Source: Pseudorhodoplanes sinuspersici (GTDB taxonomy: Bacteria; Pseudomonadota; Alphaproteobacteria; Rhizobiales; Xanthobacteraceae). From it: 64,000 bases of DNA. The position numbers and the translations under genes were made by a program. The stretch covers positions 3,094,501-3,158,500 of the forward strand of contig NZ_CP021112.1 of assembly GCF_002119765.1 (NCBI RefSeq). Direction: 5' to 3'. Positions 1-64,000 of the stretch are shown here, piece by piece. Positions within the stretch are counted from its first letter, which is position 1. Every line of letters starts with the position of its first letter. The notes beneath the pieces were generated by a model. That model had not been told where the DNA came from and searched no databases. It saw only the letters and a list, made by a program, of their open reading frames with translations.

Positions 1-921
1 GAGATTGTGGTATTCGGTTGTCTGTTCATCCTGCTGCTGCACAAGTCGCGTAGCGGTATCGTTCCCCTGGTGCGCCAATATTTGCCGTTCAAGACCGACA
101 TGACAGCTCCGCCCGCAAAAGGAAGCGGAGTGAGCCTGCCGGAGATTGCGCCGCCCGGCCGTGGCAGCGTCTTGCTCAACGTGGACGGCATGACCAAGCG
201 GTTCGGCGGCCTCGTCGCCGTCGATAATGTGAGCTTCGAGGTGAAAGCCGGCACGATCACTGCGCTGATCGGCCCAAACGGCGCAGGGAAAAGCACGAGC
301 TTCAATCTCATCACCGGTGCATTGAAGCTCACCGCTGGCCACGTGACATTTGCGGGCCGTGATCTTTCCGGGGTCAAGCCGCATGAAGTCGTGTCGCTTG
401 GCATGGCGCGTACCTTCCAGCATGTGAAACTGCGACCGACCATGACGCTGCTCGAAAACGTAATGCTTGGTTGTTACCAGCGCACGCGATCGGGCTTCAT
501 CGCCGGCGCGCTGAAGCTCGATGGTGTCGAGGAACGTGCCGTCTACAATGAGGCGATGCGTGAGCTTGAGCGGGTCGGCCTTGCCGACAAGGCACATGAT
601 CTGGCGGGTAATCTCGCTCTCGGGCAGCAGCGCGTGCTGGAAGTGGCGCGCGCCCTTGCAGCCGGTCCGCTGCTGATCATGCTGGATGAGCCCGCGGCCG
701 GTCTGCGGAGCCTTGAGAAGAAGGCGCTGGCCGAATTGCTGCGCGGCCTGCGTGCCGATGGCAAGAGTATCCTGCTTGTCGAGCATGATATGGATTTCGT
801 CATGAGCCTCGCCGATCGTGTGGTCGTGCTGGATTTCGGGAAGAAGCTTGCCGAAGGTGCGCCGGCCGAAATCCAGGCCAATCCAGCCGTGCAGGAAGCC
901 TATCTCGGGAGCATCGAATGA
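1..921 (+). CDS. LivM-LivG fusion (permease C-terminus + ATPase), 5' partial
   Basis: The reading frame is open from base 1, so the gene starts upstream. The first ~28 residues are hydrophobic and resemble the last helix of a LivM permease. After a linker of ~30 residues comes a complete LivG-type ATPase with Walker A GPNGAGKS (about residues 91-98), an ALGQQR signature, Walker B MLDEPAAGL and the switch His in EHDMD. It energises uptake of a branched-chain amino acid or, as often for this family in soil alphaproteobacteria, an organic acid. The next gene, livF, overlaps it by 4 bases. Permease-ATPase fusions are known in the family; that this is one is inferred from the fragment. Confidence 0.85.
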   Translation, partial: EIVVFGCLFILLLHKSRSGIVPLVRQYLPFKTDMTAPPAKGSGVSLPEIAPPGRGSVLLNVDGMTKRFGGLVAVDNVSFEVKAGTITALIGPNGAGKSTSFNLITGALKLTAGHVTFAGRDLSGVKPHEVVSLGMARTFQHVKLRPTMTLLENVMLGCYQRTRSGFIAGALKLDGVEERAVYNEAMRELERVGLADKAHDLAGNLALGQQRVLEVARALAAGPLLIMLDEPAAGLRSLEKKALAELLRGLRADGKSILLVEHDMDFVMSLADRVVVLDFGKKLAEGAPAEIQANPAVQEAYLGSIE

Positions 922-1640
922 ACGCGATGCTCGAAGCAAAAAACCTGTCGGTCTCCTACGGCAAGCTGAATGCGGTGAAGGATGTCAGCTTCGCCGTTGA
1001 GGAGGGAAAAATCGTCACCATCATCGGCCCGAACGGTGCCGGCAAGACGACGCTGCTCAAGTCTCTGATGGGGCAATTGCCGGCAACTGGCCGGATTATC
1101 TATCGTGGCGAAGACATCGGTGATGCGCAGGTCGAAAGGCGCGTTGAGCGGGGCGTTGTTCTCGTTCCCGAAACGCGCGAACTGTTCACCGACATGGTGG
1201 TGGCGGACAATCTTCTGCTTGGTGCCTACATTCACCGGCGCAACGGCGCGCAGGTGAAAGAGGACCTTGAGAAAGTCTATACGCTGTTTCCACGGCTGCG
1301 CGAACGGCGGGAGCAGCTTGCCGGTACGCTATCGGGCGGTGAACGGCAGATGCTGGCGCTCGGTCGTGCGCTGATGGGACGCCCGAAACTTCTGATGCTG
1401 GATGAGCCAAGTCTTGGTCTCGCACCGATCATCGTGCGCGAGATCTTCAAGATCATCACACAGCTCGGTGCGCAGGGCGTGACGATGTTGCTGGTCGAGC
1501 AGAATGCGCGTGCTGCGCTGGAAACCGCCGATTACGGCTATGTGCTGGAGTCGGGTGAGGTCGTGCATCAAGGCAAGGCATCCGAGCTGATGCGGGACCC
1601 GAAGGTGATGGCAACCTATCTCGGCAAAAGCGCGTCGTAA
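918..1640 (+). CDS. livF: Liv-type ABC transporter ATP-binding protein LivF
   Basis: This is a 240-residue ATPase of the usual LivF length, with Walker A GPNGAGKT, signature LSGGERQM, Walker B LLMLDEPSLGLAP and the switch motif VEQN. It pairs with the LivG domain encoded just upstream to drive the same importer. The ATG overlaps the upstream stop (ATGA), which implies translational coupling. The acyl-CoA dehydrogenase gene follows after 50 bases containing a small inverted repeat (GCGGA/TCCGC at 1650-1664). Substrate cannot be told from the ATPase; the CoA-catabolic neighbours suggest a carboxylic acid. Confidence 0.93.
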   Translation: MNAMLEAKNLSVSYGKLNAVKDVSFAVEEGKIVTIIGPNGAGKTTLLKSLMGQLPATGRIIYRGEDIGDAQVERRVERGVVLVPETRELFTDMVVADNLLLGAYIHRRNGAQVKEDLEKVYTLFPRLRERREQLAGTLSGGERQMLALGRALMGRPKLLMLDEPSLGLAPIIVREIFKIITQLGAQGVTMLLVEQNARAALETADYGYVLESGEVVHQGKASELMRDPKVMATYLGKSAS

Positions 1641-1690
1641 GAGCGTGTGGCGGACAGTATCCGCTCCGATGGAAAGAACAGGAGTGAAAC

Positions 1691-2842
1691 GTGGATTTTT
1701 CTTTCTCCGAAGAGCAGATTCTTTTGCGCGACAGCGTCCGCAAATTGATGGAGCGGGTCGCAACGCCGGAGTATGTGGCCAAGCTGGATCGTGAGCGCGC
1801 CTATCCGCATGAATTGTTCGAGGCGTGGACCGCGGCCGGTCTCTTCGGGCTTCCCTTCTCCGAAGACCTCGGCGGCGCTGACGGCAACGTGCTCGATCTT
1901 GCGCTGGTGTCGGAAGAGATTGGCCGCACCAGTGCCGACCTCGTGATGGCCTATGCGGGCGCGCTCTTCTGCGGACTGACGGTGGCGCGCAAAGGCTCCG
2001 ACGAACAGAAGAAGGCATGGATCCCGCGACTGATCAACGGCGAGATCAAGTTTTCGATTGGAATTTCGGAGCCCGACGCTGGCTCCGATGTTGGCGCGAT
2101 CCGCACGTCGGCGCGTAAGGATGGGAAGGACTGGGTGCTCAACGGGCGCAAGGTCTGGCAATCCGGTGCGGGCGCAAAGGATAACGTCATCTGTCTCTAT
2201 GCGCGTACCGATACAAACGCGCATTACCGGCAGGGGATGTCACTCTTCCTGATTGAGAACGGCCGGCCCGGCATCTCGATGCGTAAACTCGACATGCTGG
2301 GCCGCTATTGCATGGGCACCTACGAGGTCACGTTGGAAGATGTCCGCGTGCCCGAAGACCAGATTATTGGCGGCGTGAACAACGGCTGGGATGCTCTCCT
2401 GTCCGGCTTGCAAACCGAGCGGATTACGGTCGCGGCTTGCGATGTCGGCAGCGCGCAGGGCGTGGTTGATCTCGCGCTAAATTATGCGAAGGAGCGCAAG
2501 CAGTTCGGCCGTCCGATCGGTCATTTCCAGTCGATCGCGCATATGCTGGCAGACATGCAGACCGAAGTGGAGGCCGCGCGCTCGCTCATGTATCGCGCTG
2601 CGTGGATGGTTGATGCCGGGCACAACGCCATGAACGAGATCAACATGGCGAAGCTGTTCGCCTCCGAAGTCTATGTCAAGGTCGCTAACATGGGCATGCA
2701 GGTCTACGGCGGCTACGGCTACAGCATGGAATATCCGATGCAGCGGCACTATCGGGATTCGCGGATTGCGACCGTCGTCGCCGGTACATCGCAGGTCATG
2801 CGCAACATGATTGCCGGCGGGATGGGGTTGAGGCCGCAATAA
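1691..2842 (+). CDS. Acyl-CoA dehydrogenase
   Basis: The 383-residue product has the standard length and domain order of the family: N-terminal helical domain, middle beta domain with GISEPDAGSD, and a C-terminal helical domain with the FAD/dimer motif RKQFGRPIG and QVYGGYGYSMEYPMQR near the end. It should oxidise an acyl-CoA to the 2-enoyl-CoA and pass electrons to ETF. The start is GTG with GGAG just upstream (ACAGGAGTGAAAC). It sits between a Liv transporter and a crotonase/acyl-CoA ligase set, so it probably acts in a beta-oxidation-like route. Chain specificity is not visible. Confidence 0.93.
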   Translation: MDFSFSEEQILLRDSVRKLMERVATPEYVAKLDRERAYPHELFEAWTAAGLFGLPFSEDLGGADGNVLDLALVSEEIGRTSADLVMAYAGALFCGLTVARKGSDEQKKAWIPRLINGEIKFSIGISEPDAGSDVGAIRTSARKDGKDWVLNGRKVWQSGAGAKDNVICLYARTDTNAHYRQGMSLFLIENGRPGISMRKLDMLGRYCMGTYEVTLEDVRVPEDQIIGGVNNGWDALLSGLQTERITVAACDVGSAQGVVDLALNYAKERKQFGRPIGHFQSIAHMLADMQTEVEAARSLMYRAAWMVDAGHNAMNEINMAKLFASEVYVKVANMGMQVYGGYGYSMEYPMQRHYRDSRIATVVAGTSQVMRNMIAGGMGLRPQ

Positions 2843-2859
2843 CCACTGTCATTCCGGGA

Positions 2860-2874
2860 CGCGGCTACGCCGCG
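2860..2874. terminator. Short GC hairpin between convergent genes
   Basis: CGCGGC and GCCGCG form a 6-bp stem around a 3-base loop. The hairpin overlaps the stop codon (TAG, 2865-2867) of the minus-strand monooxygenase and lies 18 bases past the acyl-CoA dehydrogenase stop. There is no T-run, so termination is only a guess; it may be a REP-like palindrome. Confidence 0.35.
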
Positions 2875-4001
2875 CCCTTCGTCTGCCGTTCGTATTCGGC
2901 AACGAATTTCGACGCGACCTTGCGGATACGCTCGATATCCATGCGGCCGGTGCGCGAGAGATAGGACATCGCGAAATCGTAGGGCGCCAGCGCCATGTGG
3001 TTGCTGAAATTCTCGTACCAAGCCGCGCTGTTGTTGGCGGCCGTGACCAGCTTGGCGAGGATCGGCTTGCGCTGCGCCTCATAAGCCGCAAGGGCCTCGC
3101 GAACATCTCGGGGATGAGCGCGGATGGCGCGGGCCAGAGCAATCGCATCCTCGATCGCCAGCCGCGTTCCCGATCCGATCGAGAAATGCGCCGTGTGTAG
3201 CGCATCGCCGAGGATCACCTTGTTGCCGGAAGACCAATGCTCGTTCCTGATGACCGGGAATTGCCGCCAGATTGACCGGTTCGAGATCAGCGGATGGCCG
3301 TCCAGCGTCTCTGCAAAGTGCTGCTGTAGAGTTTTGCGTGTCTCATCCTCGCTCATGCGGTCGAAACCGCTGTCGAAGAACGTCTTCTCGTTGCACTCGA
3401 CGAGGAATGTGCTCATCGTAGGAGAGTAGCGGTAATGGTGCGCGGTGATGGCGCCCGATGGCGTTTCGATAAAGGTTTGCGTCAGGACGTCGAACACTTT
3501 GGTGGTGCCGAACCAGGCGAACCGGTTCGTCAGGTAGGACAGTTTGGTCCCAAACGCCGTCTCATCAGAGCGCCGCACCAGCGAACTCACGCCATCGGCG
3601 CCGACAATCAGATCGGCATCGGCGAATTCCGAAAGGTCGGAGACCTGACGGTTGAAGTGGATGGTAATCCCTTCGGCACGCGCCTGTTGCTGCAAAAGCT
3701 GGAGAAGGTGAAGCCGCCCTATGGCACTGAAACCGATGCCGTCGATGGGCACCCTTACACCGCGGTGGACGACGGCTATATCATTCCAAATCTCCAGTTC
3801 CGGCGTGATGGCGCCAAAAATCTCCGGATCGTCTTCCTTCAGAAACTCGAGCGCGTTCTCGCCGAATACGACACCAAACCCAAATGTCGAATCCGGTGCA
3901 TTCTGCTCGACGACAGTCACTTCCACGGACAAGCCGCTACGCTTGAGCAGCAGTGAAAGATAGAGCCCGGCTGGGCCTGCCCCGATGATGACAATCCGCA
4001 T
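2865..4001 (-). CDS. FAD monooxygenase, salicylyl-/anthraniloyl-CoA hydroxylase type
   Basis: The 378-residue protein has an N-terminal Rossmann motif GAGPAGLYLSLL, the family stretch TFGFGVVF, the middle motif ADLIVGADGVSS and the C-terminal FAD motif ILGDALHTAHFSIGSG. Its closest recognisable relatives are the hydroxylase halves of salicylyl-CoA 5-hydroxylase and anthraniloyl-CoA monooxygenase/reductase. Here the C-terminal Old Yellow Enzyme half is absent, so it is a stand-alone hydroxylase. I chose the ATG at 4001 because the Rossmann fold begins two residues later; the frame stays open 67 codons upstream without homology. It is divergent from the crotonase-ligase operon. A ring-hydroxylating step on an aromatic CoA thioester is the likely role. 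Confidence 0.82.
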   Translation of the reverse strand: MRIVIIGAGPAGLYLSLLLKRSGLSVEVTVVEQNAPDSTFGFGVVFGENALEFLKEDDPEIFGAITPELEIWNDIAVVHRGVRVPIDGIGFSAIGRLHLLQLLQQQARAEGITIHFNRQVSDLSEFADADLIVGADGVSSLVRRSDETAFGTKLSYLTNRFAWFGTTKVFDVLTQTFIETPSGAITAHHYRYSPTMSTFLVECNEKTFFDSGFDRMSEDETRKTLQQHFAETLDGHPLISNRSIWRQFPVIRNEHWSSGNKVILGDALHTAHFSIGSGTRLAIEDAIALARAIRAHPRDVREALAAYEAQRKPILAKLVTAANNSAAWYENFSNHMALAPYDFAMSYLSRTGRMDIERIRKVASKFVAEYERQTKGAA

Positions 4002-4062
4002 GGTGGTCTTCCGAATAGGGCCGTGAAGCCGTGCGCAAAGATGCAAATTCAACAAACTCAAA

Positions 4063-4092
4063 TTGACAAAGGATGGGCAGAATGTCCATACT
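4063..4092 (+). promoter_or_regulatory. Candidate sigma-70 promoter for the crotonase operon
   Basis: A perfect -35 TTGACA at 4063-4068 is followed after 18 bases by CATACT (4087-4092), a 4/6 match to TATAAT. It lies in the divergent region between the monooxygenase and the crotonase, about 70 bases before the crotonase start. The -10 is inside the palindrome at 4085-4104. Confidence 0.45.
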
Positions 4093-4104
4093 GAAAAGTA
4101 TGGA
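4085..4104. promoter_or_regulatory. Perfect 20-bp operator-like palindrome
   Basis: TCCATACT and AGTATGGA are exact reverse complements separated by GAAA. The site overlaps the candidate -10 element of the crotonase operon and lies 84 bases from the divergent monooxygenase start. Size and symmetry suit a MarR- or TetR-family repressor sensing a CoA thioester, as known for many aromatic-acid operons. No such regulator gene is adjacent. Confidence 0.55.
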
Positions 4105-4159
4105 ACAAAGGCAGCGGGGCTAACCTGCGCCGATGGTGAGGAAATCTGCGGAGGTTTGC

Positions 4160-4969
4160 ATGGGGATGAACTGGGGCAAGCTGAACGTCGAGTTGCCGCC
4201 ATCTCTACGTGCGGAGCGGCGTGACGACATCGTCATTTTGCGCTTGTCGCGACCGGAAAAGCGGAATGCGATCGGTGGCGAAATGCTGCTCGGCATCCGT
4301 TTATTCTTTTCCAATCTCGCCGACGATGTGAAGGGCGTGGTGATCTGTGGTGAGGGCGACAATTTTTCCGCCGGTCTCGATCTGTCCGAATTGTCGGAGA
4401 AGGATGCTGCGGAAGGCGCGATGCTGTCGCGCGAATGGCACGAAGCGTTCCATCACGTGCAGTATTCGCGCGCGCCTGTGGTTGCGGTGCTGCATGGCGC
4501 AGTGATCGGTGCCGGGCTTGAACTGGCGAGTTGTGCGCATATCCGTGTGGCAGAGCCGTCGACGTATTACGGCCTGCCAGAAGGCCAGCGCGGCATTTTC
4601 CTCGGTGGTGGTGGTTCGATGCGGCTGTCGCGATTGATCGGCGTGCCGCGTGTGTTCGATCTGATGATGACTGGCCGCACGCTGAACGCGCAGGACGGCT
4701 ATCTGTTCGGCTTTGCGCAGTATCTGGTCGGGGAGGGCCAGGGACTGGCGAAAGGCATCGAATTGTCCAGGCGCATCGCCACCAATGCACCGCTGAGCAA
4801 TTACGCGATTATCCAGGCGTTGCCCCGCATTGCCGAGATGGGACCGGAAGAAGGCCTGTTCACCGAGGCGATGGTATCAGGCGTTGTGCAGAGCTCAACC
4901 GATGCGAAAGAACGGTTGCGTGCCTTTTTCGAAAAACGGGCCGCGAAGGTGACGAGGCCCGACGTCTGA
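4160..4969 (+). CDS. Enoyl-CoA hydratase/isomerase (crotonase) family protein
   Basis: The 269-residue protein has crotonase-fold marks: the first oxyanion-hole segment GEGDNFSAGLDLSEL and the second HGAVIGAGLELA, followed by YYGLPEGQRGIFLGGGGS in the catalytic region. It should hydrate, isomerise or hydrolyse an acyl-CoA. I start at ATG 4160 because GGAGG (4150-4154) is 5 bases upstream; an earlier in-frame start at 4133 has no such site. The acyl-CoA ligase follows 13 bases after its stop, so the two are co-transcribed. Exact reaction type is not resolved by sequence. Confidence 0.9.
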   Translation: MGMNWGKLNVELPPSLRAERRDDIVILRLSRPEKRNAIGGEMLLGIRLFFSNLADDVKGVVICGEGDNFSAGLDLSELSEKDAAEGAMLSREWHEAFHHVQYSRAPVVAVLHGAVIGAGLELASCAHIRVAEPSTYYGLPEGQRGIFLGGGGSMRLSRLIGVPRVFDLMMTGRTLNAQDGYLFGFAQYLVGEGQGLAKGIELSRRIATNAPLSNYAIIQALPRIAEMGPEEGLFTEAMVSGVVQSSTDAKERLRAFFEKRAAKVTRPDV

Positions 4970-4982
4970 AAGCGACGTTGTC

Positions 4983-6545
4983 ATGAGCGCACTCCGCTCT
5001 CTGGTGATTGGTGATGTTTATCGGCTGAATGCCGAACGGTTCGGCGAAAAGCCCGCTTTCGTCATGCCGGATGGACGCGTGCGCTCGTTCGCGGAGCTCT
5101 ATGAACGCGTCATACGCCTCAACAATGCTTTGCTGGATCGCGGTCTGAAGCCGGGTGATCGCGTCGGCATCCTGTCGCGCAACCGCATTGAGTATGTCGA
5201 GGGCTATGGCGTTTCGGCGAGCGGATTGATTGCGTTGCCTTTAAACTGGCGATTGGCGCCGCGCGAATTGCAGATTGTGCTGGAGAACGCGGAGCCTGCC
5301 GCCCTGATCGTCGATCAGTCGTTCACTCCAGTGATCGACGCAATTCGCGAGGCGCTTCCTTTCGTGCAGCATTTCATAGGCTTCGATGCGCCGCCGGGCA
5401 GCTGGCTCGGTTACGAAGCGCTGCTTGCCGGTGCATCGCCAACGCCGATCGAAGCACTGATTTCACCTGACGATACGGCGTGCCTCCTCTACACCAGCGG
5501 CACGACCGGTATCCCGAAAGGTGCCGAACTGACCCATCGCGGTCTGCTGCTGAATTGCGAAGCTGCGATCACTGAGATGTTTGGCTTTTCCGATGTCGAC
5601 GTGACGCTGGCGCCGATGCCGTTTTTTCATGTCGGCGGCATGTGGTATCATCTGTTTCCGAGTTTCGCTGCCGGCTGCACCACGATCATCATGCCGCAAT
5701 TCGACCCACAGGGCGCACTGGAATTGATGGCGCGACATCGTGTCACCAATACGCATCTCGTACCGACGATGATCCACACGCTGCTGGAACAGCCAAATAT
5801 TGCCACGTTCGATCTCTCGGGCTTGCGCCTGATGTTCTATGCTGCGTCGTCCATGCCGACGGAAACATTGAAGCGGGCGACGGCAACTTTTGCCTGCAAT
5901 TTTGCGCAAGGGTATGGCTCGACCGAGGCCGGTATGGTGACCTGCCTGACACCGGGTGATCATCGCCTTGCCCGAGCAGGGCGCGAAAACTTGCTGCTCG
6001 CCTGCGGGAGGACATTGGACGCTGTTACATTGCGTCTTGCGCCGCTCGACAATGCCGAGGATGAGGACATCGGCGAAATTCTCGTTCGCAGCCCGATGAC
6101 CATGGCCCGCTACTGGCGTAATCCCGAATTCACCGCGCAGATCATGCAGGATGGCTGGCTACATACGGGCGATCTCGGCCGCATCGATGATGAGGATTAT
6201 CTCTCTATTCTTGACCGTAAGAGCGACATGATCGTCACCGGTGGTGAGAATGTCTATCCGCGTGAAGTTGAAGACGTCTTGCTGCAGGACGTCGACATCG
6301 CCGAGGTTGCCGTGTTCGATCTACCGGACCCGCGCTGGGTGCAAAAAGTCGTCGCTGCGGTCGTGCTCAGGAGCGAAGGCGCGGCGGCGGATATGCTCCT
6401 GTCGCGCGCGCGGCAAAAGCTGGCGGGCTACAAATGCCCAAAGCATATTTTTATTACGGAAAGTCTGCCGAAAAATGCGGCTGGGAAGGTGCTTCGCAAG
6501 GTCCTGCGGGACACATATCGTTTGAAAGAAACGGCCGACGTCTAG
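4983..6545 (+). CDS. Acyl-CoA synthetase (AMP-forming)
   Basis: The 520-residue protein carries the ANL motifs in order: P-loop LLYTSGTTGIPKGAE (about residues 165-179), QGYGSTEAG, the hinge TGDLGRIDDEDYLSILDRKSDMIVTGGENVYP, and the C-terminal catalytic lysine region NAAGKVLRK. It activates a carboxylic acid with ATP and CoA. Length and motifs fit medium/long-chain or aryl-acid ligases; specificity is not clear. It lies between the crotonase and the DUF849 gene on the same strand and probably makes the first CoA thioester of the pathway. Confidence 0.92.
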   Translation: MSALRSLVIGDVYRLNAERFGEKPAFVMPDGRVRSFAELYERVIRLNNALLDRGLKPGDRVGILSRNRIEYVEGYGVSASGLIALPLNWRLAPRELQIVLENAEPAALIVDQSFTPVIDAIREALPFVQHFIGFDAPPGSWLGYEALLAGASPTPIEALISPDDTACLLYTSGTTGIPKGAELTHRGLLLNCEAAITEMFGFSDVDVTLAPMPFFHVGGMWYHLFPSFAAGCTTIIMPQFDPQGALELMARHRVTNTHLVPTMIHTLLEQPNIATFDLSGLRLMFYAASSMPTETLKRATATFACNFAQGYGSTEAGMVTCLTPGDHRLARAGRENLLLACGRTLDAVTLRLAPLDNAEDEDIGEILVRSPMTMARYWRNPEFTAQIMQDGWLHTGDLGRIDDEDYLSILDRKSDMIVTGGENVYPREVEDVLLQDVDIAEVAVFDLPDPRWVQKVVAAVVLRSEGAAADMLLSRARQKLAGYKCPKHIFITESLPKNAAGKVLRKVLRDTYRLKETADV

Positions 6546-6572
6546 GGATCTTACAACAGGAGAGGATGAGAA

Positions 6573-7481
6573 ATGGAAACGCCGAAAGTCATCGTCACCA
6601 TCGCGCCGACCGGTGGTATGGCCAGCAAAAAGCAAAACCCAAACATCCCGACGCAGCCGCAGGAAATCGCCGACGACGTGTATCGCTGCTACAATGCCGG
6701 CGCCAGCCTGGTCGCGGTGCATGCGCGACGGCCCGACGACGAAGCGACCTGCAATCCGGAAATATATCGGACGATCAACAAGCTGATCCGCGATAAATGC
6801 GACATCATCCTCAACAACTCCACCGGCGGCGGCATCAATGGCGACATGGTGCGCAAGGCGGAGAATGGCTATTACGAGATCATCTGGGAGGAGCGCCTGA
6901 AAGGCATGGAAGCTGGCGCGGAGATGTGCACGCTCGACCCGACAACGATCAATGCGACCTTTGAAGGCCGCGAAATCCTGATGAATACCTCGCCGTCGCG
7001 CTGCAAATTCCTTGCGGCCGAGATGCAGAAGCGTGGCATCAAACCGGAATGGGAAGTGTTTTCGCCCACCCACCTGATCCAGGACGTGCAGGCGTGCCTC
7101 GATGCAGGGCTTGATACCAAGCCTTATTTCGTCAACTTCGTACTGAATGCCAATAAGGGATTCCAGGGCGCGATGCCCTATACGCCCAAGGTGCTGCAGC
7201 AAATGGTCGAGTTGATGCCGGAGGGCGCGATTTTCAACGTCAGCGCCATCGGCATCGCGCAGCTCAATGCCGCGGTGCAGTCGCTTTTGCTTGGCGGCCA
7301 CGTCCGGGTGGGTCTTGAAGACAACCTCTATTATTCGCGTGGTCGGCTCGCAAAGAATGTCGAACTGGTCGAGCGTGTGGTCCGCATTATCCGCGAATTC
7401 GGTATGGAGCCGGCGACGCCTGCGGAGGCTCGGACGATCATTGGCCTGCCGCAGCTGTCGCAGCGCAAGGGCGCAGCGTAG
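6573..7481 (+). CDS. BKACE family (DUF849) beta-keto acid cleavage protein
   Basis: The 302-residue protein matches the 3-keto-5-aminohexanoate cleavage enzyme superfamily: N-terminal IVTIAPTGG, a TGGG loop after LNNS, and the C-terminal [12 protein letters not shown], which carries the conserved Glu. These Zn enzymes condense a beta-keto acid with acetyl-CoA to give acetoacetate and a new CoA thioester. The usual HxH zinc motif reads A48-V-H50 here, so one metal ligand appears to be missing. An AACAGGAGAGG ribosome site precedes the ATG. It closes the crotonase-ligase operon. Confidence 0.88.
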
Positions 7482-7511
7482 TTCTGAACCAGCAACGGAT
7501 GAATATGAGGC

Positions 7512-7525
7512 GCGCCGCGCGGCGC
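7512..7525. terminator. GC palindrome between convergent genes
   Basis: GCGCCGC/GCGGCGC is a perfect palindrome 31 bases after the BKACE stop and just before the minus-strand soxA stop. There is no T-run. It may help end transcription from either side, or be a REP-like remnant. Confidence 0.3.
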
Positions 7526-7526
7526 T

Positions 7527-8312
7527 TCAGGGCCGCACGCCGGGTGCGTCCATTGTCATTCCGCGCGCACGCCACATCAGGAACAGCTCGAGGTCCACAT
7601 ATTCGGGCGCGCCGAGCGGATAGGGCTCGGCGCGAATGCCGGTCATGCAGTTGCGAAGCCGCCGCTGCAACGAACCGAGATTCTGCCATTCCAGACGGTA
7701 GATCGGATAACCGGTCGGATGCGCCTGCGGGATGATATTGCCAGCGAGGCTCTTGCCCCAGTTGTCGTCATGGCATTGCGCGCATGACAGATTGAGCTGA
7801 CCCTGGCGCTGGTGAAACATCGCGCTGCCTTTTTCAAGGAAAGGCTTGAGCCGCGGGTCGTCGAATTGCGCGATCGGTTCGCCACGCGATTGCATGGCGA
7901 TATAGGCTGTCAGTGCCAGTAACTCTCGGCTTTCGTAAGCCAGTGGCGGTGATTTCTGATCCTGTTCGCGCGATATGTTGATGCGCTGTTCCAGATTCAC
8001 CGGCTGGCCGTTGCCGCCGTCGAAAGCGGGATAGCGCGCCGCGACACCTTTCATGCTGGTGGCGGCATCGCCATGACAATCGGCACAGGACTTGCCGGAT
8101 GCGCCGGCCTTGGCATTCCATAACGCTTCGCCATCCAGCACGAACAGCATGGCCGGGTTGGTAGTGTCGTCGTCCTGCATTGCCTTGTTGTCGCGGCTCA
8201 TGTCTTCATAGGACGAACGGCGCTGGTCCAGTGGGATCTCGGCGGCCGACAACGCCGCTGCAAACACGAGCAGGCCCGCAACAACACTTGCCGCCAATAA
8301 TCGTCCGTTCAT
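7527..8312 (-). CDS. soxA: SoxA, diheme c-type cytochrome of SoxAX
   Basis: The 261-residue exported protein has a signal peptide (MNGRLLAASVVAGLL...) and two haem sites, CADCH and CAQCH. Near the C-terminus RRLRNCMTGIRAE matches the SoxA active-site cysteine/arginine region, where a cysteine persulfide forms. SoxAX couples a sulfur compound to the SoxY cysteine in the periplasm. The start at 8312 overlaps the soxZ stop by 4 bases and fits the signal peptide; an earlier start is possible but has no homology. It is the last gene of a seven-gene operon with a molybdenum hydroxylase. Confidence 0.92.
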   Translation of the reverse strand: MNGRLLAASVVAGLLVFAAALSAAEIPLDQRRSSYEDMSRDNKAMQDDDTTNPAMLFVLDGEALWNAKAGASGKSCADCHGDAATSMKGVAARYPAFDGGNGQPVNLEQRINISREQDQKSPPLAYESRELLALTAYIAMQSRGEPIAQFDDPRLKPFLEKGSAMFHQRQGQLNLSCAQCHDDNWGKSLAGNIIPQAHPTGYPIYRLEWQNLGSLQRRLRNCMTGIRAEPYPLGAPEYVDLELFLMWRARGMTMDAPGVRP

Positions 8313-8632
8313 TCGACCATGATCTTGGCCGAGGCTTCCTGTGTGAAGCCGTTGTCGCCGGTCCATTTAAAGTTGATGGTGCCGCTCTCGATCGCGACGG
8401 TATGAAATGTCAGAAACGGATTTGCGGAAATCGCCGGATACAGCGTCGCGTCGAAGATCGTCTCGCCGTTATAGGTGCAGACGAACGATGTGATGATGTC
8501 GCGCGGGATCGGTTGGCCCATATTGTTGTGGCGGAAGCCGTTCTCCATGATGTGCGAGATCAGTGTGCGGATCTGGATCACATCGCCGCGCTTGGCTTTC
8601 GGTGGGACATTGACGAGTGTGCGTGCAGCCAT
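8309..8632 (-). CDS. soxZ: SoxZ, sulfur-carrier partner
   Basis: The 107-residue protein has normal SoxZ length and motifs: VNVPPKAKRGDVIQIRTLISHIMENGFR at the start and the Ig-like end FKWTGDNGFTQEASAKI. It binds SoxY to form the periplasmic carrier on which sulfur intermediates are held. Its ATG overlaps the soxY stop by one base and its ribosome site GGAGG lies inside the soxY end. Like other SoxZ it lacks a signal peptide and is expected to be co-exported with Tat-dependent SoxY. Confidence 0.93.
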   Translation of the reverse strand: MAARTLVNVPPKAKRGDVIQIRTLISHIMENGFRHNNMGQPIPRDIITSFVCTYNGETIFDATLYPAISANPFLTFHTVAIESGTINFKWTGDNGFTQEASAKIMVE

Positions 8633-9105
8633 CAGACCGGGTCCTCCAGGCAGGCGCTGAGCGTCAGGATCACATCGACCTTGTCGGACCAGAATGATCC
8701 ATCCGACATTTCGCAGACGGCGACGACCCGTTGCGTGTCGGCGAGGCGGATGCGGGTTTGAAACTCGGCCTTGCCGGAGCGTGGTCCGAGCTTGACGCTG
8801 ATGACGTTCGGTTGTGGATTCTTTTCAGTGAAGATGTGGATCGCTTTCACATAATCGCTCGCCGTCATCGGGCTCTCGACCCTGACGGTCGTCGCCACCG
8901 AATTGCCATTCTCGACCAGTGGCGGCAGCTCGAGCTGGATCCTGCCAGTCTTGATCTCGGCTTCGCCTGCGACTTGACGGATTGCGGCGGCCATGGACTG
9001 CGGTGTTGCGCCGGCCGGTCGCACGATCATCAGCGCGCCGGCACCGGCCAGGAAAGTGCGGCGCGTTGCTTTGACAACGGGAGATTTGTCCAGCATCTCA
9101 CTCAT
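8632..9105 (-). CDS. soxY: SoxY, sulfur carrier with atypical C-terminus
   Basis: The 157-residue protein has a Tat signal (TRRTFLAGAG) and the SoxY fold ending in FWSDKVDVILTL. In typical SoxY the chain ends in the swinging arm GGCGG, whose Cys carries the substrate. Here the end is SACLEDPV: the Cys stays in place (codon 8650-8652) but the flanking glycines are gone and the tail is longer. The soxX stop overlaps the start by 8 bases. Function as a carrier is likely, but partner recognition may differ from the classical Sox pathway. Confidence 0.87.
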   Translation of the reverse strand: MSEMLDKSPVVKATRRTFLAGAGALMIVRPAGATPQSMAAAIRQVAGEAEIKTGRIQLELPPLVENGNSVATTVRVESPMTASDYVKAIHIFTEKNPQPNVISVKLGPRSGKAEFQTRIRLADTQRVVAVCEMSDGSFWSDKVDVILTLSACLEDPV

Positions 9106-9541
9106 CCTTCAGCGTGGTCAGAAAGGCGACGACGTCTTCGATCTCCTCAGCGGTCAACACTGGTTTGCCGCGAAGGTTCGGTGCGACGCGCGTCAGACCA
9201 TCGGTTTTGTAGAACGAGGGCATGATCGTGTCGGGGTTCAGATGCGACGCGTCGACCATGCGCAGCCGCAATTCTCCCTCCGACCAGCGTGCGCCAGCAC
9301 CGGTCAGATCGGGCGAAAGGTTCCCCTGAAAGCGTTGGTCGGGAAACGGGCCGGAATGGCAGAGCAGGCACGTCGACTCGCGCTTTACGACGATCGCGCG
9401 GCCGCGCACAGGATCGCCGGGCGTTCCGGTGAGCGATGTCGGAATCGCATCGCCGACGATATCGTATGTCAGCAGCGATCTTGCCTCACTGGGCATGCAA
9501 CCAATCGCAAGGATAGCGAATGCGAATGCCACGCGCTTCAT
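9098..9541 (-). CDS. soxX: SoxX, monohaem cytochrome c of SoxAX
   Basis: The 147-residue protein has a signal peptide (MKRVAFAFAILAIGCMPSEA), one haem site CLLCH, and a likely axial Met in IMPSFY. The C-terminus LTAEEIEDVVAFLTTL is typical of class I cytochromes c in SoxX. It pairs with SoxA, encoded three genes downstream. I chose the ATG at 9541 because it overlaps the soxF stop by 4 bases (ATGA) and begins the signal peptide. Confidence 0.92.
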   Translation of the reverse strand: MKRVAFAFAILAIGCMPSEARSLLTYDIVGDAIPTSLTGTPGDPVRGRAIVVKRESTCLLCHSGPFPDQRFQGNLSPDLTGAGARWSEGELRLRMVDASHLNPDTIMPSFYKTDGLTRVAPNLRGKPVLTAEEIEDVVAFLTTLKDE

Positions 9542-10815
9542 CCGAACACCGATTGCGTGATGTTGCGGTACCATTCGCCGGCCTGCTGAGCTTCAGCGAC
9601 GCGCATATCGCGTGATGCATTCTGCGGGCTCAGAACCGTGCCGCCTTCCGCCTCGTTATATTGGTCATCCACCGGGCGATAGGTGCCTTTCTGCGAGATC
9701 GCATAGTCGGGCGCGATCAGGCTGTAGCATGACGAGGTCAGCGTCGGTGCTGCGGGCTTGTTGCCGGCAAGCTGGGCGGCAATCGCGGCGGCACAGATCT
9801 GCGCTTGCGAATGAGCAGCAGAGGCCGAACGCGGCATCGCGCCTGCAATCGCCGCATCGCCGATGACATGAATGCCGGGACGCAATCTCGATTCAAATGT
9901 CAGCGGGTCGACCGGACACCAGCCGGTGCGGTCGGCAACTCCGGCGAATTCCGCAACATGTCCTGCAATTTGCGGCGGGATGATACTGGCGACGGCAGTC
10001 TGATATTTGTCGAAGTCAGTCGAGAGTGTCCTGGTTGCGGCATCGACGCTGATGAGCGCGCCGCCCTGCGAAAGCCCGATCCATTCGATCAAGCCGGGAT
10101 AGAGGTCCTGCCATGCGGCTTCGAACAGCTTCTGCATCGTGAAGCTGTCCTTGGCGTCGAGGATGATCACCTTCGAGCGTGGCTTTTTGGTCTTCAGGAA
10201 ATGAGCGATCAGGCTCGCACGTTCATAGGGGGCGGGAGGGCACCGCGCCGGATTGACCGGCGACGAGATGACGACCGTGCCGCCATCTTCCATCGCTTCC
10301 AGTTGCTGCCTCAGCGTGATGATCTCGTTACCGCTATTGTAGGCGGGCGGCATTGCAGCCATGGCTGCCTTGTCGTATCCCTCGATTGCATCGGCTTTGA
10401 ACGTGATGCCGGGCGAGATGACCAAACGTTCGTAATTCAGTGTCGTGCCGTTTGCGAGAGTGACGGTTTTCTTCGCTGGATCGACGGCGGTGGCAGTCGA
10501 AATGACGACATCGACGCCTTCGGACTTGATCCGATCGTAACCGAATTGCTGGGCCTTGATGTCGACAAGGCCGGCGATGACGGAGTTGCTTTCCGGTGGC
10601 GCGGTGTAGGTCGCGTTGGTCTCGACCAGTGTGACCTTCAATTTCGGATCGGCCTGGCGCAGCGCCCGTGCGCAGCTTGCACCGCCGAAGCCGCCGCCGA
10701 TGACAACGACAGACGGGCCTGTCGCTTGCCCGAGCACGGGCATTGGAAATGCAGCAGCCGCGGTGCTAGCCGCGGCTGCTTTGATCAATTGCCTGCGATC
10801 GACGCGCGTGTTCAC
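9538..10815 (-). CDS. soxF: SoxF / flavocytochrome c sulfide dehydrogenase flavoprotein
   Basis: The 425-residue protein begins with a Tat signal (DRRQLIKAAAAS), then the FAD motif VVVIGGGFGGASCARAL, and ends with the FCSD C-terminal domain. The redox-active cysteines are visible in NPARCPPAPYER and SSCYSLI. The segment where FccB attaches FAD to a Cys reads YTAPPESN, so FAD is probably non-covalent. No separate SoxE cytochrome is next to it; SoxX is the nearest cytochrome. It should oxidise sulfide or a thiol/persulfide, or reactivate the carrier. It overlaps the Mo-subunit gene by 4 bases. Confidence 0.9.
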   Translation of the reverse strand: MNTRVDRRQLIKAAAASTAAAAFPMPVLGQATGPSVVVIGGGFGGASCARALRQADPKLKVTLVETNATYTAPPESNSVIAGLVDIKAQQFGYDRIKSEGVDVVISTATAVDPAKKTVTLANGTTLNYERLVISPGITFKADAIEGYDKAAMAAMPPAYNSGNEIITLRQQLEAMEDGGTVVISSPVNPARCPPAPYERASLIAHFLKTKKPRSKVIILDAKDSFTMQKLFEAAWQDLYPGLIEWIGLSQGGALISVDAATRTLSTDFDKYQTAVASIIPPQIAGHVAEFAGVADRTGWCPVDPLTFESRLRPGIHVIGDAAIAGAMPRSASAAHSQAQICAAAIAAQLAGNKPAAPTLTSSCYSLIAPDYAISQKGTYRPVDDQYNEAEGGTVLSPQNASRDMRVAEAQQAGEWYRNITQSVFG

Positions 10816-13007
10816 GCGATCTCGAGGTTATGGTTCTTCAGCGGGAAGGTGCGATAGCGTCGCCCGGTCGCCGCGAAGATGGCGTTGAGTACGGCCGGTG
10901 CGGCCACGAAGATCGTGGGCTCGCCGACGCCACCCCAGAAGTCATTTGACGGCATGATGACCGATTCCACCTTCGGCATTTCAGCCATGCGGAGCGAGTC
11001 ATAAGTGTCGAAATTGGTTTCGACCACAGCGCCGTCCTTGATCGTGATGCCGCCATGGAAGAGTGCCGACAAGCCATACACGAATGAGCCGGCGATCTGG
11101 CGCTCGATCTGCGCCGGATTCACCGCGTGTCCGGGATTCGTCGCCGCCACGATGCGATGCATCTTCACCTTGTTGTCCTGCACCGATACTTCGGCCGCGG
11201 CAGCAACATAGCTGCCATAGCCCATGTGCTGGCAAAGGCCGCGGAAGATGCCTTGCGGAGCCGGCTTGTCCCAGCCGACGCGTTCGGCCACGGCATTGAG
11301 CACCGCCAGATGCTTCGGGTGTTTTGCCATCATCTTGCGCCGGAATGCGAGCGGGTCCTGCCCCGCCGCCTGTGCCAGCTCGTCGATGAAGCATTCCAGA
11401 TAGATGGCGTTCTGGTTGTTGTTCACGCCGCGCCAGAACCATGGCGGCACGTGCGGATTGCGCAGGGAGTGATCAATCAAGAGGTTCGGAATGTCGTATC
11501 CTAACGCGCCTTCGGCGCCGCCAGGATTGAGGCCTTGGAAGATGATGGGATCAGCACCACCTTTCATCGCTTCCGGACGCGCATAAGACAGGATCGATTG
11601 TCCCGATATACGCATATGCAGGCCGACGAGGTTGTTGTCCTTGTCGAGTGCGCCGGTCAGCTTGCATTGCGTGACCGGGTGATAGACACCGTTGGTCATG
11701 TCCTCTTCGCGAGACTTTAGCAGCTTGACCGGAATGCCGGGCATTTGCTTGGCGATCAGCACGGCCTCGGTCACATATTCGCTGCGCGTGCGCCGGCCGA
11801 AGCCGGTGCCGAGCATCAGCCGGTGGATCTCGCATTGATCGGCGCGCAAGCCCGACGCCGCGATGGTTGCGGCATAAGCGGCTTCGCCGTTCTGCGTTGA
11901 GGTCCAGACCTCGCATTTCTCGGGCGTGTAGAGCACCGTGGCGTTCATCGGCTCGAGACAGACGTGGTTCTGGAACGGATAGGCGTAAACCGCTTCAACT
12001 TTCTTTGCCGCGCCGGAGAGGGCGGCAGTGGCGTCACCCTGCTTGTTGCCGACATAGGCGTTTTCAGCCGTCAGCCCTTCCTCGAGCCACTTGGCGATCG
12101 ATTCAGACGAAACCTTTTCATTCTCGCCCTTGTCCCATTCGATCGGCAATGCGTCGAGCGCTGTCTTGGCCTGCCACCAGGTATCGGCAACGACCGCGAC
12201 CGACTTGTCGTCGACCTGCAGCACCTTCTTGACGCCTTTCATGCCGGAGACTTTGGAGGCGTCGAAGCTCTTCACCTTGCCGCCAAACACAGGGCAATCC
12301 TTGATCGCGGCACTGAGCATGCCCGGCATCTTGAAGTCGATCGAATACATCATTTTGCCGACGACCTTGTCGGCGGTATCGAGGCGCTTCAGCGGCTTGC
12401 CGGCAATCTTCCAGTCCTTCGGATCCTTGAGCGCTGGCTTTTCCGGCACTGGGAGCTTGGCCGCAGCGGCCGCAACCTTGCCGTAGGTTGTCGTGCGGTT
12501 CGAGGCCTTGTGGGTGATGACACCTGCCGATGCGGTGCATTCGGAGGCCGGCACCTTCCACTCATTGGCCGCGGCCTGGATTAGCATCAGGCGTGCAGCG
12601 GCACCGCCTTCACGCACATATTGATGCGACTCGCGAATAGCGCGGCTGCCGCTGGAATTGTAATTGCCCCAGGCGCGTTTGCGTTTCACGTTGTCCATGG
12701 GCGTCGGATATTCGGTTGTGACCTTTGCCCAGTCGCAATCCAGTTCTTCCGCGATCAACTGGGCAAGACCGGTCTGCGAGCCCTGGCCCATTTCGGCGCG
12801 GACAACGCGGATGGCAACGGTGTCATCCGGCTTGATGGCGACCCAGATGCCGAGTTCGTTCGGGGTGAGATTCTCGCCGAACTGGTCGGCCGCACCGGCT
12901 TGCGCCAGCGCATCGCCGCCAAAGGGAATGCCGAGCGCGAGTCCGCCGCCGACGGCGGCTGAACCGATGACGAAAGCGCGGCGATTGATTTTCGGTTGGA
13001 AATTCAT
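10812..13007 (-). CDS. Periplasmic molybdenum hydroxylase large subunit (IorB-like)
   Basis: The 731-residue protein belongs to the xanthine oxidase family, isoquinoline 1-oxidoreductase beta-subunit/aldehyde dehydrogenase branch. It has a Tat signal (NRRAFVIGSAAVGGG), cofactor-contacting segments such as EMGQGSQTGLAQLIAEEL and GTGFGRRTRSEYV, and the essential active-site Glu in GVGEPTIF (Glu696). It would hydroxylate its substrate with water at a Mo site, sending electrons to the [2Fe-2S] subunit and a cytochrome c. GGGAGG before ATG 13007 decides the start. It leads directly into soxF with a 4-base overlap. Confidence 0.9.
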   Translation of the reverse strand: MNFQPKINRRAFVIGSAAVGGGLALGIPFGGDALAQAGAADQFGENLTPNELGIWVAIKPDDTVAIRVVRAEMGQGSQTGLAQLIAEELDCDWAKVTTEYPTPMDNVKRKRAWGNYNSSGSRAIRESHQYVREGGAAARLMLIQAAANEWKVPASECTASAGVITHKASNRTTTYGKVAAAAAKLPVPEKPALKDPKDWKIAGKPLKRLDTADKVVGKMMYSIDFKMPGMLSAAIKDCPVFGGKVKSFDASKVSGMKGVKKVLQVDDKSVAVVADTWWQAKTALDALPIEWDKGENEKVSSESIAKWLEEGLTAENAYVGNKQGDATAALSGAAKKVEAVYAYPFQNHVCLEPMNATVLYTPEKCEVWTSTQNGEAAYAATIAASGLRADQCEIHRLMLGTGFGRRTRSEYVTEAVLIAKQMPGIPVKLLKSREEDMTNGVYHPVTQCKLTGALDKDNNLVGLHMRISGQSILSYARPEAMKGGADPIIFQGLNPGGAEGALGYDIPNLLIDHSLRNPHVPPWFWRGVNNNQNAIYLECFIDELAQAAGQDPLAFRRKMMAKHPKHLAVLNAVAERVGWDKPAPQGIFRGLCQHMGYGSYVAAAAEVSVQDNKVKMHRIVAATNPGHAVNPAQIERQIAGSFVYGLSALFHGGITIKDGAVVETNFDTYDSLRMAEMPKVESVIMPSNDFWGGVGEPTIFVAAPAVLNAIFAATGRRYRTFPLKNHNLEIA

Positions 13008-13018
13008 GCGGGCCTCCC

Positions 13019-13465
13019 TCAAGCTTTCGCCGCGGCATGAATGGCCGCGCGGATTTGCTGGAAGGTGCCGCACCGGCAGATATTGGTCATCTGCTGGTCG
13101 ATGTCGGCGTCGGTTGGCTTCGGGTTATTGTTGAGCAACTCAACGGCCGCCATGATCTGGCCGGACTGGCAATAGCCGCATTGCGGCACGTCATTGTCGA
13201 TCCATGCCTGCTGTACTTTGTGCAGCGCACCGTTTTGCGCGAGGCCTTCGATCGTGACGACTTTGGTGCCGACAGCGCCGCTGACGGTGAATGAGCAGGA
13301 GCGAGTGGCCACGCCATCGACATGCACCGTGCAGGCACCGCATTGTGCAATGCCGCATCCATATTTTGTGCCGGTCAGGCCAACATTTTCCCGAAGGACC
13401 CACAATAGGGGCGTGTCGGGATCCACGTCGACGTCGTGATCTTTGCCATTGATGTTGAGAATCAT
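13019..13465 (-). CDS. [2Fe-2S] small subunit of the molybdenum hydroxylase (IorA-like)
   Basis: The 148-residue protein has both iron-sulfur sites of the family: Cys37, 42, 45 and 57 (plant-ferredoxin type) and Cys96, 99, 130 and 132. It carries electrons from the Mo centre of the next gene product. No signal peptide is visible, so export would need piggy-backing on the Tat-targeted large subunit. GGAGAGG precedes ATG 13465. It is the first gene of the operon; the large subunit starts 11 bases after its stop. Confidence 0.92.
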
Positions 13466-13526
13466 TATCCAACCTCTCCAGGTGGTATTTGCCCGCCGGC
13501 ACATCTACCGAACGACCGCGTAGACG

Positions 13527-13550
13527 TAATCCAAACTTGTAATTGGATTA
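13527..13550. promoter_or_regulatory. 24-bp inverted repeat upstream of the Mo-hydroxylase/sox operon
   Basis: TAATCCAA and TTGGATTA are exact reverse complements separated by 8 bases. The site is 62 bases upstream of the first start codon of the operon, where an operator is expected. No regulator gene is adjacent. A homodimeric regulator such as an ArsR- or LysR-type protein is a reasonable guess. Confidence 0.5.
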
Positions 13551-13642
13551 TTTCAAATCAACAATCGATGGCGCTTGATATTCCGAGACGATCAAGACCG
13601 GATTGAAGAGGGATTTTCTGACGGCATGGCAGCCACTTGCAG

Positions 13643-13673
13643 AACGCAATGCTGTCGGTGGCAGCATTGCGTT
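13643..13673. repeat. Perfect 12-bp stem-loop
   Basis: AACGCAATGCTG and CAGCATTGCGTT form a perfect stem with a 7-base loop. It lies 70 bases past the stop of the minus-strand SDR and 178 bases before the first gene of the Mo/sox operon. No T-run follows on either strand, so it is not a classic intrinsic terminator. Further on, CTGATACA is repeated exactly at 13706-13713 and 13716-13723, one helical turn apart. Confidence 0.55.
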
Positions 13674-13742
13674 GCGTCACGGTGTCGCTGCAAATACAGA
13701 GGTTTCTGATACACTCTGATACATATTGATGAGTTCGTTGTG

Positions 13743-14693
13743 TCAGGCCGCGATCGGCCTTGCAATGGTCACGCTGGTGAGCTGTTCGGAGACGTCCCAT
13801 AGTCGGCGCCATGTGGCTTGATCGAGCGCGCGTTGCGCAATCTTCGCCTGGTGTGGGGAGCCTTTCATTTCATAAAAGCCGTTCGGACCATACAGCACGC
13901 CTCCCACAGCATCCGGCGATGTTGCTGCGTATAATGTCGGTAATGCACCGGCGGCCGCAGATTGCGATAAAAGCGGCCCAAGCCATGTCCCGAGCCGCTC
14001 CATGGGCGCGGGCCTCCCACCGCGGCCCATCCGTGGACCTGTGCTCTGCAATCCGGTGCGTGCAAAGCCGGGATGGGCGGCGTTGCTGATCAGCGGCCAG
14101 TTTTCAGAGCGCGCCCTGCGCTCCAATTCCATGCTGAACATCAGATTGGCGAGCTTCGACTGACAATAGGCGCCCCATGACGAATAGCGTTTCTCCGATT
14201 GCAGATCGTCGAAATTGATCCGGCCGGACCGGTGGGCGAGGCTGCTGAGCGTGACAACGCGGGCGGCGGACGATGACAGTACTTTTGGCAACAGATGCAT
14301 CGTCAGCGCGAAATGACCGAGATGATTGACGCCGAATTGCATCTCGAATCGCTCGGCGGTGACGAAAGGCGTGGGGATCGCCATCACGCCGGCATTGTTG
14401 ATGAGCAGATCGATGCGCGGCACGGATCGCGAAATCCGTTCGGCGCCGGCGGCGACAGATGACAGGCTGGCGAGATCGATCGGTTCGAAGGAAATCTCGG
14501 CAGCCGGATGCGCCTTGCGGATATTCGCGACCACTTCCGCAGCTTTCATCCCGTTGCGCGACGTGATGATCACACGCGCACCGGCTTCGCTTAGCGCCAG
14601 TGCGGTTTCATAACCGATGCCACTTGTCGCTCCGGTGATGACGGCAACCCGTCCGGTTTGTGACGGAATATTCGCGGTGCTCCAGGCGGGCAT
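13743..14693 (-). CDS. Short-chain dehydrogenase/reductase
   Basis: The 316-residue protein has the SDR cofactor motif TGATSGIG, the NNAG motif (LLINNAGVM) and the active-site YCQSK, with the Ser in SSLAH. The extended C-terminal end resembles retinol dehydrogenase/WW-oxidoreductase-type SDRs. The NADP preference is suggested by the basic residue in TSRNG after beta-2. I use ATG 14693, which has GGAG 7 bases upstream; a TTG lies 4 codons earlier. It stands alone on this strand. Substrate unknown. Confidence 0.88.
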   Translation of the reverse strand: MPAWSTANIPSQTGRVAVITGATSGIGYETALALSEAGARVIITSRNGMKAAEVVANIRKAHPAAEISFEPIDLASLSSVAAGAERISRSVPRIDLLINNAGVMAIPTPFVTAERFEMQFGVNHLGHFALTMHLLPKVLSSSAARVVTLSSLAHRSGRINFDDLQSEKRYSSWGAYCQSKLANLMFSMELERRARSENWPLISNAAHPGFARTGLQSTGPRMGRGGRPAPMERLGTWLGPLLSQSAAAGALPTLYAATSPDAVGGVLYGPNGFYEMKGSPHQAKIAQRALDQATWRRLWDVSEQLTSVTIARPIAA

Positions 14694-14916
14694 GACATTC
14701 TCCAATACGGATGGTTGAAGTCGGAATGATGCGGCGGCGCGATGCGTAACGGGCGCGGCCGATCCAATGACCAGCGAAGATGGACTTGAGGCTATCGGCC
14801 TGTTGCCGGCGACGGCAAACCGGTTGTTCCGGTGCGCTGGGCCAGTCGATCCAATCGCTCATGAGGCGCTGTCCTTCTCCGCAGGGTGCAGATTGCCCGA
14901 CCGATGAACGGATATT

Positions 14917-14943
14917 TATTGCACTTAATGCAAACTTGCAATA
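14917..14943. promoter_or_regulatory. Nested inverted repeats between divergent SDR and methyltransferase
   Basis: TATTGCA (14917-14923) and TGCAATA (14937-14943) are reverse complements 13 bases apart. Inside, TTGCA-CTTAA-TGCAA (14919-14933) is a second palindrome. The AT-rich stretch is the likely promoter/operator for the methyltransferase, the divergent SDR or both. A TetR gene lies 0.8 kb downstream and could bind here. Confidence 0.4.
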
Positions 14944-14988
14944 GATAAATATTTGCGTGTGATGAAATCATAAAAGCGGAGATTTTCA

Positions 14989-15615
14989 GTGACGAGCGCT
15001 GCGACGACAGGGTGCCTCGATTTCGTTCAGTTCTTTCGATCCTGGATCGCCGATCCGCTGCGGGTGGCCGCGGTTGCGCCATCGGGAGAAGCCTTGGCCC
15101 GGCTGATCACGCGGGACATTGCGCCGGACGACGGCCCGGTGCTCGAGCTCGGGCCAGGTACCGGTGTGTTCACCAAGGCGCTGCTGGCGCGCGGCGTCAG
15201 CGAACGCGATCTCACGCTGGTCGAATACGGCTCGGAATTCATGCGCATGCTGCAGTTTCGCTTTCCGCAGGCGCGTGTTCTGTGGATGGATGCGGCGCAG
15301 CTTTCGCGCTACGAGATTTATGCCGGCGCGCCAGTCGGCTCCGTCGTCAGCGGATTGCCGCTGCTGTCAATGTCGCCACGCAAGGTGACGTCGATTCTGT
15401 CTGGCACTTTCAGCTATATGCGGCCGGGCGGCGCGTTTTATCAGTTCACTTACGGGCTGCGTTGTCCGGTGCCGCGTCCGATTCTCGACCGCTTGGGCCT
15501 TAAGGCCACCTTGGTCGGACGCGTCGCCCGCAACATTCCTCCGGCCGCTGTTTACAAGATCGTTCGGCGCCGGCCGGTCACAATTGCCAACCGCCGCTTC
15601 GGAGACATTGGATGA
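14989..15615 (+). CDS. PmtA-like phospholipid N-methyltransferase
   Basis: The 208-residue protein has the SAM-binding motif VLELGPGTGVFTKALL (about residues 51-66) and the N-terminal segment FFRSWIADPLRVAAVAPSG, typical of rhizobial/Rhodobacter PmtA-type enzymes and distant rRNA adenine dimethylases. PmtA methylates phosphatidylethanolamine towards phosphatidylcholine at the membrane. The start is GTG 14989, with no strong ribosome site. A TetR regulator follows on the same strand. A related small-molecule or other methyltransferase cannot be excluded. Confidence 0.7.
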   Translation: MTSAATTGCLDFVQFFRSWIADPLRVAAVAPSGEALARLITRDIAPDDGPVLELGPGTGVFTKALLARGVSERDLTLVEYGSEFMRMLQFRFPQARVLWMDAAQLSRYEIYAGAPVGSVVSGLPLLSMSPRKVTSILSGTFSYMRPGGAFYQFTYGLRCPVPRPILDRLGLKATLVGRVARNIPPAAVYKIVRRRPVTIANRRFGDIG

Positions 15616-15712
15616 CCACACACGCAGAAGCGCCCGCGATCATTGTCCCGATAGGCTGCGGATGCTATCCCCGCATCGGCAGCGCGTCTGCAGGGGCAAT
15701 ACCATAACCGGC

Positions 15713-16360
15713 ATGGGCATGCGCGGATCGAATAAAAATAACAACAAGACCGCCGAGGGTCTGCGCGAGCGCAAGCGCCGTCAGACCCGCGAGCGAATCA
15801 GTCAGGCTGCGATCGCCCTGTTCATCGAGCGCGGCTTCGACGCCACGACGGTCGACGACATCGCGGCGGCGGCGGATGTCTCGAAGCGCAGCTTCTTTGA
15901 TTATTTCCCGACCAAGGAAGACGTGATCTTTGCCTGGCAGGATGGCTTCGGCGAGTCTCTCGCCGCCGCCGTGGCGGAACGCCCGGCTGACGAGCCGCTC
16001 CTGAGCGTCATCGAGGAAGCTTTCGTTGCGGTCGTGACGAAAGCGGTGGCCGATCCGCGAACGCTCGCCATCGGCGACCTCATTTGCGAGACGCCGGCAC
16101 TGCGTGCGCGCGACCAAATGAAATATGCCAAGCTGGAGCAGGTGCTGGTGGATGCGCTGGCCAAGCGCACGAAGGGCAAGGACGGTTATCTCCGTGCACG
16201 CCTGCTGGCGATGATGGTGATCGGCGCCATGCGGATCGGCAAGGAGACTTGGCAGGATCGGCAAAAAAGCGAATCCGTCGAGGCTTATGCCAGGCGGATC
16301 TTCAAGATGATCCGCGCCGAATTGAGTGGATTCGATGACACGGCCGCGAAGCGCTCGTAG
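15713..16360 (+). CDS. TetR family transcriptional regulator
   Basis: The 215-residue protein has the TetR helix-turn-helix (TVDDIAAAADVSKRSFFDYFPTKEDVI, about residues 45-71) and a variable helical ligand domain. The frame is open back to 15584 but the extra residues have no homology; ATG 15713 or 15719 is a better start, though neither has a good ribosome site. It may control the methyltransferase upstream, the SDR, or the EamA permease convergent with it. Ligand unknown. Confidence 0.85.
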   Translation: MGMRGSNKNNNKTAEGLRERKRRQTRERISQAAIALFIERGFDATTVDDIAAAADVSKRSFFDYFPTKEDVIFAWQDGFGESLAAAVAERPADEPLLSVIEEAFVAVVTKAVADPRTLAIGDLICETPALRARDQMKYAKLEQVLVDALAKRTKGKDGYLRARLLAMMVIGAMRIGKETWQDRQKSESVEAYARRIFKMIRAELSGFDDTAAKRS

Positions 16361-16387
16361 CATTGGACGTCCGACGCCGGACTGGCG

Positions 16388-17245
16388 TCAGCTTGCGGCC
16401 AGCGCCGCCAGCGCACATAGCGCAAACGCAAGGCCAGCCGCTTTGCGCACTGTGACCGCCTCCCGTAGCACGAATATCCCGAGCAGCGCCGCGACGATGA
16501 AGCCCATTTGCGCGATCGGCACCAATGCGCTGGCCTGGCCGAGAGCGAGGCCGCGCAGGAGGAACAGCGTGGCGCAGAGCAGCGCAATGGAAGCGGGAAG
16601 ACTATATTTGAAAGTCGCGGCCGGCAGACGAACAGTGCCCTTTGCGTGAAAAACGATAAACGTGGCCAGCGGCATGAATACCGCGGCCTGTGCGACCATG
16701 AGGATTTCGGGTCCGGCACCGGATCGCAGCCCGACCGTGTGAAAGAACGTTGCTGTACCGAAGGCGATAGTGGCCACCGTGACCTGGATCAGCGACTTGC
16801 GTTGCACAGGTGAGGACGCCGAGCCAGCAAGTGATCCTGTGCCGACCAAGAGCCAGGTTGCCGTCAGCGCCAGCACAAGGCCGGCCATTCTGGTCGTTGT
16901 CAAATGCTCGCCCAAAAAGGCGATCGACAATGTCACTGTGACGATGAAATTCAGCCTGAAAATCGTTGCGTTGGTGCTGACCGCGCCGGCTGCAAGGCTG
17001 CGGATGAAGAAATAGAACCCGACGAAATAAAGACCGCCCGCGAGCGAGCCCCACAAGGCCGCGAGGGTGAATGTCATCGTTCCGGTCGCCAGCGCATAGA
17101 CGATGACGGTCGGACAGAAGACCCAGGCTTGCGCCATCAGGAAGTGATCGGCGCGGATGCCCGCGGTTGCGGCCTGTTTATAGATGAAATCGGAGAATCC
17201 GTAGCAGGCCATCGCCAGGATGGCGTAAACGATCGGTTCGGGCAT
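16388..17245 (-). CDS. EamA/DMT-family transporter
   Basis: The 285-residue protein is almost wholly hydrophobic with about ten membrane helices in two EamA repeats, the normal size for drug/metabolite exporters. Loop features include FRLNFIVTVTLSIAFLGEHL, the conserved Glu-containing end of the first repeat, and IFVLREAVTVRKAAGL in the second. It ends 27 bases from the convergent TetR gene. Substrate unknown. Confidence 0.88.
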   Translation of the reverse strand: MPEPIVYAILAMACYGFSDFIYKQAATAGIRADHFLMAQAWVFCPTVIVYALATGTMTFTLAALWGSLAGGLYFVGFYFFIRSLAAGAVSTNATIFRLNFIVTVTLSIAFLGEHLTTTRMAGLVLALTATWLLVGTGSLAGSASSPVQRKSLIQVTVATIAFGTATFFHTVGLRSGAGPEILMVAQAAVFMPLATFIVFHAKGTVRLPAATFKYSLPASIALLCATLFLLRGLALGQASALVPIAQMGFIVAALLGIFVLREAVTVRKAAGLAFALCALAALAAS

Positions 17246-17336
17246 GTCAGCTTGTCAGGTGGCGGGATGAATTGGATTATCGCATAGTGGCTTAAAGTTG
17301 AAGCGGTCGCGTTAAACTGTGTATGGTCAAAGATTG

Positions 17337-18590
17337 ATGCCAAAGTCCCTCATCGATGCCGACCGTCTGTGGAATGACCTGATGGCGCTTGCCGCCATCA
17401 CTGATCCCGATAAGCCGTATACGCGCCGGTCCTTCTCTCCGCTCTTTCTCAAAGGCCGGGAGTGGCTTAAAGCGCGCTTCGAAGAAACGGGGCTTACGGT
17501 CCGTCTTGATGAAGCCGCCAATCTGATCGGCCGGCTTGATGGCGCCGAGCGCGATGCGCCGACCATTATGCTGGGCTCGCATTCCGATACGGTGCCGTCC
17601 GGAGGCCGCTTCGATGGTCCTGCCGGTGTGCTCGCTGCTTTGGAAGTGGTGCGGGCGATGAAGGCCGCGGGTTATACGCCGCGCCACGCCATCGAGATCG
17701 TCGACTTCCTGGCCGAGGAGCCGAGCGAATACGGCATCTCCTGTGTCGGCAGCCGCGGCATGGCCGGCGTGCTCGACGACAAGATGCTGGCCTACACGAA
17801 TGCAGCAGGCGAAAAGCTGTCGGACGCCATCAATCGCGTCGGCGGCGATGTCGCCCATCTCGATCGCGCGTGGCGCAGCGATATCGCCGGCTATCTCGAA
17901 TTGCATATCGAGCAGGGCGTGGTGTTGCAGAACAACAAGATCGATCTCGGTCTTGTCACCGCCATCGTCGGCATCACCCGCATCGAAGTTGTGTTCGAAG
18001 GCGCTGCCGATCACGCCGGCACCACGCTGATGGAATATCGCAAGGATGCGAGTCTTGCTGCCGCGCAACTGATGCTGTTCGTCAACGAACGGGCAAATGC
18101 GCTGGCCGCGCGCAAGCAGGGACGCTTCGTCGCGACGACCGGCATCCTCAATATCGAACCGAATGCGTCAAATGTCGTTCCCGGCCGTGCGCGTCTCGTG
18201 TTCGATATCCGGGCCGAGGACCATGCGATGATCGGCGGATTCCTGGATGCGCTCGATGCGCAAAGCCAAGCGATTGCCGAGCGCGACCATGTGAGGCGCA
18301 CGCAATACAACGTGCTGTCGAGCACCAAGCCAACGATTTGCGACGAGCACTTGCTCGATCTGCTCAAGCGCGGTGCGGAAGCGCTCGGGCTTTCGACCAT
18401 GCCACTGGCCTCCGGTGCGGGACACGACGCGGCGTTCGTCGCGCGCATCGCCCCGAGCGCTATGCTGTTCATTCCCTGCCGCGACGGCAAAAGCCACGCT
18501 CCGGAAGAGTGGACCGACAAAGAGCAGGTCGCCTCCGGCGCGGCCACGCTGTTCGAAGCGGTGCGACTGTTGGATGGGCAAAACAGATGA
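17337..18590 (+). CDS. M20 family Zn hydrolase (N-carbamoyl-amino acid/allantoate amidohydrolase type)
   Basis: The 417-residue protein has the amidase/hydantoinase branch motifs of peptidase M20: metal-site GSHSDTVPSGGRFDGPAG, the catalytic EEPSEYG region, ELHIEQG and, near the end, SGAGHDAAF. It hydrolyses an N-carbamoyl or ureido amide using two metal ions. An in-frame GTG lies 6 codons earlier at 17319; neither start has a clear ribosome site. It converges on the DUF2390-ubiX pair. Allantoate, N-carbamoyl-L-amino acid and beta-ureidopropionate are all possible substrates. Confidence 0.87.
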   Translation: MPKSLIDADRLWNDLMALAAITDPDKPYTRRSFSPLFLKGREWLKARFEETGLTVRLDEAANLIGRLDGAERDAPTIMLGSHSDTVPSGGRFDGPAGVLAALEVVRAMKAAGYTPRHAIEIVDFLAEEPSEYGISCVGSRGMAGVLDDKMLAYTNAAGEKLSDAINRVGGDVAHLDRAWRSDIAGYLELHIEQGVVLQNNKIDLGLVTAIVGITRIEVVFEGAADHAGTTLMEYRKDASLAAAQLMLFVNERANALAARKQGRFVATTGILNIEPNASNVVPGRARLVFDIRAEDHAMIGGFLDALDAQSQAIAERDHVRRTQYNVLSSTKPTICDEHLLDLLKRGAEALGLSTMPLASGAGHDAAFVARIAPSAMLFIPCRDGKSHAPEEWTDKEQVASGAATLFEAVRLLDGQNR

Positions 18591-18600
18591 TGACTCAAGT

Positions 18601-19116
18601 TCAGCCTGATGCGAGAGACAGCGCTGCCGCTATCAAGTGTTTCGGCGGCGATGGGGCATCGTCCACGGGCTGATAATATTCAATGAGCGCGCGAATATTG
18701 TTGAGGACTGCAGCATCGGGCGAAGATGGTTTGAAGTGACGTGCGCGTGCCCAATTGGCCAACAGGTCGTGTTCAATGCGCTCGGCATCCAGTTCGAGTT
18801 TCTTGACGGCACCGCGCAGCGTACGCGCGCCGTCTTGAGCCAACGAATCGCGTCCCTCTTCCCACGGCTTTAGTGCCTGTCGTGCGGCGCGAAGGTTGCG
18901 GACGACGTCTGTATGCCATGCTGTGCTTGCAGCGACAGCCGCTTGGATATCGTCGCGGTCGAGTAAGGCCTTTCGCATCGCGCCAAGATAAGCGCAAAGC
19001 AGCAGCAGATTCACATCGGCGCCAAGGCGGTCCTGCAGGGCGAGGCATTCCTCCGGAACGCCGGGTTGCCGATAAACAGCGAGAGAGAAGTCCCAAAAAT
19101 CCTGGCCGCTGCTCAT
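18601..19116 (-). CDS. TIGR02444/DUF2390 family protein
   Basis: This 171-residue, mostly helical protein starts FWDFSLAVYRQPGVPEECLALQDRLGADVNLLLLCAYLG, the recognisable signature of the TIGR02444 (DUF2390) family. Function of the family is not known. I start at 19116 because the ATG overlaps the ubiX stop (ATGA), so the two genes are co-translated. An N-terminal extension of 13 residues is possible but unlikely. Confidence 0.8.
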   Translation of the reverse strand: MSSGQDFWDFSLAVYRQPGVPEECLALQDRLGADVNLLLLCAYLGAMRKALLDRDDIQAAVAASTAWHTDVVRNLRAARQALKPWEEGRDSLAQDGARTLRGAVKKLELDAERIEHDLLANWARARHFKPSSPDAAVLNNIRALIEYYQPVDDAPSPPKHLIAAALSLASG

Positions 19117-19727
19117 GCCGTTAACGTGCCAGTATCTTCCGGCGTATCGCGCCAACGCTTCACGATGCCGGCATCGATATCGAACAGATCGAGGCAGCGT
19201 CCGACCGTTTGGTTGACGATATCGTCGATCGTTTTCGGGCGATGATAAAAAGCCGGGACCGGCGGCATGATGATGGCGCCGTTCTCCGTGGCCGCCAGCA
19301 TGCTGCGAAGGTGGCCGGTATGGAGCGGTGTTTCGCGCACCACCAGGACCAGGCGACGCCGCTCTTTCAGCACGACGTCGGCTGCGCGGGTGATGAGATT
19401 GTCGGTGCTGCCATAGGCAATCTCGGACACGGTCCGGACTGAGCAGGGCGCCACGACCATGCCGCGCGTGCGGAATGAACCGGAGGAGATGGCCGCGCCA
19501 ATATCGCCGATCGGATAGGTGACGTCGGCCAGTTGGCGCACATCGTCGATGGAAATGTCCGCTTCCTCTTTCAGAGTGATAGCGGCCGATTTGGAAATGA
19601 CGAGGTGTGACGGGATACCCACCTTACGAAGCACTTCAAGGATGCGGACACCATAGATTGCACCGGACGCACCACTGATGCCAACGATCAGCGGCAGTTC
19701 CTTCTGGTTTGGGGCTTTTGCAGACAT
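19113..19727 (-). CDS. ubiX: UbiX flavin prenyltransferase
   Basis: The 204-residue protein has the UbiX flavin-binding start IVGISGASGAIYGVRILEVL, the VVAPCSVRTVSEIAYG segment, LVLVVRETPLHTGHL, and the C-terminal PPVPAFYHRPKTIDDIVNQTVGR. It makes prenylated FMN, the cofactor of UbiD-type decarboxylases. No ubiD is in the window, so its partner lies elsewhere. It may serve ubiquinone synthesis or an aromatic acid decarboxylase tied to the neighbouring catabolic genes. Confidence 0.93.
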   Translation of the reverse strand: MSAKAPNQKELPLIVGISGASGAIYGVRILEVLRKVGIPSHLVISKSAAITLKEEADISIDDVRQLADVTYPIGDIGAAISSGSFRTRGMVVAPCSVRTVSEIAYGSTDNLITRAADVVLKERRRLVLVVRETPLHTGHLRSMLAATENGAIIMPPVPAFYHRPKTIDDIVNQTVGRCLDLFDIDAGIVKRWRDTPEDTGTLTA

Positions 19728-19909
19728 TCGCTATGCACTGTGAGGAATTCTTATGGTCTTCCTACAACATCCCACTGCGGCCTGATAGTCCGCTGGCGTT
19801 CCACAGTCTTATGAATGCGCTCGGCATTAACTTTTTACGAGAGACAGGCATGTCATCGAAAGCCGGTCCGCTGGACGGACGATGGTAACGGGGGTGGCGT
19901 TCCATAGCG

Positions 19910-19934
19910 CCAACGGAACCGATTGTTCCATTGG
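19910..19934. promoter_or_regulatory. 25-bp quasi-palindrome upstream of maoC
   Basis: CCAACGGAAC and GTTCCATTGG are reverse complements with one mismatch, around CGATT. The half-site GTTCCA recurs with wider context GGCGTTCCA at 19795-19803 and 19896-19904. All sit in the 255-base gap between divergent ubiX and maoC, so this is a likely operator region. The regulator is not identified. Confidence 0.4.
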
Positions 19935-19982
19935 AAGCATTCGTGCACCGTGTTGCTCATAGGTGAAATAGCAGGAACGAAG

Positions 19983-20429
19983 ATGGGACTTTATCTGGAC
20001 GATCTGGTGGTGGGGCAACGCTTCGAGACGGAGAGCATGACGGTCACGGAAGCCGATATCATTGCCTTCGCCAAACAATTCGATCCGCAATATTATCATG
20101 TCGACCCGGTAGCCGCGCAGAAATCCGCATTTGGCGGATTGATTGCATCGGGTTTTCACACGCTCAGCGCCTCAATGCGGCTGTTCTTCGATTTAAATCT
20201 GTGGCCGGAAGCCATCATCGCCTCGCCGGGCATGGAACACGTCAAGTGGCTGAAGCCACTTCGTCCAGGGGACACCATCCGCGCAGCGGCTGACGTGGTG
20301 GATGTCCGGATGTCATCGTCGAAGCCCGATCGGGGCGTGGTGACAATGGATCACCCATGCTGGAATCAGGCCGATGAGATGATCCTTACGTTTCGATGCG
20401 CACACATGCTGCGTCGCCGAACAACCTAA
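19983..20429 (+). CDS. MaoC-like (R)-hydratase/dehydratase family protein
   Basis: The 148-residue hot-dog protein has the hydratase motif region FAKQFDPQYYHVDPVAAQKSAFGGLIASGFHT, with the conserved Asp and His. Such proteins hydrate trans-2-enoyl-CoA or act on related thioesters. I start at ATG 19983, where homology begins; the frame stays open 20 codons earlier without homology. It is the first plus-strand gene of a run continuing to the ABC transporter. Confidence 0.87.
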   Translation: MGLYLDDLVVGQRFETESMTVTEADIIAFAKQFDPQYYHVDPVAAQKSAFGGLIASGFHTLSASMRLFFDLNLWPEAIIASPGMEHVKWLKPLRPGDTIRAAADVVDVRMSSSKPDRGVVTMDHPCWNQADEMILTFRCAHMLRRRTT

Positions 20430-20574
20430 TGTGTTTGCAGCACGTGGTCGTCAAGGTGCCCCCAATCGCTTCCGCAGGTCCGATATGTCGGTACCGGGAT
20501 TTCCATGTGCTATGTCAAGTATATGATGGCCGGCAACGTTGGCCTCGACGCCGACGATGTACGGAGGAAATTGC

Positions 20575-22203
20575 GTGCCAGCTCTCGACAAGACTTATGA
20601 TGGCATCATCATCGGCGCAGGACAGCACGGGCTTGTGCTCGGCTCCTATCTCGCCAAAGCCGGTCTCAACATTCTGCTGGTGGACCGGCGGCTGACCTAT
20701 GGCGGTGGGCTTTGTACGCGCGAGGTGACGAAGTCGGGATTCTATCACAACCTGCACTCGATCAATCATTTCAGCATCAGCGACGCGCCCTGGTTCGCCG
20801 ATCTCAACCTCGGCGACAAGGTCACCTACATCACGCCGCGCTATGAATTCGGGCAAGCGCATCTTGATGGAACAGCGCTCGTGCTCGGCCGCGATCTTGA
20901 TGAGACCACCGCCAGTATCGCGCGCTTCTCGAAAAAGGACGCCCAGACATTCCGAGAGTGGAATCGGCGTGCCGAAGAGATCACGGCAAAAATTCTGATC
21001 CCGGAGCGCTACGCCGAGCCGCTGTCACAATCCGAGCGCGATGGGCTCTTGTCGCGCACGGCGATCGGCCGTGATTTTCTGGAAGTGACACAGCGCCAGC
21101 CGCTCGATATGGTGGAAGAGCTATTCGAGAACGAACACGTCAAGCTTCTGTTTCTGTTCAAAGTCTCGTTGTTCGGCACCTGGCTCACCGACACGATATC
21201 GAAGACCAGCCCGACCGGTTCGGTGATCCGCGCGTTCGACCTGCAAACCGGCTATCAGCTTTGTCAGGGTGGCTCGTTCAATCTCGCTCGCGGTTTGATG
21301 GAGACCTTCATTGCTGCCGGTGGCACGTTCCAGCCGCAGGTATCGATCGACAGGATTGTCATAGAAGGCGGACGCGCCACCGGTATTCAATTGGCCGATG
21401 GCCGAACCGTGCGCGCATCGCAATTCGTTGCCAGCACGGTCGATGTGCATACGACGCTCGAAGATCTGCTCGGCCGCGAGCAGTTGCCGGAAACGTTCCG
21501 ACAGAAGCTCGACAACTTCAAGTATACGCAATGGACATTGTTCGGCCTGCACCATGCCCTGCATGAAAGCCCGAGGTTCGCGGCGTCAGCGTTCGATCCG
21601 AATCTCAATCGTGCGCTGAAATGGAGCCTTGGCGCCGAGACGATGCAGGATCTGTTCTCGGCGCATCTCGACGTGCAAGCCGGCCGGGTTCCGAGCCTTG
21701 TCCAGTTCGGCTCCGGCCCGCTCAGCCTGCTTGATCCGACACAGGCTCCTCCTGGAAAGCACACGACCTATGCCTGGCATGTGATGCCGTTGCTGGAGGA
21801 TATGAACGAGCGCGACTATGAGACTTTCAAGGAAGAGTTCTCGGACAAGATCGAGGAAGTTTATGCGCGCTATTGTCTTAATATGACCAAGGACAACATC
21901 ATCGGCCGCTATGCTTACACGGCGCGCGAGTATGTGCTCGAGTTGCCGAATATGCGCGATGGCGACATTTTCATGGGCGCGTTCAACGCCGAGCAGGTGA
22001 TGTATAACCATTTCGGCTACCGCACGCCGATCCCGAACCTCTATTATGCAGGCTCTGGCGCACATCCGGGCGGGGCGATTTCCGGCGGTCCGAGCTACAT
22101 CACCGCGGGGATCATCGCGCGCGATCTCGGATTGAAAATGTGGTGGACGCCATGGGACGCGCGCGCCGCGCTTGAAACGCTGGCGTCTTCGGAGGCGGCG
22201 TGA
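20575..22203 (+). CDS. CrtI/PYROXD2-like FAD-dependent oxidoreductase
   Basis: The 542-residue protein has a FAD Rossmann motif GAGQHGLVLGSYLAKAG near the start, the GGGLCTRE loop and a C-terminal AGSGAHPGGAISGGPSY FAD motif, as in phytoene desaturase-like amine/desaturase flavoproteins. The start is GTG 20575: GGAGG at 20563-20567 lies 7 bases before it, while the ATG at 20557 has none. It overlaps the SDR region tightly and probably oxidises a CH-CH or CH-NH bond of the pathway substrate. Not a carotenoid enzyme judging by context. Confidence 0.85.
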   Translation: MPALDKTYDGIIIGAGQHGLVLGSYLAKAGLNILLVDRRLTYGGGLCTREVTKSGFYHNLHSINHFSISDAPWFADLNLGDKVTYITPRYEFGQAHLDGTALVLGRDLDETTASIARFSKKDAQTFREWNRRAEEITAKILIPERYAEPLSQSERDGLLSRTAIGRDFLEVTQRQPLDMVEELFENEHVKLLFLFKVSLFGTWLTDTISKTSPTGSVIRAFDLQTGYQLCQGGSFNLARGLMETFIAAGGTFQPQVSIDRIVIEGGRATGIQLADGRTVRASQFVASTVDVHTTLEDLLGREQLPETFRQKLDNFKYTQWTLFGLHHALHESPRFAASAFDPNLNRALKWSLGAETMQDLFSAHLDVQAGRVPSLVQFGSGPLSLLDPTQAPPGKHTTYAWHVMPLLEDMNERDYETFKEEFSDKIEEVYARYCLNMTKDNIIGRYAYTAREYVLELPNMRDGDIFMGAFNAEQVMYNHFGYRTPIPNLYYAGSGAHPGGAISGGPSYITAGIIARDLGLKMWWTPWDARAALETLASSEAA

Positions 22204-22211
22204 GAGGTGAA

Positions 22212-23009
22212 ATGACGGTTCAGACACAGATTGTGCCGCCGCAGGCCGATTTTGCCTCCCTGAGCGGACGCGTGGTAATCATCACTGGAGCCGGGCAGGG
22301 GATCGGCAAGGTTTTTGCCAAGGCCTTTGCACGCTGCGGCGCCGTCGCCGTGATTGCCGAACGCAATGCCGCCAGCGGCGAATCCGTCGCCAAGGAGATC
22401 GCGGCGGACAAGGGGCAAGCCATTGCCGTCACGACCGATGTCTCACGCGAAGACTCTATTGCGACCATGGTCGCGGCGGTCGAAGAGCGCTATGGCCGCA
22501 TCGATATCCTGATCAACAATGCCGGCATCTTCTCCACGCTGGACATGCGTCCCTTCGACCAGATCCCGCTCGCGGAATGGGAGCAGGTGCTCCGCGTCAA
22601 TGTGACCGGGCCGTTCCTGTGCTCGCGGGCGGTGCTGCCGGCGATGCGGCGGGCGAAATGGGGCCGCATCATCAACATGGCCTCAGGCGCCGTGACGATG
22701 GGGCGGCCGAACTATCTGCACTACATTGCGTCAAAGGGTGCGCTGGCCGGCATGACCGGTTCAATGGCGCGTGAACTGGGTCCGGACGGCATCACCGTGA
22801 ATGCCGTCCTGCCGGGCGCGACCTTCACCGAAATCGAGCGCAAGACAGTCTCACCCGAACAGAAGGTGCGCATTGTTGCGCAACAATGTATTCCTCGTCC
22901 CGAAACGCCGGATGATCTCGTTGGCACCGCGCTATTTCTGGCATCCGACAATGCCGCATTCCTGACCGGGCAGTGCATCACGGTCGATGGCGGCGCCACA
23001 CATCGATGA
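22212..23009 (+). CDS. Short-chain dehydrogenase/reductase (FabG-like)
   Basis: The 265-residue classical SDR has TGAGQGIG, the NNAG motif, an active-site YIASK with Ser in NMASG, and the usual C-terminal TGQCITVDGG. It oxidises or reduces a hydroxyl/keto group with NAD(P). ATG 22212 follows GAGAGG and is 9 bases past the previous stop, so it is in an operon with the FAD oxidoreductase. The dioxygenase follows after 16 bases. Confidence 0.92.
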   Translation: MTVQTQIVPPQADFASLSGRVVIITGAGQGIGKVFAKAFARCGAVAVIAERNAASGESVAKEIAADKGQAIAVTTDVSREDSIATMVAAVEERYGRIDILINNAGIFSTLDMRPFDQIPLAEWEQVLRVNVTGPFLCSRAVLPAMRRAKWGRIINMASGAVTMGRPNYLHYIASKGALAGMTGSMARELGPDGITVNAVLPGATFTEIERKTVSPEQKVRIVAQQCIPRPETPDDLVGTALFLASDNAAFLTGQCITVDGGATHR

Positions 23010-23025
23010 TCTGAAGGAGAGGACC

Positions 23026-23580
23026 ATGACCGCTCATCCACGCTTCAAACCGTTTAATTTCCAGGACTGGATCGAGCGCAACAAAGGCAGTTTGCAACCG
23101 CCCGTCTCCAACAAGCAATTGTTCGACGAGAAGACCGGCATGATCGTGATGATCGTCGGCGGGCCGAACAAGCGCGTCGATTTCCATGACGATCCGGTCG
23201 AGGAATTCTTCTATCAGCTCAAGGGCGACATGATTCTGAAGATCGCCGAGAACGGAAAAATCTACGATGTCGTGATCAAGGAAGGCGATGTGTTCATGTT
23301 GCCGCCGCATGCGCGACATTCCCCGCAGCGGCCGCAGGAAGGGTCGGTTGGGCTTGTGGTCGAGGGGGCCCGGACCGGGGGTATGCGCGACGGCTTTGAA
23401 TGGTACTGCTTCAATTGCGGGGAGAAGGTGCACCGCATCGAAGTGGAGGTAAAGGATATCGTGAAGGACCTGCCGCCTTTGTACGAAGCCTTCTATTCCG
23501 ACGAGAAAGCGCGGACTTGCAAGAATTGCGGCACCGTGCATCCCGGCAAGACCCCGCCTGAGGGCTGGGCGCAGATGTAA
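23026..23580 (+). CDS. nbaC: 3-hydroxyanthranilate 3,4-dioxygenase
   Basis: The 184-residue cupin matches the bacterial enzyme in detail. The catalytic iron ligands are His54, Glu60 and His98; substrate-contacting Arg50, Arg102 and Glu113 are present; and the second rubredoxin-like iron site is complete (Cys128, Cys131, Cys165, Cys168). It opens the ring of 3-hydroxyanthranilate to 2-amino-3-carboxymuconate semialdehyde. GAAGGAGAGG precedes ATG 23026. No kynureninase, kynurenine hydroxylase or ACMS decarboxylase is nearby, so the true substrate or supply route is open. Confidence 0.92.
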   Translation: MTAHPRFKPFNFQDWIERNKGSLQPPVSNKQLFDEKTGMIVMIVGGPNKRVDFHDDPVEEFFYQLKGDMILKIAENGKIYDVVIKEGDVFMLPPHARHSPQRPQEGSVGLVVEGARTGGMRDGFEWYCFNCGEKVHRIEVEVKDIVKDLPPLYEAFYSDEKARTCKNCGTVHPGKTPPEGWAQM

Positions 23581-23736
23581 CCGGGCCGTTAATAGCTCTC
23601 CTAACCTTGCTGCACCGCATCGCGGGCCGAATGTGCTGCAATATGCATCGTCCGGCCCGCTTGCGGAGCGTCCTTCCTGCCCACTATGATTGCGGCAACC
23701 AATCATGCCGCTCAAGCGGCTCCTGGGAGGACTAAA

Positions 23737-24933
23737 ATGATTAAAAGAATGATCGTGGCTGGCTTGGCCCTCGGCCTGGCTGCGGGAGCCGCACAGGCAC
23801 AGGACGTCAAGGTTGGTCTGGTGCTGCCTTACACCGGGGTTGGTGCCGAATTGGCGCAGCCGATCGACCGCGGCGCTGAGCTTTATCTCAAGATGCACGC
23901 GGACGAGATCAAGCCTTACAAGATCCATCTCATCAAGCGTGACGCGAAGGATGCAAGCGGCGCGAATGCCAAGATTGTCGTGCAGGAATTGCTGACGCAG
24001 GACAACGTCGACGTATTGGCGGGCTGGGTCTATTCCCCGAATGCCATCGCCACTGCTCCGTTGGTCGCGGCCGGCAAGAAGCTCGCTGTGATCATGAATG
24101 CCGGCACGGCGCATATCACGAATATGTCGCCTTACTATGTGCGCACATCGTTCAGCATGTGGCATGCCGGACATGCCTTGGGCGAAGCAGCGGCGAAAAA
24201 CCTGAAGGCGAAGACAGCCGTCATTGGCTATACCGATTTCCCGCCCGGCAAGGACAGCCTTGCCGCGTTCAAGATGGCTTTCGAAGCCAATGGCGGCAAG
24301 GTGATCGACGAGATCCCGATGGGCGGCGCCAATGCCGTTCCGGATTTCACGCCGTTCTTCCAGCGCGCCAAGGACAAAAAGCCGGATGTGTTCTTTGTTT
24401 TCGTGCCCGGTGGAGATCACTCCAGCGCCGTCGTGCGCACCTATAATGCACTCGGCATGAAAGAGGCCGGCATCAAGCTGATCGGCCCGGGCGATATCAC
24501 GCAGGATACCAAGCTGCAGGCGATGGGGCAGAGCGCCGACGGTCTCATCACCATGCATCACTACAACGCCGACCTCGACAACCCTGAGAACAAGAAGTTT
24601 GTCGCGGCCTGGAAAAAGGAATACGGCCCGGATTCAACACCCGACTTTATGGCCGTCGCCGGCTATGACGGCATGGCCGCGATCGTGCATGCAGTCAAGG
24701 GACTGAAAGGCAAAGTCGATGGCGAAAAGGCCGTGGCATTGCTGAAGGGCTGGAAATATCAAAGCCCGCGTGGTCCGATCCAGATCGATGCCGACACGCG
24801 CGACATCATCATGAATGAATACCTGTCGCAGGCTTCGTTCCAGAACGGCCGCGTGGTTCAAAAGAATATCGGCAAGATCGAAGCGGTGAAGGACGCGTGC
24901 AAGGCCAACAAGGTCGGACCCTGCGCCAAGTAG
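23737..24933 (+). CDS. Liv-type ABC transporter periplasmic binding protein
   Basis: The 398-residue protein has a signal peptide (MIKRMIVAGLALGLAAGAAQAQ) and the type I periplasmic binding fold starting VKVGLVLPYTGVGAELAQP. It captures the substrate for the LivHMGF proteins encoded downstream. GGGAGG at 23725-23730 sets ATG 23737. The family binds amino acids but also aromatic and other acids; with a 3-hydroxyanthranilate dioxygenase beside it an aromatic acid is plausible. A strong hairpin follows the stop. Confidence 0.93.
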   Translation: MIKRMIVAGLALGLAAGAAQAQDVKVGLVLPYTGVGAELAQPIDRGAELYLKMHADEIKPYKIHLIKRDAKDASGANAKIVVQELLTQDNVDVLAGWVYSPNAIATAPLVAAGKKLAVIMNAGTAHITNMSPYYVRTSFSMWHAGHALGEAAAKNLKAKTAVIGYTDFPPGKDSLAAFKMAFEANGGKVIDEIPMGGANAVPDFTPFFQRAKDKKPDVFFVFVPGGDHSSAVVRTYNALGMKEAGIKLIGPGDITQDTKLQAMGQSADGLITMHHYNADLDNPENKKFVAAWKKEYGPDSTPDFMAVAGYDGMAAIVHAVKGLKGKVDGEKAVALLKGWKYQSPRGPIQIDADTRDIIMNEYLSQASFQNGRVVQKNIGKIEAVKDACKANKVGPCAK

Positions 24934-24958
24934 TCGCCTCGCAATAACCATACGCAAC

Positions 24959-24986
24959 AACCGCCGCCCGGCTTCGGGCGGCGGTT
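24959..24986 (+). terminator. Strong hairpin between binding protein and permease genes
   Basis: AACCGCCGCCCG and CGGGCGGCGGTT form a perfect 12-bp stem with loop GCTT. A weak TTTCGCTT tail follows. It probably acts as a partial terminator or mRNA stabiliser, giving more binding protein than permease, as in many ABC operons. Confidence 0.7.
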
Positions 24987-25014
24987 TCGCTTGAAAACTG
25001 CGGACGGACGCTTC

Positions 25015-25890
25015 GTGATATTCGGGGAAGATTTGGCGGGTATTGTGCTCGGTGGCTTGGCCGCCGGCATGGTGCTGTTCATTGTATCGGTCGGCTTGTC
25101 GGTGACGATGGGGCTGATGGGATTTGTCAATCTGGCGCATGGCGGCTTCGCCATGATCGGCGGCTATGTCATCGTGCTGTCGATGAACCGGTTGGGCGTA
25201 CCATTTGTCCCGGCGGTCATTCTGGGATTCGTGCTGACCGCAGCTTTCAGCGTAGTGATGGAGCGTTTGTTCTACTCGAAGCTTTATCGGGCGGCCGAAC
25301 TCGACCAGGTGCTGTTTTCCATCGGACTCGCTTTCGTGATGATCGCATCGGTGATCATCATCATTGGACCGGAGACGCAGCCGCTGATCCTGCCGTCGTG
25401 GCTGCGTGGACAGATGGATCTCGGGTTCACCACATATCGCACCTACAGCATCTTCCTGATCGCAGTGGGGGGCCTGATTGCGCTCGGTCTCTGGCTCGGC
25501 TTCGAGCGCACCCGCATGGGCGCTCAGATTCGTGCGGCCGTCGATAATCGCAAAATGGCGGAATCGCTTGGCATCAACATCGATCGGCTATTCACCATCA
25601 CCTTTGCGTTCGGCAGCGGCATGGCGGCGATCGGCGGTGGCCTTGGCGCTGAATTCCTCGGTCTTGATCCTCAATACACGCTCAAATATCTCGTCTTCTT
25701 CCTGATCGTTGTTGCGGTCGGCGGACTGGGGCGCATCACCGGCGTCTTCTATGCAGCGATGCTGATCGGCGTGATGGATTTCGTTCTGAAGAAATATGTG
25801 CCGCAAGGCGGCACCGCATTTATCTATGCGCTGACGATCCTGATTCTCTTGGTGCGGCCGCAAGGGTTGTTCGGGAGGAAGGACGCATGA
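25015..25890 (+). CDS. livH: Liv-type ABC transporter permease LivH
   Basis: This ~291-residue membrane protein has the LivH features: helices through the length, the motif MGLMGFVNLAHGGFAMIGGYV, FERTRMGAQIRAAVDNRKMAESLGIN on the cytoplasmic loop, and a C-terminus LIRPQGLFG-like (LVRPQGLFGRKD). The start is uncertain: GTG 25015 is used, but TTG 24991 or a later GTG is possible and none has a good ribosome site. It overlaps livM by 4 bases. Confidence 0.9.
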   Translation: MIFGEDLAGIVLGGLAAGMVLFIVSVGLSVTMGLMGFVNLAHGGFAMIGGYVIVLSMNRLGVPFVPAVILGFVLTAAFSVVMERLFYSKLYRAAELDQVLFSIGLAFVMIASVIIIIGPETQPLILPSWLRGQMDLGFTTYRTYSIFLIAVGGLIALGLWLGFERTRMGAQIRAAVDNRKMAESLGINIDRLFTITFAFGSGMAAIGGGLGAEFLGLDPQYTLKYLVFFLIVVAVGGLGRITGVFYAAMLIGVMDFVLKKYVPQGGTAFIYALTILILLVRPQGLFGRKDA

Positions 25891-26894
25891 GTGCCGTGGA
25901 CATCGCATCGCATCCGGCGACACAGGCTCTCGTCAATCGTCACAAGTTGCGGTGGTGGGAGCCGATCCCGTGGATTCTGGCGATCGGTTTCTTCTTCCTT
26001 TTCCCCCGTCATCTCGGCTTTGGCAACGAGATGCTGGTCATGGTGTTGTTCGCACTCTCGCTCGATCTTGTCCTTGGCTATGCGGGCATCGTAACCTTGG
26101 GGCACGCCGCATTTTTCGGCATTGGTGCCTATACCGTCGGGATGCTGGCGCGCCACGGCATCTGGACGGAGCCGTTGAGCGGCTTGTTAATCGCAGCGGC
26201 CGTGGCTGCGGTATTTGGCCTGCTGTCGGGATTTGTGCTTCTCCGGACAACCGGTCTGACGCTGCTCATGCTGACGCTCTGCATCATGCTGTTGCTCGAG
26301 GAGGTCGCCAACCTGGCACAGGAATGGACCGGCGGTTACGACGGTCTCGACAACGTGCCGATCGATCCGATCTTCGGGCGGTTTGAGTTCAACCCGCTCT
26401 ATCCGACCACGCAATATATTTACATTCTCTGTATCCTTTTCATCGGCTTCCTGATCGTCCGCACGATCGTCTATTCGCCATTTGGTGAAAGTCTTACAGG
26501 CATCAGAGAGAATACGCTGCGCATGCACGCGGTCGGTGCGCCGGTGCGTAAGCGGCTTGTGATCTCCTATGCCATTTCGGCAGCGATTGCTGGCGTTGCG
26601 GGGGCGCTCTGGGCGCAATCAAACGCTTATGTCAACATGAGCACGTTGAGCCTCGATCGCGCGGCGACCGTGCTGATCATTCTGGTGCTTGGCGGCTACG
26701 GCAGGCTTTACGGTGCATTCGTTGGAGCGGTCGCTTATATGGTGCTGTCGCATTATCTGGCGAAGCTCTATCCGACCGCATGGCAACTCGGTCTCGGTCT
26801 AATGCTGATGGTCATCGCGCTATTCGCGCGCAATGGGATCATTGGAATTTTCGAGTCTCTCGTGGCGCGTTGGCGTGGAAAGCCGGCATCATGA
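25887..26894 (+). CDS. livM: Liv-type ABC transporter permease LivM
   Basis: The 335-residue membrane protein has the LivM signature LDLVLGYAGIVTLGHAAFFGIGAYTVG and the cytoplasmic loop SPFGESLTGIRENTLRMHAVG. It forms the channel with LivH. The ATG overlaps the livH stop (ATGA), and its own stop overlaps livG. A DNA-wide coupling of H-M-G-F is therefore visible. Confidence 0.93.
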   Translation: MSAVDIASHPATQALVNRHKLRWWEPIPWILAIGFFFLFPRHLGFGNEMLVMVLFALSLDLVLGYAGIVTLGHAAFFGIGAYTVGMLARHGIWTEPLSGLLIAAAVAAVFGLLSGFVLLRTTGLTLLMLTLCIMLLLEEVANLAQEWTGGYDGLDNVPIDPIFGRFEFNPLYPTTQYIYILCILFIGFLIVRTIVYSPFGESLTGIRENTLRMHAVGAPVRKRLVISYAISAAIAGVAGALWAQSNAYVNMSTLSLDRAATVLIILVLGGYGRLYGAFVGAVAYMVLSHYLAKLYPTAWQLGLGLMLMVIALFARNGIIGIFESLVARWRGKPAS

Positions 26895-27646
26895 GCGAGA
26901 CACTTTTGGAAGCGCGTGGTGTCGGCAAGCGGTTCGGGGCCTTGGTGGCAGCGAGCGATATCAATTTCCGTCTCGGAATTGGTGCGCGGCATGCGCTGAT
27001 CGGTCCGAACGGAGCGGGGAAAACGACCTTCATCAATCTTCTGACTGGTGTGCTGACGCCGACGCAAGGACAGGTGTTTCTCAACGGTGATGACGTCACG
27101 GCCGTTGCGCAAGCCGAGCGGGTGAAACGTGGCCTTGCCCGCACGTTCCAGATCAATCGTCTGTTCCGCGGACTGTCCGTCTTGGAGAATGTCTATATCC
27201 CGGTCTCTGAGCAGCTTGGCGCTGCGCCGACAATGTTCAAGCCCGCAGGTCGTCGCAAGGACGTCATCGATGCATCGATGAATCTCCTGGAGATGCTGCA
27301 TTTGCAGGATGTGGCTGCGCGCAAGATTTCCGAGTTGCCCTACGGCCGCCAGCGGCTGGTCGAGATCGCGATTGCGCTTGGACTTGCGCCAAAGGTGCTG
27401 CTACTCGACGAGCCGGCCGCGGGCGTACCCAGCTCGGAAAGTCACATCATTCTCGATGCGGTCGCGCGTCTGCCGAAGGAGATCGCCGTGCTCATCATCG
27501 AACACGACATGGATCTCGTCTTCCGCTTCGCCGACCGGATCACGGTGCTGGTCGGCGGAAAGATTTTCGCGGAAGGAACGCCGAAGGAGATCGCCGGCAA
27601 TCCCGATGTGCGGGCCGTTTATCTGGGACAGGCGGCTCATGGCTAG
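26891..27646 (+). CDS. livG: Liv-type ABC transporter ATP-binding protein LivG
   Basis: The 251-residue ATPase has Walker A GPNGAGKT, the LivG-type signature LPYGRQR in place of LSGGQ, Walker B LLLDEPAAGVPSSES and the switch EHDMD. I start at ATG 26891, which overlaps the livM stop by 4 bases; the frame is open 37 codons earlier only because it runs inside livM. It works with LivF below. Confidence 0.94.
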   Translation: MSETLLEARGVGKRFGALVAASDINFRLGIGARHALIGPNGAGKTTFINLLTGVLTPTQGQVFLNGDDVTAVAQAERVKRGLARTFQINRLFRGLSVLENVYIPVSEQLGAAPTMFKPAGRRKDVIDASMNLLEMLHLQDVAARKISELPYGRQRLVEIAIALGLAPKVLLLDEPAAGVPSSESHIILDAVARLPKEIAVLIIEHDMDLVFRFADRITVLVGGKIFAEGTPKEIAGNPDVRAVYLGQAAHG

Positions 27647-28343
27647 TGCGCTCGAATGGAAGAATGCATCGGCCGGCTACGGTGATACGATCGTTCTTGA
27701 AAATGTCAGCCTGTCACTGACGCCCGGCGAGAGTGTTAGCATCATCGGCCGCAATGGTGTCGGCAAGACGACCCTGCTTGCGACGGCGATGGGCCACACC
27801 ACTATGCGCGGCGGCGAAGTGCTGCTCGACCAGCAGAATATCGCGACCCTGCCGCCGTATCGGCGTGCCCTGAAAGGTCTTGGCTTTGTACCGCAGGAGC
27901 GCGAGATTTTCCCGTCATTGTCGGTGAAGGAGAATCTCGAAATTGCGGCACGGTCCGGTTACTGGAACGACGATCGGATCTATGCGCTGTTTCCGCGGCT
28001 GCGCGAGCGGCTCGGCAATATGGGCAATCAGCTCTCCGGTGGCGAGCAGCAGATGCTGTCGATTGCTCGCGCGCTGATGACCAACCCGTCGGTCCTGCTC
28101 ATGGATGAGCCGACCGAGGGTCTCGCTCCGGTATTGGTCGAAACCCTGCAGGATGTGATCGGCAAACTGCGGGACGAGGGCGCCTTAACCATTGTTCTCG
28201 TGGAGCAAAATAGCCGCGTTGCGCTCGCATTTTCGCCGCGGACGGTGGTCATGGACAAGGGCCGGATCGTCTATGACGGGCCTTCGCAGACCTTGCGCGA
28301 CGATCCGGAGCGGCTGACCAAGCTGATCGGCGTCGCCGAATAG
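27639..28343 (+). CDS. livF: Liv-type ABC transporter ATP-binding protein LivF
   Basis: The 234-residue ATPase has Walker A GRNGVGKT, signature LSGGEQQM, Walker B LLMDEPTEGLAP and VEQN. The ATG at 27639 overlaps the livG stop by 8 bases. It ends the transporter operon. It is a separate set from the LivGF genes at 1-1640, with clearly different sequences. Confidence 0.93.
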   Translation: MASALEWKNASAGYGDTIVLENVSLSLTPGESVSIIGRNGVGKTTLLATAMGHTTMRGGEVLLDQQNIATLPPYRRALKGLGFVPQEREIFPSLSVKENLEIAARSGYWNDDRIYALFPRLRERLGNMGNQLSGGEQQMLSIARALMTNPSVLLMDEPTEGLAPVLVETLQDVIGKLRDEGALTIVLVEQNSRVALAFSPRTVVMDKGRIVYDGPSQTLRDDPERLTKLIGVAE

Positions 28344-28431
28344 GCGTCAGTGCTGGCCGGCCGGGGAATTGGACGGGGTCGCGGAATGCAAGACGGCTCC
28401 CTATGATCGGCGAGTGATTCGGACGAGACCC

Positions 28432-29232
28432 ATGCGCGCGTCGATCATCGTCATGCGGCTTTGTGCCTTGCTGGCTGCTGCCTTAGGCGCTGGCGCTCCG
28501 GATGCTGTGGCGCAATCCCAAAATCTGACCGGCTTGGGTGTCGTGCTGTTGCACGGCAAGGGCGGCACGCCGACCTCGATGATCGAGGGGCTGAACGAGT
28601 CGCTTCGTAATGAGGGGGCCTTGGTCGATGCGCCGGAATTGCCTTGGTCGGCGCGTCGCATTTACGACGCCACCTATGAACAGGCAATGACCGAGATCGA
28701 TGCTGCGGTCGAACGGCTGAAACAGGCTGGTGCGAAAAACATTGCCGTCATTGGTCACAGTCTCGGTGCCAATGCTGCGATCGGTTATGCGGCGCGCCGT
28801 CCGGGGCTTCACGCCGTTGTTGCGCTTGCGCCGGGTCATCTGCCCGAGGCGTGGGCCTTGCGCATCCGCACCAAGAGCGCGATCGCGCGGGCCAAGCAGT
28901 TGATCGCGGCAGGGCATGGCGACGTGCCGACATCATTCCCCGATCTTGCCCAAGGCATTCCGTTTTCGATCAAGGCGACGCCGGTCGTCTATCTCAGTAT
29001 GTTCGATCCCGAGGGTCCGGCGGTGATGCCGAAAAATGCAGCCGCGATGGAGCCGGTGCCATTCATGTGGGTTGCGGGCGTTGCCGATCCGATCGTATTT
29101 CATGGCAAGGATTATGCGTTCGCGCCTGGTGCCAAGAATCCGAAGAGCAAATACATGGTGATCCCCAGCATGCATTTATCGACGCCGTTTCAAGCGCGCG
29201 GTGCGATTATCAAGTGGCTGAAGGGTCTATAG
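28432..29232 (+). CDS. Exported alpha/beta hydrolase
   Basis: The 266-residue protein has a signal peptide (to about residue 28, AVAQ) and an alpha/beta hydrolase fold: VVLLHGKGGTP oxyanion region, nucleophile elbow GHSLGAN, an Asp in VAGVADPI and a late His in IPSMHLSTP. It probably cleaves an ester or amide in the periplasm. It lies 88 bases past livF on the same strand and may prepare substrate for the transporter. ATG 28453 is an alternative start. Confidence 0.8.
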   Translation: MRASIIVMRLCALLAAALGAGAPDAVAQSQNLTGLGVVLLHGKGGTPTSMIEGLNESLRNEGALVDAPELPWSARRIYDATYEQAMTEIDAAVERLKQAGAKNIAVIGHSLGANAAIGYAARRPGLHAVVALAPGHLPEAWALRIRTKSAIARAKQLIAAGHGDVPTSFPDLAQGIPFSIKATPVVYLSMFDPEGPAVMPKNAAAMEPVPFMWVAGVADPIVFHGKDYAFAPGAKNPKSKYMVIPSMHLSTPFQARGAIIKWLKGL

Positions 29233-29251
29233 CCCGGCCGCAACGACGGCG

Positions 29252-30148
29252 TTACTCGGCCAGTCCATTCACTTTTGTAATCCAGGCGCGCACGTCCGGC
29301 AGGATCTGCGGCAGCAACGCCTTCACTTGCTCCTTTGACATGCCGGCGCGGATGCGCGGATCGTAAAGCAGATTCAGGATATATTGGTCGTAGATGTCGA
29401 AGAAACCCATCTGGACTTCGTCATTGAACATCGACCAGTCCAGCTTGTCGTCGTCGTTAATCGGGCCCAGCGCCTGCAGCAATTCCTCATACATGCAATC
29501 ATAAAAGATAAAATCTCCTGCATCGACGGCGATGATCACGTCGGAATGCTGGATGCGGAACAGATCATCCTTGCGGAAGCCCGACAGGCATTGCGGCTCC
29601 AGCGACTGCACGATTCGATCGGCCTGTTGCCGGCCATAGAACTTCCGGATAGTTTTTTCGATATCGCGATCACGCACCATGGTGATAACGACATTCGCGT
29701 CCTTGCGCTTGTCGGTAACCGCAATATCGAGATGCTGGACCTTTGAACGGATGTCGGCGACGACGGCTGATAGTTGTGCGCGCCGGTCAGGCTTGGCGCG
29801 CACATCGGCATAAACGCGCACCGGCGTTTCGTATTTGCGAATACGGTCCACGCGGCCAGCCACGTGAAATTCGGCACCAAATACGATGCGGAAAAAGCCG
29901 TCGATGATTTCCGCATCGGTGAACGTCTTGCGTTCGGCCGCGCGGCGTTTGGTAATTTCCGGATTTTCCGATGTGGTTTCGGATTTTGGGCCGGGCTTTG
30001 CAGATTTGGCCTCTATCCCCGCTGCATCTTGCGCCTTGGCGGCGGGCATGGCGACGGCAAACATCGCCACGGTCATTGCCAATATCAGCCAATATTGCCT
30101 ACCGCGATAGCCGCCCACGGAAGGCCGGACGGCGGGAATAGCAATCAT
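29252..30148 (-). CDS. DUF2927 family exported protein
   Basis: The 298-residue protein has a signal peptide (WLILAMTVAMFAVAMPAAKAQ), a linker rich in Lys/Pro/Ser, and a C-terminal domain (from about ITKRRAAERKTFTDAEIIDGFFRIVFGAEFH) that I recognise as DUF2927. The family is found in alphaproteobacterial envelopes and its function is not known. The conserved CLSGF and FYDCMYEELLQALG segments resemble protease-like DUF2927 proteins, but I see no certain catalytic site. ATG 30148 fits the signal peptide. Confidence 0.7.
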   Translation of the reverse strand: MIAIPAVRPSVGGYRGRQYWLILAMTVAMFAVAMPAAKAQDAAGIEAKSAKPGPKSETTSENPEITKRRAAERKTFTDAEIIDGFFRIVFGAEFHVAGRVDRIRKYETPVRVYADVRAKPDRRAQLSAVVADIRSKVQHLDIAVTDKRKDANVVITMVRDRDIEKTIRKFYGRQQADRIVQSLEPQCLSGFRKDDLFRIQHSDVIIAVDAGDFIFYDCMYEELLQALGPINDDDKLDWSMFNDEVQMGFFDIYDQYILNLLYDPRIRAGMSKEQVKALLPQILPDVRAWITKVNGLAE

Positions 30149-30229
30149 CCCAGATACTCCAAAAGATGCGCCGCCGTTATACGTCGGGTGATTTAGGCCG
30201 ATCACCGGGAAAGGGAAAAGAAAAAATCG

Positions 30230-31498
30230 CTATGATTGTGGTGCCAAGCGCGAGGCGTGGTTTTGCAGCGCACGCATGCGGTCCGCCAGATTACGTTTTG
30301 AATCATCGCTCGTTGTCGCCTGGACGGTTCCCTTGGCGCTTTTGCGGACCGGTGTGGTTTCCGATGCCAGGATAGCTTCGATCGGCGAGTTCGGTCCTTC
30401 AAGTGTGACGGCGAGCTTCACCACTTCCGCGGCAACATCGTTGATCCGTTCGCGCAGCAGTGCGTTTTCGACCCGCTCCGCCGCCCAGGCTGATTCTGCC
30501 TCGCGCTTCATCGCGCCAAGCTCGAGTTGCAACTTCGAACGTTCGGCAATGGCAACGCCGAGCTCTTGCTGCAGCACGTCCTTTTCGGCAGTGAGATTAC
30601 GGATCGTTTCTTTCAATTGCCCGGATGACGATGCGATTTCTTCCCGCAGATGGAATCCTGTGCGGCGCGCATTCTCCAGTTCGGCCGTCAATCGCTCGCA
30701 GTCATATTCGCGTTGGACCAGGAGACGCCCTTGTTCGGCGATGCGGGTTTCGAGCTCGGCGGCGCGTTTGCCCAGCAATTCGGACTCGGTCTTCTGCGCG
30801 ACCAGTTGTTGTTCGAGCGTGCCGATACGCTGGCCGAGATTTTCGACCTTGCCCCGTTCGGCGTTCAGATCGGCTGCGGCCTTCGCGGATTCGGCGCGTT
30901 CCTTTTCCAGCCGGTTTTCGGTTTTCTTGATGTCCTGCTCGTAATCGCCGATCCGCACTTTCAAAGCTTCGATCTGCGTTTTCAGCGAGATCATCTCGAT
31001 CCGCTGGCTTTCGGTTGTCGCCGTCCGGTCGCCGAGTTCGGAGGACAACCGGGACAGGTCGGCTTCCTTATCGGACAAATTCCGGCCGGCCTCGTGCAGA
31101 CCAAGTGTCTTGACGGAGAGTTCATCTTCCGTCGCCTTCATCTGCTCTTTCAGCGCCTTTTCGCGTGCTTCAAGCGCCATGATCGTGGCGGATTTTTCGC
31201 CAAGATCGGCCTTCAGGCGATTGATCGCGTCGTTCTTCTTGCCGAGCTCTGCCAGTTGGCTGGTGCCCTTGGCCTTCAACTGCTCGACACTCATTTCGAG
31301 CCGCCGCGTCGACATCGCAAATTCGGCGCGAAGCTGGTCCTTATCGGCCTGGATCTCCGCCATGGACAGGGGGGTGGCCGCTTCCATTCGCCGGATCGTC
31401 AGACGCACCGCCCTGGCATGGACCAGGGGGATAAAAATAAGTCCCAACAGGCTCGCTAGGAGAAAGCCGATGCCGAGATACATGGCCGGCTCGATCAT
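30230..31498 (-). CDS. Membrane-anchored coiled-coil protein
   Basis: The 422-residue protein begins with one membrane helix (about residues 6-26, YLGIGFLLASLLGLIFIPLV) followed by ~300 residues of continuous heptad-rich coiled coil full of Lys, Glu and Leu. The C-terminal ~60 residues are probably disordered. It resembles uncharacterised rhizobial proteins with an N-terminal anchor and a cytoplasmic rod. I recognise no enzyme motif. A structural or cell-pole role is only a guess. ATG 31498 places the helix at the N-terminus. Confidence 0.75.
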   Translation of the reverse strand: MIEPAMYLGIGFLLASLLGLIFIPLVHARAVRLTIRRMEAATPLSMAEIQADKDQLRAEFAMSTRRLEMSVEQLKAKGTSQLAELGKKNDAINRLKADLGEKSATIMALEAREKALKEQMKATEDELSVKTLGLHEAGRNLSDKEADLSRLSSELGDRTATTESQRIEMISLKTQIEALKVRIGDYEQDIKKTENRLEKERAESAKAAADLNAERGKVENLGQRIGTLEQQLVAQKTESELLGKRAAELETRIAEQGRLLVQREYDCERLTAELENARRTGFHLREEIASSSGQLKETIRNLTAEKDVLQQELGVAIAERSKLQLELGAMKREAESAWAAERVENALLRERINDVAAEVVKLAVTLEGPNSPIEAILASETTPVRKSAKGTVQATTSDDSKRNLADRMRALQNHASRLAPQS

Positions 31499-31585
31499 GA
31501 CCGGAACTCCGACGGGCGTGATTTGGGTGCAGAGACTAGTGCCATGACGGTCTGTTGCTCGCCAGTGCCGTCTCCCGTAACCTAA

Positions 31586-31600
31586 ACCGGCCAAAGGCCG
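31586..31600 (-). terminator. Weak intrinsic terminator after eipA
   Basis: CCGGCC and GGCCGG form a 6-bp stem with a 3-base loop. On the minus strand it is followed by TTTAGGTT, 35 bases past the eipA stop. Confidence 0.4.
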
Positions 31601-31634
31601 GCGGGAAAGACAATTCCTGAATTACCAGAGAAGA

Positions 31635-32201
31635 TTAGAACGGGTTCCAGGTCGCCTTGGGGGTGAACTTGAGATAGCCCAGATTGGCGCCCAGCCGCAG
31701 GCCGACGCCGGATCGAATCGGCACCAGAACGACGTTGTTCGCCGTCAGCGCCGTCATTCCGAAGCCGCCGATAAAATAGGCCGAACCGTCGATGCCGCCA
31801 AAACGCTCATAGATCGCTTCGGTGGCCGGCAGATTGTACACCAGCATCATGGTGCGGGCGCCCTCGCCACCTGCGTCAAACCCGACCGACGGCCCCTGCC
31901 AATAGACACGCAAATCGCCGGCATTTTTGGTGAAAAGCGTACCCTCGCCGTATCGAAGCCCGGCCACAAAGGCGCCGCTGGCTTCCTCGCCGAGGATATA
32001 GCCATTCGGCTGCCCGAACTGGCTGAAGGCTTTTTCGACCACCTGCGCCAGCCCGCGCGATACCGTGCCGAAAAAGCGGTGGCCGGAATCGATGATCTCA
32101 TTCGACGAATACTGGCCCTGTCGCTGCTGCGCGGCGGCCGGGATCGCAGAGGTTCCGGCAAGAAAGGCGGCCAGCGCCAGAATTCGAATGAACGAACGCA
32201 T
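31635..32201 (-). CDS. eipA: EipA family (DUF1134) envelope integrity protein
   Basis: The 188-residue protein has a signal peptide (MRSFIRILALAAFLAGTSAIPAAAQ) and the DUF1134 domain: NEIIDSGHRFFGTVSRGLAQVVEKAF and the Gly-rich beta segment YFIGGFGMTALTANNVVLVPIRSGVGLRLGANLGYLKFT. EipA is a periplasmic protein needed for cell envelope integrity in Brucella and Caulobacter. I start at ATG 32201, which has GGAG 7 bases upstream; an ATG four codons earlier overlaps that ribosome site. Confidence 0.88.
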   Translation of the reverse strand: MRSFIRILALAAFLAGTSAIPAAAQQRQGQYSSNEIIDSGHRFFGTVSRGLAQVVEKAFSQFGQPNGYILGEEASGAFVAGLRYGEGTLFTKNAGDLRVYWQGPSVGFDAGGEGARTMMLVYNLPATEAIYERFGGIDGSAYFIGGFGMTALTANNVVLVPIRSGVGLRLGANLGYLKFTPKATWNPF

Positions 32202-32302
32202 CAGGTGCTCCATCAAAAATCGATCCGGCTTGTTTAACCGGTTACTCACAGGAATGCTGTCACTTACAGGCATCCGAATCGGAACACTTATCTGACCGAA
32301 TC

Positions 32303-32809
32303 ATGACAACACTGGGTCGTCAACGTCCGCGCCTTCTGCCGTTTTTGACCGGGCTTGGTGCTTGCGCTGTCTTGGCGGCTGGGCTGTGGCAGGCCGGTCA
32401 CGCCTTGGCCGCGACCACCGAGCTGATTGTGGTCGATCGCAATTCCGGCCTTGCCATCTACGGTTTCGATCCGGTTGCGTATTTCACTGATAGCAAGGCC
32501 AAAACTGGAAACGAGGACCTCGAGTTCAATTACGCCGGTGCGGCCTGGCGATTCAGCAATGAGGGCAACCGCACCGCCTTCGAGAAGGACCCGGATGTCT
32601 ATATGCCGCAATTTGGCGGCTATGATCCGGTTGCGGTGTCAGAAGGCGTTGCGCGGCCCGGGCACCCGGAATTTTTCGCAATTCATAAGCAGCGGCTGTT
32701 TCTGTTTTATTCCGCCGAGGCAAGGCAGGCCTTTGAGGCCGATCCCGACGGCAAGGCCATGCGAGCCGATGCGAATTGGCCAGCCGTCAGCAAGACGCTT
32801 GGGCCGTAA
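32303..32809 (+). CDS. Exported YHS-domain protein
   Basis: The 168-residue protein has an N-terminal membrane/signal helix (FLTGLGACAVLAAGLWQAGHALA) and a YHS-type domain with the typical opening GFDPVAYFTDSKAKTGN and the middle CGGY-like segment MPQFGGYDPVAVSEG, followed by RLFLFYSAEARQAFEADP. Related proteins may bind metal or haem in the periplasm. It is divergent from eipA and converges on the phosphatase with 3 bases between stops. Role unknown. Confidence 0.8.
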   Translation: MTTLGRQRPRLLPFLTGLGACAVLAAGLWQAGHALAATTELIVVDRNSGLAIYGFDPVAYFTDSKAKTGNEDLEFNYAGAAWRFSNEGNRTAFEKDPDVYMPQFGGYDPVAVSEGVARPGHPEFFAIHKQRLFLFYSAEARQAFEADPDGKAMRADANWPAVSKTLGP

Positions 32810-32812
32810 GCT

Positions 32813-33649
32813 TCAGACAGTCGAGTATTTGGCTGCATCGGCGGCACTGCACCAAGCAATGAAGGACGGCACTTTCAGATTGCGCGCCACTTGCCCGTAG
32901 CGGACCGGTTCGCCATCTGGCGTCAACACCACTCCACCGGCGGCACTGAGCACCGCATCCCCTGCGGCGATATCCCATTCGGATGTGCGTCCGAGCCGCG
33001 GATAAACATCGGCTTTGCCTTCCGCGATCCGGCAAAACTTGACCGACGAACCGCAATCCATCCGCTCGATTGTGGAAAACCGCGTGAGCCAGGTCTCCGT
33101 TGCGGGATCGAGATGCGAGCGGCTAACCATTGCGCGCCACGCACCGCTACGATGTGCGCTTGTGCGGAGTGGTGATCGATCCCTTGCATCTTTGGCGATC
33201 ATGCCTGCTGGCAAATGCAGCCGTTCGGAGCCTATGGCCATCGCGCCGCGCCAGATGGTGCTGAGTGCCGGTGCGCCGACAACGCCGGACACCGGCCGGC
33301 CGTTCTGAATAATGGCGATGTTGACCGTGAACTCATCACGGCCTTCGATGAATTCGCGTGTGCCGTCCAGCGGATCGACAAGAATAAAAGGGTCAGGAAC
33401 CTGAAAGGTTTCGGTTTGTGCCGCAGCCTCCTCCGACACGACCCCGATGCCCGGCAGGATTCGTGCCAATCCCTCGAGAATGATGGCTTCGGCCGCCTCG
33501 TCAGCTTCGGTGACAGGGCTCGAATCGCTCTTCGTGCGTGCAACAGCGCCATTTTCGCGCACGCACATGATGGCCGCAGCCGCCCGTGACGCGATATCCG
33601 TCATCGCGTCGAGCAACGACGGATCGGCGAAATTGCTGTGATTTGTCAT
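32813..33649 (-). CDS. CysQ-like inositol monophosphatase family phosphatase
   Basis: The 278-residue protein has the family's metal-binding motifs: the Glu in VVSEE, DPLDGTREFIEGRDEF (WDPIDGT-type) and the C-terminal EWDIAAGDAVLSAAGG. It removes a phosphate from 3'(2'),5'-bisphosphate nucleotides, histidinol phosphate or inositol phosphate. The similarity to HisN/CysQ-type enzymes is clear but does not fix the substrate. I start at ATG 33649 (MTNHSNF); the open frame upstream is antisense to chpT and not homologous. Confidence 0.87.
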   Translation of the reverse strand: MTNHSNFADPSLLDAMTDIASRAAAAIMCVRENGAVARTKSDSSPVTEADEAAEAIILEGLARILPGIGVVSEEAAAQTETFQVPDPFILVDPLDGTREFIEGRDEFTVNIAIIQNGRPVSGVVGAPALSTIWRGAMAIGSERLHLPAGMIAKDARDRSPLRTSAHRSGAWRAMVSRSHLDPATETWLTRFSTIERMDCGSSVKFCRIAEGKADVYPRLGRTSEWDIAAGDAVLSAAGGVVLTPDGEPVRYGQVARNLKVPSFIAWCSAADAAKYSTV

Positions 33650-33775
33650 GACTTCACTTGAACCTTGGCGTTCGTGCGTAGCTTGGCGATAAAGCACGTG
33701 CGGTGTATCAAGCCAACAGGTGCCGCAGGATTGAGTGATTCGCGTTCCGTCACCGCCACTACCGGAGCCAGATTC

Positions 33776-34420
33776 ATGTCCGTCACGTCCGCCGCCAAAG
33801 TCGAATCCTTGGACCTTGCCGCCCTGTTGTGTTCGAGGGTTTGCCACGATCTCATCAGCCCGGTTGGCGCGATAGTCAATGGGCTCGAGGTCATGGAGGA
33901 TGACGCCGATCAGGAAACCAAAACCTTTGCGATGGACCTGATCAAGAAAAGCGTGCGGCAGGCCTCTGCCAAGCTGCAATTCTGCCGCCTTGCCTTTGGC
34001 GCTGCCGGCTCGGCCGGGGCGTTGATCGACCTTGGCGATGCGGAAAAAGTCGCGCGGGGTTTTCTCGAAGACGACAAGACCAAGGTCACCTGGAATTTGC
34101 CTCGCCTCTTGCTTGCAAAAAACCGCGTCAAGCTGTTGCTCAACATGATCCTGATCGCGGGCCAATCGATCCCGCGTGGTGGCCAGATCACCGTTGATCC
34201 CGTCGGTGAAGGCGATGCGATGGGCTTCAAGATTTCAGCAACCGGGGGGTATGCCAAGGTACCGCAGGCCGTACCGGATTTGCTGGCAGGCGGTTCCCAT
34301 GACGGTTCTGTCGATGCGCATGCTGTGCAACCCTATTACACCGGCCTCCTGGCCAAGGATTGCGGACTCTCCGTCACGGCAACGAGTGAGAACGACGTCA
34401 TCGTGATTGCGACCCACTGA
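33776..34420 (+). CDS. chpT: ChpT histidine phosphotransferase
   Basis: The 214-residue protein matches ChpT: the phospho-accepting His24 sits in CSRVCHDLISPVGAIVNGLEVM, followed by a degenerate HATPase-like C-terminal domain. ChpT passes phosphate from the hybrid kinase CckA to CtrA and CpdR, which governs the cell cycle in alphaproteobacteria. ATG 33776 is chosen because homology begins just after; 37 upstream codons are open without homology. It is next to the che operon and divergent from the phosphatase. ctrA itself lies 16 kb downstream. Confidence 0.9.
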   Translation: MSVTSAAKVESLDLAALLCSRVCHDLISPVGAIVNGLEVMEDDADQETKTFAMDLIKKSVRQASAKLQFCRLAFGAAGSAGALIDLGDAEKVARGFLEDDKTKVTWNLPRLLLAKNRVKLLLNMILIAGQSIPRGGQITVDPVGEGDAMGFKISATGGYAKVPQAVPDLLAGGSHDGSVDAHAVQPYYTGLLAKDCGLSVTATSENDVIVIATH

Positions 34421-34458
34421 GGGATGCGTGCGAGGCTTGGGCTCGCCCAAGACGTTGG

Positions 34459-34473
34459 TTAATGAGAGGTAAA
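34459..34473 (+). promoter_or_regulatory. Candidate CtrA box before cheA
   Basis: TTAA-TGAGAGG-TAAA matches the CtrA consensus TTAA-N7-TTAA at seven of eight positions. It is 114 bases upstream of the cheA start, between chpT and cheA. Confidence 0.45.
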
Positions 34474-34586
34474 TAGCCTTCAACGCGTTGGTCTCCCTTA
34501 CGCAAAATTAAACGGTTAGCAACACACTACCATTGTGGATCGGTGAAGCGCTTGGGGGACCTCCCCGGCGCATAAGGCCATTTGCA

Positions 34587-37187
34587 ATGGACGAATTGCT
34601 GCGGGATTTTTTGACCGAGACTCACGAGAGTCTCGATACCGTCGATGTCGAGCTCGTGCGCTTTGAGCAGGAGCCGAACAACGCCGAGATTCTCGCCAAT
34701 ATTTTCAGGCTCGTTCACACCATCAAGGGCACATGCGGTTTTCTCGGTCTGCCGCGGCTTGCGGCCCTCGCGCATGCTGCCGAAAGCCTTATGGGCAAAT
34801 TCCGTGATGGCATGCCGGTTACTGAAAACGCAGTCACGCTGATCCTTGCTACGCTCGATCGCATCAAGGAAATCCTCGACGCACTTGAAAAGCATCAAAG
34901 CGAGCCGAATGGCACCGATGCCGATCTGATCGAACGGCTGGACGGTATGTCCCATATGGTCGCTGCCGCGGCTTCGCCGACGCACACCCAAGGCTCGTTG
35001 GTCTATCAGGTACTGGAACGACCGCTGAAGCCAGGTGAGGCGAGTCTTGATGAACTCGAAAGAGCGTTCCGGGAGACGCCTGGTCCGAAGGCAAATCGGC
35101 CGACGTCGCCCGAGATCAAGAATGCTGTCACGCAAGAGAGCAAAGTTGTCGGACATTCGATCCGCGTCAATGTCGACACGCTCGAGCACTTGATGACGAT
35201 GGTCTCCGAACTGGTGCTGACCCGCAATCAGCTGATGGAATTGGCGCGGCATCAAGCGGAGACGGAATTCAAGGTCCCACTGCAGCGTCTTTCCCATGTC
35301 ACGGCCGAATTGCAGGAAGGTGTCATGAAGACGCGTATGCAACCGATCGGCAATGCCTGGCAAAAATTGCCGCGACTTGTGCGCGATCTTTCGTCCGCGC
35401 TTGGCAAGCAAATCGAACTTGAAATGCACGGTGCGGAGACGGAACTCGACCGGCAGGTGCTGGAGATGATCAAGGATCCGCTCACGCATATGGTGCGGAA
35501 TTCTGCCGATCATGGCATCGAAATGCCAGGAGAGCGCCGTGCTCGTGGCAAGCCGGAGCGGGCCACAATACGCTTGGCTGCCCGTCATGAAGGCGGCCAC
35601 ATCATCGTCGAAGTATCCGACGATGGTCGCGGTCTTGATACGGCCAAGATCGGTGCCAAGGTTCTTGCATTGGGTCTTGCGACAGAAGCGGACCTCGACA
35701 AGATGTCCGACACACAAATCCAGCGCTTCATCTTTGCCGCGGGCATGTCGACGGCTAACTTGGTCACCAGCGTTTCCGGCCGTGGTGTCGGCATGGACGT
35801 CGTCCAAAACAACATCGACCAGATCGGTGGCACCATCGATGTGAAGTCGGTGCCAGGGCAGGGCGCAGTTTTCACCATCAAGATCCCACTGACGCTGGCC
35901 ATTGTGTCGGCCTTGATCGTGGAAGCCGCCGGCGAGCGCTTTGCCATGCCGCAGGTTTCGGTCATGGAACTGGTCCGGGTGCGCCCGGGCCGTGAGCACC
36001 GTATCGAACGCATCAAGAATACGCCGGTCCTACGTCTGCGGAACAAGCTGCTGCCGCTCATTCATCTGCGCAAATTGTTGCGTATCGGGGATGCTGCCGA
36101 GCGGGAGCCGGAAAGCGGCTTTGTTGTGGTGACGCAGATCGGACCGGAATTGTTTGGCATCGTCGTCGATCGCGTGTTTCATACCGAAGAAATCGTCGTC
36201 AAGCCGATGGCATCCAAGCTGCGGCATATTCAGGCGTTTTCTGGAAACACTATTCTTGGCGATGGTGCCGTGATCATGATTCTCGATCCGAACGGAATTG
36301 CTGCATCGTTCGGTTCGGTGCGCGCTACCGGCCTTGGTATCGAGGCCGCCGGCGAAAGCGAGGAGTTGGTTTCGACACGCGACAAGACATCTCTGCTGAT
36401 TTTTCGCGCTGGTTCTCCCGCTCAACGCGCTGTGCCGCTGTCGCTTGTGACACGTCTTGAGGAAGTCGACGTTCGCCGCATCGAAGTCGCGGGCGATCGT
36501 TATCTGTTGCAATATCGCGGTCATCTCATGCCGTTGATCCGCCCGGGGGATTGCGTGCGTGTGAAGGAGAAGGGGGCGCAGCCGCTTCTTGTCTTTTCCG
36601 ACGGCGACCGGTCCATGGCGCTGCTGGTTGATGAAATCGTCGATATCGTCGAAGAGGAATTCGAGATCGAAGTCACCGATGATCGGCCTGGCATTCTCGG
36701 ATCGGCCATCGTGAAGGGCGAGGCGACCGACATTGTCGATGTCGGTCACTATTTGCCGATCGCCTTCGCCGATTGGTTTGGCGGCGGCAATAACCGCGCA
36801 TGCGAACGAATGCAGCGTCATCTGTTGCTCGTGGACGATTCGGCTTTCTTCCGGAATATGCTGGTGCCGGTTTTGCGGGCTGCGGGTTTTAGCGTGACGG
36901 CTGCGGCGAGCGGTTTTGAGGCGCGTGATCTTATTCGCAGCGGTCGCAAGTTCGATATCGTCGTCACCGATCTGGATATGCCGGGAATGGATGGACTGGC
37001 CTTGGCCAAGGCGGTTCGCGCCGACCGTAATATTCCCGTGATCGCGCTATCCTCGATGACCACACCGGAGATGATCGAACGCGTCCGCCGCGCAGGGTTT
37101 AACGATTTCGTCGCCAAGTTCGATCGCCAAGGACTGATTGCGGCAATCAAGGAACAGGCGGATGCCGCCACCAGTCGAGCCGCATGA
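34587..37187 (+). CDS. cheA: CheA hybrid histidine kinase with C-terminal receiver
   Basis: The 866-residue protein contains, in order: an HPt domain with His44 in RLVHTIKGTCGFL, a dimerisation helix pair (from ~188), the HATPase domain with N-box DPLTHMVRNSADHG (~296), DDGRGLD (~345) and GRGVGMDVV (~398), two CheW-like domains (~432-590 and ~601-735), and a receiver domain with Asp794 in VVTDLDMPGMDG. CheA phosphorylates CheY and CheB according to receptor signals. The tandem CheW-like domains and fused receiver are less common than the basic form. The start ATG 34587 lies at the HPt domain. Confidence 0.94.
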   Translation: MDELLRDFLTETHESLDTVDVELVRFEQEPNNAEILANIFRLVHTIKGTCGFLGLPRLAALAHAAESLMGKFRDGMPVTENAVTLILATLDRIKEILDALEKHQSEPNGTDADLIERLDGMSHMVAAAASPTHTQGSLVYQVLERPLKPGEASLDELERAFRETPGPKANRPTSPEIKNAVTQESKVVGHSIRVNVDTLEHLMTMVSELVLTRNQLMELARHQAETEFKVPLQRLSHVTAELQEGVMKTRMQPIGNAWQKLPRLVRDLSSALGKQIELEMHGAETELDRQVLEMIKDPLTHMVRNSADHGIEMPGERRARGKPERATIRLAARHEGGHIIVEVSDDGRGLDTAKIGAKVLALGLATEADLDKMSDTQIQRFIFAAGMSTANLVTSVSGRGVGMDVVQNNIDQIGGTIDVKSVPGQGAVFTIKIPLTLAIVSALIVEAAGERFAMPQVSVMELVRVRPGREHRIERIKNTPVLRLRNKLLPLIHLRKLLRIGDAAEREPESGFVVVTQIGPELFGIVVDRVFHTEEIVVKPMASKLRHIQAFSGNTILGDGAVIMILDPNGIAASFGSVRATGLGIEAAGESEELVSTRDKTSLLIFRAGSPAQRAVPLSLVTRLEEVDVRRIEVAGDRYLLQYRGHLMPLIRPGDCVRVKEKGAQPLLVFSDGDRSMALLVDEIVDIVEEEFEIEVTDDRPGILGSAIVKGEATDIVDVGHYLPIAFADWFGGGNNRACERMQRHLLLVDDSAFFRNMLVPVLRAAGFSVTAAASGFEARDLIRSGRKFDIVVTDLDMPGMDGLALAKAVRADRNIPVIALSSMTTPEMIERVRRAGFNDFVAKFDRQGLIAAIKEQADAATSRAA

Positions 37188-37654
37188 TCATGTCCGATTT
37201 GAACGAGCAAACGACAACGGCCTTCGAATACGTGACTGTCAGCGTCGGCGGTCAATTGTTCGGCTTTCCGATCGGGCGTGTGCAGGATGTCTTCATGCTG
37301 CACCAGATGACCTGCGTGCCCTTGGCACCCGATGACATCGCCGGAATCATCAATCTGCGCGGGCGCATTGTCACGGCGATCGATCTGCGGCGCAGGCTTG
37401 GGATGTCCGGCGGCGAACGGGAACCCTCCATGGCTGTCGGGATTGAATGCGCGGGTGAGTCGTACGGTCTGATCATCGATGCGGTTGGGGAAGTTCTCAA
37501 GCTAGGTGCCGACACCGCGGAGCCTGTGCCGGTCAATCTCGACGACCGGCTTAAGCGTGTTGCGTCCGGTGTTCATCGTCTCGAGACCGGTTTGCTCGTC
37601 GTTCTTGATGTCGACCGATTGCTTGATCTGAAAACGATAGAAATGGCCGCATGA
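37184..37654 (+). CDS. cheW: CheW chemotaxis coupling protein
   Basis: The 156-residue protein has the CheW motifs VSVGGQLFGFPIGRVQDVF, IAGIINLRGRIVTAIDLRRRL and YGLIIDAVGEVLKL. It links receptors to CheA. Its ATG overlaps the cheA stop by 4 bases; an ATG two codons on (37190) is an alternative. cheY follows 48 bases later. Confidence 0.94.
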   Translation: MIMSDLNEQTTTAFEYVTVSVGGQLFGFPIGRVQDVFMLHQMTCVPLAPDDIAGIINLRGRIVTAIDLRRRLGMSGGEREPSMAVGIECAGESYGLIIDAVGEVLKLGADTAEPVPVNLDDRLKRVASGVHRLETGLLVVLDVDRLLDLKTIEMAA

Positions 37655-37702
37655 TGCGGCGGAAATTGCGGATCGAACCGCACACGTCAATGTGAGGGTG
37701 TG

Positions 37703-38068
37703 ATGAAAACCTGTCTTGTTGTCGACGATTCCAGCGTGATCCGCAAAGTCGCCAAGCGCATTCTCGAAGGAATGGATTTTCAGACCGTGGAAGCCGAAGA
37801 TGGACAGCAGGCGCTCGACGCCTGCCAGCGCATGCTGCCGGACGCAATCCTGCTCGACTGGAATATGCCGAAAATGGACGGCTACGACTTTCTCAAGGCG
37901 CTGCGGCGGATGCCCGGTGGCGATCGCCCGAAGGTCGTATTCTGCACCACCGAGAACGACGTCGCACATATCGCCCGAGCTCTTCACGCCGGTGCGAACG
38001 AATACATCATGAAACCATTCGACCGCGACATCGTCGAGGCCAAGTTCCAGGAAGTCGGATTGATCTGA
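37703..38068 (+). CDS. cheY: CheY response regulator
   Basis: This 121-residue single receiver domain has the acidic pair VVDDSS, phospho-acceptor Asp in ILLDWNMPKMDGYDF, the conserved Thr in FCTTEN and Lys in IMKPFD. It relays CheA phosphorylation to the flagellar motor or acts as a phosphate sink. GAGGG precedes ATG 37703, one codon after an in-frame GTG. Confidence 0.93.
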   Translation: MKTCLVVDDSSVIRKVAKRILEGMDFQTVEAEDGQQALDACQRMLPDAILLDWNMPKMDGYDFLKALRRMPGGDRPKVVFCTTENDVAHIARALHAGANEYIMKPFDRDIVEAKFQEVGLI

Positions 38069-38092
38069 TTTCGGTTCTGTTCGTGTTCGGCG

Positions 38093-39268
38093 GTGCGTGT
38101 TGTGACAAGCCAAAAGCCTGCAAGTTTGCGACGCTTGGATCCGGCTGCGATTGGGCCGGTGAAGGTCATGGTCGTGGATGATTCCGCTATCGCGCGCGGT
38201 TTCGTTCGCCGTTGGGTTGAGACAGAGGACGGTATGGAGATCGTCGCATCGCTGCAGACGGCGCGCGAAGCTCTGAATTATCTGGAGCGTACCGATCCGG
38301 ACGTCGTCGTGCTCGATATCGAAATGCCGGACATGGACGGTATTACCGCCTTGCCGCTGATCCTGCAGAAGCGGCCGGACGTCGCGGTGATCATCGCATC
38401 GACGCTGACGCGTCGGAATGCCGAGATTTCGCTGCGCGCATTGTCGCTCGGAGCGCTGGACTGCATCCAGAAGCCGGATGCGCAAGGGGCGGTGACCAGC
38501 GAGAGCTATCGCCATGCCCTGGTGACCCGCATTCGCGAGCTTGGCGCGCGTGCGCGCCGAGTTCCTGCGATCACGAAAATACCATCGGTCGAGCCCGCAA
38601 CGCCCAAGGGCAAAAGCGGCGCGAATATTCTGGCTTTCGTGAACACACGCGAGCCGATTTCGCTCCGCCCCATGCCGACGACGGCGCCCCGGGTGCTGGT
38701 GGTCGGCTCCTCGACCGGCGGGCCGCAGGCGCTGACCGAGATTTGCACACGGCTCGGCCCGGTCATCGACCAGGCACCCGTGTTGATCACGCAGCATATG
38801 CCGCCGACGTTCACGAGCATTCTTGCCGAGCATCTGGCGCGGGCGACCGGCCGGCCAGCGCAGGAAGCCGAAGACGGCGAGCCGATCTGCGCCGGGCATA
38901 TCTATATTGCGCCAGGGCATCGGCACTTTCGCGTGGCGCGCACCAACGGCCAGCCTGTCGCCATTCTCGACGACGCGCCGCCCGTGCATTTCTGCAAACC
39001 GGCGGTGGATATTCTGTTTTCATCGGCGGCGGAGGTGTGGGGGGCATGGGTGCTCGGCCTCGTGCTGACCGGCATGGGCACCGACGGCACCGGCGGTGCA
39101 GCCGATATCGTTGCATCGGGCGGCAGCATCATAGCGCAGGATGAAGCAACGAGCATTGTTTGGGGGATGCCGGGATCGGTCGCGCAAGCGGGTCTGTGCT
39201 CATCGATCCTGCCGCTGAATGAGATCGCTCCCGCAATCACGCACATCTTCACCGGGAGACGCGCGTGA
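38093..39268 (+). CDS. cheB: CheB receptor methylesterase
   Basis: The 391-residue protein has an N-terminal receiver (VMVVDDSAIARGF; phospho-acceptor Asp in VVVLDIEMPDMDG), a linker of ~50 residues and a C-terminal methylesterase with catalytic Ser in GSSTGGPQAL, His in TQHMPPTF and Asp in TGMGTDGTGG. It removes methyl groups from chemoreceptors when phosphorylated. The start is GTG 38093, possibly GTG 38102. cheR overlaps its stop by 4 bases. Confidence 0.93.
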   Translation: MRVVTSQKPASLRRLDPAAIGPVKVMVVDDSAIARGFVRRWVETEDGMEIVASLQTAREALNYLERTDPDVVVLDIEMPDMDGITALPLILQKRPDVAVIIASTLTRRNAEISLRALSLGALDCIQKPDAQGAVTSESYRHALVTRIRELGARARRVPAITKIPSVEPATPKGKSGANILAFVNTREPISLRPMPTTAPRVLVVGSSTGGPQALTEICTRLGPVIDQAPVLITQHMPPTFTSILAEHLARATGRPAQEAEDGEPICAGHIYIAPGHRHFRVARTNGQPVAILDDAPPVHFCKPAVDILFSSAAEVWGAWVLGLVLTGMGTDGTGGAADIVASGGSIIAQDEATSIVWGMPGSVAQAGLCSSILPLNEIAPAITHIFTGRRA

Positions 39269-40140
39269 CCGCCTCCGACTACGATTTCATCCGCAAATTG
39301 CTGAAGCAGCGGTCTGGCCTCGCGTTGTCGGCGGAAAAGCATTATCTCGTCGAGAGCCGACTGATGCCGATCGCCCAGCGGCGCGGCTTTACCAATCTGT
39401 CCGAACTCACGCGTCAATTGCGTGCCGGCCTCGACGAAACGCTGATCGTCGAGGTGGTCGAAGCCATGACCACCAACGAGACTTTCTTTTTCCGCGATCG
39501 CATTCCGTTCGACCATTTCAAGACCTTTATCGTGCCGCAACTGCTGGCGGCGCGGGCGCATACCAAGCGCATCCGCATCTGGTGCGCGGCGGCGTCGACC
39601 GGGCAGGAGCCGTATTCGCTGGCCATGGCCTTGAAGGAAATGGGTCATGCGCTCGACGGCTTTCGGATCGAGATCCTTGCCACAGATCTGTCGAACGACG
39701 TGCTGGAGAAAGCCAAGGCCGGCATCTACAGCCAGTTCGAAGTGCAGCGTGGATTGCCGATCCAGCTGCTGCTGAAATATTTCTCGCAATCCGGCGAGAC
39801 CTGGCAGATCGCGCCTGATATCCGCAGCATGATCCAGTTTCGTTCGTTCAACCTGCTCACCGATTTCGCGCGGCTCGGCCTGTTCGATCTCGTCCTGTGC
39901 CGCAACGTGCTGATCTATTTCGATCAGCCGATGAAATCCGATGTGCTGGACCGGCTGTCGCGGGTGGTCGCCTCGGACGGCTATCTGGTTCTCGGCTCTG
40001 CCGAAACGACAATCGGCCTCACACAGGCTTTTGCGACGGTGCCGGACCGGCGCGGTCTTTATTCGCCGGTTCACAGCCCGGTTCCGCCCGTGATGCCGCC
40101 TGCTGTCGTCGCCGGCACGCAACTGGTCTCCGCCGTTTAA
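39265..40140 (+). CDS. cheR: CheR receptor methyltransferase
   Basis: The 291-residue protein has the CheR N-terminal domain with TTNETFFFRDRIPFD, SAM-binding IWCAAASTGQEPYSLAM and the C-terminal LVLCRNVLIYFD and DGYLVLGSAET motifs. It methylates glutamates on chemoreceptors. The start is GTG 39265, overlapping cheB (GTGA). No chemoreceptor or cheD gene is in this cluster. Confidence 0.94.
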   Translation: MTASDYDFIRKLLKQRSGLALSAEKHYLVESRLMPIAQRRGFTNLSELTRQLRAGLDETLIVEVVEAMTTNETFFFRDRIPFDHFKTFIVPQLLAARAHTKRIRIWCAAASTGQEPYSLAMALKEMGHALDGFRIEILATDLSNDVLEKAKAGIYSQFEVQRGLPIQLLLKYFSQSGETWQIAPDIRSMIQFRSFNLLTDFARLGLFDLVLCRNVLIYFDQPMKSDVLDRLSRVVASDGYLVLGSAETTIGLTQAFATVPDRRGLYSPVHSPVPPVMPPAVVAGTQLVSAV

Positions 40141-41063
40141 GCGCTCTCGTTGTTGCGCTCCGGCGCCGCGAGCTTGGCGGCGATCAGGATCAGCGCAACC
40201 GCGATGACGAGCGACCATGACGGCGACGCCAACCCCAGCACAATCAGCAACCCGGTCGAGATTACCGGCGAGGCGTAGCCGAGGACGCCGAGATAGGCGA
40301 CGTTGCCGCGCTTCATGCCGATATCCCAGATCAGGAATGCAGCGCCCACGGGGCCGAGGCCCAGCAGCAAAAGCGCAACCCACGGCGTTGCGCCTTGTGG
40401 TGTTACCCAATCTTCGAACATGAGACTGCACACAAATGCCAACGCAGCGGTGATGAAGCAGGGCAGCGCCAGACTCTCGCTTGGCACTTTGGCGACGAGC
40501 CGCGACATCACCGAATAGCTCGACCAGACCAGCGCACAACCGAAGGCGAGCACGAATCCGAGCGACGCATGCGGAAAATCATCCGAGCCGCCGATCTTGT
40601 TCCACACCAGGAGCGTTGCCGCGGCGAGGCCGAGCAGCGCGCCGACGACATGACGCAGATGCAGTGTGTGACCCGGCAGCAGGCCGGAGAACAATACGGT
40701 GAGTAAGGCCCAGAGTGCGGCGATGAGGCTGGCTTCCGCGGCGGGTGCGAGCTTCAGCGCCGCGAAATACAGAACGTGAAAGACGAACAGGCCATAGATC
40801 CCGAGTGCGAGCGAAGCCGGTGTCGGGACCATCGCCGCCGCGCGTCCGCTCAGGATGGCGATTGCGGCAATGGTGATGCCGCCGATCAGGAAGGTGATGG
40901 CGGTGGTCTGGAATGGAGGGATGTCTCCGCCCTTCAGCGATGTCAGTGACGCGAGGGTGGACCACAGCAACACCGCGCCGAAGCCGAGCAGGGTGGCAAT
41001 GCGCGGCGTGATGATGGTGCCGTCTTTCGCGTTTGTGCGGGAAGTTTTGGCTGCGTCAGTCAT
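40137..41063 (-). CDS. EamA/DMT-family transporter (YddG-like)
   Basis: The 308-residue protein has about ten membrane helices in two EamA repeats. The stretches ATLLGFGAVLLWSTLASLTSLKGGDIPPFQTTAITFLIGG and IWDIGMKRGNVAYLGVLGYASPVIST resemble the YddG aromatic amino acid exporter group. Substrate is not certain. It converges on cheR and the two stops overlap by 4 bases. Confidence 0.87.
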   Translation of the reverse strand: MTDAAKTSRTNAKDGTIITPRIATLLGFGAVLLWSTLASLTSLKGGDIPPFQTTAITFLIGGITIAAIAILSGRAAAMVPTPASLALGIYGLFVFHVLYFAALKLAPAAEASLIAALWALLTVLFSGLLPGHTLHLRHVVGALLGLAAATLLVWNKIGGSDDFPHASLGFVLAFGCALVWSSYSVMSRLVAKVPSESLALPCFITAALAFVCSLMFEDWVTPQGATPWVALLLLGLGPVGAAFLIWDIGMKRGNVAYLGVLGYASPVISTGLLIVLGLASPSWSLVIAVALILIAAKLAAPERNNESA

Positions 41064-41093
41064 GGTTCGTTTGTACGTGATCGCTCAGCATTT

Positions 41094-41124
41094 CGTCATG
41101 GCCGGGTTTGTCCCGGCCATGACG
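41094..41124. repeat. REP-like palindrome
   Basis: CGTCATGGCCGGG and CCCGGCCATGACG form a perfect 13-bp stem with loop TTTGT. The core ATGGCCGGG-N5-CCCGGCCAT recurs at 53326-53348, so both belong to one dispersed repeat family. Confidence 0.75.
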
Positions 41125-41688
41125 GGCGGAGAGATATTGATGCGATGGGTACATTGAATTGCCTGGTCGGTAAAACGCGCGCAAGCGCCATCGCCCGTAT
41201 TGTTTGGACGGCGCCGGGTGCGCCCACGACAAGGTGAGGGAATGGTGCGCCGGGAGGCGCAGGGCATTCCTGATACGCCGCGCTCCATCGCTGAAGCGCG
41301 GCCGCCTCACGGCGCACCATTGGCGGCGTTCATTCAGCGCCGGGCCGCGCTTTGCGCCGCGCCTGCCATCGAAAGCAAGCGCGTGTCAGCCAGCTCCTGG
41401 CAGGGGTCCCTAGTAACCCCGGGCGGAGCCCCGGCGCCGCCCGAGTGCGAGGTTACGAGCCCCGCCCGCAGGCACCGCATCCCATCCCGCCATCATGACG
41501 TCTCATGAGAACGCCCTCGGTGGATGAGATGATAGGAATATAGTCCAATTCAAAGAAAGAGTCAAGTCGCAACTGATCGGGCATCGCAATCGCGTGGCAC
41601 TGCAACAAATAGACAACGCAACTATTCGCCAAAGGGGCCGCGATAATGGTATTGTGATTCAAGTGGGCAGTGTGTCGGGGAAAAGTGA
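41125..41688. other. Gene-free, GC-rich region with many short inverted repeats
   Basis: No convincing reading frame covers this 564-base gap. It holds several hairpin-forming stretches, for example CGCGCTtcc...GAAGCGCG near 41280-41300 and CGGGCGG...CCGCCCG near 41420-41452. The last ~150 bases before the next gene are AT-rich and probably contain its promoter. It could be a decayed repeat or encode a structured RNA; nothing in it decides. Confidence 0.5.
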
Positions 41689-42096
41689 ATGGCTGCGTCT
41701 GAGGCCTCAGCGGCAAGTTCTCACTTGCCGTGGTTCATCGTCTCGCCGGGACAAACGGACACGCTGCTTGTCGTCGCGGCCATCGCGCTGATCGTCGCGG
41801 TCCTGTTGCTGGGCGTCGCATTCTTCTGGCTGCACTCGTTGCCCGAACGCCTTGGGCACAAGAAGCTGCAATTCGAAATCGTTGCCGTGCTGGGGCTGAT
41901 ATCGCTGTTCACGCATATTCATTTGTTTTGGGTGATAGGCCTTGTGCTGGCGCTGATTGATCTGCCCGATTTCACGACGCCACTGCGGCGCATCGCCGGC
42001 TCGCTTGAAAAGATGTCCGGCAGCGAGCCGCCGGTATCAACAGCAGAGCAGCAAGCCCCAGGCGCTGCGACCAAACCCTCGGAAGCGGCCGGGTAA
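41689..42096 (+). CDS. Small membrane protein upstream of an HlyD-like adaptor
   Basis: The 135-residue protein has two membrane helices (TLLVVAAIALIVAVLLLGVAFFW and FEIVAVLGLISLFTHIHLFWVIGLVLALIDL) and an unstructured polar C-terminus. GGGGAAAAG precedes ATG 41689. It ends 4 bases before the HlyD-like gene, so the pair is co-transcribed and may work as one membrane unit. I do not recognise its family beyond similarity to small inner-membrane partners of HlyD proteins. Confidence 0.75.
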   Translation: MAASEASAASSHLPWFIVSPGQTDTLLVVAAIALIVAVLLLGVAFFWLHSLPERLGHKKLQFEIVAVLGLISLFTHIHLFWVIGLVLALIDLPDFTTPLRRIAGSLEKMSGSEPPVSTAEQQAPGAATKPSEAAG

Positions 42097-42100
42097 GTCC

Positions 42101-43333
42101 ATGCTGGAGATCCTTCTCTGTTCGGTCGTCACCATTCTTCCGGACTATCTTTTTCGCCGCTTTGTGCAGGGCAAGCGGATCGGGCATGAGATCACGCTTT
42201 ATTCTGTCTGGTATGAATTGCGATGGGGCATCACGGCTTGCCTGATGCTGACCGTGCTGCTGATCACGCTGATCTTCTATTTTCATCCATCGACATCCTC
42301 GGTGACATCGTTTTTCCGCACGATTCCGATCTTGCCGGAAACGACCGGGCGGGTGAGCGAGATCTACGTCAAGCTGACCGACGACGTCGAAAAGGGGCAG
42401 CCGATCTTCAAGCTCGACAGTGCGGCGCAGCAGGCGGCCGTTGACGTGGCGCAGCGGCGCATCACCGAAATCGACGCATCGATGCTGATGGCGCGGGCCG
42501 ATATCGCCGCGGCCGAGGCTCAGATTCAACAAGCCAGGAGTGGGGAACAACAAGCCCTCGACGAATTGCGGACCAAGCAGGAGCTTGCAAGCCGCAATCC
42601 TGGAAATGTCGCGGCGCGCGATATCGAGAAGCTGGAAACCGCCCTTGATGGGCGCAAGGCGGAAGTGACGGCCGCCGAAGCGGCAAAGCTGGCGGCCGAA
42701 ACGCGCGTGAGCACGCTGTTGCCAGCGCAGAAAGCTACCGCACAGGCCACGCTCGCGCAGGCACAGGTGGAATTGAGCAAGACCGTGGTCTATGCGGGTG
42801 TGTCGGGCCGTGTCGAGCAATTCGTGCTGAAGGTTGGCGACATCGTCAATCCGCTGATGCGGCCCGCCGGCGTCCTCATTCCGGCGGAAGCCGGCCGCCA
42901 GGTCCTTCTTGGCGGCTTCGGCCAGATCGAGGCGCAAGTCATCAAGACCGGCATGGCGGCCGAGGCAACATGTGTCTCAAAGCCGCTGGTGATCATCCCG
43001 ATGATCGTTTCCGATGTGCAGGAGGCCATCGCTGCAGGACAGGTGCGTGCCGGCGAGCAACTGATCGACGCACAACGGGTCGCGGCACCGGGCACCATTT
43101 CGGTATATCTCGAGCCTCTTCATCAGGGCGGGCTGGACGGCGTCGCGCCAGGAAGCAGCTGTGTCGCCAATCTCTACACAAACAATCATGATCGGCTGGC
43201 GAACGAGAAGATGGGTATCGGGAACTGGCTGTTCCTGCACATGATCGATGCTGTGGCCTTTGTGCATGCCTTGCTGCTTCGTGTGCAGGCGCTGCTTCTT
43301 CCGATCAAAACGCTGGTGCTGACGCCTCACTGA
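42101..43333 (+). CDS. HlyD-family periplasmic adaptor
   Basis: The 410-residue protein has one N-terminal membrane helix (about residues 48-68, ITACLMLTVLLITLIFYF), a biotinyl-lipoyl-like half (LPETTGRVSEIYVKLTDDVEKGQPIFKLDS), a long alpha-hairpin (residues ~110-230) and the second lipoyl half (VYAGVSGRVEQFVLKVGDIV). It bridges an inner-membrane exporter to the outer membrane or periplasm. No MFS/ABC/RND pump gene is adjacent, only the small membrane protein. Start ATG 42101 places the helix near the N-terminus. Confidence 0.87.
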   Translation: MLEILLCSVVTILPDYLFRRFVQGKRIGHEITLYSVWYELRWGITACLMLTVLLITLIFYFHPSTSSVTSFFRTIPILPETTGRVSEIYVKLTDDVEKGQPIFKLDSAAQQAAVDVAQRRITEIDASMLMARADIAAAEAQIQQARSGEQQALDELRTKQELASRNPGNVAARDIEKLETALDGRKAEVTAAEAAKLAAETRVSTLLPAQKATAQATLAQAQVELSKTVVYAGVSGRVEQFVLKVGDIVNPLMRPAGVLIPAEAGRQVLLGGFGQIEAQVIKTGMAAEATCVSKPLVIIPMIVSDVQEAIAAGQVRAGEQLIDAQRVAAPGTISVYLEPLHQGGLDGVAPGSSCVANLYTNNHDRLANEKMGIGNWLFLHMIDAVAFVHALLLRVQALLLPIKTLVLTPH

Positions 43334-43406
43334 GTGTCGACGGGGAACACGCACGTGACAGCGGGTCGTGATGCAGCGTCGTTCGATCCGCTGATGCTGC
43401 TGCGGT

Positions 43407-43601
43407 CTATGCCGCAATCTCGTAGCGCGCCTGCATTTCCTTGCAGACCCGCTTGACTGCATTCCGGTATTTCCAAACATTGTCTCTGGGGACGACCGTT
43501 GCGTGCCATCCGTGTCGCGGGTGTGTTTCCACCGTGACATCGAGACCGGCGATATTCAGCCTGACCTTGATCATTTCCGCGATTTCGCACGCTGTCTTCA
43601 A
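43407..43601 (-). CDS. Small hypothetical protein
   Basis: This 64-residue frame starts at TTG 43601 (or ATG 43574) and has a sensible composition with VTVETHPRHGWHATVVP in the middle. It resembles short unknown proteins common in Bradyrhizobium-type genomes. There is no strong ribosome site, so coding is uncertain. Confidence 0.45.
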   Translation of the reverse strand: MKTACEIAEMIKVRLNIAGLDVTVETHPRHGWHATVVPRDNVWKYRNAVKRVCKEMQARYEIAA

Positions 43602-43857
43602 TGTCCTGACGATGAATCTGCTTTCGCCACGGAAGTCTGTCGTTGCTATGGCTTTTTTGCAATGAAAGCTTATCAGGGTCGATGGGCTATGTCTTGATTG
43701 CTTGAGGCAATCGACGGAGCTCGTCGACGATGTGTCACTGGCCTATCGTCATCGCGAATGAGGCTGTTTTGTGCCTCACCGAGATTAAGATGGTTCTCGG
43801 CCTGATAAGAGCCTATAGTGTGCCATCACTGGCCCGGTTCGATTCCGTAGGCATCCG

Positions 43858-44130
43858 GTGGCTGAGAGACCAATCGTGCTCCCGCCTGCAAAACCGGTAA
43901 CCGTAATGACCTCCAAACTGAGTTCAGCGATGTTGCGGCGTTGGTCCATGCAATGTGCAGCACAGGCTGACAGCGCGCATTTCAATGGCAACGAGCGCCA
44001 GTACCTTCTCAAAATGCGGACATCGCTGCTTGATCTGGCCGATGCCCAAGACTGGTTGGACGGAAAAAGCGCGAACGTGGTCTCTGCACCAAGCGAACAA
44101 GGTTCCGTGCCTGCCCGAACTGTGCATTGA
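43858..44130 (+). CDS. Small hypothetical protein
   Basis: The 90-residue frame starts at GTG 43858; ATG 43906 (MTSKLSSAM) is an alternative. The segment ERQYLLKMRTSLLDLADAQDWLDG is typical of a short helical family seen in Bradyrhizobium relatives, often of unknown function. It lies in a stretch of small unknown genes. Confidence 0.55.
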   Translation: MAERPIVLPPAKPVTVMTSKLSSAMLRRWSMQCAAQADSAHFNGNERQYLLKMRTSLLDLADAQDWLDGKSANVVSAPSEQGSVPARTVH

Positions 44131-44321
44131 TTGACGAAGGTGCTTGACGGCCGGTCTGACGCCTGACCGTGCTTCGGCACGCAGTGTGGAACATCGGTGC
44201 AACACATCAAATGCCATCGATTGGCGCCGGACCTATTAGCTTCGGAATGGGCTGGCACTGGAATGGGATGCTTTCAATCACCATATGTCATGATGCCGTT
44301 CTTCGGCGCTGGAACCCCATC

Positions 44322-44516
44322 ATGACCAATCAGTCTCTCAAAAGCCGTGCAGATGTGCATTTCAAGGTCCGCGAGTTTCAAAAAGCGGATGCGCCTGTGG
44401 CGCGCGCCGAGTATGAGGCCGCAAGTGCCGCAACGCGCGAAAAGACGGCGCGTTTGCGCGCGCTTCGTTTGGCCCGCGAGGCCGAGCAGCCTGTGAAGGT
44501 GAAAAAGAAGCGCTAA
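44322..44516 (+). CDS. Small basic hypothetical protein
   Basis: The 64-residue product is rich in Ala, Arg, Lys and Glu (RAEYEAASAATREKTARLRALRLAREAEQ) and probably one long helix. It ends in a lysine cluster. ATG 44322 is favoured; the frame is open earlier without a plausible start. Similar small proteins occur in Bradyrhizobium genomes. Function unknown. Confidence 0.55.
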   Translation: MTNQSLKSRADVHFKVREFQKADAPVARAEYEAASAATREKTARLRALRLAREAEQPVKVKKKR

Positions 44517-44575
44517 AGCTTTTTACTGCGCCGCGCTACGGCGACCGCAGCTTCGCCGACTTCATGCAGATCGTC

Positions 44576-44833
44576 TCAGTGCAAGTCTTCGCTTGCCGGC
44601 CGCAGGAAAGCGCTGATGCCATCTGCTTCCACTGTGCGCGTGAATTCGCTGAAAGCAGCCTGATCGGTATCGAACAGCTCGTTCCAGATCGTCCAGATTT
44701 TATCCTGGTCCGCGACTTCCAACGCCCAGCCGTCACGATCACTCAAGCGGTAAATCTCGACGAGAACCGTGAAGCCATCGCGCGTGAATTCTCCCGAAAG
44801 CGGCGATTCAATGATCTCAAGATCGTTGGCCAT
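44576..44833 (-). CDS. Small hypothetical protein
   Basis: The 85-residue acidic protein (MANDLEIIESPLSGEFTRDGF...) has regular codon use and a fold-like pattern (WALEVADQDKIWTIWNELFDT) but no family I recognise. It converges with the small basic protein gene. The 230 bases upstream, before the next plus-strand gene, are AT-rich and gene-free. Confidence 0.65.
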   Translation of the reverse strand: MANDLEIIESPLSGEFTRDGFTVLVEIYRLSDRDGWALEVADQDKIWTIWNELFDTDQAAFSEFTRTVEADGISAFLRPASEDLH

Positions 44834-45019
44834 TTGTCATTGTAGCACACATTTCTGACGATCGTTCTTTAATTGTCAAAGAGGGTTCCGATTGTTCGCC
44901 CAAGCGGAAACCGAGCTTGGGCGCCGCTCGGTCAGCGGCCAATTGAGATAAAGATTGCATATATTTTTCAGTATGCGACCATTTGTGGTGTGTGGCGATT
45001 GAGCGGGGCGTCCACACTC

Positions 45020-45049
45020 CTGCGATAACAATAACTGCGATAACAATAA
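45020..45049. repeat. Perfect 15-bp tandem duplication
   Basis: CTGCGATAACAATAA occurs twice back to back. It lies 14 bases before the start of the small membrane protein gene, just 5' of its ribosome site, and may alter the leader of that mRNA. Confidence 0.8.
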
Positions 45050-45063
45050 CAGAGGGAAGTCAC

Positions 45064-45255
45064 ATGGAAGGCCTGATACTCATTGCAGTATTCACGATCG
45101 TGACCGCCATCGGCGAGACTTTCGCGGTCGGCATTGGATTGCTGAGCGACAAGATTTCTCCCAGCCTCAGCCTGCTCATATTCTTCTTCGGTTCCGCATT
45201 GGCCGTCAGCGCGGCGTGGCCGATTGCGGTGCGGCTCACGAAAAAAGCCGCTTAA
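45064..45255 (+). CDS. Small two-helix membrane protein
   Basis: The 63-residue protein is nearly all hydrophobic: two helices (LILIAVFTIVTAIGETFAVGIGLL and SLSLLIFFFGSALAVSAAWPIAVRL) and a KK-rich end. AGAGGGAAG precedes ATG 45064. A hairpin with a T-rich tail follows. Family unknown. Confidence 0.7.
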   Translation: MEGLILIAVFTIVTAIGETFAVGIGLLSDKISPSLSLLIFFFGSALAVSAAWPIAVRLTKKAA

Positions 45256-45283
45256 AAGCTCCCGACAAAACCGGAAACAGGAG

Positions 45284-45303
45284 AGCTCCGAAAAAGCGGA
45301 GCT
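45284..45303 (+). terminator. Intrinsic terminator
   Basis: AGCTCCG and CGGAGCT form a 7-bp stem with loop AAAAAG, followed by TTGTGTTGTT. It lies 29 bases after the small membrane protein stop. Confidence 0.6.
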
Positions 45304-45462
45304 TTGTGTTGTTGGACTGATTTTGTGAGGCGTTGCCGCCACGGTTTGTCTTGCTTGCGCCTGTCTTGCTGTACGCCAGGCGTAGACAAGGCGACGCAAT
45401 CCGTGCGAAGGCCACAGCCCCGGCCGGTTTTCCGCCGGCGCCGTCCCTGATAAATCGTCGCC

Positions 45463-46251
45463 ATGAGCCTCAAAGTCGCTGCCCTCTACCAGTTCGTGTC
45501 GTTGCCGGATTACCGCGCGTTGCGCGAGCCTTTGCGTGCGCTGTGCGAGGGGCTTGCGATCAAGGGCACGCTCCTTCTGGCTGAGGAAGGCATCAACGGC
45601 ACGGTGGCGGGGGAGGAGGCGGCGATCGACGCGCTGATCGATGAATTGCAAAACGGTGCGCTGTTCGGCGGCCGGCTCGACAATCTCGAACTGAAATTTT
45701 CAGGCGCGTCAGCGATGCCGTTCGGCCGGCTGAAGGTGCGCCTGAAGAAGGAGATCGTCACGCTCGGCGATGCCGCGACCGACCCGACGGAGAGGGTCGG
45801 TATCTATGTCGACGCCGCCGACTGGAACGAACTCATTGCCGACAGCGAGACGCTGGTCATCGACACGCGCAACGGCTTCGAAGTGGCGATGGGCACGTTC
45901 GAGGGTGCGGTGAATCCGAAGCTTTCGCGTTTCAGCGAGTTTCGCGATTACGCGGTGCGGGAACTCGACCCGAACAAGCATCGCAGGATTGCGATGTTCT
46001 GCACCGGCGGCATTCGCTGCGAGAAGGCGAGTTCATATCTGCTCGCGCGCGGCTTCGACGAGGTCTATCACCTCAAGGGCGGTATCCTGAAATATCTCGA
46101 AACCGTTCCGCAAAGCGACAGTCGCTGGCGCGGCGAATGCTTCGTGTTCGACGAGCGCGTTGCGCTCGGGCATGGGCTGGCGACGCGGATTGGTGAGCGT
46201 GCCGACACCGAAACCGCTCGTCCCCGCGAAAGCGGGGACCCAGAACTTTAG
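45463..46251 (+). CDS. trhO: TrhO tRNA uridine(34) hydroxylase (YceA-type rhodanese)
   Basis: The 262-residue protein has the N-terminal acylphosphatase-like domain ([31 protein letters not shown]) and a rhodanese domain with Cys180 in [12 protein letters not shown]. TrhO hydroxylates U34 in certain tRNAs to 5-hydroxyuridine. The last ~11 residues ([12 protein letters not shown]) are encoded by a REP-like element at 46224-46272, which supplies the stop codon. The normal end is therefore probably replaced. The enzyme core is intact. Confidence 0.92.
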
Positions 46252-46272
46252 GCTGGATTCCCGCTTTCGCGG
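46224..46272. repeat. REP-like element overlapping the trhO end
   Basis: CCGCGAAAGCGGG (46224-46236) and CCCGCTTTCGCGG (46260-46272) are exact reverse complements. Each arm is itself a near-palindrome. The element encodes the PRESGDP tail common where such repeats invade genes, and the trhO stop is at 46249-46251. Confidence 0.75.
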
Positions 46273-46305
46273 AAATGAGCGGCACACACGAGAAAGCTGT
46301 GGAGC

Positions 46306-47331
46306 CTAAAGCGCGTTGGCGCTCTTGATATTGCGGCGCGCGTAGAATGACGGCGGCTTGGCGAGGCGCGCCACGACGGTGATGTGATCGACCTCGCCGC
46401 GCATGAACGCCGAAAGAAATTTCGGATAATTCTTGAACGAGATGCAGCCGTTCGACTGACCGGTCGGGCCCAGCATGTAGGAATGAGCCAGAATGCCGTT
46501 GCGGCGGAACATCTCGTTTTCGCGCAACGGGAGCATGCGGATCGCCTGCACGCCGTGGAACAGCGATTCCCGCAGGCGCAGTTTGTAGGTGTTCGGCGGC
46601 GTCGCGCCGCGCATCTTTAGATGCACGTATTTCGGTTTGTCCATGTACTGGCCAAGGCCCGAATGTGCTTCCAGCTTTTCACCATTGGGCATGTACACGG
46701 TCTGACTGGTGATGTCGTAGATCGCGGTCTTGGCGGTTGGAATGTCGAGATCTTGCTGGATACCGATATCGTCGGCCGGCGGCAGTGAGGCGAGCTGGGT
46801 CCGCACCCGCGGGACTGGCACGTGCGCGATGGCCGGGCGATCCTGGATCTTGGTCGGGATCTTGATGTGCTCGGCCTTCGCAAGCTCGAGTGCTTCGAAC
46901 CGTGCGGTGAAGCTGTGGATCGAGCCCGTGAAGAGCTGATCGCTGGTGAAATCGGCGAGGCTGCCGGAGGAGGGTGGGAAGGCGGCATGCGCAGCGCTGA
47001 TGGCAGCCGTCGTATCGGAGAGAACATCATCATCATCCGACAGGGCCGCGACCTGCAACGGCACGGCGACGCCGCTATCGGGCAGTGAGACGAGAATCAT
47101 TCCGCGCGACTGTGAGGACATGCCGACAACGGAGCGTGCGTCCGAACGCGCATCGACCGAGACGGCCAAAAGCCGTCCGGCCGCGATCAGCGCGGTTGCG
47201 AAAATCATGACGGCAATGGCCATGGCGGTAAGGGTGTGCGTTGCGACCCTGATCCACCGGCTACCGGATGATGCTGTTTGCCGCTGCGTCGCGCGGGCGC
47301 GCGACCGGGCAGAACCCCCAACTGACTTCAA
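46306..47331 (-). CDS. DUF2778 (Tlde1-like L,D-transpeptidase fold) protein
   Basis: The 341-residue protein has an N-terminal membrane helix (HTLTAMAIAVMIFATALIAAGRLL), a long low-complexity middle, and a C-terminal DUF2778 domain: YDITSQTVYMPNGEKLEAHSGLG then GILAHSYMLGPTGQSNGCISF. The His and Cys of HSYMLGP...SNGC are the catalytic pair of the L,D-transpeptidase-like fold. The Salmonella effector Tlde1 has this domain and acts on peptidoglycan. Here the anchor suggests a cell-wall enzyme. The start is TTG 47331, the first codon after an in-frame stop. Confidence 0.78.
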   Translation of the reverse strand: MKSVGGSARSRARATQRQTASSGSRWIRVATHTLTAMAIAVMIFATALIAAGRLLAVSVDARSDARSVVGMSSQSRGMILVSLPDSGVAVPLQVAALSDDDDVLSDTTAAISAAHAAFPPSSGSLADFTSDQLFTGSIHSFTARFEALELAKAEHIKIPTKIQDRPAIAHVPVPRVRTQLASLPPADDIGIQQDLDIPTAKTAIYDITSQTVYMPNGEKLEAHSGLGQYMDKPKYVHLKMRGATPPNTYKLRLRESLFHGVQAIRMLPLRENEMFRRNGILAHSYMLGPTGQSNGCISFKNYPKFLSAFMRGEVDHITVVARLAKPPSFYARRNIKSANAL

Positions 47332-47622
47332 CCGCTTTACTCAACTTGACTCGATACAAGATTGATCCTGTTAACCATGACGCAGTGTGGTTAAGCAGGC
47401 GTGAAGCTTGCCGGTCTTCGCTGCATTGGATTTCCCCCGTCCACAAGACCGCCGCTGTCGCCAGCCGGGCCTTATCGATCACGCATTTGTCAAAACAGGG
47501 TAGCATGGCCGGAATAAGTCCGGGTCCGGGCGAAAAGGTCATATGGTGTTAACCTTAACGGGATGGGTTCCCGCAAGATTTGAGGGTTGCGGGGGCGTTG
47601 CGCGCGGCGCCCAAACAAAAAA
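47332..47622. other. Gene-free region with an inverted repeat
   Basis: No plausible gene is visible in this region. TTAACCA (47371-47377) and TGGTTAA (47388-47394) form an inverted repeat 40 bases upstream of the DUF2778 start, a possible operator. A second TTAA-rich stretch (GTTAACCTTAACGGG) lies near 47550. Nothing else stands out. Confidence 0.45.
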
Positions 47623-47642
47623 CCCCGCCGTTTCCGGCGGGG
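47623..47642 (-). terminator. Intrinsic terminator of the arylsulfatase gene
   Basis: CCCCGCCG and CGGCGGGG form an 8-bp stem with loop TTTC. On the minus strand it runs into TTTTTTGTTTG. It lies 45 bases past the arylsulfatase stop. A nearly identical copy is at 50332-50351. Confidence 0.85.
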
Positions 47643-47687
47643 CCTGTGGTCTTTTGGATTTGAACAGAAGGCTATGACTGCCTTCCT

Positions 47688-50123
47688 TTATTTCGCGGCT
47701 GACATTTCATTTGGTCCGAGCTTCACCGTCAGCTTGCCGATCTTGCCGGTGAAGCGGAACGGCACCTGATAGTCCTCGTCGTCCACCGGGGTGCCGGTGT
47801 CGAGCCCGACATTGAAGGTTTCATCCCAAGGCAACGTGATGGGAAAGCTGTGCGGCATGGGATGGCTCTCCACCACCTTGCCGTCGATCTGAAGGGTGCC
47901 GGTGCCGCCCTTGCCAAGTCCAGGGCCGTCATACGTCCAGTCGAACTGAAGCGTGTGCTTGCCAGGAGCGAGCGCCTCCTTGCCCTGCCATTTCACCCGA
48001 GCAAGGTCGAGAAGATTCCAGGTGAACACTGGCCGGCCCTTGAGCAGATAGAAGCCGTAGCCGCCGAAGCGGCCGCCGTCGGTAACCAGCATGCCCTCAG
48101 CGCCGCCTTGAGGAATCTCGATCTCGGCGGTGATGGTGTAGGAGCGATTCAGAAGACTCGGTGCACCGCCCGTCCCCGGGAATGGCACGTTCGAGATTTC
48201 ACCCGAGTAGGTGTACAGGGTCCGGTCGGCTCCGTAATTTGGCTTTGGCGAAATGAATCGCGCAAGCCGCGTATCGTCGAGCGGGAACACACGGTACTTC
48301 TCCGCCTCCATGATGAAGCGCTGCTGCATATCGCGCAGCTTGTCGGGTATCGTGGCGGCGAGGTTGTCGGCCTGCGCCCAGTCCTTGTCGATGTTGTAAA
48401 GCTCCCACTTGAAGCCGTTCATGACATCGGGGGACGGCTTCGTCAGCGTGATGTCCCACGGAGCCTGGATCGGCGGTGCAGAGGCGATCCAGCCGTCATG
48501 GTAGATCGCGCGGGTGCCGAACATCTCGAAGTACTGTGTCACCCGGCGCCCGGCCGCCTTGGCATCGTCGAAGGTATACGCCATGCTGACGCCTTCGATC
48601 GGCCGCTGAGCCACGCCATTGACCATCACCGGCTCCGGAAGGCCGGTTGCTTCTAGGATCGTGGGGACGATGTCGATGGCATGATGGAACTGGTGGCGAA
48701 TACCGCCCCGATCCTTGATGCGTGCGGGCCAAGCCATCGCCATGCCGTTGCGCGTGCCGCCGAAATGCGAGGCCACTTCCTTGGTCCACTGGTACGGCGT
48801 GGCCCAGCACCAGGGCCAGCCCACCGCGAAATGCGGATAGGTCCGATCAGTGCCCCAGGCGTCGTAGAACTTCATGTTCTGCTCGACGGTCGGATGCACA
48901 CCATTCGCGACCGCGAACTCGCTGTACAGACCATTGAGCGTGCCTTCCGGGCTCGCACCGTTATCGCCGCTGATGTAGATGATCAGCGTGTTGTCGAGCT
49001 TGCCGGCGTCCTCGATCGCCTGGATCACGCGGCCGATCTCGTGATCGGTGTAAGCGAGATAGGCCGCATAGATGTTGGCCTGGTGGATGAAGAGTTTCTT
49101 CGCCTCAGGCGAGAGCGAGTCCCATTGCGGGAGGTCTTTCGGCCAAGCCGTGAGCTTCGCATCCTGCGGGATTACGCCGAGCTTCTTCTGGTTGGCGAAG
49201 ATGCGCTCTCGCTGCCTGTTCCAGCCCTCGTCGAACAGGTTCATCTTGCTGATCTTGTCCGCCCACTCCTTGGTCGGATGGTGCGACGAATGCGTGCCGC
49301 CGGGCGCGTAATAGATCATGAACGGCCGGTCGGGCTGGACCTCGTTCAGCATCTTGATGCGCCCGATCGCCTCATCGGCCATCGCGGTAATCAGATTCCA
49401 GCCGGGCTTGCCCAGATAAGGCTCGGTCGGCGTGGTGTTACGGAACAGATTGTTCGGCTGCCACTGGCTGGTGTCGTCGCCGATGAAGCCATAATAATAG
49501 TCGAAGCCCTTGATCGGTCCGGTTGGCCAGTTGTGGAACGGACCCGCCTGGCTTCCCTCCCACTGCGGCACGTTGTGATCCTTGCCGTACCACGAGGTGT
49601 CGTAGCCGTTCTGCCGCAGGATTTCGCCGATGGCGACTGTGTCGCGCGGAATCTCGCCGTTGTAACCGGGGAAGCCGGTCGCCTGATCGACAACAACGCC
49701 CGTGGCAGCCGAGTGATGGTTGCGGCCGGTCAGCAGCGCCGCGCGCGTTGGCGAGCACAAGGCGGTGGTGTGGAACCGCGTGAAGCGCAGCCCCATGTTG
49801 GCGATGCGATCGAGCGCCGGTGTTGGGATCACACCACCAAATGTCGACGGCGCCGAGAAGCCGACGTCATCCGTCATGATCAGCAGCACATTCGGTGCGC
49901 CTTTTGGCGGCGCGACGAGCGCCGACCAATAGGGCTTTGATTGCGCGGAATTCGGCGAAATTTCGCCCTTAAACTGTTGAGGCGGATTCGGAAGGTATCT
50001 GCCGTCGATGGTGGTCGTCGCACCGGGCGAGCCCGGCGTACCGGTATTCTGCTGGGCGTTTGCAAAGCAGATCAGCAGAGTGGACATTGCAGTGGCGGCG
50101 AGGATTGAACTGCGCATTGTCAT
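47688..50123 (-). CDS. Exported arylsulfatase
   Basis: The 811-residue sulfatase has a signal peptide (about residues 1-24), metal ligands Asp85-Asp86 in MTDDVGF, and the formylglycine motif CSPTR at Cys123-Arg127 with TGRNHH after it. The C-terminal ~150 residues form a beta-rich module after the catalytic domain, as in large periplasmic arylsulfatases. It releases sulfate from aryl or alkyl sulfate esters, needing a formylglycine-generating enzyme not seen here. AGGAGGAG precedes ATG 50123. The gene lies between two near-identical terminators, next to ctrA. Confidence 0.92.
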   Translation of the reverse strand: MTMRSSILAATAMSTLLICFANAQQNTGTPGSPGATTTIDGRYLPNPPQQFKGEISPNSAQSKPYWSALVAPPKGAPNVLLIMTDDVGFSAPSTFGGVIPTPALDRIANMGLRFTRFHTTALCSPTRAALLTGRNHHSAATGVVVDQATGFPGYNGEIPRDTVAIGEILRQNGYDTSWYGKDHNVPQWEGSQAGPFHNWPTGPIKGFDYYYGFIGDDTSQWQPNNLFRNTTPTEPYLGKPGWNLITAMADEAIGRIKMLNEVQPDRPFMIYYAPGGTHSSHHPTKEWADKISKMNLFDEGWNRQRERIFANQKKLGVIPQDAKLTAWPKDLPQWDSLSPEAKKLFIHQANIYAAYLAYTDHEIGRVIQAIEDAGKLDNTLIIYISGDNGASPEGTLNGLYSEFAVANGVHPTVEQNMKFYDAWGTDRTYPHFAVGWPWCWATPYQWTKEVASHFGGTRNGMAMAWPARIKDRGGIRHQFHHAIDIVPTILEATGLPEPVMVNGVAQRPIEGVSMAYTFDDAKAAGRRVTQYFEMFGTRAIYHDGWIASAPPIQAPWDITLTKPSPDVMNGFKWELYNIDKDWAQADNLAATIPDKLRDMQQRFIMEAEKYRVFPLDDTRLARFISPKPNYGADRTLYTYSGEISNVPFPGTGGAPSLLNRSYTITAEIEIPQGGAEGMLVTDGGRFGGYGFYLLKGRPVFTWNLLDLARVKWQGKEALAPGKHTLQFDWTYDGPGLGKGGTGTLQIDGKVVESHPMPHSFPITLPWDETFNVGLDTGTPVDDEDYQVPFRFTGKIGKLTVKLGPNEMSAAK

Positions 50124-50331
50124 GACCCGGACTCCTCCTGATCTTTCAATCTTCAGGGGCCGCATGGAAGGCGCCGACAGCATAGATTGAAAATAGGGGA
50201 TCACGCCGCAACGGTGACGATGTTAACGAAAGCTCCTTTCCAATGCCTGAAATAGGCTTCCTGAATTTGACCAAAGTCAATGAACGCAAATTGTGCGCCG
50301 CATGAAAGGTACTGCGTTGCGCAAACAAAAA

Positions 50332-50351
50332 CCCCGCCGTTTCCGGCGGGG
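50332..50351 (-). terminator. Intrinsic terminator of ctrA
   Basis: CCCCGCCG and CGGCGGGG with loop TTTC, followed on the minus strand by TTTTTGTTTGCG. It lies 31 bases past the ctrA stop. Hairpin and flanking bases match the copy at 47623-47642 almost exactly. Confidence 0.87.
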
Positions 50352-50382
50352 TTTGAAAGTTTGAGGGACGTAAAGAGAAGCG

Positions 50383-51084
<702 letters not shown>

Positions 51085-51453
51085 GCCAGTCCCCTTTTCG
51101 CCGCTGCGGGGCCTTAATCCTCGGCGCGCCAGGAGCGGCGGCCCTTCAAAACGCCTTGCAACACAACGATTCGGGAAACACTATTTCGTCATGGTTAACA
51201 AAAGCTGATTCTGCTTCGCAAGCATTCTCTAGGTGCCGGGAGTCGAATCGGCCTAAAGGTCTTACTGGAATACAGTTTGTGTGCCCCAGACGATGGTCGT
51301 GTTTCTCTTCAAGGGCCAGTTTGAGCCAGCCCTGCAACCCGCCATCGAAATTTGTCTCCGGCGCGTCGCCCGTTTTGTCGCAAGAACGGTATCGCAATGA
51401 TTAACGACGCGGGTAAACACAAGGTTAATGACGGAACTGCCGGATAGGAATCC
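51085..51453. promoter_or_regulatory. Divergent ctrA/fliI regulatory region with GANTC sites
   Basis: This 369-base gap has five GANTC (CcrM) sites at 51169-51173, 51207-51211, 51240-51244, 51245-51249 and 51448-51452. TTAA-N7-TGAT (51195-51209) is a weak CtrA half-match. In Caulobacter, ctrA is controlled by CcrM methylation and by CtrA itself, so the same wiring is plausible. No gene is visible. Confidence 0.55.
51414..51428 (+). promoter_or_regulatory. Candidate CtrA box before fliI
   Basis: TAAA-CACAAGG-TTAA matches TTAA-N7-TTAA at seven of eight positions. It ends 25 bases before the fliI start. Confidence 0.5.
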
Positions 51454-52779
51454 ATGAAGGCTTTGGCCGAACAGATCGATGAGCTTGACGGCGTCGAAAT
51501 GTATGGCCGCGTCGTCGGTGTGCGCGGTCTGATGGTCGAGGTTGCAGGACCGATCCACGCGATGTCGGTCGGCTCCAAGGTCTCGATCGAGACCGGGCAG
51601 GGGCGGACCATTCCCGGCGAGGTTGTGGGGTTCGCCGGCAACAACGCCTTGCTGATGCCGTTCGGCGCGCTGGAAGGCGTGCGGCGCGGCTGCCGGGCCA
51701 TCGTCAGCGCTGCTGCTGCTGCGGTGCGGCCGAGCGATGGCTGGCTGGGCCGTGTCGTCAATGCGATGGGCGAGCCGATCGACGGCAAGGGCCCGCTGCC
51801 GGCTGGGCCATCTCCTTATGCGTATCGCAATGCGCCGCCACCGGCGCATGCGCGCAAGCGGGTTGGCGAGCCGCTCGATCTTGGTGTGCGTGCGCTCAAT
51901 ACATTCCTCACGTGTTGCCGCGGCCAGCGCATGGGCATCTTTGCCGGCTCTGGCGTCGGCAAGTCGGTGCTGCTGTCGATGTTGGCCAAAAATGTCGAAG
52001 CCGATGTGTCGGTCATTGGCCTGATTGGAGAGCGCGGGCGCGAGGTGCAGGAGTTTCTGCAGGAAGATCTCGGCGAGGAAGGGCTGAAGCGATCGGTGGT
52101 CGTCGTCGCAACGTCGGACGAGCCGGCCCTGATGCGCCGTCAGGCCGCCTATCTCACGCTGGCGATCGCCGAGTATTTCCGCGACGAAGGCCGCGATGTT
52201 CTGGCGCTGATGGATTCGGTGACCCGCTTTGCCATGGCGCAGCGCGAGATCGGCTTGTCGGCCGGTGAACCACCCACCGCCAAGGGGTACACGCCGACGG
52301 TGTTCTCTGAATTGCCGCGGCTGCTCGAGCGGGCCGGTCCCGGACCCGACGCCGGGACGATCACCGGCCTGTTCACGGTGCTGGTCGACGGCGACGATCA
52401 TAATGAGCCGATCGCCGATGCGGTTCGCGGGATCCTTGATGGTCACGTCGTCATGCAGCGCGCCATCGCCGAACGGGGACGTTACCCGGCGATCAACATC
52501 CTGAAGTCGGTGTCGCGGACCATGCCACGCTCGGCCGATCCTGAATTTTTGCCGGTCATCACCCGCGCCAAGCAAATTATGGCAACCTATGCCGACATGG
52601 AGGAATTGATCCGATTAGGGGCCTACCGGCCCGGTTCCAGCGCCGAAGTTGACGAAGCGATCCGCCTGCATGGGCCGTTGGAGGCCTTTTTGGGGCAAAG
52701 AAAAGACGAGGCCACCACGTTGTCCGAAGGATATCAGCAGCTTGCGAGTATTCTCACGGTTTTGGAAACCGAAAAATAA
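51454..52779 (+). CDS. fliI: FliI flagellar export ATPase
   Basis: The 441-residue protein is an F1-beta-like ATPase with Walker A GSGVGKS (about residues 165-171), the Walker B segment [19 protein letters not shown] and the export-ATPase motif [13 protein letters not shown]...[18 protein letters not shown]. It powers substrate release for the flagellar type III export system. AGGA lies just before ATG 51454. It leads into fliJ and is divergent from ctrA. Confidence 0.95.
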
Positions 52780-52875
52780 CGTTAGCCGGCCACAATCCGC
52801 CATTCCTGTGAGCGGTCGCGCGATTTTTTTGGGTCGCGGCGGCCGATTGTTTGGGGCTTCGGGGAGTATGTGTCG

Positions 52876-53295
52876 ATGAAGTCGCGTGAAACGCTGATCC
52901 GATTACGGAAGTTCCAGGTGGACGAAAAGCGCCGCCGGACCGTCCAGATCGAAACGATGATAGCCGAATTCGAGCGGATGACGGCCGAGCTCGACCGCGA
53001 GGTGAAGGCCGAGCAGGATCGCGCTGGCATTCAGGATCCTTCGCATTTTGCCTATCCGACTTATGCCAAGGCCGCCAATCAGCGGCGCGAGAACCTGGTC
53101 CGTTCGATCGAGGATCTGCGCGTGCAGCTCGACGACGCCAAGGCGGCGCTTGGGGAAGCGTTCGAAGAGCTGAAGAAGGTCGAGCTGCTCGATGAGCGCG
53201 ATCAGGCGCGCGAGCGGGCTGACGCAAATGCCCGCGAGCAGATGGAGCTGGATTCCATCGGCATCATGCGCATCCGCAACGCCGCGCGGGCGTAA
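52876..53295 (+). CDS. fliJ: FliJ flagellar export chaperone
   Basis: The 139-residue protein is a continuous charged coiled coil (two long helices) beginning RETLIRLRKFQVDEKRRR, the usual FliJ pattern, and follows fliI by 96 bases. FliJ links FliI to FlhA and escorts export chaperones. ATG 52876 is used; a GTG two codons earlier is possible. Confidence 0.9.
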   Translation: MKSRETLIRLRKFQVDEKRRRTVQIETMIAEFERMTAELDREVKAEQDRAGIQDPSHFAYPTYAKAANQRRENLVRSIEDLRVQLDDAKAALGEAFEELKKVELLDERDQARERADANAREQMELDSIGIMRIRNAARA

Positions 53296-53324
53296 GCCTT
53301 CATCATCGCCTTGAGGACTTTGGC

Positions 53325-53349
53325 AATGGCCGGGCATGTCCCGGCCATT
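53325..53349. repeat. REP-like palindrome, probable fliJ terminator
   Basis: AATGGCCGGG and CCCGGCCATT form a 10-bp stem with loop CATGT. On the plus strand TTTTGCTTTTTGG follows, so it can also end fliJ transcription. The core matches the palindrome at 41094-41124. Confidence 0.7.
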
Positions 53350-53385
53350 TTGCTTTTTGGCCGTCCTCCGGCCGTGCAGACGCGT

Positions 53386-53401
53386 TGACATACTGACATA
53401 C
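53386..53401. promoter_or_regulatory. Tandem TGACATAC operator-like repeat before the toxin-antitoxin pair
   Basis: TGACATAC occurs twice back to back, overlapping a perfect -35 TTGACA (53385-53390). The antitoxin ATG is 20 bases past the repeat, so the mRNA may be nearly leaderless. Ribbon-helix-helix antitoxins commonly bind such short repeats and repress their own promoter. Confidence 0.5.
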
Positions 53402-53420
53402 CGATCTTACGTTTCTGGGT

Positions 53421-53696
53421 ATGACCGAGCGCACGACAGTCAGGCTTCCGGAAGAGTTGCTGGCCCGCGCCAAGCGCAAGGCGGCGGCGGAGGGGCGGAC
53501 GCTGACTGCGCTGATCGAGGATGGGTTGCGCCGGGTTGTCAACGAGACCGCTGCCAAGCCGAAGAAAAGACGCGTTTCGTTGCCGGTCAGCATGGCGACG
53601 GGCGGGCCGATGCCCGGCATCGACATCAGCGATTCCGCTGCATTGCAGGAGCTTGAGGATCTCGAATACGTCGAGCGTATGAAGCACTTTCGATGA
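53421..53696 (+). CDS. Ribbon-helix-helix antitoxin (VapB-like)
   Basis: The 91-residue protein starts with an RHH DNA-binding domain (TERTTVRLPEELLARAKRKAAAEGRTLTALIEDGLRR) and has an acidic C-terminus that would wrap the toxin. It probably neutralises the PIN-domain toxin encoded next and represses the operon. The toxin ATG overlaps its stop (ATGA). Confidence 0.87.
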   Translation: MTERTTVRLPEELLARAKRKAAAEGRTLTALIEDGLRRVVNETAAKPKKRRVSLPVSMATGGPMPGIDISDSAALQELEDLEYVERMKHFR

Positions 53697-54118
53697 TCCT
53701 GCCGGACGTCAATGTGCTCATCTATGCATTCCGGCGCGATGCGCCCGATCATGCGCTGTGCAAATCCTGGCTGGAAAACGTTGCAGGCGGTGAGGCCAGC
53801 TTTGGAATTTCGCCTTTGACGCTTTCCGCTCTCGTCCGCATCACAACGAATTCTCGCTCATATCGGATGGCGAGCACAGTTGAAGAGGCATTTCGATTTT
53901 GCGATGCCCTTCTCCAACAGCCGAACTGTGAAATCGTCGAGCCCAGAGCGCGACATTGGGAGATCTTCAAGCAGCTTTGTGTTGCAGCCGACATTCGAGG
54001 CCCGCGCGTGACCGATGCATGGTATGCCGCCCTCGCGATAGAGTGGGGCTGCGAATGGATTACATTCGATCGCGATTTTGCGCGTTTTCCGGGACTGAAA
54101 TGGAGCCTGCCTGAGTAG
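53693..54118 (+). CDS. PIN-domain toxin (VapC-like)
   Basis: The 141-residue protein is a PIN nuclease: acidic residues Asp5 (LPDVNVLIYAF), the Asp in VTDAWYAALAIEWG and the late TFDRDFARF. VapC toxins cut tRNA or rRNA. Co-translation with the antitoxin and a pair-like layout make a type II toxin-antitoxin module very likely. It is placed right after fliJ, between flagellar genes. Confidence 0.9.
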   Translation: MILPDVNVLIYAFRRDAPDHALCKSWLENVAGGEASFGISPLTLSALVRITTNSRSYRMASTVEEAFRFCDALLQQPNCEIVEPRARHWEIFKQLCVAADIRGPRVTDAWYAALAIEWGCEWITFDRDFARFPGLKWSLPE

Positions 54119-54206
54119 GATCCGCGGCTACCGCAGCGGAATATGACAGCATCAAGCGGGTTAATCTTCTGATAGATCATTTCAGAACGCATTCCGGAGT
54201 CCGCTC

Positions 54207-54968
54207 ATGTCTCCCCGCATCCTGCTGTTTTTCTCCGCTATTCTCACCGTTTTCGCAGCTCCCGCTTCCGCCGCCGAGCTCAAGATTCTCACCGCCGGGG
54301 CGATGAAACAGGTGGTGCTGGCATTGCAGCCCGATTTCGAAAAGCAGGGCCATAAGCTTGTTGTCGACAACGACACCGCCGGCGCTTTGCTGAAGCGCAT
54401 CGAGAACGGAGAGGCGTTCGACATTGCGGTGGTGACGCCGGGTGTTGTCGATCAGCTCGCCGCGAAGGGCAAGCTCGTGTCCGCGACCAAGACCAATCTG
54501 GCCCGCGTCGCAATCGGCGTGATGGTGCGTCCGGGCGCACCGCTGCCGAACATTTCCAGTGTCGATGCTTTCAAGCAGGCGCTGATGGATGCCAAAAGTG
54601 TTGCCTATATCGATCCGGCCTCTGGCGGTTCGAGCGGCATCTATCTCGACAAGCTGTTCGAGAAGATGGGCATCGCCGATGCGGTTCGCGCGAAAGCCAA
54701 GCTGAAGCGCGGCGGCTATGTCGCCGATCTGCTCGTCAGCGGCGATGCCGAACTTGGCATTCACCAGATCAGCGAGATCGTGCCGGTGAAAGGCGTCGCG
54801 CTGGTCGGGCCTTTGCCGCCGGAGATCCAGAATTACACCACCTATGCCGGCGCCATCTCCTCGACCACGAAGGACGCTGCGGCGGCGAAAGCGTTCATCG
54901 AACTGTTGGCTGGCCCGGCGGGCGGTGCGGTGTTGCGCGAGAAGGGCATGGATCGGCCTGCCTTGTAA
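54207..54968 (+). CDS. ModA-like periplasmic substrate-binding protein
   Basis: The 253-residue protein has a signal peptide (MSPRILLFFSAILTVFAAPASAA) and a type II binding fold starting LKILTAGAMKQVVLALQPDFE, as in molybdate/oxyanion-binding ModA relatives. The ligand loop FDIAVVTPGVVDQL resembles ModA proteins but is not identical. No ABC permease or ATPase is adjacent, so it is an orphan. It could bind molybdate, tungstate or an organic ligand. Confidence 0.8.
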   Translation: MSPRILLFFSAILTVFAAPASAAELKILTAGAMKQVVLALQPDFEKQGHKLVVDNDTAGALLKRIENGEAFDIAVVTPGVVDQLAAKGKLVSATKTNLARVAIGVMVRPGAPLPNISSVDAFKQALMDAKSVAYIDPASGGSSGIYLDKLFEKMGIADAVRAKAKLKRGGYVADLLVSGDAELGIHQISEIVPVKGVALVGPLPPEIQNYTTYAGAISSTTKDAAAAKAFIELLAGPAGGAVLREKGMDRPAL

Positions 54969-55069
54969 CCTTGCACGACCCGTCAAATCCGAAACGTCAT
55001 CGGGAGACAGGCTTAAGCTAAAGCGTGCTGCATTGTTCTCGTGTCATGAGCGGCGGCGAGGGTTTTGTG

Positions 55070-55927
55070 ATGTTGCAGCGCAGATCATTGCGGCTGTTTC
55101 TATTGTCTGTCTGTCTTGCTTTGGCCGGTGAAGCGAATAGCGCGCCCATCATCCCGGAAGGTGATGGCCGGCAAACCGTCGAACTGGCCGGTAAACGATG
55201 GACGATCTTCACCTATCGTCCGAGCGCCTGCAGCCCGGCCTCATTGCTTTTGCTTTTTCACGGCCGCGGCGGTGTGCGTCACTATCGCGGCGATGCGCAC
55301 GTACTCGCCGACAAGCTTTGCGCGATTGTGATCGCGCCGCGTTTTCAGACGAAGACTTCACATTATCAGCAGGGTGGCATCGTCAGAAAAGGCGTGGTCC
55401 AGCCTGAGCGAAAATGGACGGTGAATGTCGTGACACCGTTGGCGCAATGGGCACGGACACAAACCGGCATCGATCAATATAATCTCATCGGGCATTCGGC
55501 AGGCGCGCAATTCCTGAGCCGCGTTGCCGCGTTCCATGACGATGCGGCTCGCCGCATCGTCATCGCTAACCCTTCAACCTATGTGTTTCCCAGTCTCGAT
55601 GTGAAAGCCCCATTCGGACTCGGCGGTGTTTATCCGGATACGGAGGCGGAAGCGCGGTTGCGCGATTATCTGGCGCGTCCGGTGACGATCTATCTTGGCG
55701 AAGCCGATACGAATGAGGAGGCTCGGGATCTCAACAGATCGCCGGATGCCATGGCGCAGGGAAAAACACGTTTGGAGCGCGGGATGAAAACATTCGAAGA
55801 CGCGCAGCAACTGGCGGCGAAACAGAACTGGCCGTTCAACTGGCGGCTCGTTCGTCTTCCGGGTGTCGGGCACAGTGCTCGCAAGATGTTTTCCGCGCCG
55901 GAAGCGATCGAGGCGCTCCGGCCCTGA
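55070..55927 (+). CDS. Exported alpha/beta hydrolase
   Basis: The 285-residue protein has a signal peptide (LRLFLLSVCLALAGEANSA) and an alpha/beta hydrolase fold: LLLLFHGRGGVRHYRG, nucleophile elbow IGHSAGAQ and late His in PGVGHSARK. The DUF-like insertion between resembles PHB-depolymerase-type esterases. Start ATG 55070 follows GAGGG. Substrate unknown. Confidence 0.78.
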   Translation: MLQRRSLRLFLLSVCLALAGEANSAPIIPEGDGRQTVELAGKRWTIFTYRPSACSPASLLLLFHGRGGVRHYRGDAHVLADKLCAIVIAPRFQTKTSHYQQGGIVRKGVVQPERKWTVNVVTPLAQWARTQTGIDQYNLIGHSAGAQFLSRVAAFHDDAARRIVIANPSTYVFPSLDVKAPFGLGGVYPDTEAEARLRDYLARPVTIYLGEADTNEEARDLNRSPDAMAQGKTRLERGMKTFEDAQQLAAKQNWPFNWRLVRLPGVGHSARKMFSAPEAIEALRP

Positions 55928-55998
55928 CCCTGAAGCATAAGCGTTGCGCGCCCCTCATTGTGGAGACGCGCAACACAGCAACGGAAAGGCTCTTGAGA

Positions 55999-56400
55999 TC
56001 AAGCGACGGCTTCGGCTGCGAGCACCGTCAGCGAACGCGACTCGCCTTCCAGCGTCTGCCATTCGATCGATTGGCCGGCCGACAATCCGATCAGTGCCGC
56101 GCCGATCGGCGTCAGCACGGAAATCCTGTTCTGCGCGACGTCGGCGTCTTCCGGATAGACAAGTGTGACCGTGCGCGTCTGGCCGGTGGTGTTATCGCGA
56201 AATGTCACGCGCGATCCCATGGCGACGAGGCCCGGCCGACGTTCGAAATCCTCGATCACCTCAGCGCGATCAATCTCGTGCGCCAGAAATTCGCCGGTCT
56301 GCGCAAATCGTCCCTCTGCCGCATCGGCGAGGCGGATCAGCTTTTCGATATCGCCCCGAACGAGAGTGATCGGCGGCAATTCCGGGTGCAAATAGCTCAT
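55999..56400 (-). CDS. rnk: Rnk, nucleoside diphosphate kinase regulator
   Basis: The 133-residue protein has the Rnk N-terminal coil and the GreA/GreB-like C-terminal FKBP-type domain (VAMGSRVTFRDNTTGQTRTVTLVYPEDADVAQNRISVLTPIGAALIGLSAGQSIEW). Rnk binds RNA polymerase near the secondary channel. AAGGA 9 bases before ATG 56400 supports this start. The gene stands alone. Confidence 0.9.
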   Translation of the reverse strand: MSYLHPELPPITLVRGDIEKLIRLADAAEGRFAQTGEFLAHEIDRAEVIEDFERRPGLVAMGSRVTFRDNTTGQTRTVTLVYPEDADVAQNRISVLTPIGAALIGLSAGQSIEWQTLEGESRSLTVLAAEAVA

Positions 56401-56706
56401 GGTCATTATCCTTCGCGTTGCAAAGTGTCGTTATTGGTTCACGCACGGCGCAACGCAGGCCGTGTGTTTCGATCTGGTTTTATAGATGGTGAAAAGGTCA
56501 GCCCGGAGGCTGACTAAGGCGCAGCCGTCCGGGTCAGCAGCCTGCGTGCAGGCGACCGGCGCGAAGCAGGAACCGATTAAGGTGCGCGTTCGTCATCAAA
56601 CTCAAGTAGGAAGGCTGGGCCTGAAAATCAACCGCCGGTCACACAGGGCGCCTCGTCGAGGCTTTGCGATCCTCCGCCGCTCAGGAGCAACAGAGGGCTC
56701 CAAAAA
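56401..56706. other. Gene-free region
   Basis: No convincing gene is visible. A 7-bp hairpin GTCAGCC/GGCTGAC (56497-56514) is followed on the minus strand by CTTTTC. CCTGC/GCAGG lies near 56540. The region is probably the rnk promoter side and spacer. Confidence 0.4.
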
Positions 56707-56737
56707 GTTGCGCCCCCTTGGGGGGAGGGGGCGCAAC
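56707..56737 (-). terminator. Intrinsic terminator of the small membrane protein gene
   Basis: GTTGCGCCCCC and GGGGGCGCAAC form a perfect 11-bp stem with a 9-base loop; on the minus strand TTTTT follows. It lies 47 bases past the stop of the gene at 56784-57002. Confidence 0.8.
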
Positions 56738-56783
56738 ACTCAACGTTGATCCCTGGGGGGAAGGGAGGTTCAACGTCAGAAAA

Positions 56784-57002
56784 CTAGCGGATGATCCTTT
56801 GATCGGCAGCCGTCGTAGTCGGCTTGCCAGCGCGGATCACTGGCCCTGATGCTTCGAGTCGTGAAGCGGTTACGCCACCGTCCGAGAAAGCCGGTTTCGC
56901 AAGGATACCAACGCCCACCACCAAAATGGCGGCGACCAACGACACCACAACCACCTTCAGGTGGGTTGCGCTGTCGGCGCTGGTCAGTGAAGAGTTGTTC
57001 AT
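56784..57002 (-). CDS. Small single-span membrane protein
   Basis: The 72-residue protein has one membrane helix (LKVVVVSLVAAILVVGVGILA) and a periplasmic tail. GGGAC precedes the ATG, and a strong terminator follows the gene, so it is expressed as a unit. Family unknown; similar small proteins occur beside flagellar genes in Bradyrhizobium relatives. Confidence 0.7.
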   Translation of the reverse strand: MNNSSLTSADSATHLKVVVVSLVAAILVVGVGILAKPAFSDGGVTASRLEASGPVIRAGKPTTTAADQRIIR

Positions 57003-57297
57003 GACACGTCCCTGCGTCGTCTTCTCGTTTGTCGGGAGCCAGCGCAGCCAGGTTCACCGGCTCCCATCGGGATACAGACACTTTTCACGGGACTGCGCCC
57101 GTGGCGTCAGAGCCTGCATTCCAATTGACGCAACGTAGAACGTAGGAGGTCTTCCTCCGTTCCACAGGGGCAATCACATCTCCTTGAAAGAATGTGAAAG
57201 AGCGTGACTGTTGCGCCGCTGTCCCATGCAAGGAGGTAGCGCAACGGTCATTAATCCGCTGTTCCCGGATTGCTGAAAAATTTAGATTTTTGCGTTT

Positions 57298-59421
57298 TCA
57301 GATACTGCCGACTGTCTTCAGCCGCGCGCGGGGGTGAATTTCCGACTGCGACATCACCGTCGTCTGAGCCCGGAAACGCTCGACGATACCGCGCACATAC
57401 GGGCGGATTGACGCAGACGTGACCAGCACCGGGGCTTCTCCCTGACGCGCCGCCTCTTCAAACCGATCACGAACCAGTGTGATGAATTCCGACAGCCGTG
57501 ACGGCTGCATCGCGAGGGTCTTGTCGTCGCCCTGGCCGATGATCGAATCCGCAAAGGCCTGTTCCCATTTGGCCGATAGGCCGATCAGCGGCAGATAGCC
57601 GGACGGGGACGAGTGCTGCGCACAAATCTGGCGGGCAAGCCGGGCGCGGACATGCTCGACGATTTGCGCCGGGTTGCGGGTATAGGCGACGGCCTCGGCG
57701 ACGCCTTCGAGGATGGTCGAGAGATCGCGGATCGAGATGCGCTCGGCCAGCAGAAGCTGGAGCACGCGCTGGATGCCCGACATCGAAATCTGCGCCGGCA
57801 CGATATCCTTGATCAGTTCGCCCTGTTCCTTGGGCAGATCCTTAATGAGTTTCGACACCTCGGCATAGGAGAGGAGGTCGGAGACATTGGCTTTCAGCAA
57901 TTCGGTCAGATGGGTGGACAACACCGTCGCGGCGTCGACGACGGTGTAGCCCTTCACCGCCGCATCTTCCTTATGTGCACCATCCACCCAGGTCGCAGGC
58001 AGGCCGAAAGTCGGTTCAGTGGTGTGGATGCCAGGCAGGTTAACCTGACCGCCGGCTGGGTCCATGACCATGTATTGCGATGGCCACAGCTTTCCGGCGC
58101 CGGCCTCAACTTCCTTGATCTTGATGACATAGGTGTTCGCGTCGCTCTGTACGTTGTCGAGAATACGCACGGCCGGCATGACAAAGCCCATTTCGATGGC
58201 GAGGGATCTGCGGAGCGCCTTGATCTGCTCGGTGAGGCGGTCGCCGCCATCCTGCGAATTGACCAGCGGCAGCAGTGCATACCCAAGCTCGATCTTGAGG
58301 TCGTCGATCTTCAGCGCCATCGAGATCGGCTCTTCTGCAGCCGGCGCGCCGGCTGCAACGGCGGCGGCAACGTCCTGCGTCTGCGCGGCGTCCGCGGCGG
58401 CCTTATGCTTTTTGCCGAGATGCCAGGCGAGCGCGCTGGCGCCGCCACCCAGGATGAAAAAAGGGAGCATCGGAATGCCGGGCATCAGTCCCAGCAGCAG
58501 CATTACGCCGCCGGCCATGCCGAGGGCTTTCGGATAGCCGGACAACTGCCGCATCAGTGCTTGATCGGCGGCGCCTGACACGCCGGATTTGGACACGAGC
58601 AGGCCGGCGGCGGTGGAAACGATCAGCGCCGGCACCTGGGTGACGAGACCGTCACCGACGGTCAGAAGGGTGTAGCTCTTGGCCGCTTCGATGAACGGCA
58701 TGCCCTGCTGGGCGACGCCGATGATGATGCCGCCGATGACGTTGATGAACACGATCAAGAGACCGGCAATCGCGTCGCCGCGCACGAATTTCGAGGCGCC
58801 GTCCATGGCGCCGAAGAAGCCGCTCTCGTCTTCCAGTTCCTGGCGGCGTTTCTTTGCCTGTGCCTCGTCAATCAGGCCGGCGGAGAGGTCGGCGTCGATC
58901 GCCATCTGCTTGCCGGGCATCGCGTCCAAATGGAAGCGCGCCGCGACTTCGGCGATACGGCCCGAACCCTTGGTGATGACGACGAAGTTCACGATGATCA
59001 GGATCGTGAAGACAATAATGCCGATGACGAAATTGCCGGCCATGACGAAATGGCCGAAAGCTTCGATGACATGCCCGGCGGCGGCGGTGCCCTCGTGACC
59101 GTTCGACAGAATCAGCCGGGTCGAGGCCATGTTCAGCGACAGCCGCAGCATGGTGGCGATCAGCAGCACGGTCGGGAAGGCGGAGAATTCCAGCGGTCCA
59201 TGGATGAACAGCGCCGTCATCAGGATCAGAACCGAGATCGTGATCGAGATCGCCAGGAACAGGTCGAGCACCATGGGCGGCAGCGGCATGATCAGGACGA
59301 CCAGGATCGTCATGACGCCGATGGCCATCATCAGATCGCCGCGCTTCGCCAAGGCCGCAATGTCGCGGAGAGCGGGCAATGCAAATCGCCCGCTTGAGGA
59401 CGTCGTCGCAATGTCGGACAT
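57298..59421 (-). CDS. flhA: FlhA flagellar export gate protein
   Basis: The 707-residue protein has eight membrane helices in the first ~330 residues, including the conserved cytoplasmic loop AEVAARFHLDAMPGKQMAIDADLSAGLI, and a large cytoplasmic domain (PPLQE-type export platform) to the end. It forms the gate of the flagellar type III export apparatus. fliR and flhB are not next to it. A CtrA-box-like site lies 50 bases upstream. Confidence 0.95.
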   Translation of the reverse strand: MSDIATTSSSGRFALPALRDIAALAKRGDLMMAIGVMTILVVLIMPLPPMVLDLFLAISITISVLILMTALFIHGPLEFSAFPTVLLIATMLRLSLNMASTRLILSNGHEGTAAAGHVIEAFGHFVMAGNFVIGIIVFTILIIVNFVVITKGSGRIAEVAARFHLDAMPGKQMAIDADLSAGLIDEAQAKKRRQELEDESGFFGAMDGASKFVRGDAIAGLLIVFINVIGGIIIGVAQQGMPFIEAAKSYTLLTVGDGLVTQVPALIVSTAAGLLVSKSGVSGAADQALMRQLSGYPKALGMAGGVMLLLGLMPGIPMLPFFILGGGASALAWHLGKKHKAAADAAQTQDVAAAVAAGAPAAEEPISMALKIDDLKIELGYALLPLVNSQDGGDRLTEQIKALRRSLAIEMGFVMPAVRILDNVQSDANTYVIKIKEVEAGAGKLWPSQYMVMDPAGGQVNLPGIHTTEPTFGLPATWVDGAHKEDAAVKGYTVVDAATVLSTHLTELLKANVSDLLSYAEVSKLIKDLPKEQGELIKDIVPAQISMSGIQRVLQLLLAERISIRDLSTILEGVAEAVAYTRNPAQIVEHVRARLARQICAQHSSPSGYLPLIGLSAKWEQAFADSIIGQGDDKTLAMQPSRLSEFITLVRDRFEEAARQGEAPVLVTSASIRPYVRGIVERFRAQTTVMSQSEIHPRARLKTVGSI

Positions 59422-59471
59422 GAAGAACCTGAAGACCCAGAGCCACTAGGTAATATTTGCCCGGTTTATGG

Positions 59472-59486
59472 TTAGCGAAACGTTAA
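59472..59486 (-). promoter_or_regulatory. Candidate CtrA box before flhA
   Basis: TTAG-CGAAACG-TTAA on the plus strand (TTAA-N7-CTAA on the minus) matches TTAA-N7-TTAA at seven of eight positions. It is 51 bases upstream of the flhA start. Confidence 0.5.
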
Positions 59487-59547
59487 CGCGGGTGCGTCAA
59501 CACCGCGCGACCATTAAGGTTCGTGGAGGAAATGGGGGGATTTTGTG

Positions 59548-59991
59548 ATGCCGGTAACTGAAGACGCATTCGATCTCGCAACTGCGAGTAAGCTGCTGCG
59601 GGACGTGTTCGCGCCCTGGGTGCAGGATTTGCAGCTCCGCGTCGAACGAATCGATTCGCCAAGTGATTCGCGCGGGGCCGGCGCGGTGTTGCGAATGGCG
59701 TTTTCCGACCGGCTCTGCCGGGAAGGCGGGGTGATCTGCGGACAGGCGCTGATGGCGCTGGCCGACACCGCGATGGTGTTCGCGGTATCGGCGGCGTCCG
59801 GCTGCTACCGGCCGATGACCACGGTGGATCAGACCACCCATTTCCTCAAACCCGCCGCCAATGCCGATGTCCTCGCCGAAGCCCGGATCGTGCGGATCGG
59901 CAAGACCATGGCGTTCGGGCAGGTGATCTTGTCCAGCGCCGCCGACAACAAACCGGTGGCGATGGTGTCGAGCGCCTATGCGCTGATGTGA
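59548..59991 (+). CDS. PaaI-like hot-dog thioesterase
   Basis: The 147-residue protein has the PaaI thioesterase core LCREGGVICGQALMALADTAMVFAVSA and TTVDQTTHFLKPAANADVLAEARIVRIGKTMAFGQV. It hydrolyses an acyl- or aryl-CoA. ATG 59548 follows GGGGGA; a GTG one codon earlier is possible. It overlaps the convergent LysR gene by 16 bases. Confidence 0.88.
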   Translation: MPVTEDAFDLATASKLLRDVFAPWVQDLQLRVERIDSPSDSRGAGAVLRMAFSDRLCREGGVICGQALMALADTAMVFAVSAASGCYRPMTTVDQTTHFLKPAANADVLAEARIVRIGKTMAFGQVILSSAADNKPVAMVSSAYALM

Positions 59992-60911
59992 GCGGGCGCA
60001 CCGTAATTCGGATTGGACTGCTGAAACCAGCGCGACAGGAAGGTCACGAAGGCTTTGGTTTTCTGCGATGCGGAGATGGCACGCGGATAGACCGCCTGAA
60101 GCGGCCGTTGCGGTAATTTGTAATTTGGCAGGACGGTGACGAGCGTGCCGGCGGCGAGGTCGGCGGCGACGCAATAGCGCGGCAGGATCGCAATGCCGAG
60201 CGAGCGTAGTGCGGCCTTGCGCAGCACCAGCGCGCTGTTCGACAGCAATTGTCCTTCGACCTTGATCGAGCGGCGGACCTGGTTGCGGCTGAACTGCCAG
60301 ACGCTGTCATTGAGATCGAGATTCATGTGCGCGAGGCAGGAATGCTGCTTGAGATCAGCCGGCGTTTTCGGTCGGCCGTTGCGCCCGATATAGTCGGGCG
60401 AGGCGCACAGCACCCAATCGAGCGTGCCGATCTTGCGTGCCATCAGCGCGGAATCGCGAATGGTGGCAATACACAAGGCGAGGTCATAGCCCTTCTCGAC
60501 GAATTCGTAAGGCCGGAATGAAAAATCCTCCAGCACCAGCGACACGCGGATGCGCGGCTGGGCTTGCACAAAATCCAGAATGGCGTCGGCGAGATTCATG
60601 GTGCCCAGCGATTTCGGTGCGACGATCTTCAGTGTCTCGATCGGCTTGTCGTGATTGCCGGTGAACGAGCGTTCGCCCTTTTCGAGATCGCCCAGGATCT
60701 GTTCGCAGAAACTCAGATAAGCGGCTGCTTCGTCGGTCGGCGTGAGGCTGCGCGTCGAGCGGTTGAGCAGGCGGATGCCGAGATGACGTTCGAGATCGAT
60801 GATGTGGCGCGACACCAGCGCGCGCGAGACGCCGAGTTGCCGGGCAGCAGTGGCGAAGCTGCCCGAGCGCATGACGCGAACAAAACTCTGCATGGTGCGC
60901 AGGCGATCCAC
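59976..60911 (-). CDS. LysR family transcriptional regulator
   Basis: The 311-residue protein has an N-terminal LysR winged helix (GSFATAARQLGVSRALVSRHIIDLERHLGIRLLNRSTRSLTPT) and a periplasmic-binding-like effector domain. The start is GTG 60911 with GGAGGG 5 bases upstream. It is divergent from the MetE-like gene and probably regulates it and the Bug-type binding protein. Effector unknown. Confidence 0.91.
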   Translation of the reverse strand: MDRLRTMQSFVRVMRSGSFATAARQLGVSRALVSRHIIDLERHLGIRLLNRSTRSLTPTDEAAAYLSFCEQILGDLEKGERSFTGNHDKPIETLKIVAPKSLGTMNLADAILDFVQAQPRIRVSLVLEDFSFRPYEFVEKGYDLALCIATIRDSALMARKIGTLDWVLCASPDYIGRNGRPKTPADLKQHSCLAHMNLDLNDSVWQFSRNQVRRSIKVEGQLLSNSALVLRKAALRSLGIAILPRYCVAADLAAGTLVTVLPNYKLPQRPLQAVYPRAISASQKTKAFVTFLSRWFQQSNPNYGAPAHISA

Positions 60912-61042
60912 ATTGCCCTCCGTTCGGTCCTCAATCCGATTGTCGACAATTCTGCACCAAAGTAATGCAAAGGAAGCTCTTTATCTGCACGTCTGTCAAT
61001 CTAAGCTGCGGCACAAGAACGAAACGATACGGGGAGGCCGAT

Positions 61043-62212
61043 GTGAGCGAGCAGGCAGCGCAACTGGAACGGACATCGCAGCGTGCTGCGCCACAGCATG
61101 AGCCGCCGTTTCGCGCCGAGCATATTGGCAGCCTCTTGCGTCCCAAGGAATTGTTGGAGGCGCGAGGGAAATTCGCGCGCGGCGAGATTACGCAGAGCGA
61201 GCTGACCGCAGCGGAAGACACAGCAATCCTTGAAGCGATTGCATTGCAGAAGCAGCTTGGCCTGCGCTTCGTCACTGACGGCGAATTCCGCCGCCGTTCC
61301 TATCACAGCTTCTTTTACCGGCAACTCGGCGACATCACCATCGATGTCGTGGGCGGCGAGCCGATTGCCGGCGCCGACAACAACGAGGCCGGCAAACGCG
61401 GCGCGCAGCCGCTGGCCCTGATCAAGAGCCGGGTGCAATGGACGCATCCCATCAATGTCGATGATTACAGGTTTCTCGCCGCCAATAGCGACTTGATGCC
61501 GAAGATCACCATTCCGGGGCCGTGCGCGCTGCATTTCCGGGGTGGCGATCGGGCGGTAAAGGCGCATGCCTATCGCGACATGGATACGTTCTGGAGCGAT
61601 ACGGTCGAGGCCTTCACCAAGGAATTGAATGCATTGGCCGCAGCCGGCTGCCGTTACATCCAGATCGACGAGACCGCGTTCGCCAAATTCGGCGATCCGG
61701 AAGTGCAGGCGACGCTGGCGGCGCGCGGAGACGACTGGAATGCGCTGATCGACACCTATATCGACGTCACCAATCAGGTGTTGCGCGCCGCGCCGAAGTC
61801 ATTGCGTATCGGTATGCATCTGTGCCGCGGCAATCGCGGCGGACAATGGCATGCGCAGGGCAGTTACGATTCCGTCGCCGACCGCTTGTTCAACGCGCTC
61901 GATATTCCATTCTATTTCCTCGAATACGATACGCCGCGCGCCGGCACGTTCACGCCGCTGCGCTTCGTGCCACGCCACAAGATGGTGATCCTCGGGCTGA
62001 TTTCATCCAAGCTGCCGGTGATCGAGCACAGGGATACGGTGCGGACGCGCATCGACGATGCCGTTCGTTTTATCGATCTCGACCGGCTGGCGATCAGTCC
62101 GCAATGCGGCTTTGCCAGCGTCGATACCGGCAATCCGGTCACACCGAAGATCCAGTCGGAAAAGCTTCAGCTTGTCGTTGATGTTGCCAAGGAAATCTGG
62201 GGAACCGCGTAA
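61043..62212 (+). CDS. MetE C-terminal-domain-type methyltransferase
   Basis: The 389-residue protein covers only the catalytic half of cobalamin-independent methionine synthase. The zinc ligands are visible: His and Cys in GMHLCRGN, Glu in LEYDTPRAG and Cys in SPQCGFAS. Relatives include epoxyalkane:coenzyme M transferase and one-domain methyltransferases acting on thiols. The substrate is thus probably a thiol other than the standard homocysteine pair. GTG 61043 follows GGGGAGG. It shares the regulatory region with LysR. Confidence 0.87.
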   Translation: MSEQAAQLERTSQRAAPQHEPPFRAEHIGSLLRPKELLEARGKFARGEITQSELTAAEDTAILEAIALQKQLGLRFVTDGEFRRRSYHSFFYRQLGDITIDVVGGEPIAGADNNEAGKRGAQPLALIKSRVQWTHPINVDDYRFLAANSDLMPKITIPGPCALHFRGGDRAVKAHAYRDMDTFWSDTVEAFTKELNALAAAGCRYIQIDETAFAKFGDPEVQATLAARGDDWNALIDTYIDVTNQVLRAAPKSLRIGMHLCRGNRGGQWHAQGSYDSVADRLFNALDIPFYFLEYDTPRAGTFTPLRFVPRHKMVILGLISSKLPVIEHRDTVRTRIDDAVRFIDLDRLAISPQCGFASVDTGNPVTPKIQSEKLQLVVDVAKEIWGTA

Positions 62213-62280
62213 GATTCCAAAAGACTGCGCAAGCCGTCAAAAGGACGGCGCGAGAATGATAAAAATCGGAGGAGATGCCT

Positions 62281-63264
62281 GTGACCCGATTGTCGACGAT
62301 CGGCCTGTTGGTTCTCTTGTCATTGTTATTATCGCCGCTGGCTCATGCGGACGATACTTATCCATCGCGGCCAGTGCGGCTGATCGCGACCGCCGGACCG
62401 GGTGGCAATCCCGACGTGCTGGCGCGGTTGCTGGCGCAGAAACTGTCCGACAGTCTCGGCAAACCATTCGTGGTCGAGAATGTGCCGGGCGCAGGAGGCG
62501 TTGTTGCAGCCAAGATGGTGGCGGCAACGCAGCCTGATGGCCATGTGCTGATGCTCGGCGATTCCGGCGGGCTCGCCATCAACGTCGCACTCAATCCCGA
62601 TGTCGGCTACAGCCCGCTGAAGGATTTCACGCCGATCACAGCATTGGCGACGGTGCCGACCGTGCTGGTGGTCACTGCGTCGGTGCCGGCGCAGACACTC
62701 GACGAATTCGTCAAGCTCGCGAAATCGCAGCCGGGCAAACTGAGCTATGGCTCGGCCGGTTATGGCTCGATCCATCACCTGACGATGGCGCTGTTCGAGG
62801 AGCGTGCGGGCATCGACCTGTTGCACGTGCCTTATCGCGGCGGTACCGCGCTGGTGAACGGCTTGCTGACCGGCGAAATCCAGGCTGGCTGGTCGGGCTT
62901 CCCCAATGTCATCGCGCTGATCGAGACCGGCAAACTGAAGGCGTTGTGCGTCAGCATCCTGAAGCGTTCGCCGTCCTTGCCGAAGGTGCCGACCTGCGAT
63001 GAACTCGGTTACAAGGGATTCGATATCGCGACCATGATCGGCCTGCAGGCATCGGCCGGGTTGCCGGCGCCGATCGTGGCCCGCATTCAGGCGGCTGCGG
63101 CCAAGGCCTTGCGCGAACCCGATGTGACCGAGCGCATGCTGGCGCTCGGGATCGACTTGCAGGAGAACGGCACGGCACAATACCGCACATTCATGCAGGA
63201 CGATCTGGTCCGCTACAGCGAGGCGGTGAAGCGGCTGAAACTCAGTCCGGCCAAGGCGCCGTAA
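62281..63264 (+). CDS. Bug-type (TctC) periplasmic binding protein
   Basis: The 327-residue protein has a signal peptide (TRLSTIGLLVLLSLLLSPLAHA) and the Bug/TctC pattern YPSRPVRLIATAGPGGNPDVLARLLAQKL and GAGGVVAAK. Such proteins bind carboxylates or aromatics for tripartite transporters or signalling. GTG 62281 has GGAGG 8 bases upstream; the ATG at 62275 is too close to it. No tctA/tctB genes are next to it. It follows the MetE-like gene, 68 bases after its stop. Confidence 0.88.
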   Translation: MTRLSTIGLLVLLSLLLSPLAHADDTYPSRPVRLIATAGPGGNPDVLARLLAQKLSDSLGKPFVVENVPGAGGVVAAKMVAATQPDGHVLMLGDSGGLAINVALNPDVGYSPLKDFTPITALATVPTVLVVTASVPAQTLDEFVKLAKSQPGKLSYGSAGYGSIHHLTMALFEERAGIDLLHVPYRGGTALVNGLLTGEIQAGWSGFPNVIALIETGKLKALCVSILKRSPSLPKVPTCDELGYKGFDIATMIGLQASAGLPAPIVARIQAAAAKALREPDVTERMLALGIDLQENGTAQYRTFMQDDLVRYSEAVKRLKLSPAKAP

Positions 63265-63281
63265 TCGGCATCACGCCGAGG

Positions 63282-64000
63282 CTATGGTCTGATGTAAGGC
63301 GCGGGCGCGCGCATGCCGTAGCTTTTCAAAAGGGAAGTCGTTGCAATCACCGCCGCCGCCGATAGCGCCGTCGCCAGCATGAACAGGACGCCGTATCCCA
63401 GCCGGTCCGCGAGGACGCCCGCCAGTAGGCTGCCGATGAGAAAAACGATCAATTGTGCGCAGGAGAGGATGGTGAAATCGGTGCCGGGCTGGTCGGACGA
63501 CGACACCGACATGAACAGCGAATACAGCGCGACGATCTCCATGTAGCGGATCAGTGTCTGAAACAGCGCCGCGCCGAACAGCGGCGTATAGCCGGCGATC
63601 CACCCGAAAGCATGAGAGGCGAACAAGAGGAAACAAAGCGTCCGCAAACCGCCGAGCAACGCAAGCACGCCAGCATTGCCGATCTTGCGCAACAGGATGG
63701 CGGCGATGGCCGATCCGGCAAGTCCGGCGGTCGCCGCGCCGCCGCCGGAAATATAGCCGATCCAGTCCAGCGGCACGCCGCGATCGACAAGATACGGCCC
63801 CTCCATCGCTTTCACCAATCCTTCGCTGGCGCGATAGATCAGCGCAACCACGAGGATGGCGCGCGCTTCCGGCCGCTTCAGGAAGGCGAGGATCGAGGGC
63901 CGGGGCTGGTTTGCGGCCGCTCCTGCCGGATCGCCTTCGCGCATGGCCAAGGCGGCCAGCAGCGGCAGTGCCGAGATGGCGGCGATGATCAGCACGGTGA
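63282..64000 (-). CDS. MFS transporter, 5' partial
   Basis: The last 239 codons of a larger membrane protein are visible; the frame stays open to the right end of the window. About six membrane helices are present with the loop ARAILVVALIYRASEGLVKAMEGPYLVDRGVPLDWIGYISGG, an AmpG/RhtX-like pattern of the major facilitator superfamily. Substrate unknown. It converges on the Bug-type gene. Confidence 0.85.
   Translation of the reverse strand, partial: TVLIIAAISALPLLAALAMREGDPAGAAANQPRPSILAFLKRPEARAILVVALIYRASEGLVKAMEGPYLVDRGVPLDWIGYISGGGAATAGLAGSAIAAILLRKIGNAGVLALLGGLRTLCFLLFASHAFGWIAGYTPLFGAALFQTLIRYMEIVALYSLFMSVSSSDQPGTDFTILSCAQLIVFLIGSLLAGVLADRLGYGVLFMLATALSAAAVIATTSLLKSYGMRAPAPYIRP

Follow-up and report, generated by a model that had tools for sequence, protein, structure and literature searches.

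A xanthine oxidase (XO)-type molybdenum enzyme and a Sox-related sulfur carrier are encoded together in a conserved operon, examined here in Pseudorhodoplanes sinuspersici. The operon recurs across related loci, its Mo subunits fall into one main clade, the arm motif of its SoxY switches with the catalytic partner encoded beside it, and SoxB is frequently absent from the genomes that carry it. There is, in our estimate, an even chance that these genes make up a self-contained periplasmic carrier pathway that is related to Sox yet separate from it.

Operon layout in the Pseudorhodoplanes sinuspersici window

The window, a 64,000-nucleotide stretch of contig NZ_CP021112.1, contains seven genes on its minus strand in the order FeS-Mo-SoxF-SoxX-SoxY-SoxZ-SoxA, with open reading frames (ORFs) and junctions read from the sequence:

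13019..13465, minus strand, 2Fe-2S small subunit (XO family, IorA-like), 148 aa, Fer2 and Fer2_2 domains
10812..13007, minus strand, Mo-binding large subunit (XO family, IorB-type), 731 aa from the ATG at 13007, MoCoBD_1/2 domains and a twin-arginine leader
9538..10815, minus strand, SoxF, flavocytochrome c sulfide dehydrogenase (FCSD) flavoprotein, GTG start, FCSD domains
9098..9541, minus strand, SoxX cytochrome c, ATG start, TIGR04485 (76.9 bits, cut-off 61)
8632..9105, minus strand, SoxY variant, ATG start, TIGR04487 (202.7 bits, cut-off 172)
8309..8632, minus strand, SoxZ, TIGR04490 (91 bits, cut-off 76)
7527..8312, minus strand, SoxA, dihaem type, ATG start, TIGR04484 (233.5 bits, cut-off 110)

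A gap of 11 bases separates the FeS and Mo genes, and the remaining junctions are overlaps of 4 bases (Mo/SoxF, SoxF/SoxX, and SoxZ/SoxA), 8 bases (SoxX/SoxY), or 1 base (SoxY/SoxZ). These coordinates confirm the tight coupling of all seven genes that had been proposed in a sequence-only reading of the window. Inspection by eye again found, as in that reading, twin-arginine motifs on the Mo subunit, SoxF, and SoxY, and leaders of a Sec-like type on SoxX and SoxA; the Pfam TAT_signal model scored SoxF at 20.7 bits, under its cut-off of 22.7. A scan for consensus promoters found fewer sites in the sequence than in shuffled versions of it.

Neither ORFs nor family profiles revealed soxB, soxC, or soxD within the operon. 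The earlier claim that these genes are missing therefore applies to the operon only; in the genome, a search located all three in a complete classical locus, soxXA-YZBCD, at 4.81 Mb, 1.7 Mb from the operon. The operon is thus an addition in this organism rather than a stand-in, and the idea that it repairs a missing Sox pathway is ruled out.

The carrier differs from canonical SoxY. Although the gene had been called soxY, the protein reaches only 101.6 bits against the true SoxY model TIGR04488 (cut-off 125) and instead scores above the cut-off of NCBIfam TIGR04487 (SoxY_para_1, 'SoxY-related AACIE arm protein'), a model whose output gives a protein name and ties no Mo enzyme or function to it. 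The fused SoxYZ model TIGR04557 gives 56.6 and 37.5 bits against a cut-off of 140, and SoxY and SoxZ are separate genes. Where the classical arm ends in ...TIGGCGG, the window SoxY reads ...TLSACLEDPV, with disorder predicted at the arm end. The arm cysteine, Cys152, is kept in 80 of 80 related loci and aligns with the arm cysteine of 2ox5_Y.

The other Sox-like proteins also retain their key residues. In SoxA the active-site cysteine, residue 222 counted from the ATG, aligns with a cysteine of 1h31_A and is present in all 77 loci showing the position (78 aligned), and both haem-binding cysteines of SoxX occur in 79/79 loci. The top solved match to SoxF is an FCSD flavoprotein (5n1t_A, E 2.8e-122); Cys192 is found in 74/74 loci and Cys363 in the 73/73 loci with that position aligned, and we take these two residues to be the redox pair of FCSD flavoproteins. 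No FCSD cytochrome subunit lies beside SoxF, which is directly flanked by the Mo and SoxX genes. Locus L142 has a small CxxCH-bearing ORF beside SoxF, without a Pfam match.

Recurrence of the operon and the partner of the SoxY arm

A survey for conserved gene order, which the sequence-only reading had proposed, showed that 62 of 80 related loci have the full order FeS-Mo-F-X-Y-Z-A, indicating that the arrangement is not due to chance. In 73 of the 80 the Mo gene sits upstream and reads in the same direction; six of the remaining seven end at a contig edge, and in L079 the Mo gene is convergent. None of the 80 has soxB, soxC, or soxD nearby. SoxF is absent from some members and SoxX or SoxA from others; some members thus do without the complete scheme. 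Three loci (L156, L208, and L209) have Mo/FeS and SoxYZ but no detected SoxA or SoxX next to them, and the pairing of Mo/FeS with SoxYZ therefore looks like the core of the system. It had also been stated beforehand that a complete classical locus elsewhere that complements all sulfur phenotypes, together with a gene order limited to this strain, would speak against the proposal; a classical locus exists, yet the order is not limited to one strain.

When ORFs flanking the 80 loci were clustered, no non-operon neighbor appeared in more than 31. The most common, an upstream MFS transporter (Pfam; 31/80), comes nearly always from Bradyrhizobium and was dropped as a clue to the substrate. An SBP56 gene (Pfam), which we take to belong to the methanethiol oxidase family, lies 2.3-5.6 kb downstream in 10/80 loci; it too was dropped, being confined to Bradyrhizobium loci and not found in the P. 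sinuspersici genome.

The arm motif was related to the adjacent enzyme in 92 SoxY loci drawn from an evenly drawn class sample (matches of at least 75 bits). Among xAC arms, 33/42 have an adjacent Mo gene and none has soxB, whereas 37 of the 49 GGC arms adjoin soxB and none a Mo gene; a single SGC arm occurs with a Mo gene. Counted by family, xAC arms accompany a Mo gene in 20/23 and SoxB in none. The SoxY arm motif thus switches with the catalytic partner. The arm of L202 reads GGCGG. Nine xAC loci have no adjacent Mo gene: four come from genomes that encode a Mo subunit of 57-69% identity at another site, and five, all with a GACS arm (G191, G313, G286, G075, and G364), lack a close Mo homologue anywhere in the genome.

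Among 37 class-sample genomes with both carrier and Mo enzyme, SoxB scored above cut-off in nine and in none of the other 28. SoxB is also present in ten same-family relatives (including G361) and in four small genomes. The arm-partner switch fits a Mo enzyme that acts on the SoxYZ arm instead of SoxB or SoxCD. The original suggestion of such a replacement is accordingly favored by the conserved unit and the switch, but not in P. sinuspersici itself, where the classical locus is present.

The molybdenum enzyme and its possible reaction

The Mo enzyme belongs to the two-subunit periplasmic type of the XO family (IorAB/AldH-like), as judged from MoCoBD domains, a conserved RR, and a G-x-G-E-P motif in the Mo subunit. 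All eight cysteines for two 2Fe-2S clusters are kept in the FeS subunit of 68/68 aligned loci. After L206, L208, L209, and an additional Mo gene from the distal end of L028 had been set apart on the strength of a first tree, 51 Mo subunits from carrier loci and the four non-adjacent ones of xAC genomes formed one clade of 55 (support 0.996), with no intruder among the 19 other Mo sequences in the tree. Other second Mo copies (e.g., L033, L044, L047, and L150) were retained, and six ORFs clustering as out-of-frame artefacts were removed between the first and final trees. The carrier-linked Mo subunits of L206, L208, and L209 lie outside the clade, among unlinked paralogues, and are probably separate recruitments. 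Within the clade GVGEP occurs in 47/55 members and xxGEP in 54/55, the glutamate of this motif presumably being catalytic.

The closest solved structure to the Mo subunit, 8gy3_C (TM 0.82, 27% identity), is the large subunit, of the same fold, of the membrane-bound aldehyde dehydrogenase of Gluconobacter oxydans. To our knowledge that enzyme has no SoxYZ, and unlike in the Gluconobacter enzyme, SoxX and SoxA are the sole cytochromes of the operon. Because the nearest solved relative is an aldehyde dehydrogenase, carbon and sulfur substrates come equally into question.

We hypothesize that SoxAX, in most members, would load SoxYZ with a sulfur compound at the cysteine of its C-terminal AC-x-E arm, and that the XO-type Mo enzyme would act on the loaded arm, taking the step of SoxB and SoxCD in classical Sox. 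Electrons would pass from the Mo enzyme through the 2Fe-2S clusters to c-type cytochromes, and SoxF, where present, would deal with released or bound sulfane sulfur. The likeliest substrate would be a small organic thiol coupled as a mixed disulfide; hydroxylation of the carbon next to sulfur would let an aldehyde or acid leave, and a persulfide would remain on SoxYZ. That the Mo enzyme acts on the SoxYZ arm seems to us somewhat probable, while an organic thiol as substrate is a tentative choice. The complete scheme, in which an XO-type Mo hydroxylase cuts the C-S bond of a SoxYZ-held substrate through carbon oxidation in mostly SoxB-free bacteria, is doubtful. We know of no Mo hydroxylase that acts on a protein-bound substrate, nor of an XO-family reaction that hydroxylates an sp3 carbon beside sulfur. 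Several observations count against the carrier pathway. First, the closest solved Mo relatives oxidize aldehydes. Second, three Mo subunits fall outside the clade, the five GACS loci lack a close Mo homologue, and SoxB is co-present in some genomes. Finally, a similar cluster in Starkeya novella showed hardly any expression with thiosulfate, methanol, or glucose, according to the available part of its report (PMC3797975).

The aldehyde dehydrogenase relationship allows another reading, which we regard as rather unlikely: the Mo enzyme would be a periplasmic aldehyde dehydrogenase, SoxYZ would trap the aldehyde through its arm cysteine as a thiohemiacetal, and SoxAX would accept the electrons. 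The loci with no SoxA or SoxX beside Mo and SoxYZ agree with this reading, but the conserved SoxA active-site cysteine and the cysteines kept in SoxF point to sulfur chemistry, and periplasmic Mo aldehyde dehydrogenases elsewhere, as far as we know, do not need SoxYZ. Carbon roles have been suggested for divergent SoxYZ in the accessible text of a recent study (mSystems 2024), and the reading follows the published idea of such roles for fused SoxYZ encoded next to alcohol and methanol dehydrogenases.

Alternatively, the operon might encode an inorganic-sulfur variant of Sox, in which the Mo enzyme oxidizes SoxYZ-bound sulfane sulfur from sulfide or thiosulfate as SoxCD does, or frees the product as SoxB does. 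The operon retains SoxAX, SoxYZ, and SoxF together with their cysteines, and the arm-partner switch fits a replacement, but we know of no oxidative XO-family reaction that inserts oxygen at sulfur. The S. novella cluster is also very low with thiosulfate, and soxY2 of Bradyrhizobium diazoefficiens is described, in the portion of the report at hand, as dispensable for thiosulfate oxidation, although that soxY2 locus may not be this one. We therefore consider an inorganic-sulfur variant quite improbable.

It is very unlikely that SoxYZ instead serves the Mo enzyme, a persulfide on its arm renewing, in the periplasm, the sulfido ligand at the Mo site. XO-family enzymes require that ligand, as published abstracts state, and the loci without detected SoxA or SoxX would suit such a role. 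However, the other Mo paralogues of the P. sinuspersici genome lie far from both SoxY genes and seem to manage without a carrier, and XO-family cofactors mature in the cytoplasm. A redundant or silent sox duplicate with a Mo enzyme adjacent by chance, in line with what the S. novella study concluded for the conditions examined there (available text), is likewise highly unlikely given the conserved order, the predominance of class-sample carriers without SoxB, and the retention of the operon in four genomes of 1.7-2.1 Mb.

Comparison with known systems

Sox genes are commonly taken as markers of thiosulfate oxidation. The operon is a Sox-like set that is found widely, often in SoxB-free genomes, and its carrier arm goes with another catalytic partner; counts of soxA, soxX, soxY, and soxZ in metagenomes would therefore overstate that process. 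Which 'second' sox clusters belong together can be told from arm motif and Mo partner, and SoxB-free hosts offer a clean genetic background in which their function becomes testable. Should the Mo enzyme indeed act on the carrier arm, this would be a new reaction type for both Mo hydroxylases and SoxYZ. The presence of the arrangement in many bacteria suggests a route of sulfur or carbon oxidation apart from the textbook one.

Compared with classical Sox (soxXA-YZ-B-CD), the operon shares homologues of SoxAX, SoxZ, and SoxF, a carrier with a C-terminal cysteine arm, and the SoxA active-site cysteine together with SoxAX. It differs in its AC-x-E arm in place of GGCGG, in the lack of SoxB and SoxCD, and in a Mo enzyme of the XO type rather than the sulfite oxidase type. 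Fused SoxYZ carriers encoded beside PQQ alcohol/methanol dehydrogenases (TIGR04557; SoxYZ-S2/S4) likewise pair a divergent SoxYZ with a periplasmic non-Sox dehydrogenase but, unlike the operon, are fused and have a quinoprotein partner; the accessible text of that study indicates that SoxY sequences without a GGC motif were dropped, so the AC-arm group fell outside it (PMC11237559).

The second cluster of S. novella, Snov_1975-Snov_1982, appears from its description alone to be the same kind of operon: the available part of the report lists soxX2Y2Z2A2F2 and an XO-family Mo enzyme without soxB or soxCD, and in 2013 judged the cluster to be without function under the conditions tested (PMC3797975). 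These data and those on B. diazoefficiens soxY2, perhaps another locus, make it less likely that the operon takes part in thiosulfate oxidation, as far as the accessible reports go. The arrangement in S. novella and the NCBIfam model for this SoxY were thus already known. In its available part, that report (PMC3797975) concerns one strain and includes neither a survey nor an arm motif; what is new here is the breadth of the arrangement, the switch of arm motif with partner, and the frequent occurrence without SoxB.

Operon anatomy and the altered SoxY arm

The operon consists of seven minus-strand genes whose junctions, read 5' to 3', are an 11-base gap followed by overlaps of 4, 4, 8, 1 and 4 bases, so that all the gene junctions given in the sequence-only reading are borne out. 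The Mo subunit starts at an ATG at 13007, with a longer GTG frame at 13073 as the alternative.

Features of the window (identities of operon products from Pfam/NCBIfam)
13465-7527, minus strand: 2Fe-2S subunit, Mo-binding subunit, SoxF, SoxX, SoxY, SoxZ and SoxA
within the operon, minus strand: SoxF, the flavocytochrome c sulfide dehydrogenase flavoprotein
4983-7481, plus strand: acyl-CoA ligase and beta-keto acid cleavage enzyme (BKACE), pointing at the soxA end

The window SoxY falls under the cut-off of NCBIfam TIGR04488 (GGCGG arm) and over that of TIGR04487, which NCBI names 'SoxY-related AACIE arm protein'; its arm reads TLSACLEDPV. By these family models it lies outside the true SoxY family, which changes the picture of the operon. 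A scan with this protein as query, using one genome per species, returned at least 454 related stretches, of which the best 80 were kept. Within these 80 loci the arm cysteine, which aligns with that of a solved SoxY, is invariant (80/80), and a glutamate follows two residues further in at least 97%. The predicted SoxY model consists chiefly of beta strands, and residues 153-157 have the very low confidence that a loose arm would be expected to show.

The accompanying proteins are also conserved at key positions. In SoxA, which is of the dihaem type, the active-site cysteine is invariant across the 77 loci showing the position (78 aligned), and SoxF retains Cys192 (74/74) and Cys363 (73/73 showing the position). 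SoxA residue 114 from the ATG (window 7971-7973) is serine in the window, as in 2 of 78 relatives, the other 76 having cysteine. This residue aligns with a cysteine of the solved SoxA 1h31 that is an axial haem ligand. The first SoxA haem may be differently ligated in the P. sinuspersici strain.

The arm motif and its catalytic partner

The relationship between arm and partner was surveyed across every SoxY match of at least 75 bits in an evenly drawn sample of Alphaproteobacteria (92 loci, including both from the window's genome), with Mo enzyme, SoxB and SoxC sought within about 6-8 kb of SoxY or up to the contig end. The SoxY arm motif follows the partner enzyme. After correction of one locus (L202), the 42 xAC arms have Mo in 33 cases and neither SoxB nor SoxC in any, the 49 GGC arms have SoxB in 37 cases and Mo in none, and the single SGC arm has Mo. 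Fisher's test, run with L202 still uncorrected and ignoring relatedness, gave values of 1e-16 (Mo) and 4e-15 (SoxB). Counted by family, xAC arms span 23 families, of which 20 have Mo and none has SoxB; GGC arms span 30, of which none has Mo and 24 have SoxB.

Nine xAC loci lack an adjoining Mo enzyme, and four of these lie in genomes encoding a 57-69% identical Mo subunit elsewhere. The other five (L197, L199, L201, L204 and L205) are a real exception to the rule: all carry the arm GACS, and the best Mo homologue in their genomes reaches 32% identity, with none in genome G191. These loci encode SoxYZ with GACS at the extreme C-terminus, together with SoxX and SoxA in four of five; with no SoxB nearby and no close Mo homologue genome-wide, they may use a different partner. 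Separately, loci L146-L149 encode GGC-arm SoxYZ pairs for which soxA, soxB and a Mo gene were not found nearby, and their genomes contain no SoxB over the cut-off.

The absence of soxB and soxCD, as claimed in the sequence-only reading, holds for the operon and fails for the genome. The window is part of one 5.97 Mb contig, and a whole-genome search located a classical sox locus at 4.81 Mb. There soxX and soxA share a strand, and divergent from them lie soxY (GGCGG arm), soxZ, soxB and soxC, along with genes for a cytochrome, placed where soxD would be, and for a flavoprotein resembling SoxF. Pseudorhodoplanes sinuspersici therefore has both systems. Such coexistence of the Mo-carrier operon with a SoxB system is often seen: SoxB was present in nine of nine same-family relatives tested, in genome G361, and in four of four small genomes (1.7-2.1 Mb). 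In the class sample, SoxB exceeded the cut-off in 9 of 37 genomes having an AC arm (or the single SGC arm) and a Mo enzyme, adjacent or in trans; 23 of the 28 genomes without it are at least 95% complete.

Distribution of the operon and its Mo enzyme

The gene-order survey suggested earlier found the complete seven-gene order in 62 of the best 80 of at least 454 stretches, and in 73 the Mo genes lie upstream and point the same way. Of the remaining seven, six end at a contig end and one (L079) has convergent Mo genes downstream. Most of the 80 are from Bradyrhizobium and other Hyphomicrobiales, with Rokubacteria, Reyranella, Rhodospirillales and one betaproteobacterium also represented. Queries with SoxB, SoxC and SoxD from the window's genome matched none of these loci (3.8-20.5 kb each), and no SoxF was detected in some of them, including L015, L067 and L089. 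The TIGR04487 cut-off was exceeded in 21 of 385 class-sample genomes and 15 of 398 in a phylum sample. Among the latter are four genomes from outside the class, 1.7-2.1 Mb in size, in which the genes run FeS-Mo-X-Y-Z-A. The arrangement is common to distant lineages.

Ten of the best 80 loci (L027, L037, L040, L041, L048, L053, L060, L066, L070 and L088), all Bradyrhizobium, carry SBP56, of the methanethiol oxidase family, downstream of the operon (Pfam match run on L048). In distant versions, the SoxYZ/SoxF genes have an FGE-sulfatase-like neighbour whose product appears to carry a signal peptide.

FGE-sulfatase-like genes in distant operon versions
L150, 4448-5296 (Pfam)
L152, 4927-5847 (Pfam)
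L208, 5412-6275 (Pfam)
L209, 55-1002 (read by eye)

In a tree of 74 Mo subunits, picked after a first tree and with some loci contributing two, 51 from carrier loci and four trans copies form one clade (support 0.996) that includes none of the 19 others; its main part holds 48 sequences (support 1.0). The Mo subunits of L206, L208 and L209 are not in this clade and seem to have been recruited separately. The closest other paralogue in the window's genome is 37% identical to the operon Mo subunit. For the operon subunit, the best structural match of the AlphaFold model (mean pLDDT 79.9) is the large subunit of Gluconobacter aldehyde dehydrogenase (TM 0.82, 27% identity), also the best match by sequence. 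The eight cluster cysteines of the small subunit are invariant (68/68 loci). Locus L150 has tandem Mo subunits (6978-9389 and 10005-12416), 86% identical over the aligned part, and a SoxY whose arm, GACVED, precedes a C-terminal extension of about 30 residues.

The observation that started this work is correct, and the arrangement is not wholly new. According to one study, Starkeya novella has a second cluster, soxX2Y2Z2A2F2 with a xanthine-oxidase-family Mo enzyme and without soxB or soxCD, whose SoxAX and SoxYZ were undetected and whose transcripts were very low with thiosulfate, methanol or glucose; the study concluded that the cluster was of no functional significance there, leaving open whether that holds under other growth conditions (PMC3797975). 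Thiosulfate oxidation in Bradyrhizobium diazoefficiens, which has two soxY genes, is reported to require only soxY1 (PMC5748708); soxY2 may or may not belong to this operon type. A 2024 study of SoxY diversity retained GGC-motif sequences only and proposed non-thiosulfate roles for divergent SoxYZ (PMC11237559). Among the matches listed in searches of open full text, we recognised no paper on the Mo-carrier pairing as a family or on the arm motif. As far as searched, the breadth, the arm-partner switch and the frequent occurrence without SoxB are new.

A proposed chemistry and comparison with classical Sox

The loaded SoxYZ arm is the inferred site of action of the Mo enzyme. We favor a mechanism in which it would oxidize the carbon adjoining an arm-bound sulfur, because xanthine-oxidase-type enzymes hydroxylate carbon and SoxAX makes sulfur-sulfur bonds. 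Such oxidation would free an aldehyde or acid, and a persulfide would stay on the arm for SoxF or others. A serious alternative is an aldehyde-oxidizing system in which SoxYZ serves as a thiol carrier. L156, L208 and L209 have Mo/FeS together with SoxYZ, and no SoxA or SoxX was detected next to them; L208 and L209, whose Mo subunits lie outside the main clade, also carry a distant SoxF.

In classical Sox, SoxAX attaches a sulfur compound to the arm of SoxY, SoxB removes sulfate by hydrolysis, and SoxCD oxidizes the remaining sulfane. Like that system, the window operon retains SoxAX and the carrier; unlike it, the operon lacks SoxB and SoxCD and has an altered arm sequence, and the usual partner in these operons is a xanthine-oxidase-type Mo enzyme.
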